Shown piece by piece: positions 1 to 32,547 of a DNA stretch of 32,547 bases. Numbering within the stretch: position 1 is the stretch's first letter; each line of letters opens with the position of its first letter. This stretch comes from a virus. Both the position numbers and the translations under genes were made by a program. Where the stretch lies: positions 1 through 32,547 of the IMG/VR virus record IMGVR_UViG_3300034374_006419; one strand, 5' to 3'. The notes below the pieces were generated by a model. That model made no database searches, had not been told where the DNA came from, and saw only the letters and a list, made by a program, of their open reading frames with translations.

Positions 1-1457
1 GTAAATTGTTGTGGTTCATAATCACTAGAAGTAGGTTTTTGATTAGTAGAACTTTGATAAGTTTCCCAAGCAGCTTGTGACTTAGGGCCCCATATACCAT
101 CTATTTTACCTGTATATAATCCAGCTTCTTTAAGTTTTTTCTGCTTTTCGACATTTTGAGCTTCTTTAGACCCTTCTTCAAATACAATGTTTTTTGGCTT
201 AGCATAGCGAATGTAGTAATCTTTTTGCATTTGACTTATAGGTAAAACTCCGCTTCCCATTGGATATTCTATTTTTTTACTTCCTTTTCCAAAGGCAGGA
301 GATTCTTGGTTTAGTTTCATAAGTCTATAAAAAGCCTCGCTGTAACCAGGTGGTAGAGGGCCAGAAAGGTAACCATTTTTCCTCCACTCATCCCATGTCA
401 TATAACCTTTATCTTTTATAAAAGGTTCAATAGCATTATCCTTTCTTCTACCGTGTTTATAAAGAGCCAAACTATCAGCATAAGCTTGTGCTCTATAATC
501 TCCTTCAGGGACAATAATTGGTTCTTTATCACCACCTGTTTGAAATTTTATTCTACCACCTAATTCTTTAAAACTATCATATCCTTCTTGTATAGATTTA
601 TCTTTAGCTTTTTGTACACTAGTTCTAAAGCTTTTCCTATTTCCTGGAACTTCTACATTTTTATGGCCTTGTAACCATAAATCTTCTAATGATAGCCTAC
701 CCTCAGCATAATCTTTAAGTACTGCTCTTGACTGAGATAGATTTATTAAAAATAAAACATATTGCTGTCTTGGAGAAAGTTCAGTTGCAGATTTAGCTTT
801 TAGTATCTCAGGGTCAGGTTTAAGCTTTAATTTATTAGCTACTATTTTATATCTATTTTGAGCAGTCTCTAAAGAATCGTTTTCAAACTGAAATATACCT
901 CTTCCTGGACCACCTCCATGTTGTAGTTGTCCAGGGTCCATTGTACCAGCAGATTCATGGTAACCAATAGTATCAGCCGTTCTTCCCCAGAAATCTCTAG
1001 TACCACCTCTAGTATCTACTAAAAAATCTAATGAGTTTTCTAAATCTAAAACGTCAGATTTTTTCTTTTCTTCATATTGAGCTTTTTGTAATTCACCACC
1101 TGTTTGTTTTTTATCTACATATTGTAATTGGTTATCTCCAAAGTAACCTTCAACATTTGGAACTACATCAAAACGTCTATTGTTTTCTGGATTTAGTGCA
1201 TAACCTTGCATGTACTCCATCCAAGCTGTAGGGTGTTGTTTAGATTTTAACCACATACCATTAGTACTATCTACTGATGGCCAATGACCTGTTTCATCTG
1301 GGGTATAACCTAACTCTAATGCTTTCTGCATGTTGTAAGTACCACCACCCTGCATAACAACAGGATTAAGACCTAGAGCTTTCCTAAAAGACATCTCTCC
1401 AGGATAATCAGATTCCTTTTTCCTTCTAACAGGTTTTTTAATTCTTTTCTTAGCCAT
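1..1457 (-). CDS. Cargo-type virion protein with lysozyme-like and peptidoglycan-binding regions (partial, 3' end outside window)
   Basis: An open frame of 485 codons runs leftward off the window edge. It starts at ATG 1457, whose A is also the last base of the muzzle stop (TAATG), so translation is probably coupled. The N-terminus is very basic (residues 1-14, Lys/Arg rich). Residues 48-80 carry a LGYTPDETGHWPS-type segment that I associate with crAss-like virion proteins. Residues 164-192 look like a lysozyme or transglycosylase core: a HESAG stretch with Glu168, then GRGIFQFE. Residues 436-466 resemble a peptidoglycan-binding domain (LKEAGLYTGKIDGIWGPKS). Position directly after the muzzle fits an ejected cargo protein that opens the cell wall during DNA entry. 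Only the domain resemblance is visible; activity is inferred. The C-terminal part is not in view. Confidence 0.72.
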   Translation of the reverse strand, partial: MAKKRIKKPVRRKKESDYPGEMSFRKALGLNPVVMQGGGTYNMQKALELGYTPDETGHWPSVDSTNGMWLKSKQHPTAWMEYMQGYALNPENNRRFDVVPNVEGYFGDNQLQYVDKKQTGGELQKAQYEEKKKSDVLDLENSLDFLVDTRGGTRDFWGRTADTIGYHESAGTMDPGQLQHGGGPGRGIFQFENDSLETAQNRYKIVANKLKLKPDPEILKAKSATELSPRQQYVLFLINLSQSRAVLKDYAEGRLSLEDLWLQGHKNVEVPGNRKSFRTSVQKAKDKSIQEGYDSFKELGGRIKFQTGGDKEPIIVPEGDYRAQAYADSLALYKHGRRKDNAIEPFIKDKGYMTWDEWRKNGYLSGPLPPGYSEAFYRLMKLNQESPAFGKGSKKIEYPMGSGVLPISQMQKDYYIRYAKPKNIVFEEGSKEAQNVEKQKKLKEAGLYTGKIDGIWGPKSQAAWETYQSSTNQKPTSSDYEPQQF

Positions 1458-4400
1458 TAGAATACACTTAAAGTGACATTAGTATTAAAAGCATTTAACC
1501 TAAAGTTCCTGTTATTAGAATTGTTATAGAAGACTTTAATCTTAACATAAACATCCCTAAGATAAGGCTTTATAGGCAATGGACTATTGTAATCATTAAT
1601 CATATTAATTCTCCAAGTTCTTTCTCTTCTTACTACATTTTGTTGTGGAGTAAGAAGGGTTAAGGAGTTTTGAGTACTTTGGTAATCATTGTAAAGCAAG
1701 ATTCCTGTTATAGTCTCTAAAGGAATATCTATACCATTATTATCAAATACCTCTGTCCAAAACTCTAATGTATCAATACGAAAAGTAGGAAGTTTAGTTG
1801 CATCTGGGAAGTTAACAATAAACTCAGCTTCAGATGTTGTAGGATTTTTACCATAAAATTTACCATAATCTCCTTCATTATGTAAATAGACAGAATTGCT
1901 GGTATCAAAAGGATTAGCAGAAAGTAGCCTTTTACCAGTAGGAAGATATAGGTTAGGAGTAAAAGTATAGAATGATTCAAAAGCTTGAAGCATCTCATTA
2001 AACCCTATGGTAAATTTGTAAGTAATAGCTTGCTTGTTTTGAAGAGCTGTTATAGTACCACTTACTACACTAACAGCTAAAGTAGTCTGGTTAATAGATT
2101 CTACCTTATATACATTGTTTCCTATATAGAATATATCACCTTTATTTAGAACTTGTATAGAAGATGGTGATACATTGGTCATAGTATATATAGTAGGGCT
2201 ACCTGCACTTATGGAAAAAGTATCAAAGTTTATAGCTATCTTATTAAGAAAAGTCATGTAAGCCTTATTGTATACACTATCATAAACTCCATGTATACCG
2301 TTATTAAGTAAAACTTTATCTGTATCTAATATATCTCCTTCTAATTTCTTTCTAAAGAAGGCAGAAAGTCCTTTAACATCAGATAAACTTTCTAACATAG
2401 GACCTGCTTTAGATTCACCAATACGAAAGAATCTTTTAATCCTAGAATCAAAGAAATACACAGCTCCAGGCCCTGTTATTACAGAGTGTTGATGGAAGCA
2501 GCCATATTCTTTTGATAAGTAATCATATCTAGCTAGTATAGTACCTGTACCTACTTGAAAGATAGCTCCAGTAGCAGAATCAGGCAAAGCTGTTTGTTCT
2601 TGTGAACTTACTATAGATACTCCTCTGTCTTGCAGAGTAAAAAGTCTTTCTTTAAGATTGGTTATTTTATTTATAGGCCCATAATTACCTTCTAATGGAA
2701 GATAATTATTTACTAAGTATCTTCTCCAATTATCCTGTATTTCTCTATCAAATTTTTCTTCAGATACCCACACCCAATTAGGATGTTCTTCATCTGTTAA
2801 AAAGTTAAAAGGTCTAGGAAAGTATTTCTTAATATTGTTTTCTTGAGAGTATGCTCTATTATATTCAGGAGCCTCAGCTAAGAATTTAGCAAATTCAGGC
2901 CCAGCAGCTCCAGCAGCAATGTTTTGTATAGTAGCTGTAGTGTCTGAAGTAAAAACTTGCTCATTATTCCATAAATCCCCATGTCTGTAGGCTATGTTAA
3001 ACTCTGTTTCACAAGGGAAGCAGATAGCTAAAGCAGACATTCTTGTAGAAGCAGGGTCATAAATAGCTCCTAATCCAGAGGCAGATGCTATAGTTCCAGA
3101 AGAAGGATAGCTATAATCTTCTTTCCAATGGAAGAAAGTTAAAGTAGTATCGTAGTAGCTAGTGTAAATATCCCCATTATACACTTTAATAGATTGTGTA
3201 GAGGCTACTATATCTATAGGAAAGAAGTCAGATGCTGCTATATATTCATTGTTATATCTAGAAGCTCTCCAAGGCCCCCCATATTGTCCAGTATTATACC
3301 TACATAAAGCTACTATTCTAAAGTAGGGGTCTTTAGTAGTTTCATTATATAGAGGGTAATCTATATGACTATTATTAAAAGGAGTATCAGGTAATTGACA
3401 ACTGCCTCCAAATCTACAGAATAAAGACTTAGTACCAAATGATGATAACTCAAAGTCGGCATTACTTTTAAAACACTCAATACCTATATGATGGTAATCT
3501 AAAGCTAACATAGTAGGAGAGAAGCTAGAAGGTATAATACCTTCAATATCTACTTCTTGTTGGTTTAGTAGGGTTACTATATTTCTACCATTATCAAATA
3601 CTGAAGTATATTTAACTAAGAAAGCTCCTGAAGCTTTAGTGTTATTATCTACATAATCTGCCCAATAGCATACTCCTTGATTAAAAAGCTCTCTACCAGT
3701 AGAATCATTTACCCCTGTATAATAAGTATCAGCATCAGCTCCAGGTGGAGGGCCAGGAACAGTAGGTAAATCTCTAGAAAAAGAATAAAGAGATAACAGC
3801 TTTATATGCGTAGCATCATTAGTTTGATACTCATTAAAATCTAGTTCAGGGAATTTTATAATTCCTAATGAGTTTTCCCTAGTTACTCTAGTAGCAGCAG
3901 TAGTATCTCCATGTTCTCCTGGAACACCATAAATATAACCAAGACCTGTTTCTCCTTCACTAAAATCATTGTTTATAAAATGAACTGGGGAGTTATGGTT
4001 TGAGTCAGCAAAAGAAGCTAAAGATAAACAATCAGCTTTATCTCCATTTATACGTACTCTACTTCTTAAGGCTCCAAATAAAGCTCCAGTGCCTAGTCTA
4101 GTTTTATCTTTCTTTTGTCTTTCTACTCTTACTACTCTAAATCCTGTAATATCAGAAGGTAGATTAGTAAAAGTGAATTCTATACCAATAGACTTAGTAT
4201 TAATTCTTTTATCTCCTGCACCATCATCTAGGTATTCTGATAAGTCAAATGCATCTAAATCTCCAGCAGGAGCCTCCCAAGGTTCAGGTATTCTAATATC
4301 TGAAATCCATTTAATAAAGGATTCTTCTCCCTTGTCATTGTAAAATACTACACCATACCTATAAACTTCTCCTCTAGCATGACCTGCATATACTGTAGAC

Positions 4401-6217
4401 CTTAATGGATTTTTATATCCAGACCATCCATCTTGAGGATATGCAAATCCTGCTAAAGAAGGAGTTCCTAAGTTATCAGAACCACTGCTAGTATTTAGAT
4501 TATTAACAAAAGGAGAGTTTATTAAGTTATAATTCTTTAAGTTAGTAGAAGCAACAGTACCATTAAATGCAAAATCCATAGTACTGTCTGCTCTTAAAGA
4601 TTGTGTAACAAACTTATAAGATACATTAGCTCCTTCACCTCCTATAGTAACTCCATCTTCTTGAAACTTAGATTGGTGGCTATTCAACCAGTTATCATAG
4701 TTTCCTCCAGGTACTAATCCAAAGATAGTGCCTGATTCATCATTATAAGCATTTACTGCATCTTCGTCATCATCTAATGCATGAAGAGCAGTTATATCAG
4801 CAGGAATGGTAGCATCAAAGTCTTGAAAGCTGCCATCTCTAGAATAAAGTCTACAAAGTTGGGATGAATTAAATCTGTAGGCTCTAGCCTCATAATCTAA
4901 ATCAAATGTTCTAGACCTAGTGTTAGCAGGATATAACCTATTTTTCTTTTGTGTAAAGGTTTTAACTCTATCAAAAAAGATTAAAGGATTTACAAATTCT
5001 TCTACACTAATAGCTATTTTATCCTCACCTCCTGTTATAGTAAAAGACATTGAGTCTCCATCAATAGGAAGGTCAAACACAGCATTTATAGTAGGTACAT
5101 TTTCTACTTGATACTGTACTAAAACTACTCTAATAAAATCATATTTTAAGTCAATATGATTAATAGTAGTTTGTATAGATTTACCTGATATAGTACCTAC
5201 AGGTGCACCTTCATAGTTAGCATACTGATTAGAAGATATAACAGAATCTGTAAGAGGTACTAATTTACTTACAGGAGCATAAGCTGTTATAGCACCATCA
5301 TTACTGTAAAGCTGGTAGGAAATTTGATATGTACCTACTTCTAGTAATCCTCCTGCAAGCACTCCTTCAATAATAGGAGTACTCATATCTACTGAAGGCT
5401 TCCAATCTAAAAGCTCTTTAGGAACAGCAGGACATTGAGGATTATAAACATTTAATGCTCTAGGATGATTATAATTATCAGTCCAATAGAAAGTACCTCG
5501 TAAGGAAGACTCTTTTCTGCCTAGTGCTTCTCTATAAACCTCATGGGCTAAAGAAAAATCTAAAATGTTGTTATATTTTAAATGCTCAGATGCAACCAAA
5601 GAAGTACCTGATGCCCCTATAATAGATTCTGTAGAATCATCGTACTGCAATACCCATACTTGGCCAGCAGTATTAGAAGGTGTTTCAGATGTATTGGTAT
5701 TACTTGTAGTAAGAAGAATAATTTCTTCTTCTAAGGTTCCCCATCCTATAATGGAAAGATTAGATTGTGCAGTTACTACAGTAGCTACTGCTAAACTTCC
5801 TGAAGTTACAGAAGGGCTAGGATTTAAAGAATATCCTTGTATTACTACTTCTTGAGAGTTATAATAAACTCCATACTCTCCTGCTGCTATATCTGCTGCT
5901 ATAGTAGCATTAGCAATTATAGCGTCATAAACATCAATAGGGTCAGTAGTAGCAGCTAAAGAAATATTTACATTAGTACCATTGATTACAAGTACTGCAT
6001 TTGTAGTACCAGTAATAGTAATGGAATAAAAAGGCTGAATATCAGGAATACTAAACTCTAGCTTATTTCCTTTATGATTAGAAATAATACCAGTAGACTG
6101 TCCTGTATTTGTAACTAAATCTATATCTAAAGCATTGAATAAATGCTGGTTATCATTATTAGATATAGATAAATCTTGGTTTAAACCTTTTATATATGAA
6201 CTTGTAATCTTAGGCAT
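1457..6217 (-). CDS. Muzzle-type tail protein (crAss-like tail tip assembly), 1586 aa
   Basis: This is the largest gene of the window. In crAss-like phages a giant beta-rich protein closes the distal end of the short tail and surrounds the exit channel; this protein matches in size, position and composition. The N-terminus (SSYIKGLNQDLSISNNDNQH, then an ISNHKGNK segment) looks like the family's opening. Towards the C-terminus, around residues 1290-1410, come SAFFRKKL, GIHGVYD and FNEMLQAFESF, followed by a YLHNEGDYGKFYG segment; this order is typical of the family in my memory. It is rich in Ser, Thr, Asn and Tyr, with no signal peptide or membrane segment. It is 10 bases from the upstream ring gene and overlaps the downstream cargo gene by one base. 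The family call is from recall, not alignment. Confidence 0.8.
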   Translation of the reverse strand: MPKITSSYIKGLNQDLSISNNDNQHLFNALDIDLVTNTGQSTGIISNHKGNKLEFSIPDIQPFYSITITGTTNAVLVINGTNVNISLAATTDPIDVYDAIIANATIAADIAAGEYGVYYNSQEVVIQGYSLNPSPSVTSGSLAVATVVTAQSNLSIIGWGTLEEEIILLTTSNTNTSETPSNTAGQVWVLQYDDSTESIIGASGTSLVASEHLKYNNILDFSLAHEVYREALGRKESSLRGTFYWTDNYNHPRALNVYNPQCPAVPKELLDWKPSVDMSTPIIEGVLAGGLLEVGTYQISYQLYSNDGAITAYAPVSKLVPLTDSVISSNQYANYEGAPVGTISGKSIQTTINHIDLKYDFIRVVLVQYQVENVPTINAVFDLPIDGDSMSFTITGGEDKIAISVEEFVNPLIFFDRVKTFTQKKNRLYPANTRSRTFDLDYEARAYRFNSSQLCRLYSRDGSFQDFDATIPADITALHALDDDEDAVNAYNDESGTIFGLVPGGNYDNWLNSHQSKFQEDGVTIGGEGANVSYKFVTQSLRADSTMDFAFNGTVASTNLKNYNLINSPFVNNLNTSSGSDNLGTPSLAGFAYPQDGWSGYKNPLRSTVYAGHARGEVYRYGVVFYNDKGEESFIKWISDIRIPEPWEAPAGDLDAFDLSEYLDDGAGDKRINTKSIGIEFTFTNLPSDITGFRVVRVERQKKDKTRLGTGALFGALRSRVRINGDKADCLSLASFADSNHNSPVHFINNDFSEGETGLGYIYGVPGEHGDTTAATRVTRENSLGIIKFPELDFNEYQTNDATHIKLLSLYSFSRDLPTVPGPPPGADADTYYTGVNDSTGRELFNQGVCYWADYVDNNTKASGAFLVKYTSVFDNGRNIVTLLNQQEVDIEGIIPSSFSPTMLALDYHHIGIECFKSNADFELSSFGTKSLFCRFGGSCQLPDTPFNNSHIDYPLYNETTKDPYFRIVALCRYNTGQYGGPWRASRYNNEYIAASDFFPIDIVASTQSIKVYNGDIYTSYYDTTLTFFHWKEDYSYPSSGTIASASGLGAIYDPASTRMSALAICFPCETEFNIAYRHGDLWNNEQVFTSDTTATIQNIAAGAAGPEFAKFLAEAPEYNRAYSQENNIKKYFPRPFNFLTDEEHPNWVWVSEEKFDREIQDNWRRYLVNNYLPLEGNYGPINKITNLKERLFTLQDRGVSIVSSQEQTALPDSATGAIFQVGTGTILARYDYLSKEYGCFHQHSVITGPGAVYFFDSRIKRFFRIGESKAGPMLESLSDVKGLSAFFRKKLEGDILDTDKVLLNNGIHGVYDSVYNKAYMTFLNKIAINFDTFSISAGSPTIYTMTNVSPSSIQVLNKGDIFYIGNNVYKVESINQTTLAVSVVSGTITALQNKQAITYKFTIGFNEMLQAFESFYTFTPNLYLPTGKRLLSANPFDTSNSVYLHNEGDYGKFYGKNPTTSEAEFIVNFPDATKLPTFRIDTLEFWTEVFDNNGIDIPLETITGILLYNDYQSTQNSLTLLTPQQNVVRRERTWRINMINDYNSPLPIKPYLRDVYVKIKVFYNNSNNRNFRLNAFNTNVTLSVF

Positions 6218-6227
6218 TATACTAATT

Positions 6228-7172
6228 TTAATAAGCTAATCTACTGCTAAATCCTCCTAAAGTACTGACTCTAGGATGATTATACCTTTCTTCTGGATGC
6301 TGTAGATTACCAAAGAATCTCTTATGTTCAAATACTTTAGGAAGTGACCTAAGCCTTTGATTTTTGTAAGACTCCCATTCATCTAAATTCTTAGGCATCT
6401 TACCTTCATTCTTAGCTTTCTGATAATAAAGAGACAGGTATCCTTTAAACTCTTCATACTTACCTTGAGTGTATTTATCTGTAAGATATAGCTGAAAAGC
6501 TATTTTATTACCTATATACCATGTAACATAATTAATTACAGACTGGTTATCTGGAATCATAGGTAACCCATTTTCATCTGTAGGCACAGCTTTATAAGCC
6601 ATAGCTACTTTGCCCTCTTTGAATGAGGTAAAAATGTAGTTATTGTTTACAGTATAGGTTAAATCAGAGTTCATTCTGAAATCTATATCTGTACCATGGT
6701 ATGTTTTATAAAAGGTATTGGTGTCCCAACGCATAGGCATAAAAGTATAGCACTTTTTATCAGAGCTTACTTTATTTGCATCATTTTGAGAACATACTAA
6801 AGAATTACATAAAGAAGTTCCATCTCCTACAGTACAAGTTTGGTCAGTATTATAATCTACATAGACGATACCTGAAACTATAGCTTTAGCAGTACTAGGA
6901 TGTACCTCTACAGCACTAGCAGTTTGAGTGATAGAAAATAAGTCACAAGGAAGCTTTCCTCTACCATCTTCAATGTGAATAAAATCTTTATGGCCTAATT
7001 CTTTGTTACCATCTGTAACTTTATCTACATAGAAGCAAGGAACTTTTAGCTCTCTTAAAGCTTCTCCTATCCATTCTAAAACATCGTTAAACTGTAAAGT
7101 ATAGTCCCATCCAAAATCTCTGTACATTTTATCAATAACAGAGCTGGATGAAACCATTAATCCATTGTACAT
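6228..7172 (-). CDS. Tail ring protein, crAss-like (second ring), 314 aa
   Basis: This gene lies immediately upstream of the muzzle, the usual place of a ring protein that stacks between the portal/adaptor and the muzzle in crAss-like tails. The N-terminal half contains a conserved-looking segment (SSVIDKMYRDFGWDYTLQFN, then DVLEWIGEALRELKVPCFY), suggesting an alpha-helical start, followed by beta-rich sequence. A C-terminal region of about residues 225-300 is basic and aromatic. It starts at ATG 7172, one base after the stop of the preceding small gene; an internal ATG at codon 6 is an alternative. No enzyme motif is present. The role is inferred from position and resemblance to the ring family. 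Confidence 0.62.
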   Translation of the reverse strand: MYNGLMVSSSSVIDKMYRDFGWDYTLQFNDVLEWIGEALRELKVPCFYVDKVTDGNKELGHKDFIHIEDGRGKLPCDLFSITQTASAVEVHPSTAKAIVSGIVYVDYNTDQTCTVGDGTSLCNSLVCSQNDANKVSSDKKCYTFMPMRWDTNTFYKTYHGTDIDFRMNSDLTYTVNNNYIFTSFKEGKVAMAYKAVPTDENGLPMIPDNQSVINYVTWYIGNKIAFQLYLTDKYTQGKYEEFKGYLSLYYQKAKNEGKMPKNLDEWESYKNQRLRSLPKVFEHKRFFGNLQHPEERYNHPRVSTLGGFSSRLAY

Positions 7173-7173
7173 A

Positions 7174-7458
7174 TTATCCCATGTTTTTAATTACTGAAAG
7201 AAGCTTCTTAAGATTTTCAGATTTTTCTTCTTTAACCATATCATCAGGAGGATTATCAGAAGCCATTGCAAAGGTTTCTACCTTTTTACCATCATACATG
7301 TAGTCTGAACCTCCTTCTTTAGGCATTTCTCTGACATCTTTAAATACTAAATAACCCCCATCTTTAAGCTCATAAGTGCAGATGTGAGTAACAGTATTAC
7401 CTGTTTTTTCTGTTTTTTCTACTTTAGTTTTGTAGTAACATTCGCTTATGTGTGACAT
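7174..7458 (-). CDS. Small protein of unknown function between ring genes, 94 aa
   Basis: I do not recognise this protein. The ATG at 7458 is preferred; a TTG two codons upstream would overlap the previous stop. It is hydrophilic: an N-terminal beta-rich part (residues 5-50) with two cysteines, then an acidic/lysine-rich C-terminal helix (residues 70-94, MVKEEKSENLKKLLSVIKNM). It sits between two tail genes with 1- and 2-base gaps, so it is almost certainly co-expressed with tail assembly genes. It could be an assembly chaperone or minor tail component; nothing in the sequence decides. Confidence 0.7.
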   Translation of the reverse strand: MSHISECYYKTKVEKTEKTGNTVTHICTYELKDGGYLVFKDVREMPKEGGSDYMYDGKKVETFAMASDNPPDDMVKEEKSENLKKLLSVIKNMG

Positions 7459-7460
7459 AA

Positions 7461-7994
7461 TCAATAATTTATTTCAAAATAATCAACTTCTATGTTATTC
7501 TTTAAGATATAACTTAGATGTCTGTCCAGTTTTCTAACTGGGTTAAACTTATATACGGATTTATTTTTAAAAGGTTGTTTTCTTTTGTCCCATACAAACT
7601 TATACAAATATCCTTTAGTGTGTTTGTTCAAATGGTACACTTTTCTTTTTTCTTCTTTAGCTTCAGGGTCAGATTGCCAAAGTTTTAAAGTATTAGCCCA
7701 GTCTATTCTTATATGACTCTTCCTAATGTCTAAATCTCCGTTAGGTTTAAACTTTACTTTAGGCTTGTATTTCTTTACAAAAATGCTGCCTATCTTAGGA
7801 AAACTTAATATGTAAGTGTTATAGAGTATACGTTCTGTAAGAGTCTCTATAACTCCTTTATTGTCTTTAGAGCTAAATAAAAATTTGACATAAGTTTTGT
7901 AATCTACAGGATTTTCAGTAGTACTCCTATAGTACTTATAAATATCCTTAGTGATATAATCTTTTGGTATTTTAACTTTTCCTCTTTTGAACAT
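7461..7994 (-). CDS. Basic protein of unknown function in tail module, 177 aa
   Basis: I do not recognise this protein. It is strongly basic and rich in Lys and Tyr throughout (for example KRGKVKIPKDYITKDIYKYY at residues 3-22), with no signal peptide or membrane segment. The sequence looks globular, mixed alpha/beta, with a C-terminal helix near residues 155-170. It starts at ATG 7994, 10 bases after the upstream ring gene's stop. A basic protein here could contact DNA in the tail channel or serve as an assembly factor; this is only inference from charge and location. Confidence 0.72.
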   Translation of the reverse strand: MFKRGKVKIPKDYITKDIYKYYRSTTENPVDYKTYVKFLFSSKDNKGVIETLTERILYNTYILSFPKIGSIFVKKYKPKVKFKPNGDLDIRKSHIRIDWANTLKLWQSDPEAKEEKRKVYHLNKHTKGYLYKFVWDKRKQPFKNKSVYKFNPVRKLDRHLSYILKNNIEVDYFEINY

Positions 7995-8004
7995 GTATTA
8001 TAGT

Positions 8005-8718
8005 TTAAGCTTTACCTCCTGGAGGCATAGGGTCTATTCTATTATCCTGAGCATCATTAGAATTATCTTCTGGAGTACTTAGTTTAATGTTTAAGTCAGT
8101 AGCTAATATATCTTTTTTACAGTAATCCCAAAGTCTCTCCTCTAAAGGAAACTGTGCATCAGGACTCCAACAAGGGTTATTATCACAAGATATGAATTTA
8201 GCTGCATCTCTAGGGTCTCTAAAGATGCCTCTAACTGTAATCTTTTCAAGTAGGGGGTATTCTATTGTATTTTTAGAAATAAGATACAAATAGTCATTGT
8301 ACAAAAACACTCCTACAGATTCTCTATCATATCTACCATTGCCAAAAAACTCTGCTCTTCTGTAGGGGATAACATTGAAAGGTAAATTAATAACTCCTAC
8401 TGGAGACACTTTATCAATAAGCTCTCCATCAGATAGATTTAAGAAAGAAGGCAAGGGGTTTTCAGTTCTAAGAATAAGGCATCCTGTAGATACCTCACAA
8501 CACTCTGCTTGGTCTACTAGTTTTACAGGTACACAACTAAGTGTTTGATAGTATAAATTAGGTATAGATTTATTAAATCTATTGTAGGTATTTTCAAACC
8601 ACTTTACTCTCTTATTGATAATAAATTCATCAATAATACGATAGTCTAGTTTGCTATCATCACTATATTGATTAATAAGCTCTAGTAGCTCAAATCTAAG
8701 CTCGTTTAATGTTTTCAT
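8005..8718 (-). CDS. Tail ring/connector protein, crAss-like (first ring), 237 aa
   Basis: It begins with two amphipathic helices (residues 1-50), then beta-rich sequence with a cysteine pair (AECCEV near residue 72). The C-terminal segment has the pattern FPLEERLWDYCKKDILATDL followed by NIKLSTPEDNSNDAQDN. In crAss-like ring proteins I recall a similar terminal helix followed by a proline/aspartate tail. The start codon overlaps the stop of the upstream phosphoesterase by one base (TAATG), implying coupled translation. Location between capsid/lysis genes and the muzzle supports a virion connector role. It has no enzymatic motif. Confidence 0.58.
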   Translation of the reverse strand: MKTLNELRFELLELINQYSDDSKLDYRIIDEFIINKRVKWFENTYNRFNKSIPNLYYQTLSCVPVKLVDQAECCEVSTGCLILRTENPLPSFLNLSDGELIDKVSPVGVINLPFNVIPYRRAEFFGNGRYDRESVGVFLYNDYLYLISKNTIEYPLLEKITVRGIFRDPRDAAKFISCDNNPCWSPDAQFPLEERLWDYCKKDILATDLNIKLSTPEDNSNDAQDNRIDPMPPGGKA

Positions 8719-9875
8719 TATATATGTACTAATAAGTTAGCAGCTAATCCTTTTTCCTTGGTAAATATATAGCTTTCTGCTGTTTTAGGAACACCTAAGT
8801 AACCACACTCATGCTCCCATTTACCTGTATCAGATAAAGCTCTTAAAAAAGACACAGTACATCCTTTTAAGTCTAAGGATGTTCTATGTTGATAAGTTTC
8901 TTTATGATGTATATCTCCACAAAAATGATGGATATAATCTATATCAGGCATCTGAAATTTATTCTCAATCATAATTACAGAAGGCAATTCTCTAATATAG
9001 TTTTTCTCCTTATCTCCATGGCTAAAGCCTAGTAGGTTAGAACCATAGGTAATATACTTCCTAGACTTAGTAGTATCATCAACACATACAGCACCATTAT
9101 TTTCATAGGTAGCTTTTAGCATCTGCCCTAAATAGAAAAGTTTATCTGCATCATGGTTGCTCATTACCATTACTACATGCACATTGCAGTACTTAGCTGC
9201 TTTATCTATACATCTTCTAATAGTATGGTAACCTTGAATAAAACTCTTTTTCCAAAAAGGATTAGAGTCTTGTGGAGTACCTTTTACTGTAGTATTACGA
9301 CCATCATTAGCATTAAAGAAATCATTACCTACAGGAAATATAAGCAGCTCAGGATTGTAAACTAAGCTTTGTGCTAACAGTTTATCAAAAGCATCTTCAA
9401 AAGTACTACAGTTATCTTCTACAGAACCTTTAGGATTAGTTTCATCTACCAATACTAACTTATCAATATGAGCATCATACAGGTTAATAACAGCTACACT
9501 ATCTCCTTTGTTAGGCTTTATCTTAGGATTATGTGTAGGTATTTCATAAGATGATACTACTTCTCTAAAATCTTCTAATAAGCTTTCTTTGTTGTTATAC
9601 CACTGCTTCTTAGTATTTACGCTAAATCTCTTTTCTCCTTTAAAGTTTTGCCAGAATTTAACTGTATCAATATCATCTAGTTTAAGACCATTTTCTTTAA
9701 TAAATGTTTTGAATTCAGATAGAGTTTCTTCTGCCTCATCTACATTAATGGTTTTTGCTACTGCTTTTACCTCTTCTACTGTACAGTTATGCCTTTCTGC
9801 AAACCTTTTCCATTTACAGTTCTTTAAATAAGAAGGGTAAAGTTCTAGTAGAGTTTTAATTTTGTTCGAATCCAT
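8718..9875 (-). CDS. Calcineurin-like metallophosphoesterase, 385 aa
   Basis: The five metallophosphoesterase motifs appear in order: D-x-H in NLYDAHIDK (Asp134, His136), a GD-like motif as VGNDFF (Asp185), NHD in MSNHDADK (Asn240, His241), a histidine in GFSHGDK (His286), and a final GDIHH (His323/His324). The metal ligands are therefore all plausible although G-D is GND and GNHD is SNHD. Residues 1-110 form a helical extension that could be a small DNA-binding head (ERHNCTVEEVKAVAKTI is helix-turn-helix-like). The fold hydrolyses phosphodiesters or phosphomonoesters of nucleic acids, nucleotides or proteins; the substrate cannot be read from the sequence. It sits between the lysis cassette and the ring gene, and its stop overlaps the ring start. 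Confidence 0.82.
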   Translation of the reverse strand: MDSNKIKTLLELYPSYLKNCKWKRFAERHNCTVEEVKAVAKTINVDEAEETLSEFKTFIKENGLKLDDIDTVKFWQNFKGEKRFSVNTKKQWYNNKESLLEDFREVVSSYEIPTHNPKIKPNKGDSVAVINLYDAHIDKLVLVDETNPKGSVEDNCSTFEDAFDKLLAQSLVYNPELLIFPVGNDFFNANDGRNTTVKGTPQDSNPFWKKSFIQGYHTIRRCIDKAAKYCNVHVVMVMSNHDADKLFYLGQMLKATYENNGAVCVDDTTKSRKYITYGSNLLGFSHGDKEKNYIRELPSVIMIENKFQMPDIDYIHHFCGDIHHKETYQHRTSLDLKGCTVSFLRALSDTGKWEHECGYLGVPKTAESYIFTKEKGLAANLLVHI

Positions 9876-9886
9876 TGTTAATATGT

Positions 9887-10315
9887 TTAGTTAACAGCTA
9901 CAATAACAAGTGATGTGAGAGCTATTGTAGCTACAGCACCTCCTAAAAAAGAAAAAAACCTACTTCTTTTGTTCTTTTTTCGTAGGCTTTGGTTGTCTTC
10001 TTCAAGAAGTTCATTTACTTTAATACGTGTATCTAACTGTTTTGTTAGATTTTCATTCTGTTGTATTATATTGTCTAATACGTCTTGATACCTGTAGAAA
10101 GCTATATCACATAAAGTTAGGCTATATTCTAACGAATCTATAATTATGTCTTTACTTTCTGAGTGTGCAAGCTCTCTATTTATCTCTTTAAGTTGAGGAT
10201 AGGTAATAGCAACTATAGTATCTTCATTCAATAGAATCTCTCTTGGATAACCATTCTGTGAGAAACAGTAAAGACTCATTATTAGAAAGATTGTAAACAG
10301 AATCAGCTTTTTCAT
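9887..10315 (-). CDS. Spanin-like lysis protein with signal peptide, coiled coil and C-terminal membrane anchor, 142 aa
   Basis: Residues 1-19 are a clear signal peptide (MKKLILFTIFLIMSLYCFSQ) with a Bacteroidota-style FS/Q cleavage site and a cysteine at 17. Residues 40-115 are helical with a likely coiled coil (QQNENLTKQLDTRIKVNELL). Residues 120-141 form a strong transmembrane helix after a basic KKNKRSR patch. An export signal plus periplasmic rod plus C-terminal anchor is the layout of unimolecular spanins, which fuse the two membranes at lysis. If Cys17 is lipidated it would be one; a Tyr before the cysteine makes that uncertain. The start lies 92 bases inside the upstream membrane gene, in another frame, as in Rz/Rz1 pairs. 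It belongs with the neighbouring holin. Confidence 0.62.
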   Translation of the reverse strand: MKKLILFTIFLIMSLYCFSQNGYPREILLNEDTIVAITYPQLKEINRELAHSESKDIIIDSLEYSLTLCDIAFYRYQDVLDNIIQQNENLTKQLDTRIKVNELLEEDNQSLRKKNKRSRFFSFLGGAVATIALTSLVIVAVN

Positions 10316-10571
10316 TACTTTGTTGCTTTATAATTATGATAGACCCTCTAGTAGCTTTTAGCTTATTAAGAGTTTCACTTAAAGAGTCTCTTAAACTTAT
10401 TTCTTGGTGTTTAAGCAGAAAATACTTTTTGTTTAATAGCTGAATAGAATCATTATAGGATTCTATGGTTTTTAAATTTTCAGTATTTCTACGTTCTAAG
10501 AAGTTAAGATAAAAGCTGATAGCAGCAGTAATTAACAAGACCACTGCTATTTCTAAATGCTTTCTAGTCAT
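10224..10571 (-). CDS. Inner-membrane spanin-like (Rz-type) protein, 115 aa
   Basis: An N-terminal transmembrane helix (residues 6-24) precedes a long charged helical region (about 30-80) that is likely a periplasmic coiled coil. This is the topology of i-spanins such as lambda Rz: N-terminus in the cytoplasm, rod in the periplasm. The gene begins within the stop of the 41-residue peptide gene (ATGA overlap) and its last 92 bases overlap the next membrane/secreted gene in a different frame. Overlap, membrane topology and a nearby holin together support a lysis role. The i-spanin call rests on architecture, as sequence in this class is poorly conserved. Confidence 0.58.
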   Translation of the reverse strand: MTRKHLEIAVVLLITAAISFYLNFLERRNTENLKTIESYNDSIQLLNKKYFLLKHQEISLRDSLSETLNKLKATRGSIIIIKQQSNEKADSVYNLSNNESLLFLTEWLSKRDSIE

Positions 10572-10693
10572 CTGCCTTGACCTTTATATTTCTTAGGTCT
10601 TTCTTCTTTGGGCCCATATTTACGCTTAGGCTTGTTTACCTTTTTAGCACCAAAAGATACTTTTTGAGAATCATTTTTAGAATTTTTTGCCAT
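10568..10693 (-). CDS. 41-aa basic peptide gene
   Basis: A short frame from ATG 10693 encodes MAKNSKNDSQKVSFGAKKVN followed by a tail of 21 residues rich in Lys, Arg, Pro and Gly, ending in GQGR. The stop overlaps the start of the next gene as ATGA, which argues that it is translated. Without it the interval 10572-10726 would be the only sizeable hole in this dense operon. It has no membrane segment and is predicted disordered and highly cationic. Function unknown; cationic disordered peptides can bind nucleic acid or act as internal virion proteins. I believe the gene is real but cannot name it. Confidence 0.68.
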   Translation of the reverse strand: MAKNSKNDSQKVSFGAKKVNKPKRKYGPKEERPKKYKGQGR

Positions 10694-10726
10694 TGTTGTA
10701 TTGTTTAGTTTAACCAAATATACAAA

Positions 10727-11179
10727 CTAATCTTCTTTGAAGGACTTTACCTCTGTAAAGATTTTCTTTATACCTCTAATAAAAGCAAAAATTCTATCTG
10801 TAATACCTTTACCTGTGGCCCATTTAATCTTTTCATCTACACTAGAATACTCTATAGAAACAAGTAGAAGACATGCTAGAGACGTTATTAAATGTTCTTT
10901 AGGAAAATACATCATTACTGTTTCATTTAAGACTAGAGAATCTAAGATATAAGTAAACAAGAGGGCTATTGAATAAGCTATGATTTTATTAGTTAGTCCT
11001 ATTCTAGTCTTTTTGCTAGTAATAAGCTCTCCTTTTTTCTTAGCATACCATCTGCCTACATAGGTATCAATAAGAGTAGCAAATATCACTACAATAATCA
11101 AAGGTACTAAAGGAGCAAAAAAACTTATTAGCATTGAAAAAAAGGATAGAATTGTTGTTTTTAAGTTAAAAGATTCCAT
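10727..11179 (-). CDS. Phage holin, 150 aa
   Basis: Hydrophobic segments lie at roughly residues 5-18 and 21-38 (SFFAPLVPLIIVVIFATLID), 65-80 and 95-112, separated by a basic loop (YAKKKGELITSKKTRIG). Four or so membrane helices with a short charged C-terminus fit the larger multi-helix holin families of Bacteroidota and Firmicutes phages. Holins make lesions in the inner membrane and time lysis. I chose the ATG at 11179, 11 bases after the stop of the upstream lysis-associated gene; a TTG ten codons upstream would create a 19-base overlap. It is followed by the spanin-like genes, giving a compact lysis block. Confidence 0.75.
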   Translation of the reverse strand: MESFNLKTTILSFFSMLISFFAPLVPLIIVVIFATLIDTYVGRWYAKKKGELITSKKTRIGLTNKIIAYSIALLFTYILDSLVLNETVMMYFPKEHLITSLACLLLVSIEYSSVDEKIKWATGKGITDRIFAFIRGIKKIFTEVKSFKED

Positions 11180-11190
11180 TTTATTTATAT

Positions 11191-11676
11191 TTATCTTTGA
11201 ATTTTCCAAGTTGCTTCTTTAGCTGCAATAGCCTCATAAGTTGCTAAATATAGGTCTTTATAAGCATCTTGACTTCGACCTACAAAGTTTTTACCTTTGG
11301 TTTTACCTGGTAGTAAACACCCGTGTGTATGAGTGTTTTTATTACCAGGGTGTACCATAATCCATTTAAACCCTTCAACAGGGTCTAAACAAATACACCC
11401 TTTATTAAAGTGCCAAGGATATTTATTCTCATTCTGACCATACCTGCGATAGTGTTTTCCCTGCTTCCTATGCCAAGGATTATAGGTATAGGCAGGTATT
11501 GCAGTATTACCCCATATCTTTCCCTCTCCTTTATCATCAAAATCACCATCACCATTCTTATCCATTAACTCCCTCACAGGGTCTTCCAAGATATAACATT
11601 GAAACACACCATCAATGTAGAGTTCACTGATGGTGCTTATTTCAGTTTTTTCAACTGCGTATTGTTCAATTTTCAT
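11191..11676 (-). CDS. DUF5675-type protein (putative lysis enzyme), 161 aa
   Basis: The sequence reads like DUF5675: STISELYIDGVFQCYILEDP near the N-terminus, a GNTAIPAYTY segment (residues 56-65), then IMVHPGN (107-112) and THGCLLPG (117-124). The HPGN plus GCLLPG pair is the family's hallmark and resembles the catalytic region of L,D-transpeptidase-like folds with a conserved His and Cys. An acidic loop DKNGDGDFDDKGEG (39-52) looks like an EF-hand calcium loop inserted in the fold. Such proteins sit next to holins in many Bacteroidota phages, and peptidoglycan hydrolysis is often proposed, though I know of no firm proof. It overlaps the upstream gene by 11 bases. Confidence 0.75.
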   Translation of the reverse strand: MKIEQYAVEKTEISTISELYIDGVFQCYILEDPVRELMDKNGDGDFDDKGEGKIWGNTAIPAYTYNPWHRKQGKHYRRYGQNENKYPWHFNKGCICLDPVEGFKWIMVHPGNKNTHTHGCLLPGKTKGKNFVGRSQDAYKDLYLATYEAIAAKEATWKIQR

Positions 11677-11941
11677 CTTGAATTGGCTCTATTGGTTCAG
11701 GAGGTGCAGGAGCTACCCAAGGAATAAGGGGCAACTCTTTAACCCATTCAAAGTCAGGGTTGACGCAGTTAGCCATTTCCTCTACTGAAATAATCCAGTT
11801 AGCAGGTTCATTCCCATCTAAGACAGGATTAAAGTAGCTGTTGGGTGCATATTGTTGTCCTACCAGTTGGTCTTTTTGTTCAGTGGTTAATAAACCAACC
11901 CATTTGTTTTCTTCTCCTTCTGGTATTTCATTCAGTTTCAT
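11666..11941 (-). CDS. Small protein with proline-rich C-terminus, unknown, 91 aa
   Basis: I do not recognise this protein. It is acidic, with tryptophans spread along its length (KWVGLLTTEQKDQLVGQQYA near residues 13-32) and a C-terminal tail rich in Pro and Glu (WVAPAPPEPIEPIQDEN). It lies 14 bases downstream of the duplicated fibre-like gene and overlaps the DUF5675 gene start by 11 bases. Small proteins directly after a fibre gene are often fibre chaperones or accessory tail components; that is a possibility only. Confidence 0.7.
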   Translation of the reverse strand: MKLNEIPEGEENKWVGLLTTEQKDQLVGQQYAPNSYFNPVLDGNEPANWIISVEEMANCVNPDFEWVKELPLIPWVAPAPPEPIEPIQDEN

Positions 11942-11955
11942 AATCTTAATTTATT

Positions 11956-13617
11956 TTATACATTTCGATTAAGTGCAGTCATAAAGGCTTCAACGGTTGC
12001 CTTCAAGGCGTCTGCCTCTGTTTGGGTGCTAACTCCAGTTGTTATTAAGGCGTAGCCAAAAGCTAAGGGTTGGAAAGTATTTACACCTTGGCTATAACTT
12101 AAATAAGTCCTATGAGCCAATCCTGGAACTATTTGTGCGCTTGTGTTATATTGCTGATTGATGTCGCCATTTTGAGTGAATTTAACTCCCTTAGCATACA
12201 AATCCCAACCTCCACCTTGTGCAATAGATTTATATCTGGTCGTACCAAAGAACCCACCAGTTGAGGGAGGCACTAAGCTACCATCCGGTGTTGTAATTGC
12301 ATAATAGTAGTCGCCGTGAACACCATAGGTTCTATTCTGTATGTACTGGGTTGTAAGTTGATATGAATTAATTAAACCTCCCTCAAATCTCTGGTCGAAA
12401 TAACCTCGATAAAGACTGTATTGAGTATAATTAGTCGGAGCAAGATTCTTGGTTTCGTAAACCCAGATTGAATTATTACGGTCATCAGGTAATTCATTCG
12501 GTGCAAAAAAATCAAAGTAGGCGTTAGTACCATTCCCCTCTGCTCCAATGGAGCTAAATATCATACCACCATAAAAGTTGATAGAGCTTGCAGGGTTTTG
12601 ACCTTCAATACCTTGTTGAGCTGCATTTGTTCCAATAAAAGGAAGCAGCCTAACGCAACCCGTCCACCAGTCATAAGTGCTGTTGTTGGGGCCTTGTCCC
12701 TTAAGGTCTAAGAAATGGTTAGTGATAGCAGTTTTTTCTGAAGCACTCACGGTATAACCTGCCGAATCCAATGCGTCAATATACGCTTGGGCGTCTGCGT
12801 CTACTATTCTGCCCAGGGCTGTCATAAAGGCTTCAACGCAAGCCCTCAAAGCGGCTTCCTCGGTTGTGGTGCTTATTCCTGTTGTAACAAGGGCGTAGGC
12901 ATGCTCGTTGGCTGAGTACCCATAAGGTTCAAGCGTTGCTCTGCTTGATGCAAGCCCATAAATATCAATGCCTGGATTCGTAAAAGTATCAAACTCCCTT
13001 TGGTATCTTGTGCCCCTTACATAAGCGTCAAAACCTATATTTTGAAATTTAGTAATACCCACAAAGTTGGCGCCGTTTGTTATAGTGCCTACTGCTGTCA
13101 CTAATGTCTGCCCCGCAGCAGTCGCAAATAAGCGGTCACCAGAATATCGGCTTTGTATTCTTATAGGCTGATTTGCATCTGCGGAAAAATCCCACTTTGC
13201 CTCGACAATGTTTTTCCTTTTGTACACCCATGCGCTCCAATCATTCACATCGGTAAGCTCGGAGGGATTGAAAAAAACATAATAGCCATTCGTGCCATTA
13301 CCCTCTACTCCTGTGCTGTTGTGCGTTACACCGCCAGCAAAGGTAGTGCTATTTGCAGGTGATTCCGCTTTGATACCTTGCTGCGCTGCTGTCGTACCAA
13401 TGAAAGGCAATAAGCGAACAATGCCAGTCCACCAGTCGTAGGTGCTGTTGTTTGGCCCTGTTCCTTTCAAATCTAAAAAATGGTCATTGATAGCCACTTC
13501 TTCCTCACTGCTAACTGTATACCCTGCTGCATCCAAAGCATTAATATACGCCTGTGCGTCAGGGTCGTTACTACCTCCTGCTACAGCACTTAATATATTT
13601 CTATATCTACCAGGCAT
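11956..13617 (-). CDS. Internally duplicated fibre-like virion protein, 553 aa
   Basis: The protein is two tandem copies of one unit: residues 20-274 and 275-553. Each opens with DAQAYI(N/D)ALD(A/S)AGYTVS, continues through HFLDLKG(T/Q)GPNNSTYDWWTG and RLLPFIGT(T/N)AAQQGI, and ends with YAL(V/I)TTG(I/V)ST and VEAFMTAL. The ends match closely and the middles differ, as expected if the variable core contacts different partners. It has no signal peptide. It lies among appendage-type genes, so a head fibre, tail fibre or host-binding role is plausible. The DNA is richer in GC than its neighbours (32 of 60 bases at 12781-12840 against 17 of 60 at 13921-13980), a sign of acquisition from elsewhere. 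Function is inferred. Confidence 0.72.
   Translation of the reverse strand: MPGRYRNILSAVAGGSNDPDAQAYINALDAAGYTVSSEEEVAINDHFLDLKGTGPNNSTYDWWTGIVRLLPFIGTTAAQQGIKAESPANSTTFAGGVTHNSTGVEGNGTNGYYVFFNPSELTDVNDWSAWVYKRKNIVEAKWDFSADANQPIRIQSRYSGDRLFATAAGQTLVTAVGTITNGANFVGITKFQNIGFDAYVRGTRYQREFDTFTNPGIDIYGLASSRATLEPYGYSANEHAYALVTTGISTTTEEAALRACVEAFMTALGRIVDADAQAYIDALDSAGYTVSASEKTAITNHFLDLKGQGPNNSTYDWWTGCVRLLPFIGTNAAQQGIEGQNPASSINFYGGMIFSSIGAEGNGTNAYFDFFAPNELPDDRNNSIWVYETKNLAPTNYTQYSLYRGYFDQRFEGGLINSYQLTTQYIQNRTYGVHGDYYYAITTPDGSLVPPSTGGFFGTTRYKSIAQGGGWDLYAKGVKFTQNGDINQQYNTSAQIVPGLAHRTYLSYSQGVNTFQPLAFGYALITTGVSTQTEADALKATVEAFMTALNRNV
11959..12795 (-). repeat. Second copy of intragenic tandem duplication
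   Basis: Encodes residues 275-553 of the 553-residue protein. Strongest correspondence to the first copy is at both ends of the unit; the middle has diverged. Confidence 0.75.
12796..13560 (-). repeat. First copy of intragenic tandem duplication
   Basis: Encodes residues 20-274 of the 553-residue protein. Codons here are visibly richer in G and C than in adjacent genes, including many GCG, CGG and GCC triplets that are rare elsewhere in the window. Confidence 0.75.
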
Positions 13618-13621
13618 TTTA

Positions 13622-13975
13622 CTAGTTATTGAACCAATATTCTACTCTAGTACCTGAAGTCCATTCTGCATAAATTAAATTAAGACTTCCAGCAGTATAA
13701 CTACCTGAGCCTATATTAACCCAGCCAGCAGGAAATGTAGGAGTAGTGCCATCATTATGATAAATCTTCTGTATTACTCCTATTCTAGCTCCAGTAAGGT
13801 CATCTGTAATATTTCCTGTTGCAGGAGAAGCTACTGTATTATAAACAGCAGGAGCATCAAAAGCTATCTGAGTACCAGTTCTAGCTATTGTCTTTACTTC
13901 AAAGGTAGAAGTATCTATAGACTCTCCAGATTTATAAACAGAGGTTTGCTTATTTACATTTACATACTTAGCCAT
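13622..13975 (-). CDS. Putative virion appendage protein, 117 aa
   Basis: I do not recognise this protein. It is beta-rich, low in Lys after the first 20 residues, and high in Thr, Gly, Ala and Ile, as in small virion-surface proteins. The composition resembles the upstream 115-residue product, and both end in aromatic beta strands (RVEYWFNN here), so they may share a fold. It sits 2 bases after that gene and 4 bases before the duplicated fibre-like gene. A decoration or fibre-base role is inferred only from setting. Confidence 0.65.
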   Translation of the reverse strand: MAKYVNVNKQTSVYKSGESIDTSTFEVKTIARTGTQIAFDAPAVYNTVASPATGNITDDLTGARIGVIQKIYHNDGTTPTFPAGWVNIGSGSYTAGSLNLIYAEWTSGTRVEYWFNN

Positions 13976-13977
13976 AA

Positions 13978-14325
13978 TTACTTAAGATAAGTGATGAATA
14001 AAGTAGTGGTATTAGAAGACTCTTCAATTACTCTAAACTTTTGAATATTAGCTGCTTCAGTAATTACAAATTCATCATTGTCAAGTCTAGCAATACCTGT
14101 ACCAGCAGCAGGAGTAGAGCCATCATAAGTATATCTAAGGACTTTACCAGTACCATTAGAATCTACATAGATATGAACAGCAGTTGCCTGAGACTTAGTA
14201 CCTGTAAGGTCAATAAACTTAACTGTATTGTTTACAGTAATAGTGTCTGAGTCAAAAGCTTTTAGTCCATTTACAGTAGCTTCTTTAGTTTTAAAAGCAT
14301 TTCTATTTAAAAATCCTTGTGCCAT
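13978..14325 (-). CDS. Putative virion appendage protein, 115 aa
   Basis: I do not recognise this protein. It is predicted all-beta, with segments such as DTITVNNTVKFIDLTGTKSQ (residues 26-45) and a C-terminal strand TTTLFITYLK. It has no cysteines, membrane helices or catalytic motifs. It starts at ATG 14325, 11 bases after the cysteine-rich 91-residue gene. The glycine-, threonine- and asparagine-rich composition fits an exposed capsid or fibre protein. Confidence 0.65.
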   Translation of the reverse strand: MAQGFLNRNAFKTKEATVNGLKAFDSDTITVNNTVKFIDLTGTKSQATAVHIYVDSNGTGKVLRYTYDGSTPAAGTGIARLDNDEFVITEAANIQKFRVIEESSNTTTLFITYLK

Positions 14326-14336
14326 TTTAAATTATT

Positions 14337-14612
14337 TTAACAATTACAATCTTCTGTTAATTCCATAGCATGATGAACAATGCTACAAATTTCTTGTTCA
14401 GTTAGACAATTTACATCATCTAGTGTTTGGTCTTGCTCTAGAGTAGTAACATAACAGTATAAAGACTTAATATACTCTCTAACTACCAACATTCTAACTT
14501 CAAGTTCAGGACACTTTCTTCCTAACTTATATTTGTCGGTAAGCTGTTGAGCTAAATCTGAGTACTTACATTGTAGGTACTGAATATACTTTATTCTACA
14601 TTGTTCTGTCAT
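14337..14612 (-). CDS. Helical cysteine-rich small protein, 91 aa
   Basis: The product is mostly helical with eight cysteines, ending in EDCNC. The first half has a CRIKYIQYLQCKYSDLAQQL helix; the second half has an NCLTEQEICSIVHHAM segment. It lies between two other genes whose products carry cysteine clusters at a terminus, 10 bases after the collagen-like gene. The cysteines could bind metal or form disulphides joining the three proteins. No family recognised; the coding call is secure because of spacing and composition. Confidence 0.7.
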   Translation of the reverse strand: MTEQCRIKYIQYLQCKYSDLAQQLTDKYKLGRKCPELEVRMLVVREYIKSLYCYVTTLEQDQTLDDVNCLTEQEICSIVHHAMELTEDCNC

Positions 14613-14622
14613 TGGTAGATGG

Positions 14623-15297
14623 TTAAGACTTTCTTAGTATATACTCTACAGTTAAATATTCAGCAGTTATTTCTCCTAAATTTTCAGAACCTAAAAATAC
14701 ATAAAAATCTGAATTATCAAAGTTGACAGGAGCTAACGCAGCTTTGTTTATGTTTTTAAGTAGGAACACGTTACCCTCAGAAGGAACATTATAGTAAGAG
14801 GTTCCAAATTCAGCAGTATCACTACTAAAGCATGAATAGCCTGTAACATTAAATGTAGTATCACTCTGTCTGTCAAAGAAAAGCTCTATATATAAATAAG
14901 CATCACTTCTAAGAGTTCCATCATAAACAGCTACAGGAGAAGAATTAGTCATAGCTACAGTAGTGTTTATGTAAACACCTAACTCTCCACTTCCTACTTG
15001 TCCTACTTCAGCTAATTTAAACATAGCTCTAATCTTAAGTCTATCTTCATTTTTAGTTATTTCTGAAGTATTAGATACAAGTACTCCTGGAGTATAAGTT
15101 CTTCTAGTACCTTCTACAGGTCCTATGCTGAAAGAAGTTACAGTATCAATTACATTACCTGCATCAGCACCATCAGAACCATCAGCACCTGCTGGGCCTG
15201 TAGGCCCTTGGGGTCCTGTAGGTCCTGCAATAGAAGGGACTACTATAGTAGAACAATCGTTGCAGTTACAGTTAGATATATTGGAGCAATTACACAT
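14623..15297 (-). CDS. Collagen-like fibre protein with N-terminal cysteine cluster, 224 aa
   Basis: The N-terminus is a cysteine-rich knot (MCNCSNISNCNCNDCS, six Cys in 16 residues). Residues 25-45 form seven Gly-X-Y triplets (GPTGPQGPTGPAGADGSDGA), a collagen-like rod that usually drives trimer formation. Residues 50-224 are beta-rich and probably the trimeric head. This layout is typical of phage head or tail fibres. The rod is short, so it may act as a hinge or linker. The gene follows the 188-residue cysteine-rich gene with a 17-base gap. Precise place on the virion unknown. Confidence 0.75.
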   Translation of the reverse strand: MCNCSNISNCNCNDCSTIVVPSIAGPTGPQGPTGPAGADGSDGADAGNVIDTVTSFSIGPVEGTRRTYTPGVLVSNTSEITKNEDRLKIRAMFKLAEVGQVGSGELGVYINTTVAMTNSSPVAVYDGTLRSDAYLYIELFFDRQSDTTFNVTGYSCFSSDTAEFGTSYYNVPSEGNVFLLKNINKAALAPVNFDNSDFYVFLGSENLGEITAEYLTVEYILRKS

Positions 15298-15314
15298 AGT
15301 TATATTCTATATCG

Positions 15315-15881
15315 TTAGCAGCAGCATTTTTGGATGCTACATATTTTATTAACTTGGTTAAGTAAGTCAGTAGCTTGAGCTTCTTTGCCACAAGCAAATG
15401 CTGACTTAGCAGCATAAAGAAGGGCTTCAGCTTGCTTATAATAATCCCAATAAGTAAGCCAATTACAGCCACACATTTCTTCTTTAAACTTGGTTTTCAT
15501 TTTTTCTACACAGCAATCTGCTTTACATGTAGAAAACATTTTTACAGTTACTTCATGCTCTAAAGGTACAGATACATCTTCTACAAAATACTTAATACTA
15601 TAAATACCATCGTTGAAAGTTATATCATCTATGGTATCTATAATAAAAGAACCATTAACTATAGAAGCTCCTTGTACTGCTGCTGTAACATCATAGTTTA
15701 CAGCAGTACCTGAAGGAGGAGTAATAGTTAATGTAGCTGTATCTACATTAGCAAGAACCATATTAGGGCTTCCCCATCCAGTAGGATTGGTAGATACATT
15801 ATAAGCTCCTGTGATGTCAGATACTTCTAACTTAGTACACTTTTCTTTAAAGCAAGCAGATATTTTTAACTCTAAGGCCAT
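15315..15881 (-). CDS. Two-part virion protein: beta domain plus cysteine-rich helical C-terminus, 188 aa
   Basis: Residues 1-110 look like an Ig-like beta sandwich (LEVSDITGAYNVSTNPTGWG, then TATLTITPPSGTAVNYDVTA). Residues 115-188 are helical and cysteine-rich (CKADCCVEK, EEMCGCNW, and a final CSIQKCCC); about a dozen cysteines in all. I recall similar proteins in other Bacteroidota phages, with no known function. This is the first gene after the terminator at 15929-15960, so it probably has its own promoter. It is likely a head-fibre anchor or similar structural protein; inferred. Confidence 0.7.
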   Translation of the reverse strand: MALELKISACFKEKCTKLEVSDITGAYNVSTNPTGWGSPNMVLANVDTATLTITPPSGTAVNYDVTAAVQGASIVNGSFIIDTIDDITFNDGIYSIKYFVEDVSVPLEHEVTVKMFSTCKADCCVEKMKTKFKEEMCGCNWLTYWDYYKQAEALLYAAKSAFACGKEAQATDLLNQVNKICSIQKCCC

Positions 15882-15889
15882 ACATAATC

Positions 15890-15903
15890 ATATTACGAAT
15901 TAT
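15890..15903 (-). promoter_or_regulatory. Candidate promoter element after terminator
   Basis: On the minus strand this reads ATAATTCGTAATAT, close to ATAATTTCGTAGTAT at 22401-22415 ahead of the scaffold gene. It falls between an intrinsic terminator and the next gene's ATG (15881), where a new promoter is expected. It is short and AT-rich, so chance similarity is possible. Confidence 0.35.
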
Positions 15904-15928
15904 CAATAAAATAGTTCCAATAACTACT

Positions 15929-15960
15929 AAAAAAGGGCAGCCCATTACAGGCTACCCTTT
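15929..15960 (-). terminator. Intrinsic terminator after the 428-aa virion gene
   Basis: Read leftward, the RNA forms an 11-bp stem, AAAGGGUAGCC with GGCUGCCCUUU (one U-G pair), closed by a 7-base loop and followed by a run of six U. It lies 19 bases beyond the stop of the 428-residue gene. It should end or reduce the capsid-module transcript before the appendage genes. Confidence 0.85.
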
Positions 15961-15978
15961 CCAGTAGCATTGCTATGA

Positions 15979-17265
15979 TTACAGATTACCTGCCTGAGCT
16001 GTAAGATTAGTAAAGTTACTAATGTAAGTGTCTAGTACATCTACTGTACTAGTGGCAGCACCTACATAAGAAGTATCAAATGTATTTGCAACATTGCCAT
16101 CCAAAGCACAAGCTACACAAAGCTGCGCTCTAAAGTCAGTGTTAGTCAAAGCACGATTAGGCTTACTAAGTACCAATTCTAAAGTAGAGTGGTTTTGAGT
16201 AGTTACCAAATCAGTTTGAACAGTAGTAGGAGGGAACTCAGTGTAAGTGAAGATTTGTCCTTGGTTTCTCCAAGAAGAAGCTTCAAGAGTTCTCATTTGC
16301 TCATAAGTACCATGTCCAATGAAAGCATCAACAGCAGTAGTCAATGGAGTACTTCCTGCATTTTTAATACCCAATTGGAAAGTTACCAAGCTATAAGGAC
16401 GAGAATCCAAAATAAAAGGTTGGTTAAGACCTGTTACACGAATACCTAAGTCATTACCAGTTTGAAGAGTACCTTGAACAACTCTGTGAATAGCTACACC
16501 AACAGCAGTATCTCCTTGGAAAGCTGTATCTAAGGTAAGGTCATTACCAGTAATAGCTGTAATTTGATAAATTTCATCAGTTACAGTAGATTGAGAACCT
16601 ACTCTAATATAATCACCTACAGCAGCAGCAGCAGCAATGTTAGGAGCATTGAGGATAGCATTACTTCCATTGGTTACAGTTACGTTATCTGTAGTAGCCA
16701 CACCAGGAGTAGAAGTTACTCTTTCAATTAAAACAGGTCTGCGAGTCCAGTAAGAGATTTGTCTTACAGCTTGTCTGTAAAGGCCATTAGCTACTTCTTC
16801 TTGAGTGGCAGAACCATCAGAAAGATAATCAAACAGCACAGGAGCCATAAGAGCAGAAGCTTCTTGAGAAGCCAACTCATAAAAAGAAATTACTCCAGTG
16901 TAATAGTTGTCATTGATAGCATCAATAGCACCTACACCAGTAGCAGCATTATATCCATAGTAAGATACTTGCTGTACTTTAGCTTGGTACTCTCTGCCTA
17001 CATATCTAAGGATGTCGTCAGAGGTAAACACTTGGGATTGCCATAGTTCTTCATTAGCACCACGCCCCATTACAAGTTTAATGGAATCAGCAGTAAGAAC
17101 GGTAGCTGTATCTAGAATTCTGTTACTAGCGTCAGTAACAACAATTTCACCTTGAGCAAGAATACCAGGACTTACTACAGTACCTGCGGTAGCTCCAGCA
17201 CTCCTAGCAACATCTGCTCCAGCGAAAAACTTAAAATTATCTAGAATTTGCGGTTGAGAAATCAT
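15979..17265 (-). CDS. Probable abundant virion protein of unknown role, 428 aa
   Basis: No cysteine-rich or membrane features are seen; the sequence is Ala-, Thr-, Val- and Asn-rich with an N-terminal ISQPQILDNFKFFAGADVAR segment. Residues 100-170 are more helical; residues 200-260 and the C-terminal half are beta-rich. I have seen similar N-termini in structural proteins of Bacteroidota phages but cannot name the component. Codon choice looks less AT-biased than in most genes here, like the capsid gene, and a strong terminator follows, suggesting high expression. An auxiliary capsid, head-fibre or tail-hub role is possible. It starts at ATG 17265, 27 bases after the previous gene. Confidence 0.65.
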   Translation of the reverse strand: MISQPQILDNFKFFAGADVARSAGATAGTVVSPGILAQGEIVVTDASNRILDTATVLTADSIKLVMGRGANEELWQSQVFTSDDILRYVGREYQAKVQQVSYYGYNAATGVGAIDAINDNYYTGVISFYELASQEASALMAPVLFDYLSDGSATQEEVANGLYRQAVRQISYWTRRPVLIERVTSTPGVATTDNVTVTNGSNAILNAPNIAAAAAVGDYIRVGSQSTVTDEIYQITAITGNDLTLDTAFQGDTAVGVAIHRVVQGTLQTGNDLGIRVTGLNQPFILDSRPYSLVTFQLGIKNAGSTPLTTAVDAFIGHGTYEQMRTLEASSWRNQGQIFTYTEFPPTTVQTDLVTTQNHSTLELVLSKPNRALTNTDFRAQLCVACALDGNVANTFDTSYVGAATSTVDVLDTYISNFTNLTAQAGNL

Positions 17266-17292
17266 GTTTTTAAAGATTTAAGGTTATAATAA

Positions 17293-17721
17293 TTATCCGA
17301 TTTTTACGATGTTAAACAGTACAGTTACTTGAAGAGTACCATCAAAAGAAGCAATAGTAGCTCCAGGAGCAGAAATATCAATTCCTTTTCCAGCATATAC
17401 TTCAGCAGAAGCACTTAGTTGTACACCATTAGATGCAGTATAAGTAGCAGCAGTAGCTCCAGTAGCAAGTACAAGATTAGAATTAGTATCAGCACCTACA
17501 GCATCCAAAGCAATAAGAGGAGTAGTATCACCTGTATACACCAAGGCAATAGGGTCATTAGCACATGAACCTACAGCAGTACCAGAGGTTTTAGCTACAA
17601 TTAGGTTTTGTGGAATCAAAGCATATCCAGATTGAGGTGCTGGAACTACATTGATGGGGGTACTGCCAAGTGCATTTACTTGAGCAGCAGTTAGAGTTAC
17701 AGTTCTTGCAAAAGTTTTCAT
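17293..17721 (-). CDS. Putative head decoration-like protein, 142 aa
   Basis: A small, almost charge-free protein (Ala, Thr, Val, Gly, Ser). It opens with TVTLTAAQVNALGSTPINVV then PAPQSGYALIPQNL, a start I associate with small phage surface proteins of jelly-roll type that bind capsids or fibres. Predicted all-beta; two cysteines at most. It sits 55 bases after the 262-residue gene, the widest gap inside this module apart from the capsid/scaffold borders, and pairs with the 428-residue gene. Decoration function is inferred. Confidence 0.6.
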   Translation of the reverse strand: MKTFARTVTLTAAQVNALGSTPINVVPAPQSGYALIPQNLIVAKTSGTAVGSCANDPIALVYTGDTTPLIALDAVGADTNSNLVLATGATAATYTASNGVQLSASAEVYAGKGIDISAPGATIASFDGTLQVTVLFNIVKIG

Positions 17722-17776
17722 TGCGTTTTATTTATTTATTTGATTTGTGGGTATATACGTTTGTTTTTTAAAAAAG

Positions 17777-18565
17777 TTATTCTACCTTATCAGAACTTAG
17801 TTGTAAATCTTGAGAAGGCTGAGATAAAGCTTCTTTAAGCATCTTAACTGCTACAGTTACAATAGGTCTATGAGTAGATTCATCTAATTCACAGTTTTGC
17901 ATGTTGACAGGAGTTACAAAATTATTTAAATCTACTTTTATAGGCTTAGGTACTCTAAGGTATCTAAGGTTATATTGAGTAACATTAAAAGTACCATCTG
18001 TAATAAGTTCATGTCTTTTTCCTGTTCTATTAGTTATAAACTCATACCCATTGGAAGCTGTAGTAGTTTGAGAATTATATCCAGTATTAGCTCTAGTGTA
18101 AGACACTCTCCATACTATACCTTCTGAGCCATTAAAGTAAGGCTTTTTAAAAGGATTGGTTTTGCTTCTATTGAAGTCATTATGAGAAATTACAAATACT
18201 GGTAAATCTGCATCTTGATTAGTAACACAATCTTTAAGATTAATAATACATCTTTCCCAGACTGTATACATAAAATCTAAAGGTAACTCAGCAAAAGCAC
18301 CATTAGGCAAATTTTCAGTATTTGTAGTAAAAGCAGAAATAGATGCAGAGGCTAACAAAGGCGACAGCCCCTGCATTCTAATTTCTGTTTCTTCTAAACC
18401 CTCCTTTTTGAGATTCAATATTGAAGATATTCTAGTATGAACAAAATGATTCTGGGCATTAGTTAATATAATATTAGCTTGTCCTTCCTGAATACCAGGA
18501 GCACCAGCAGAGTTAAGTTTTTCATACTCAACTAAAACTAATTGCCACATTTCATTTGCTGTCAT
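17777..18565 (-). CDS. Adaptor or head-completion-like virion protein, 262 aa
   Basis: An N-terminal helical region (MTANEMWQLVLVEYEKLNSA, then QANIILTNAQNHFVHTRI) is followed by a beta-rich middle with LPLDFMYTVWERC and a C-terminal part with YNLRYLRVPKPIKVDL and a closing helix. This pattern (helices, L-P-x-D-F, K-Y-L-K-x-P-K-P, terminal helix) recurs in crAss-like and other Bacteroidota phage proteins proposed to connect portal and tail, in analogy with T7 gp11-like adaptors. The start overlaps the upstream stop by one base (TAATG). The assignment is from recalled pattern and context. Confidence 0.55.
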   Translation of the reverse strand: MTANEMWQLVLVEYEKLNSAGAPGIQEGQANIILTNAQNHFVHTRISSILNLKKEGLEETEIRMQGLSPLLASASISAFTTNTENLPNGAFAELPLDFMYTVWERCIINLKDCVTNQDADLPVFVISHNDFNRSKTNPFKKPYFNGSEGIVWRVSYTRANTGYNSQTTTASNGYEFITNRTGKRHELITDGTFNVTQYNLRYLRVPKPIKVDLNNFVTPVNMQNCELDESTHRPIVTVAVKMLKEALSQPSQDLQLSSDKVE

Positions 18566-19509
18566 TACAATACAGAGTTAGCTACTTGATATTCTAGTTT
18601 TTTGCGGAACTCTACTTTTTCAGCATTGTTAATCAAGGAAATAACATCACCTAATCCACCTAGAGGCTCATCTCCCATTGAGGAGTATTTGTTACCTACT
18701 TTTTTAAGTGCTCCAGCTCTCACAGCTTTAAAGATGAGAATCTTATCTTCTCTATTTTCATCTTTAATGTTTTCTAAGAAAAGCTTGGGATTAGTTTCTG
18801 CTACTTCATACACTAGATTAAACAGTACTTCAGTAGAGGCAGTTTTGGAAAGAACATTGTTTGGGTCTTTAACAATAAGGAACTCCATTAGAGCATCTCT
18901 ATTGTCTTTCATTTTATTAAACTCTTCAATAGCCTTAAGACGAAGGTTAATTTCTTCTTTCTTACGGTCTACAGATACTTTTTCATCAACTAAAGCAAAC
19001 CAGTAGCTAGGTTTAGAATTTCTCTCTTCCCAAGAAGGAGCAATATACCTGTCATTGGTTTTAAGGACTCTCCATTCAATATTTTGCCAAACATTTGACA
19101 AATCTAAGGTAGTACCCTCTTTAGATAGTTTAACTGAAAAAGGCTTTTTTCCTTTGTTATTAGGCCCTTCTGAAACCCAACCAGACCAAAAGTTTTTAGT
19201 CTCCTTAGTAAAAGACAAGTCATAACCTGTAATTCTATTAAAGAACTCTAACTCAGTCATAGGTTCATCAGGGAATTGGGGAGTAATTACTTTTTGTATG
19301 TTATCAAAAATAGGTAAAAACTCTCCAGTAGTTTTGTCTCTTTTTAATTCTAGAGACCTAGACATTCCTTCGATAATAAAACCTTCAGGAAGCTGTTCCA
19401 CTTGTTGATTAACAAATGTTCTTGTTTCTACAGGTACTACACGTACAGTACGCTGTCTTAGAAAATCCTTATTTGGATATTCACTCTTTTTTTCTGTAGT
19501 TCTGGGCAT
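18565..19509 (-). CDS. Conserved-position structural protein after capsid gene, 314 aa
   Basis: I do not recognise a family. It is charged and hydrophilic with an N-terminal disordered stretch (PRTTEKKSEYPNKDFLRQRT), a middle part with Trp-rich strands (NFWSGWVSEG, NVWQNIEWRVL), and a helical C-terminal half with repeated Lys/Glu (residues 175-314). It follows the capsid gene across a 71-base gap containing a hairpin, and is coupled to the next gene by TAATG. A connector, internal capsid or assembly role is plausible. Confidence 0.68.
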   Translation of the reverse strand: MPRTTEKKSEYPNKDFLRQRTVRVVPVETRTFVNQQVEQLPEGFIIEGMSRSLELKRDKTTGEFLPIFDNIQKVITPQFPDEPMTELEFFNRITGYDLSFTKETKNFWSGWVSEGPNNKGKKPFSVKLSKEGTTLDLSNVWQNIEWRVLKTNDRYIAPSWEERNSKPSYWFALVDEKVSVDRKKEEINLRLKAIEEFNKMKDNRDALMEFLIVKDPNNVLSKTASTEVLFNLVYEVAETNPKLFLENIKDENREDKILIFKAVRAGALKKVGNKYSSMGDEPLGGLGDVISLINNAEKVEFRKKLEYQVANSVL

Positions 19510-19540
19510 AGCAATTTATTTAAGTTAAATATGCTTGCAA

Positions 19541-19562
19541 AAGTGGGGATTTCTCCCCACTT
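19541..19562 (-). terminator. GAAA-tetraloop hairpin after capsid gene (attenuator or stabiliser)
   Basis: Leftward RNA forms a perfect 9-bp stem, AAGUGGGGA with UCCCCACUU, closed by a GAAA tetraloop. Only two U follow before GCAAGC, so termination is likely partial. It would lower expression of downstream genes or protect the 3' end of the capsid message. Confidence 0.65.
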
Positions 19563-19580
19563 AAGCAAACAAACAACAGA

Positions 19581-21113
19581 TTAGATGTTATAAGGCATCC
19601 ACACAAGTTTAGTTGGGTCTTCAACAACACAACCAGTCCATTCCATACCATGTACTTCATAAGCATCTACAGGGCTAGTAGTCATAGCAGAACCTGCATT
19701 TACTTTGCTAGTATATGGAGAGAAGGGGTCACGCATACCAGGAATATATTTAAATACTCCATTTTCAAGACCTTTAACAGTAAGACGATGAATACCAGGG
19801 TCACCCAAGAACTCACCATTAGCCATTTTATGTCCACCACGGATTAACATGTGACGAGAAGCATTAAGACCATATCCAGATGGATGTTTTTCTTTGTAAC
19901 GCTCTACATCATCAAAGAAAGGTCTGTGCTTAACCATAATGTTAACACCATTGTAAGACTTAAACTGGGTGTAAACACCTTGATAAGTCAAACCTTGGCT
20001 TCCCATGTCTCCATTTTTCTGTACTCTTTCAGTAACAAAGTTAGGAGTATATTGAGTGGAACGGTTTTCAATCCATTCAGAAATGTCTCTCTTACCATAA
20101 GCACCAGTCTCAATAACTACATAGTACTCATCTTGCATTTTGTAAGCCAAGCCCATTTCAATGGTCATGTCTACAATTTTATCAAGGTTAAGAGTAGAAT
20201 AAGGGTGGATATTGGTGTTAGCAATTTGCTTAAACATACCAGCAAAAGTCTGGATAGTACAGCCATTACGGTCATCAATACCATAGTAAATCTCATTCTG
20301 AGTGTAGTTCTTATGAGAGAACAAGAAAGCTCTAGCTTGTTGCTTCTTAAATTGGTAAAGAGCTACCATATCATAGAAGTTAACAAAAGCACCAGTGTAA
20401 GGCTTAGGATTCTTAGGGTCAGTGGGGTCAGGGAATCCAAAAGCAAGAGGTACGTTTTTACCTTCAGCAATCATGTTACCATCTACTTTGTACATCATAC
20501 GTTGTAGGGCAGCACGAGCTTTAAGTTCCATAAAGGTAGTAAAGTGGGCTTGAGTACCACTCATAGAACGCTCACCAGATTGGAAGTTAGTTTCCTTAGA
20601 CCAACGAGTACCAATGCTCAATTCACTAGAAGGAACAGAACGATTAGAAGGGTCGTCAGTAATAAGCACTACTTCATACTTCCAACGATTAGGAGCTTCT
20701 TCTTCTACACTCTTAATTTGAATGTAGTAATCATCAGGATTGTGTCCTACAATTACATCATTAATATCGAAGAAACGCTCTCCAAAAATCATAAACCAAC
20801 GAGCTTGGTTAATACCTACAGAAGCAGGTTTAGAACCAGTGGTGTCATACCAGTCAAGAAGCTGGACAGTTTTATTGTTGTTACCAGCTACTCTCCAATG
20901 ATAAAACTTATTTTCAGTGTCGAGAACCTTAGTAGGAAACTCGTTCATAAAGTTTACATAATCATCAGAAGGTAGAGTTTGGAAAATTCTACGATACATA
21001 TCAGAAGCCAATTGAGGCTCAATCATGCCTAGCTCTCCCAAGTGGGGAACTTTAAGAGGTCCATTAAATGTTTTAGGACCATACCTTGCGACTAGCGGAA
21101 ATAATTCAGTCAT
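19581..21113 (-). CDS. Major capsid protein, 510 aa
   Basis: Length, position (after portal and an acidic scaffold-like gene) and composition match the HK97-fold major capsid protein of crAss-like phages. The N-terminus ELFPLVARYGPKTFNGPLKV is a segment I associate with that group. Visible stretches include an early PSDDYVNFMNEFPTKVLD helix region, a central KARAALQRMMYKVDGNMI helix that could be the long spine helix, and a C-terminal MRDPFSPYTS segment. Codons are noticeably less AT-biased than in most neighbours, consistent with very high expression. A strong hairpin follows the stop, and a 24-base spacer separates it from the scaffold gene. No protease gene is visible nearby. Confidence 0.85.
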   Translation of the reverse strand: MTELFPLVARYGPKTFNGPLKVPHLGELGMIEPQLASDMYRRIFQTLPSDDYVNFMNEFPTKVLDTENKFYHWRVAGNNNKTVQLLDWYDTTGSKPASVGINQARWFMIFGERFFDINDVIVGHNPDDYYIQIKSVEEEAPNRWKYEVVLITDDPSNRSVPSSELSIGTRWSKETNFQSGERSMSGTQAHFTTFMELKARAALQRMMYKVDGNMIAEGKNVPLAFGFPDPTDPKNPKPYTGAFVNFYDMVALYQFKKQQARAFLFSHKNYTQNEIYYGIDDRNGCTIQTFAGMFKQIANTNIHPYSTLNLDKIVDMTIEMGLAYKMQDEYYVVIETGAYGKRDISEWIENRSTQYTPNFVTERVQKNGDMGSQGLTYQGVYTQFKSYNGVNIMVKHRPFFDDVERYKEKHPSGYGLNASRHMLIRGGHKMANGEFLGDPGIHRLTVKGLENGVFKYIPGMRDPFSPYTSKVNAGSAMTTSPVDAYEVHGMEWTGCVVEDPTKLVWMPYNI

Positions 21114-21137
21114 TGTTTTAGTGTTTAATTATTGGTT

Positions 21138-22382
21138 TTAATCTTGAGAACTTGCGTATTTTTTAGAAAGGGTTGCCCATTTTTTAAGGTGGTCTTCTTT
21201 TTCTTCATCAAACTCAATTGAATCTGAAGAACTATAACCACTTGTTTTTCTCCTAATGTTATCATTTTGAACTGCTTTTTCCAGTTGCTTAATTGCTTCA
21301 TTTTTTCCTAAACTGGAAATAGCTGAAAAATCAGGAACAAAATCTTTTTTACGGGCATCATATTTGAAAAGACCCATAGTATGATACAACCTAAGTAAGG
21401 CATCAAACTTGTTAGGGTCTACTTCTCTGGTAGCTAGAATAGGATTAACTTTTTTGCCATCTTGAGTTTGTACTAAAGAATACTCCTTCATCCAGTTATC
21501 TTTCATTTTTTTAGTGAGCTTAATTCCTCCAATTTCTTCAGTAGAATTAAGGTACTCTTGCAACTCTTCAGCTTGCCTAGCATAAAACTCTCTAGTTTGC
21601 TGCTCTTGGTGAGCAAGCTTTTGTTTTTCGTAGTCTTCTGCCTTTTGCAAGAGTTCATTAAACTCAGGAATAATTTCTAAAGCATCATCTACTAAGCTTC
21701 CTACCTCTTCTTTTTTATCTACTTCTTTCTTAATTCTTTCTTCAGAAAAAGCAGTAGTATGTCTTAGGTATTCAGCATACAGATTTTTAGCTTTGTTAGG
21801 GTCTTCAATAAGAGCATCCTCTGTAATATTTTCAGAGAGCTTATAGCCTTTTATAATAGAAGAAGCTGCTTCTTCAGACAAGCCACTTTCCATTAAGTCT
21901 ACAAACTTCTGTTGTAGAGGAGTTAGGTTATTTTGAATATAATCTTCAGCTAACTGCTCTGCATTTTTGGTAGCGTAAGTATCAAGGTACTCTAGGAAAG
22001 CTTCTGGAGTATCTTCAAACTCCTCTTCATTAAAGTCTTCAAAACCTCCTGTTTTTTCTTGCATAGCTTTAATAATAGCTGCATACTTTTTAGCAGAAGA
22101 TTTGGGAGAACTATCAGAGGTTTCTTTAGGTTTGTCTGTTGATGATTCTGTAGATGCAGTTGAAGAACTATTCTCATCTGTAGAATTATCTAAATCAGTA
22201 ATAGGTACTAAACCACTTTTATCTCCTTCAGTGTCGTTAGAAGAAGTATCAGCAGTTTTATTATTATCATCAGCGTTATTATCAGTATTAGTAGGTTCAG
22301 TACTACTACTGTTTTCAGCTTCCGATAAGCTCATTAGAGGTTGTTCCTCTACTTGCAAAGAATTTAAAAAATCTAGTGCCAT
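21138..22382 (-). CDS. Scaffold-like acidic coiled-coil protein, 414 aa
   Basis: Residues 20-90 are low-complexity, very acidic and Ser/Thr/Asn-rich (disordered). Residues 100-330 are helical and charged, with coiled-coil potential around 215-275 (EDYEKQKLAHQEQQTREFYA). The C-terminus has SSSDSIEFDEEKEDHLKKWA. Acidic helical proteins directly upstream of a capsid gene are usually internal scaffolds that guide procapsid assembly and are then removed. It is the first gene after a 111-base non-coding gap with a promoter-like motif, so scaffold and capsid may form their own transcription unit. Confidence 0.72.
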   Translation of the reverse strand: MALDFLNSLQVEEQPLMSLSEAENSSSTEPTNTDNNADDNNKTADTSSNDTEGDKSGLVPITDLDNSTDENSSSTASTESSTDKPKETSDSSPKSSAKKYAAIIKAMQEKTGGFEDFNEEEFEDTPEAFLEYLDTYATKNAEQLAEDYIQNNLTPLQQKFVDLMESGLSEEAASSIIKGYKLSENITEDALIEDPNKAKNLYAEYLRHTTAFSEERIKKEVDKKEEVGSLVDDALEIIPEFNELLQKAEDYEKQKLAHQEQQTREFYARQAEELQEYLNSTEEIGGIKLTKKMKDNWMKEYSLVQTQDGKKVNPILATREVDPNKFDALLRLYHTMGLFKYDARKKDFVPDFSAISSLGKNEAIKQLEKAVQNDNIRRKTSGYSSSDSIEFDEEKEDHLKKWATLSKKYASSQD

Positions 22383-22395
22383 AATCTAAGTTGTT

Positions 22396-22415
22396 GTTTT
22401 ATACTACGAAATTAT
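22396..22415 (-). promoter_or_regulatory. Candidate promoter ahead of scaffold and capsid genes
   Basis: Read leftward the region is ATAATTTCGTAGTATAAAAC. TAATTTCG is one mismatch from the Bacteroidota -7 element TAnnTTTG, and CGTAGTATAAAAC is nearly repeated at 30792-30804 and, with one change, on the other strand at 30951-30962. It lies 14 bases ahead of the scaffold ATG in the only gap over 100 bases within the leftward structural genes. Confidence 0.42.
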
Positions 22416-22493
22416 ATAAAAGTTACATTTTTAAGTGCTACTTGTTTCTATTGTGTGGAAAGTATATAGCAATTATATATAACTTATATACGG

Positions 22494-22886
22494 TTATGAT
22501 AGGTTTTTAAGTTTATATAGTGTAGACTGGATTAAAGTTTTTACCTCATCTACTTGATTTAGTAGGGCTGAATCTGTAAAAATCTTTTTATTCTCATCTA
22601 TATATTTGAGAAGTTCTTGTAAGTGGCTTACAGCATTTTGATTAGAAGATGCAGGAATTTCAAGTTTAATAAGTCCATGTAAACCTTGGTAAGCTTCTAC
22701 AAATGAATCTATAAAATCTAAGAGAGAATCATAGTAGGAGTTTAAAGCTTTGTGTTCTGCATAGCTAGTTGTAGCTAAGTGAGCTAAGTGAGTAATATCT
22801 CTAGATTGAAATAACTTAGCTATAAACTTCTCAGGAGAAGCTTTTGAAAACTTTACATTTTGTAACTCTTTTATAATATCTTCCAT
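22494..22886 (-). CDS. Helical protein between portal and scaffold, unknown, 130 aa
   Basis: I do not recognise this protein. It is almost entirely helical (for example EDIIKELQNVKFSKASPEKF at the start and EVKTLIQSTLYKLKNLS at the end), without cysteine or membrane segments. A gene of this kind often lies between portal and scaffold in crAss-like phages, and an assembly or portal-associated role is possible. It starts at ATG 22886, 5 bases after the portal stop. Confidence 0.68.
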   Translation of the reverse strand: MEDIIKELQNVKFSKASPEKFIAKLFQSRDITHLAHLATTSYAEHKALNSYYDSLLDFIDSFVEAYQGLHGLIKLEIPASSNQNAVSHLQELLKYIDENKKIFTDSALLNQVDEVKTLIQSTLYKLKNLS

Positions 22887-22891
22887 TGTAA

Positions 22892-25408
22892 TTATTTTTT
22901 AATTGATTTCTTTTCTCCAGCTACAGGATTTTTAAGTTTTATTTTTTCTACTTCTTTTGCAGTATCAGATTTTAGTTTCTCAATGCGTTCTTGAGTTCTT
23001 AGTTTTTCCTTTTCTACATTTATTTTTTCTCTTTCTATAGCTGCTTTAGTAGAAAGTTCTAGTTTCTTATCTGCTTCTTTAGCAGATATTTCTCTATCTT
23101 TTTGGTAAAGCTTTTCTAGTTCTATAGGGTCAGGAATACCATCATTATCTAAATCCATGTTTTCCTTTCTACTATATGTTTGTATGGTAGCTATTTGAAG
23201 TCTTGTAGCATTTTCAGAATCTATCTTATACTTTTCAAGTTCTAGTTTCTGTCTCTCTATATTAAGTTTTTCCATCTGTAGCTGAGTCTCAGCTTGGACT
23301 TCTTCTTTCTTAGCTGCTAAAACTCTTTCCTCACTTTGTTGCTGCATTTGCAGCATTTCTTCTCTTCTACGTTTTAGAGTTCTAGCAGCATCTTGAACGC
23401 TTTCTGTTTTGACTAAGTTAATCAAGTCTGCTGCATCAGCAGTACCAGCAGCAATAGCTTGTTGGAAATTAGACTCTAGCATCTGTAGCAATCTTGCATC
23501 TTCAGAAGACCTAGATACTTGCAAGTCAAAGTCAGCTAATAGTATTGCTGAAATTTCTTCATCTGTAATAACTTCTTTAGAAAAGTCATCCATTAAGTAA
23601 GCTAATCTCTTAGGGTTCTTTTTTAGAATGCTAATACCTATATCTAGTATTCTTCTAAGACATCTCTCTTTGAAAAACTCGTTTTTAGCAAACCACCTTT
23701 CTGTAGTTAAGGCAGATTGGCTTACAGACCTTTCTACATTTCCTACTAATTCTGTAGAACTAATGGCTCCCTGTCTTTGCTGAGTTACTCCAGATACTAT
23801 GTCCATAGTTTGAACAATATTATTCAGTACATTATTAAGCACTTGTATAGGGCCACTTTGATTAGCAGACAGTCTATTAGGAGTAATAGTATTAAATGTG
23901 CCAGCAGACTGCATACCTTTAGGAGTCATTACATCTGCTGTAGGGTCCATAGGCATAAATGCAGTAGAGGTTACATAGTTCAAAAACTCATGTAAAGTCA
24001 TATTATCTGGTATCATACTAGTTGGAAACTGTACAATATCAGGTAACATTAGATTGACTAGTATCTGTCTTTTATAGTCAAATATGTTGTATAAGTAATC
24101 ATAAGGTTTTATAATATCCATCAAAGACTGGGCTCTAGAGGAATTTGTATTATAAAACTGAATTACTACAGGAGGTGGCTGTCTTGAAATATTATCTAAA
24201 GAATTAGATAAATAAGGTATAGGTTGAGCTTTTAAATATATGTTAGCTCCAATCTTATAACCTCTCCACCATTCATTAATCCATTCTATTTTATGAACTT
24301 CTTCTCCTATTGATGCATCAGGCTTATACTTTTGGTGTTCATACCTTAAGTTTTCTACTCCATTTTCATCAAGACTCTTAATAACCAGTACTTTCCTTTT
24401 AGACCTCCAGATACAATGCATCAGTCTAATGTTACCTCTTGCATCAAAGTAACTTGAAAACATAGGTAGGTCTAAATCCCCTAGAGGCATTACTTCTTGA
24501 ACTCTAGCAGTAGCAGAATCTGTAGGAATAGCTAATTCTCCTACATGACCATACATAGGATAAGTAAAATAAGGCTGAGGCCCTGAGTTATAACCTCTAT
24601 AATCTTCTAACTCTTTAATCTGTGCAGGAGTTAGCTCATCATGGAATAAATCTACTAAAGAAGATATAGTGTGATAGGTTACTTCTACTAAAGCCTCAAG
24701 ACCACTTTCATCAGTGGCATGCCCATTCATAATAGTAAATATTCTAGTAGGGTCACCTTTTCTTATAGAAATTTCTCCTCCTAGCTCTTCTATAAAGCAG
24801 TACTGCTCTGCTGCAATTAAAGCATCTTCAAAAGCTGCATCAAATACTCTGTCTTTGATATTGTAGTACTTATAAAGGTACTTAAGCAATTTATTAGCTC
24901 CTCTTTCTGCAATATCAAAGAAGGAAGAATTTGTGTACTCTTCTAATTCCTTTAATCTTCGTTCTGCTTTTTGAGGGTCATAATTAGGATTTTGAATCTG
25001 TTCTATAAAAAAGTTAATGTATTCTTTAGTCTTAAGCTCTTCTACTTCTCTAATACCTTCTTGGTCTACAGAACTTCTAATAACTCTAAAGTCAAATTTT
25101 CTTTTTATATGCTCACCTACCAATAGGTCAATCTTAGAATTACCAATACCTTTATGTTCCATTCTAGCTGGAAAAGTTCCTAACCCTAATCCATAAGGGT
25201 CAACAACCTTTTCAACATCATTCATATTTAGAATGCCTCTTTTAAGGTTATAGTTAGTAACCTTATTGTAGTAAGAGTTTTTAATTTGCCTGTTTTCAAA
25301 AAGGACTAATCCTTCAAAAGCATCTATATTATCTTTCTGCCATTTAGTTTTAGCCTTCTCTGAATCAGATACCATCTGACTAGGAGCTACAAATACCCTA
25401 TTATACAT
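22892..25408 (-). CDS. Portal protein, 838 aa
   Basis: The portal forms the dodecameric ring through which DNA is packaged and ejected. This gene starts one base after the terminase stop, the standard order, and its length fits the large portals of crAss-like phages. The body (residues about 20-680) has MLPDIVQFPTSMIPDN and SGVTQQRQGAISSTELVGNV segments, the latter like the helix/loop near the portal stem. From about residue 690 to the end it is a long charged coiled coil rich in Glu, Lys and Gln. Near residues 750-765 this coil is interrupted by MDLDNDGIPDPIELEK, an EF-hand or thrombospondin-3-like calcium loop. The core assignment is strong by context. Confidence 0.85.
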   Translation of the reverse strand: MYNRVFVAPSQMVSDSEKAKTKWQKDNIDAFEGLVLFENRQIKNSYYNKVTNYNLKRGILNMNDVEKVVDPYGLGLGTFPARMEHKGIGNSKIDLLVGEHIKRKFDFRVIRSSVDQEGIREVEELKTKEYINFFIEQIQNPNYDPQKAERRLKELEEYTNSSFFDIAERGANKLLKYLYKYYNIKDRVFDAAFEDALIAAEQYCFIEELGGEISIRKGDPTRIFTIMNGHATDESGLEALVEVTYHTISSLVDLFHDELTPAQIKELEDYRGYNSGPQPYFTYPMYGHVGELAIPTDSATARVQEVMPLGDLDLPMFSSYFDARGNIRLMHCIWRSKRKVLVIKSLDENGVENLRYEHQKYKPDASIGEEVHKIEWINEWWRGYKIGANIYLKAQPIPYLSNSLDNISRQPPPVVIQFYNTNSSRAQSLMDIIKPYDYLYNIFDYKRQILVNLMLPDIVQFPTSMIPDNMTLHEFLNYVTSTAFMPMDPTADVMTPKGMQSAGTFNTITPNRLSANQSGPIQVLNNVLNNIVQTMDIVSGVTQQRQGAISSTELVGNVERSVSQSALTTERWFAKNEFFKERCLRRILDIGISILKKNPKRLAYLMDDFSKEVITDEEISAILLADFDLQVSRSSEDARLLQMLESNFQQAIAAGTADAADLINLVKTESVQDAARTLKRRREEMLQMQQQSEERVLAAKKEEVQAETQLQMEKLNIERQKLELEKYKIDSENATRLQIATIQTYSRKENMDLDNDGIPDPIELEKLYQKDREISAKEADKKLELSTKAAIEREKINVEKEKLRTQERIEKLKSDTAKEVEKIKLKNPVAGEKKSIKK

Positions 25409-25409
25409 A

Positions 25410-27434
25410 TTATTCTATTTCAGTTTGAGGAGTGAAATGCTTCATCCAAATATCTTGATTATCTCTTTTTTGTTTAAACTTATCAAAATAAGAACCAGTT
25501 TTCTTTTTTAGCGGAGATTCATGGATAGATAAACGATTAAACTCTTGCAAAGTTACATCATACCAAGCTATCATTAACATAGCAGATACTCTATCAAAGT
25601 TAGCCCTAGGATTAGGATTCCATGCTATTAGCTCTTTTAATAAACCTACTGACCTAATAGTACTTAACATCAATTCTTCAGATTCTTCAGATATAGTTTC
25701 TGTTAACCATGCTTTTAAATACTCTAATCCCCTTTCTTTAACAGCTTTAGACATAATAATACCTTTAGAACTATTTGTATTAGGTCTCCAAGTATTTCTA
25801 TCTCTTAAGTTATAAGGAGTGTCAGCTAACAAATGTAAAGCTTTTTTCTTTTCAAAATGAGAGTATAAACCTGTAATGTTAGCTTCATACATAGCTGTAG
25901 CTTCATAGTAAATTATAAGCTTTCTACATATTTCGTAAAATCTTTCTGTGCTTTCAGGTCTTCCTGAGTATTCAGCTACAATCCTTCTGGTTAATCTGTC
26001 AAATACAAATATTGAACCTATAGATTCAGAAGCAGCAGAATCATACCTGTAAGGGTCAATACCTGCAATATATCTACCTACATTAATTTCTCCAGCATCT
26101 CCCAGTCTAGGAGTTTCATATATCTCTATTAAACCTTCTTCTGCTTTTTGTACAGGGTAATCTCTATAAGGAGAACCACTTTGAACATCTACCCACTTTA
26201 GAGAACCTTCTTCAAAATTAAGATGCCCTACACTATGCTTGTCTAACTCTATAGAGTCATCCATTTTAGAGAGTACAAGTTTTAACTCAGTAATAGGAAA
26301 AAAGAAAGAGTGGCTTTGTAAGAAAGCTTCTTTAGGAGATAAAGGATACTGAGTAACAGAGTCAATTTTAGCTTGCTGGTCTGCTCCTTGTTCTGCTCTT
26401 TTTCTTAAATCAAAAATAGACTGTCTGGCTATATCTTCTAAGGAATTACCAAAGTCATCTATCATTGTTTTTCCTTTCCATTCAGGATGCTCTTTGTTAA
26501 TATCTTTATAAGTACCAAAACGCATCCTAGTAGCTGGAATAAAGAATCCACATTGAGTTCCCTTAGAATCTTCATCCCATATATTATCAAATGCTAAAAA
26601 GTTGTACTTATCAGGATTAAAAAACATCTCTGCAAACTCCTGAGTACCACCTTCCATATCACCTCCAGTACCTTGGATAATAGGCACACCAATTAAATCA
26701 TCTCCATCTTTCCAACAAGGTTCTGATATATTATATGACTGTAATAAACCTGGCCATTTACCTGCCTCTTCAAATAGAAACAAGTTACTAGATTTACCAA
26801 TAGCTGCAAATGGGTTATCTTTAAAAGTAAAAGAATGTATCTCAGACATATATCCTGCCCAAGCTACTACACCATCTACTGTTTTCTTGTATCTAGCTTT
26901 TACAAAATCCTTGGTATTAGGATTTCTTTCCTTGCCCCACTCTGTATGTAAGTCTAAAAAGTTGAGGTCATCTAAAGACATCCTCATTGTATTCTCAGAC
27001 AACTGCGATTGGTAAGCACCTATAATACATTTAGCATTTCTATAAAAGCTAAATTCATGTGCAATAATAGCAGCAGATTTATATGAAAAACCAATACGTC
27101 TAGGCTTAACTAAAGCAATACCTTTCTGTTCTTTTCTAGCCTTTTCTACAAAAGTAAAATACTCTAAATCTACATCAGTAAATAAAGGAAACCCACTACT
27201 TTTTCTTCCAGTATTAGGATTTTTTAGCTCAATTTGAGTGTAGTTAAGATAAAAGTAATAAGACCCTGGTATGTACAGGTTACCATGTGTAAAGCCCTCT
27301 TTACATCTTCTAGTTTCTTCTTCCCAAAACTCATCAAACTGATATGTACCATAAGGGTACTTGGTATAAGTACCATGCTCTGTAAAGTAATGGGCAGCTT
27401 CTTGAAAATATTTAGGTGCTACACTAATCTTCAT
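25410..27434 (-). CDS. terL: Terminase large subunit (ATPase and nuclease), 674 aa
   Basis: The packaging motor cuts concatemers and drives DNA into the procapsid. The ATPase domain shows a deviant Walker A at 110-120 (KPRRIGFSYKS in place of the usual GKT/S), Walker B at 218-224 (LFLFEEA, with Glu-Glu) and a coupling motif at 252-258 (IIQGTGG). The nuclease domain has Asp460 and Asp465 in AGIDPYRYD, Glu518 in MYEANITG and Asp614 in ANFDRVSAML, an RNase H-like acidic set. It overlaps the preceding gene by 11 bases and is followed after one base by the portal. Full-length by all visible domains. Confidence 0.92.
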   Translation of the reverse strand: MKISVAPKYFQEAAHYFTEHGTYTKYPYGTYQFDEFWEEETRRCKEGFTHGNLYIPGSYYFYLNYTQIELKNPNTGRKSSGFPLFTDVDLEYFTFVEKARKEQKGIALVKPRRIGFSYKSAAIIAHEFSFYRNAKCIIGAYQSQLSENTMRMSLDDLNFLDLHTEWGKERNPNTKDFVKARYKKTVDGVVAWAGYMSEIHSFTFKDNPFAAIGKSSNLFLFEEAGKWPGLLQSYNISEPCWKDGDDLIGVPIIQGTGGDMEGGTQEFAEMFFNPDKYNFLAFDNIWDEDSKGTQCGFFIPATRMRFGTYKDINKEHPEWKGKTMIDDFGNSLEDIARQSIFDLRKRAEQGADQQAKIDSVTQYPLSPKEAFLQSHSFFFPITELKLVLSKMDDSIELDKHSVGHLNFEEGSLKWVDVQSGSPYRDYPVQKAEEGLIEIYETPRLGDAGEINVGRYIAGIDPYRYDSAASESIGSIFVFDRLTRRIVAEYSGRPESTERFYEICRKLIIYYEATAMYEANITGLYSHFEKKKALHLLADTPYNLRDRNTWRPNTNSSKGIIMSKAVKERGLEYLKAWLTETISEESEELMLSTIRSVGLLKELIAWNPNPRANFDRVSAMLMIAWYDVTLQEFNRLSIHESPLKKKTGSYFDKFKQKRDNQDIWMKHFTPQTEIE

Positions 27435-27939
27435 ACTTCCTAGTCCTTTTCTCTCCAGACCTTCTACTTGAACTAGAAGCTTTTTCCTTATTTACAGCAT
27501 CTTCTAAAGTAGAAAGCTGAGATACTAATTTAGAAGTGCTTTCTATAGTTTTTAAAATAGGAGGTAGAGATTTATTATCAATCTCTGTATCTGTTAAATA
27601 CCTAGCTACATCATCTATCTTACTCTTTACACTAGCTAAAAGCCTTTGTGTAGGGGTTTCAGACATTTCTAAAAATTTTTGAACAGCAGCTTTTAGTTGC
27701 TCATTGTTTTTCACTTCCCCTTTAAGCATGTCTTTAGAAACAAGTTCAATCCTTTTATGCTCAGGAAAGTTACTATAGGGACTTGCTGAATCATAAATAA
27801 AATAGATGTAAGCAAATTGCTTAAAAGCTAATTCCTTAGTTTTAGAAGTATCTTTAGCCCATAGAGCTTCAAACTCTGGGATTAGAAGAATAGCTTCATC
27901 AAAAACTACTTTGTTGTTATTTAGATTGAATATCTTCAT
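27424..27939 (-). CDS. Candidate terminase small subunit, 171 aa
   Basis: This gene directly precedes and overlaps terL, the classical place of the small subunit that recognises phage DNA and stimulates the motor. The product is largely helical (residues 20-60 and 80-150, with RLLASVKSKIDDVARYLTDT and a likely coiled segment KTIESTSKLVSQLSTLEDAV). It ends in a basic disordered tail, SSSSRRSGEKRTRKYED. No clear N-terminal helix-turn-helix is seen, which is why the call stays tentative. It terminates with TAG, showing that TAG is a real stop here. It overlaps the HU/IHF-like gene by 23 bases. Confidence 0.5.
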   Translation of the reverse strand: MKIFNLNNNKVVFDEAILLIPEFEALWAKDTSKTKELAFKQFAYIYFIYDSASPYSNFPEHKRIELVSKDMLKGEVKNNEQLKAAVQKFLEMSETPTQRLLASVKSKIDDVARYLTDTEIDNKSLPPILKTIESTSKLVSQLSTLEDAVNKEKASSSSRRSGEKRTRKYED

Positions 27940-28171
27940 TTTTCTTCATTTTATTGCTCCTTAATTTTTCAATCATTCTTTTATGAGGATAAAAAGTTCC
28001 TAAGTCTTTTATATATACAGACTTATAAGAATCTAAATCTTCTATATTTCCCTCTTCTATAACTTCAGATATGAATCTAGGCACACTTTTAAATATATCT
28101 TCAGCCTGGCCTAAAGTAAGACCAAGCTCTTTAGCTTTTTCTTGTAGTATACGTTTAAGAATTACATCCAT
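27917..28171 (-). CDS. HU/IHF-like DNA-binding protein, 84 aa
   Basis: Two N-terminal helices (KRILQEKAKELGLTLGQAED, then SVPRFISEVIEEG) are followed by a strand and turn, YKSVYIKDLGTFYPHKR. The DLGTF pattern matches the GFGTF signature of HU and IHF subunits. The beta-arm that follows is short, so DNA bending may differ from the bacterial proteins. IHF-like genes near the terminase are known in crAss-like phages. It is likely to organise DNA for packaging or transcription. It overlaps both neighbours (10 and 23 bases). A Lys-rich C-terminus (RSNKMKKNEDIQSK) supports nucleic-acid binding. Confidence 0.65.
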   Translation of the reverse strand: MDVILKRILQEKAKELGLTLGQAEDIFKSVPRFISEVIEEGNIEDLDSYKSVYIKDLGTFYPHKRMIEKLRSNKMKKNEDIQSK

Positions 28172-28758
28172 GATTCTAAAGGAGGTTCTTCATTAAAATA
28201 CTTATCAAAATCACTTCTAGGGTCAAAAGGTTGAGGGTCTACTTCATCTAAATCATCTACAGGAAGGTTATCCTCTACAACAGAGGAAGTAGAATCTGAA
28301 CTATCTTCCACTTCAATAGGTTGTACAGGTTCATTAACTTCAGCAGTCGGTTCATCATTTGCAGGCTTAGTATCCTCTTGAGGTGTTTCAGCTTGTAAGC
28401 TAGAATTAAATTGTACTTGTAATGATTGCTCTGGGTAAATGATAAACCTTTCATTTATAGAATTATTTTCAATTACATTTTTCTTACGAAGCTTATTTAA
28501 ATAGGTTTCCAATTTGTGTGTAGAAACATCAAACTCCTTCTTAATCTTTGACTTAATTGTAGTAGAAAATAATAAATCCATCCTTACATCAGCTTCTTTA
28601 ATAGTCTTGTATTTATCATTGTAATAAATCAAGTAAGACAATATCTCTAATTCAGCTTGAGTAAGTTGACTCTTACCTAAAGTCCAGTTAATAGAAGCAA
28701 GCCATACTTGAAAAAGTTGGATTCTCTCTTGAACAGGTATATTAAAATTCTTAACCAT
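28162..28758 (-). CDS. Winged-helix-like protein with acidic disordered tail, 198 aa
   Basis: Residues 1-110 look like a helix-turn-helix/winged-helix domain: a helix bundle (LTQAELEILSYLIYYNDKYK), then VRMDLLFSTTIKSKIKKEFD, a putative recognition helix STHKLETYLNKLRKKNVIEN, and a short wing ending at residue 110. Residues 118-198 are acidic and disordered, with many Pro, Glu, Asp and Ser. It overlaps the HU/IHF-like gene by 10 bases. It could be a transcription factor or a packaging-site binder that works with its neighbour; it is also a rival candidate for the small terminase. The DNA-binding call is by pattern only. Confidence 0.58.
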   Translation of the reverse strand: MVKNFNIPVQERIQLFQVWLASINWTLGKSQLTQAELEILSYLIYYNDKYKTIKEADVRMDLLFSTTIKSKIKKEFDVSTHKLETYLNKLRKKNVIENNSINERFIIYPEQSLQVQFNSSLQAETPQEDTKPANDEPTAEVNEPVQPIEVEDSSDSTSSVVEDNLPVDDLDEVDPQPFDPRSDFDKYFNEEPPLESWM

Positions 28759-28760
28759 AG

Positions 28761-28961
28761 TTATTTTGTTTTTTCTATCCCAAAGGTAGCGTTCTTAAAT
28801 ATACGAATTTGATTTGACAAATAATGCCTTATTTCTCCTCCATTGCATAACGCTACACACCATACATCATTTTCAAATGTACCTCCATCTCTCACATATA
28901 TAGCATAGCCTTCCAATCCATCAATAGTAACTACTGGAATAGGTTGTTTAAATTCTAGCAT
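28761..28961 (-). CDS. Small beta-rich protein, unknown, 66 aa
   Basis: I do not recognise this protein. It is probably a small beta barrel (LEFKQPIPVVTIDGLEGYAI, then DVWCVALCNGGEIRHY) without membrane segments. It lies 2 bases ahead of the winged-helix gene and 5 bases after the previous gene, in a chain of tiny genes. Real gene status rests on spacing and AT-rich codon use like its neighbours. Confidence 0.62.
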   Translation of the reverse strand: MLEFKQPIPVVTIDGLEGYAIYVRDGGTFENDVWCVALCNGGEIRHYLSNQIRIFKNATFGIEKTK

Positions 28962-28966
28962 AGTAC

Positions 28967-29185
28967 TTATTCCAAATGAACATTATACCCATCTAATGTG
29001 CCTAAAAACTCCTCTTTTATTCTTTCATAGATAGCTAACTCATCTTCAGGTAAATCTTCATATTTTATCTTCTTACGAAGATGTTGATTAAAATCCCATA
29101 GAGCAGCATAGGCATTGCCAGCATTTACAGCTTGCTTAAACTCTACCTCTTCTCTAGGTAGTTCAAATTTTAGTATACCTTCCAT
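28967..29185 (-). CDS. Small helical acidic protein, unknown, 72 aa
   Basis: I do not recognise this protein. Helical, with acidic C-terminal half (KIKYEDLPEDELAIYERIKE) and a LPREEVEFKQAVNAGNAYAA segment near the N-terminus. Similar small proteins with a conserved ALW-F motif appear in Bacteroidota phages as far as I recall, with unknown role. It is 4 bases from the preceding gene. Confidence 0.62.
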   Translation of the reverse strand: MEGILKFELPREEVEFKQAVNAGNAYAALWDFNQHLRKKIKYEDLPEDELAIYERIKEEFLGTLDGYNVHLE

Positions 29186-29189
29186 AACA

Positions 29190-29375
29190 TTATCTGTTTT
29201 GTTTCATTTCTTTACGCTTCTCTTCTAACTTTAAGCATTCAGAAGTTTCAATCCATGTGCAGCCTTTTAAACATGGAGCGCCATTAGCAGCACATAGTAG
29301 AGTAGCATCATACTTCTCATCTAAACCTTCAGGTTTAGGAGACTCTCCATTCATATTAGTGAAGTTTTTTCCCAT
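29190..29375 (-). CDS. Small four-cysteine protein, unknown, 61 aa
   Basis: A short protein with cysteines in the order LLCAANGAPCLKGCTWIETSEC, compatible with one zinc site, between a Gly/Asn-rich start and a Lys/Glu-rich end. Family not recognised. The start ATG 29375 lies inside the preceding gene (20-base overlap) and the next gene begins 4 bases after its stop. Metal binding is only a suggestion from cysteine spacing. Confidence 0.6.
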   Translation of the reverse strand: MGKNFTNMNGESPKPEGLDEKYDATLLCAANGAPCLKGCTWIETSECLKLEEKRKEMKQNR

Positions 29376-29544
29376 TGTATTTAGTTTTATTGTATCCTGC
29401 TTCTAGTGCAGAGTCTAAAGTTTGTTTGTGGTTAAAATCAGTTACCTTAGATAACCTTAAAACTCTAAGTTCCTTTTTAAGGAACTCTAAAGTTTTTTCT
29501 AGAGCTTCTATACGCTCTTCTAATTCCTTCTCTTTATTTTCCAT
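29356..29544 (-). CDS. Small coiled-coil protein, 62 aa
   Basis: Residues 1-32 form a heptad-patterned helix (KELEERIEALEKTLEFLKKE) with leucines and isoleucines at regular spacing, so a dimeric or trimeric coiled coil is likely. The rest is basic. It overlaps both neighbours by 11 and 20 bases, which argues for translational coupling. It may serve as an oligomerisation partner for another small phage protein; no function can be read. Confidence 0.6.
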   Translation of the reverse strand: MENKEKELEERIEALEKTLEFLKKELRVLRLSKVTDFNHKQTLDSALEAGYNKTKYNGKKLH

Positions 29545-29833
29545 AAAATCCTTTTATTACTGGTGTAGCTTGTTTCTTTAATCTAGAAAGTTCTTCAAAA
29601 CTATGATTTACTATCAAGTTTCCTAAAGTAGAATGGTTTATAATACACCTATTCTTGTATATCCTACCTTTATCATTATAGGCTTCCTTAAAAGCTATTA
29701 TATCTGTAGGAAGTACATCCATCTTAGTAACAAAACCTATCCTTATAGGTTTACTTTTAACGTCAATAGGTACACCATCCTCATTATAAACAGGTTCTTC
29801 CTGATAAAGAAACTCTAAACATTTAAGAATCAT
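29534..29833 (-). CDS. Small protein of unknown function, 99 aa
   Basis: I do not recognise this protein. I start it at ATG 29833, three codons inside a TTG-initiated frame. It is mixed alpha/beta with KPIRIGFVTKMDVLPTDIIA in the middle and a basic C-terminal helix (HSFEELSRLKKQATPVIKGF). It overlaps the previous gene by 11 bases and the coiled-coil gene by 11 bases. No motif points to a role. Confidence 0.6.
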   Translation of the reverse strand: MILKCLEFLYQEEPVYNEDGVPIDVKSKPIRIGFVTKMDVLPTDIIAFKEAYNDKGRIYKNRCIINHSTLGNLIVNHSFEELSRLKKQATPVIKGFYGK

Positions 29834-30008
29834 AAAATCCAAAATTAAGAGTTACAATGTGCACCTTATGGGTATTTGAATACTGTAAAGCAACTTCAAA
29901 CCACATGTGGCTATATGTCAAACTACTTTTCTCAATAGCTTTAAATAGAGCCTGATAATAGTTTAAAGCTTTATTTAACTCTACAAATTCAAATACCCTT
30001 GGTTGCAT
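29823..30008 (-). CDS. Small protein of unknown function, 61 aa
   Basis: I do not recognise this protein. Its N-terminal helix (residues 5-30, ELNKALNYYQALFKAIEKSS) is followed by two predicted strands ending in HIVTLNFGFYDS. It is a short alpha/beta protein, and it overlaps both neighbours in different frames (20 and 11 bases). The tight overlap chain is the main argument that it is translated. Confidence 0.55.
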   Translation of the reverse strand: MQPRVFEFVELNKALNYYQALFKAIEKSSLTYSHMWFEVALQYSNTHKVHIVTLNFGFYDS

Positions 30009-30189
30009 CTATCTTGGGATATACATTTATCTCTAAAAACCATCCAGCTTTAGTAGAAAAAATAAATTCAGTATAGTAATACTGCTCTTTTTTACTGTCT
30101 AAAACAAAATTAATCTTGTTCTTAACAGTTAAGAGACGTTCTAAGTCATCTCCAAAGAATAAAGTATTAAGCTGATTTATTCTGTTCAC
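29989..30189 (-). CDS. Small protein of unknown function with GTG start, 66 aa
   Basis: The only start in frame is GTG 30189; no internal ATG exists. It resembles its downstream neighbour in layout: a helix (LERLLTVKNKINFVLDSKKE) then strands with aromatic residues (YYYTEFIFSTKAGWFLEINV). The two may be paralogues of one small fold. It overlaps the upstream gene by 23 bases and the next by 20 bases. Function unknown. Confidence 0.55.
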   Translation of the reverse strand: MNRINQLNTLFFGDDLERLLTVKNKINFVLDSKKEQYYYTEFIFSTKAGWFLEINVYPKIDATKGI

Positions 30190-30625
30190 TATTAACTAGA
30201 ATTTCTCTGAGAAGACTCCAAGCATGCTGCTCATTAGAAGCTTCTACAGTGTGGTCTTGTTCTCTAGGGTCTTTTGGGTTTCCTACAAGTCCTTCATATT
30301 TAAACTCATATTTACCTTGAGCTTCTTTAGTAGGCTCTTCTACAGTATCTAGTTTATGCTTCCTAGTAATAGGATGGAAAATATAAAGGGCTTTTTCCTC
30401 AATATTAATAATAGCTTCATCATGTACTAAATAGTAATTCTGAATCTCATCTAGAATGTCCTCTTCATAAATCTCTCCCATAGATTCCTTAAACTGTTCA
30501 ATAATAACATTATTCACAAATCTAAGATTAGCCAATTCATTGTAAACTTCCATTAGTCGTCTACTCATACCTTCAGCTAAAGAATCAATTTTGTGGTGTA
30601 AAGCTTGTGCTTTTGTCTGTTCCAT
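30167..30625 (-). CDS. Helical protein of unknown function, first gene of leftward operon, 152 aa
   Basis: I do not recognise this protein. Residues 1-75 are helical with coiled-coil character (LAEGMSRRLMEVYNELANLR), residues 80-95 form strands (EEKALYIFHPITRKHKL), and the C-terminal part is acidic and helical. It is the first gene after the divergent non-coding region, starting at ATG 30625, with a Bacteroidota-like -7 element 26 bases upstream. This suggests the long leftward operon starts here. Confidence 0.65.
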   Translation of the reverse strand: MEQTKAQALHHKIDSLAEGMSRRLMEVYNELANLRFVNNVIIEQFKESMGEIYEEDILDEIQNYYLVHDEAIINIEEKALYIFHPITRKHKLDTVEEPTKEAQGKYEFKYEGLVGNPKDPREQDHTVEASNEQHAWSLLREILVNSEQNKSA

Positions 30626-30650
30626 ATTAAAAATTTAATTAATGTTTAAG

Positions 30651-30658
30651 CAAATCTA
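30651..30658 (-). promoter_or_regulatory. Bacteroidota-like -7 promoter element
   Basis: The minus strand reads TAGATTTG, an exact match to the TAnnTTTG -7 consensus described for Bacteroidota primary sigma factors. It would start RNA about 15-20 bases before ATG 30625. I see no good -33 TTTG at the usual distance, so it may be weak or chance. Confidence 0.4.
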
Positions 30659-30737
30659 TAAATAAATTCTGGTATATAGAATAAAAGAAGATGAGATTAT
30701 AGCATATAGGTAAATAAGTTCTTAAAAAATGTTAAAA

Positions 30738-30797
30738 ATGAAACAAATGTCATTTGTGGAACGTATTAAAGCCATGCTTGCAGCTATTTTAGTTTAA
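30738..30797 (+). CDS. Possible 19-aa peptide (leader-like)
   Basis: A frame ATG...TAA encodes MKQMSFVERIKAMLAAILV. It has a charged start and a hydrophobic, helix-prone end, so it could be a tiny membrane-active or leader peptide. An inverted repeat ACAAATG-T-CATTTGT (30743-30757) lies inside it. No ribosome-binding site is obvious. This could be chance in AT-rich DNA. Confidence 0.2.
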   Translation: MKQMSFVERIKAMLAAILV

Positions 30798-30804
30798 TAC
30801 TACG
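30792..30804 (-). promoter_or_regulatory. Promoter-like motif CGTAGTATTAAAC
   Basis: Differs at one base from CGTAGTATAAAAC at 22396-22408. It points leftward towards the operon starting at 30625 and would give a leader of about 160 bases. Confidence 0.33.
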
Positions 30805-30884
30805 CTCCATTGCATTACCTCGTTACACTTAGGGGAAGGTGTATTATTAAAGAGGAAACCCCTTTCTTGAGTTTATTGTAGTTA

Positions 30885-31007
30885 CCCCCCCCTATATTTA
30901 AGTTTGTAAAAATACCCCCCCCCTACCCCTGGGGGTTTTTAGTACCCCCCCGTACTATAAAATTTTTTGGTGTATGTAAGTGGGTTCCTATCATAAAACA
31001 TCCCCCC
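30885..31007. repeat. Cluster of poly-C homopolymer runs
   Basis: In AT-rich DNA, C runs occur at 30885-30892 (8), 30915-30923 (9), 30945-30951 (7) and 31002-31007 (6), mostly bounded by TA. A further CCCC-T-GGGGG at 30926-30935 is followed by TTTTT. The minus strand therefore carries four or five G runs. Only base counts are observed; assembly error in homopolymers is possible. Confidence 0.85.
30951..30962 (+). promoter_or_regulatory. Promoter-like motif CGTACTATAAAA for rightward genes
   Basis: Differs from the leftward CGTAGTATAAAA at 22397-22408 by a single base and points to the 69-residue gene at 31038. It begins at the end of a C7 run; AGTAC and GTACT flank that run as short inverted arms. 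Confidence 0.35.
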
Positions 31008-31037
31008 TACCTAGTGTTGTACTAAAACTAATAAGTT

Positions 31038-31247
31038 ATGATGTCTTTAGAAAACTTCAAAACAATGCTAGGCGTTGAGAAGATTGATTTGCTGAAAGGT
31101 AAAGGCAGAGCCTTTGCCAAAGTAGGCACACATCAAGTATTTGCTTCCAAAGACTTAGATACATCTAAGCAGATGTATGTAGTGTTAGGCAAGTATGATG
31201 CCTATTGGTTGTGTAATAGCAGCAACGTCAAAACTATACAGATTTGA
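31038..31247 (+). CDS. Small rightward protein, unknown, 69 aa
   Basis: I do not recognise this protein with certainty. Two ATG codons open the frame. The product looks like a small alpha/beta domain: SLENFKTMLGVEKIDLLKGK, then strands AKVGTHQVFASKDL, MYVVLGKYD and a final YWLCNSSNVKTIQI. I have a vague memory of similar short proteins in other Bacteroidota phages. It is the first rightward gene, followed at once by a strong intrinsic terminator, so it forms a monocistronic unit. Such a unit is typical of an early or regulatory gene, but that is inference. Confidence 0.7.
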   Translation: MMSLENFKTMLGVEKIDLLKGKGRAFAKVGTHQVFASKDLDTSKQMYVVLGKYDAYWLCNSSNVKTIQI

Positions 31248-31250
31248 CGT

Positions 31251-31280
31251 AGAGCCAGAGAAATCTGGCTCTTTACTTTT
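31251..31280 (+). terminator. Intrinsic terminator after 69-aa gene
   Basis: A perfect 9-bp stem AGAGCCAGA / TCTGGCTCT encloses a GAAA tetraloop and is followed by TTACTTTT. It starts 4 bases after the stop codon. The loop and stem length equal those of the hairpin after the capsid gene. Confidence 0.85.
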
Positions 31281-31294
31281 GCTTTGACCTTAGA

Positions 31295-31389
31295 AAATAA
31301 GGAAATAAGCTGTTGGTTTTTGATTGTAAGTTAGCTGTAACTTGTTGATTGTTAGTTGCTTATATCAAACCACACTTATTTCCTTATTT
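31295..31389. repeat. 15-bp inverted repeat enclosing iteron-like direct repeats
   Basis: AAATAAGGAAATAAG at 31295-31309 is exactly complementary to CTTATTTCCTTATTT at 31375-31389. Between them lie two near copies, TTGATTGTAAGTTAGC (from 31320) and TTGATTGTTAGTTGC (from 31345), 25 bases apart, and a palindrome AAGTTA-GCTG-TAACTT (31328-31343). The interval 31281-31536 otherwise contains only a possible 17-codon frame at 31424-31477. Confidence 0.7.
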
Positions 31390-31455
31390 GCTCAACTGTC
31401 ATTTTGATTATTCATAATTAAATATGGCATTTAACTCTTCTATGTTCCTTGGACA

Positions 31456-31468
31456 GAGTATAAACAGT
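31456..31468 (+). repeat. Direct repeat GAGTATAAACAGT, copy 1
   Basis: Exact 13-base match to 31860-31872. It lies about 70 bases ahead of the 88-residue gene, inside a short GGAC/GTCC hairpin, and could be a promoter or processing site. Confidence 0.6.
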
Positions 31469-31536
31469 CCTAAATAAAAGCCTATTTGTAGGTGTATGGA
31501 GTGCATGGTAGCTCAAACTCAAAAACTTTTATTGTT

Positions 31537-31803
31537 ATGAAAAACACAGTATTAATTAGTATAAAGTTAACACAGTTTGAAAATTATCAAACTTGTAACT
31601 GGGTAAAGAGTTTAATCTCTTTAAGTTCTGACTTCTTTAATAAGAAGAAAGTTCTTAATGCCACATTGTTTTTAGAGTCAACTACTCATAATGTGGATAA
31701 AGCTTTAAATTATTTAAACGAAGCTTCAGGTATGGACTTTTCTTATACTAGATATAAAACAGGTAACATATCTTTAGTGGAAAGTTTATTATGTGAGAAA
31801 TAA
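31537..31803 (+). CDS. Small protein of unknown function, 88 aa
   Basis: I prefer ATG 31537 over the upstream ATG 31492, because the residues before it (GVHGSSNSKTF) look like leader sequence and overlap a hairpin region. The product is lysine-rich alpha/beta: a strand (TVLISIKLTQF), a helix with WVKSLISLSSDFFNKKKVLN, and a second helix HNVDKALNYLNEAS. It starts with no visible ribosome-binding site, as is common in Bacteroidota. The layout resembles a ribosomal-protein-like L7/L12 helix-strand unit but I would not name it. A stem-loop follows its stop at 31809-31845. Confidence 0.6.
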   Translation: MKNTVLISIKLTQFENYQTCNWVKSLISLSSDFFNKKKVLNATLFLESTTHNVDKALNYLNEASGMDFSYTRYKTGNISLVESLLCEK

Positions 31804-31808
31804 TTCTT

Positions 31809-32038
31809 TTGAGTTCACCTACAGGTAATGCTGGGGTGAACTCAATAACTCGACTAAGCGAGTATAAACAGTTGTTAGGCTTAGTGCGTTACCAATAGGT
31901 AGGTCAAAATAAAGTCAGGTGAAAGACTTTAAAACAACATAGAACTACAACTATGGTTTTATAAATGTAGTGTGTTGTATTTACCCGAAATACAGCATAA
32001 GTAAAAACAGTGGTTAAAGGACTGCAAGGGATTTTATT
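31809..32038 (+). ncRNA. Structured leader RNA candidate upstream of 148-aa gene
   Basis: Successive hairpins can be drawn: an 11-bp stem at 31809-31845; ACTCG/CGAGT at 31848-31863; TACC/GGTA at 31890-31901; TAAAGTC/GACTTTA at 31910-31931; AAAAC..CATAG with CTATG.GTTTT at 31931-31960; and a 9-bp stem at 31974-31996. Two alternatives compete with these: ACTAAGC (31853) with GCTTAGT (31879), and ACAACA plus ACTACA (31934-31949) with TGTAGT plus TGTTGT (31966-31978). No coding frame of note is present. Mutually exclusive pairing is typical of riboswitches or attenuators, but a stable AT-rich spacer could also give this by chance. Confidence 0.42.
31860..31872 (+). repeat. Direct repeat GAGTATAAACAGT, copy 2
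   Basis: Second exact copy of the 13-base motif, here between the ACTAAGC and GCTTAGT arms of a possible stem. If it were a promoter, RNA would begin within the structured leader. Confidence 0.6.
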
Positions 32039-32485
32039 ATGGCTAATATGTCAGCTTCCATTCTTAGAGAAATTGTTGCTAAAGTATTTGAAATACAAGC
32101 AACTAAAGTAAAGTTAAGTGGTGAAATTTCACCAACTTGGAAAGGTAGTTCTACAACAGGTGTATCTTATACAGATATATCTGACAGTGGTGATTTCAAT
32201 ATTCACGGATTTAATCCTGTTTTAGGATTTCAAAAAATTGATGGTGTAATTGAAAACACTCATTTCTCAAGAGGAAATCATGAAAAAGAGCATTCTGATG
32301 CTTGTAATTTATCAGAAATTGAAGGAATTGAAGATTACATCTTTTTCCTTGTAATTAGCGGAGATAATAGTGATTTACCACATTCTTTAGAGTATACTTT
32401 GTACAAAGCTCCTAATTTCAGAGAGCATTGGACAAAATTAACTAAAGAAGACATTGCTCGTTGGGAGCAATGGCTTCAGTCTTAA
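32039..32485 (+). CDS. Rightward protein of unknown function, 148 aa
   Basis: I do not recognise a family. An N-terminal helix (SASILREIVAKVFEIQATKV) is followed by beta-rich sequence (residues 25-70, with many Ser, Thr and Gly), an acidic middle with HSDACNLSEIEGIEDYIFFL, and a C-terminal helix ending in EDIARWEQWLQS. It is soluble and acidic. A possible AAAGG lies 16 bases before the ATG. The gene has its own long leader and a terminator, so it is probably expressed separately from other genes. Monocistronic units at the edge of a phage's structural block are often host-takeover or anti-defence genes; this is inference only. Confidence 0.68.
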   Translation: MANMSASILREIVAKVFEIQATKVKLSGEISPTWKGSSTTGVSYTDISDSGDFNIHGFNPVLGFQKIDGVIENTHFSRGNHEKEHSDACNLSEIEGIEDYIFFLVISGDNSDLPHSLEYTLYKAPNFREHWTKLTKEDIARWEQWLQS

Positions 32486-32492
32486 GCTTTTT

Positions 32493-32530
32493 AGTTCCCC
32501 TGCGATAATATCAAAGGGGAGCTTATTTTT
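32493..32530 (+). terminator. Intrinsic terminator after 148-aa gene
   Basis: AGTTCCCCT at 32493-32501 pairs with AGGGGAGCT at 32515-32523 (one G-U pair), loop of 13 bases, then TATTTTT. It begins 8 bases after the stop codon. Confidence 0.8.
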
Positions 32531-32547
32531 ACTAATCAGAGTTAACT

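Follow-up and report, generated by a model that had tools for sequence, protein, structure and literature searches.

Judging from its gene content, the window (the whole stretch of DNA analysed, 32,547 nucleotides) is a fragmentary contig of a crAss-like phage (Crassvirales). It carries PHROGs matches 6681, 6547 and 11589 (TerL, portal, major head protein), its genes form two opposed blocks, and its TerL is about 35% identical to those of crassviruses; the first-pass annotation had likewise taken the DNA for that of a phage. TerL (25410-27434, -) and portal (22892-25408, -) lie in a leftward late operon. Late genes run leftward from 30625 and a small gene runs rightward from 31038, so the divergent setting that had been described is present. 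The first gene on the late side (30167..30625, -) encodes 152 aa and is conserved in every relative reaching that far; the first gene on the early side (31038..31247, +) encodes 69 aa and is replaced by a different gene in close relatives. Neither has an assigned function, and a homology search with the 69-aa protein found no relatives. A candidate late promoter-like box, TAGATTTG (30651..30658, -), which we take to fit the Bacteroidetes -7 consensus TAnnTTTG, precedes the first late gene by about 26 bp.

Several further features were observed around the junction. The small early gene beside it differs between otherwise near-identical phages (the window; L010 and L011; L016 versus L017), and the switch point is the first G-run together with the TAGGNACCC block, a cassette-exchange point. 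About 0.85 kb into the early side lies a Pistol self-cleaving ribozyme (31848-31908, +; 63.7 bits). Relatives L015 (5839-5990, -) and L017 (5568-5721, -) carry Hatchet ribozymes of about 80 bits, some 0.6-1.1 kb from the array and in the same orientation to the early genes as the Pistol ribozyme of the window; a similar place near the array thus seems to be taken by different ribozyme classes. Two distant crAss-like contigs, G018 and G017, have tmRNA genes on their early side (loci L088, 2995-3398, - and L090, 9163-9522, +); such genes are also annotated in cr60, cr106 and cr50. On the late side, upstream of TerL, an 84-aa HU/IHF-like protein is encoded (27917-28171, -; PF00216 E=0.012, below the curated cut-off), and HU proteins are annotated in the corresponding operon of crAss001, cr85, cr106 and cr126.

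The junction itself is marked by runs of C8, C9, C7 and C6 within 123 bases of the plus strand, at the positions first noticed, which read as G-runs on the late strand. The first run of this array, C6 (31002..31007), adjoins the early gene; on the late strand it reads G6 and then ATGTTT. A conserved block, GGGGGGATGTTTTATGA/TAGGAACCCACTTACATACACCAA (30967..31007, -), was recognised by comparison with relatives and with the phages DAC15 and DAC17; its slash lies between 30991 and 30990. The arrangement G7-TACTAAAAA-C5-A-GGGGTA-G9 (30915..30951, -), in which the G-run starts are 28 bp apart, has the layout common to most crAss-like junctions and is called the canonical element here; its plus-strand parts are C9 (30915-30923), G5 (30931-30935) and C7 (30945-30951). 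The sequence and its comparison with relatives identify C8 (30885..30892; G8 on the late strand) as the third array run. An inverted repeat, GGGG-TTTCCTCTTTAATAATACACCTT-CCCC (30832..30862, -), whose interior is conserved among relatives, forms the last member. The runs are flanked mostly by TA or TG on one side and by TA on the other, close to the TA borders described before. As had been noted, nothing comparable occurs elsewhere in the window, where the only other run of at least six C or G is a C6 at 3275-3280. In a first-order Markov simulation, about two runs of at least six were expected per sequence of this size and a run of nine appeared in 1% of simulations; a single run is therefore only a little out of the ordinary, but chance comes nowhere near explaining four within 123 bp. 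A 76.6-kb contig, identical to the window over 15.6 kb, has G or C runs of at least seven at this array only. A blastn search of the window junction against phage records gave no match.

Relatives were collected by a TerL scan, which yielded 24 loci, and a pattern scan, which added one further contig with the junction. The junction is wholly or partly present in 11 contigs (L008, L010, L011, L012, L015, L016, L017, L021, L025, L029 and L043), and L028, a more distant contig, shows it in weaker form. All 11 have kept late-strand G-runs in one orientation, mostly G5-G9, with varying number and length; the loss of runs among relatives, for which a check had been suggested, was not seen. The single-step spacing between run centres has a mean of 29.4 bp (s.d. 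2.0, n=21), a descriptive value and not a test, from which the shorter gaps of 7-20 bp near the late end are left out. The first gap of the array measures 56-60 bp, about twice the single step, and L010 has extra G-runs at an unchanged step. At the two borders of the array, a conserved block GTAGGGGGGATGTTT...TAGGNACCCAYTTNCATACACC adjoins the early gene in the window's clade and a conserved inverted repeat of G-run and C-run around CCTCTTTAATAANACACC adjoins the late leader. Two contigs, L037 and L038, matched the interior of this hairpin but had no array and were set aside as unrelated. A structured RNA leader between array and late gene, where some arms look as if they could pair, was tested and also rejected (folding z-scores of -0.4 to -1.1 on the late strand, no Rfam match): on the other strand the z-score of the window junction was +0.4, Rfam gave no match at the junction, and folding against shuffled sequences gave no RNA-structure support for the inverted repeat at 30832..30862.

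Run length does vary between related phages, from G5 to G9, and L025 and L043, which come from one sample and overlap by 150 bp, differ solely by G7 versus G8. To this extent the suggestion of the first-pass annotation that the homopolymers vary in length was borne out. Its main point, that slippage tunes promoter spacing, was not, because the spacing stays at about 29 bp whatever the length of the runs and the sequence between them. A phase-variable homopolymer, whose slippage would switch early or late genes by altering promoter spacing, is thus very improbable. The variation in run length would be a by-product, with spacing kept; the L025/L043 difference is a single observation from assemblies and could be technical; the window and L008 agree in all four run lengths; and most crAss-like phages have runs of no more than G4-G6, a length at which slippage would be infrequent.

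We give the least credence to the runs working as G-quadruplexes or as a terminator hairpin, both raised in the first reading of the sequence. The strongest G4Hunter signal in the window falls on the array (-2.04 at 30905), but the loops between its runs would be about 20-50 nt long, and most other crAss-like phages have only short pairs of G4-G6, about 28 bp apart, which speaks against a quadruplex as the conserved feature. On the plus strand, GGGGG can pair with CCCC(C), and TTTTT comes next; however, no known transcript enters the divergent junction, and hairpin and T-run are not kept in L010 or in L012-L017. The protein-binding array listed among the first options is supported as a possible reading.

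Comparison beyond the window's clade placed the array in a wider context. A scan of viral contigs with GTAGGGGGGATGTTT recovered the window's own family and, beyond it, G018 (121 kb, TerL identity 28%) and G017 (46.7 kb, TerL identity 27%), both distantly related crAss-like contigs that carry the motif at the corresponding junction. We define the junction element as two runs of at least four G, with starts 26-31 bp apart, on the late strand of the intergenic early/late junction upstream of the terminase operon; the window has this pair at 30915-30951, between 30625 (-) and 31038 (+). The common layout is G4-5, a short loop, C3-5, usually A, about 15 bases and G4-6, with G-run starts 26-30 bp apart. 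Of 24 crAss-like records, about 19-20 have such a G-run pair on the late strand of the junction; all 24 together have it at 18 further places, and it is often unique within its genome. The pattern GGGGN{21,27}GGGG, which was picked after inspection of several matching junctions, occurs at the late-strand junction of phi14:2, DAC15, DAC17, crAss001, cr85, cr128, cr116, cr106, cr115, cr53, cr60, cr4, cr118, cr271, Flavobacterium phage Fpv3, G017 and G018, and at no or few other places in each of these genomes. A C-run near the first G-run can pair with it, in the window as G7-TACTAAAAA-C5; this pairing is not invariant, as the arm is lost in L012, L015-L017 and crAss002.

In five genomes tested without prior inspection, the pattern lay strictly at the junction in four, and in all five if cr108 is counted. 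It is the only match in the genome, and at the junction, in crAss002 (92498-92528) and cr126 (50737-50769); cr50 (33161-33190) and cr113 (436-466) also have it at the junction, although in cr113 the early gene would lie beyond the record start. The only match in cr108 (7308-7340) falls within a small annotated ORF, with about 160 bp between it and the last early start codon. Because the tested genomes are related, very small chance probabilities for these matches are not to be taken literally. In cr131, cr273, Azobacteroides phage and Dulem virus 42, there was either no element at the junction or the junction was outside view. A stricter rule, GGGGN{12,26}CCACAC, describes cr4, cr115, cr53, DAC15, DAC17 and G017 but fails in cr106, cr118 and crAss001, and the G-run pair alone was therefore kept as the defining feature. 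The conservation of the junction element is well supported, and by its layout the window array is a local, expanded form of it. The element is not described in the literature searched; its novelty is provisional, because preprints and most subscription papers fell outside that search.

In DAC15 and DAC17 (Wulfhauvirus, Steigviridae, Crassvirales), two Bacteroides phages, the element coincides with a genome end. The annotated direct terminal repeat of DAC15 (1-1842; 1842 bp) was verified to be identical at both record ends. It ends in GGGGGGACCATGAGTTAAT, 13 bp past the second G-run (G6), and the next bases are TAGAACCCACACC; DAC17 has the corresponding arrangement with a repeat of 1839 bp, and in both phages the element lies within the last 47 bp of the repeat. 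Both share with the window a late-strand G-run pair at the early/late junction, here 27-28 bp apart, and the succession of G6, 13 bp and a TAG-ACC-CACACC-like block. At the corresponding place the window reads GGGGGGATGTTTTATGA/TAGGAACCCACTTACATACACC, which resembles the repeat end of DAC15 and DAC17, and contig L012 begins with TGGAACCC, at the base homologous to the slash position. We infer that the slash (30991/30990) corresponds to the repeat end of the two phages. In a weight-matrix scan of DAC15 for this cut block, the true site ranked second and not above shuffles, so the homology of the block rests on position and context; a second search pattern, built from the cut block, found no additional members. 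The two arrangements differ in that DAC15 and DAC17 have only two G-runs, both inside the repeat, whereas the window has one run before the predicted cut and the array after it. G017 may bridge them, since its canonical pair precedes the cut block and an extra G7 follows.

That the element lies at the end of the packaged molecule is supported for DAC15 and DAC17, and the sequences suggest the same for other crAss-like phages. The records of cr53, cr85, cr113, G018 and Fpv3 break at most 500 bp from the element, where about 0.2 such breaks were expected, although contig breaks near the array can equally come from homopolymers or strain-variable neighbours. The cr53 record starts at the second G-run itself and its ends overlap by 55 bases; those of G018 overlap by 29 bases. 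In NC_055889 (cr53_1), positions 1-27 are repeated at 101099-101125, apparently a 55-base assembly overlap left in. Within the window's family, contigs end at scattered positions around the array, and these ends were not counted as proof of a genome end. For crAss001, direct-terminal-repeat packaging was assigned from read coverage, with no coordinates in the text (PMC6235969). Headful packaging from a pac site was predicted for crAss002 (PMC8042965), which carries the element despite this prediction.

The cumulative GC-skew has its minimum at the element both in the window (31011) and in G017 (24816). Together with a motif repeated about 30 bp apart in one orientation, this would fit a replication origin, with the array serving a phage initiator in the manner of iterons where both leading strands diverge. 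Iteron origins of plasmids and phages likewise have repeats in one orientation near a GC-skew switch, but the repeat unit of the window is very short and no initiator is known for it. The position of the skew minimum is as expected for any divergent junction with G-rich coding strands, and an origin leaves the terminal-repeat end of DAC15 and DAC17 unexplained. A replication start, already among the first options for the locus, is quite unlikely on this evidence.

The function of the element has to be read from these comparisons. We tentatively favour, at somewhat less than even confidence, a genome-end element whose G-runs are recognised by terminase, because the site is usually single, adjoins the DAC15/DAC17 cut, keeps a spacing of about three helical turns and is multiplied in the window's clade. 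The junction in this clade would then be the end of the packaged genome. A phage protein, most likely the terminase complex, would bind the G-runs at intervals of about three helical turns, perhaps joined there by the HU-like protein encoded beside TerL, and the bound protein would position the cut that makes the DNA ends. In the window's clade, the cut block would have gained extra G-runs on its late side. Terminase sites built from repeats beside a genome end are known from lambda cosB and P1 pac, and short-repeat arrays lie beside the T7 terminal repeats. These systems share with the window a repeated short motif beside a cut site and a terminase operon, but their sequences are unrelated, and for the window recognition by terminase is predicted only.

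The main rival to recognition by terminase is an early promoter, or a part of one, for a virion-packaged RNA polymerase, as in N4; it would consist of the GGGG-loop-CCCC hairpin on the template strand of the early genes near the genome end. Early genes of phi14:2 are transcribed by the virion polymerase (PMC8375218), and N4 promoters are short hairpins at the first-injected end (PMC4496689). In most genomes some 20-90 bp separate the crAss-like hairpin from the first early start codon downstream of it, the distance to the first late gene varying more, and in DAC15 and DAC17 the hairpin is at most 47 bp from the end and points inward. The likeness to N4 (Schitoviridae) lies in a virion polymerase combined with a small GC-rich hairpin that precedes the early genes close to a genome end (PMC4496689). 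It stops there: the sequence is unrelated, the N4 polymerase has a different fold, and N4 has three promoters with a 3-base loop, whereas crAss-like phages normally have one site with a loop of 3-10 bases and some have lost the hairpin. This loss weakens the case for a promoter, since crAss002 and about half of the members of the window's clade (L012, L015-L017, L043) lack the C-run arm and keep the G-run spacing alone. Moreover, distances to the early gene are longer in cr106, crAss002 and cr116, and the copy at the right end of the window would be parted from the hairpin if the predicted cut is right. By analogy with N4, a promoter is conceivable but rather unlikely.

Recognition by terminase and a promoter for the virion polymerase may both be true. 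It is conceivable, though unlikely, that a single ancestral cis-element of Crassvirales, a G-run pair about 28 bp apart and present once per genome, is at once the end chosen by terminase and the early start of the virion RNA polymerase, and that it was multiplied into an array in the window's clade. If so, packaging and first transcription would share one DNA signal. The human gut harbours crAss-like phages in very large numbers, and their exact replication mode and packaging mechanism were called undetermined in a review (PMC10136315). A short conserved junction site offers a direct handle on them: its position can be mapped, laboratory phages with altered versions can be made, and the protein that reads it can be sought with the site as bait. 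The element also suggests a point at which crAss-like assemblies may be linearised.
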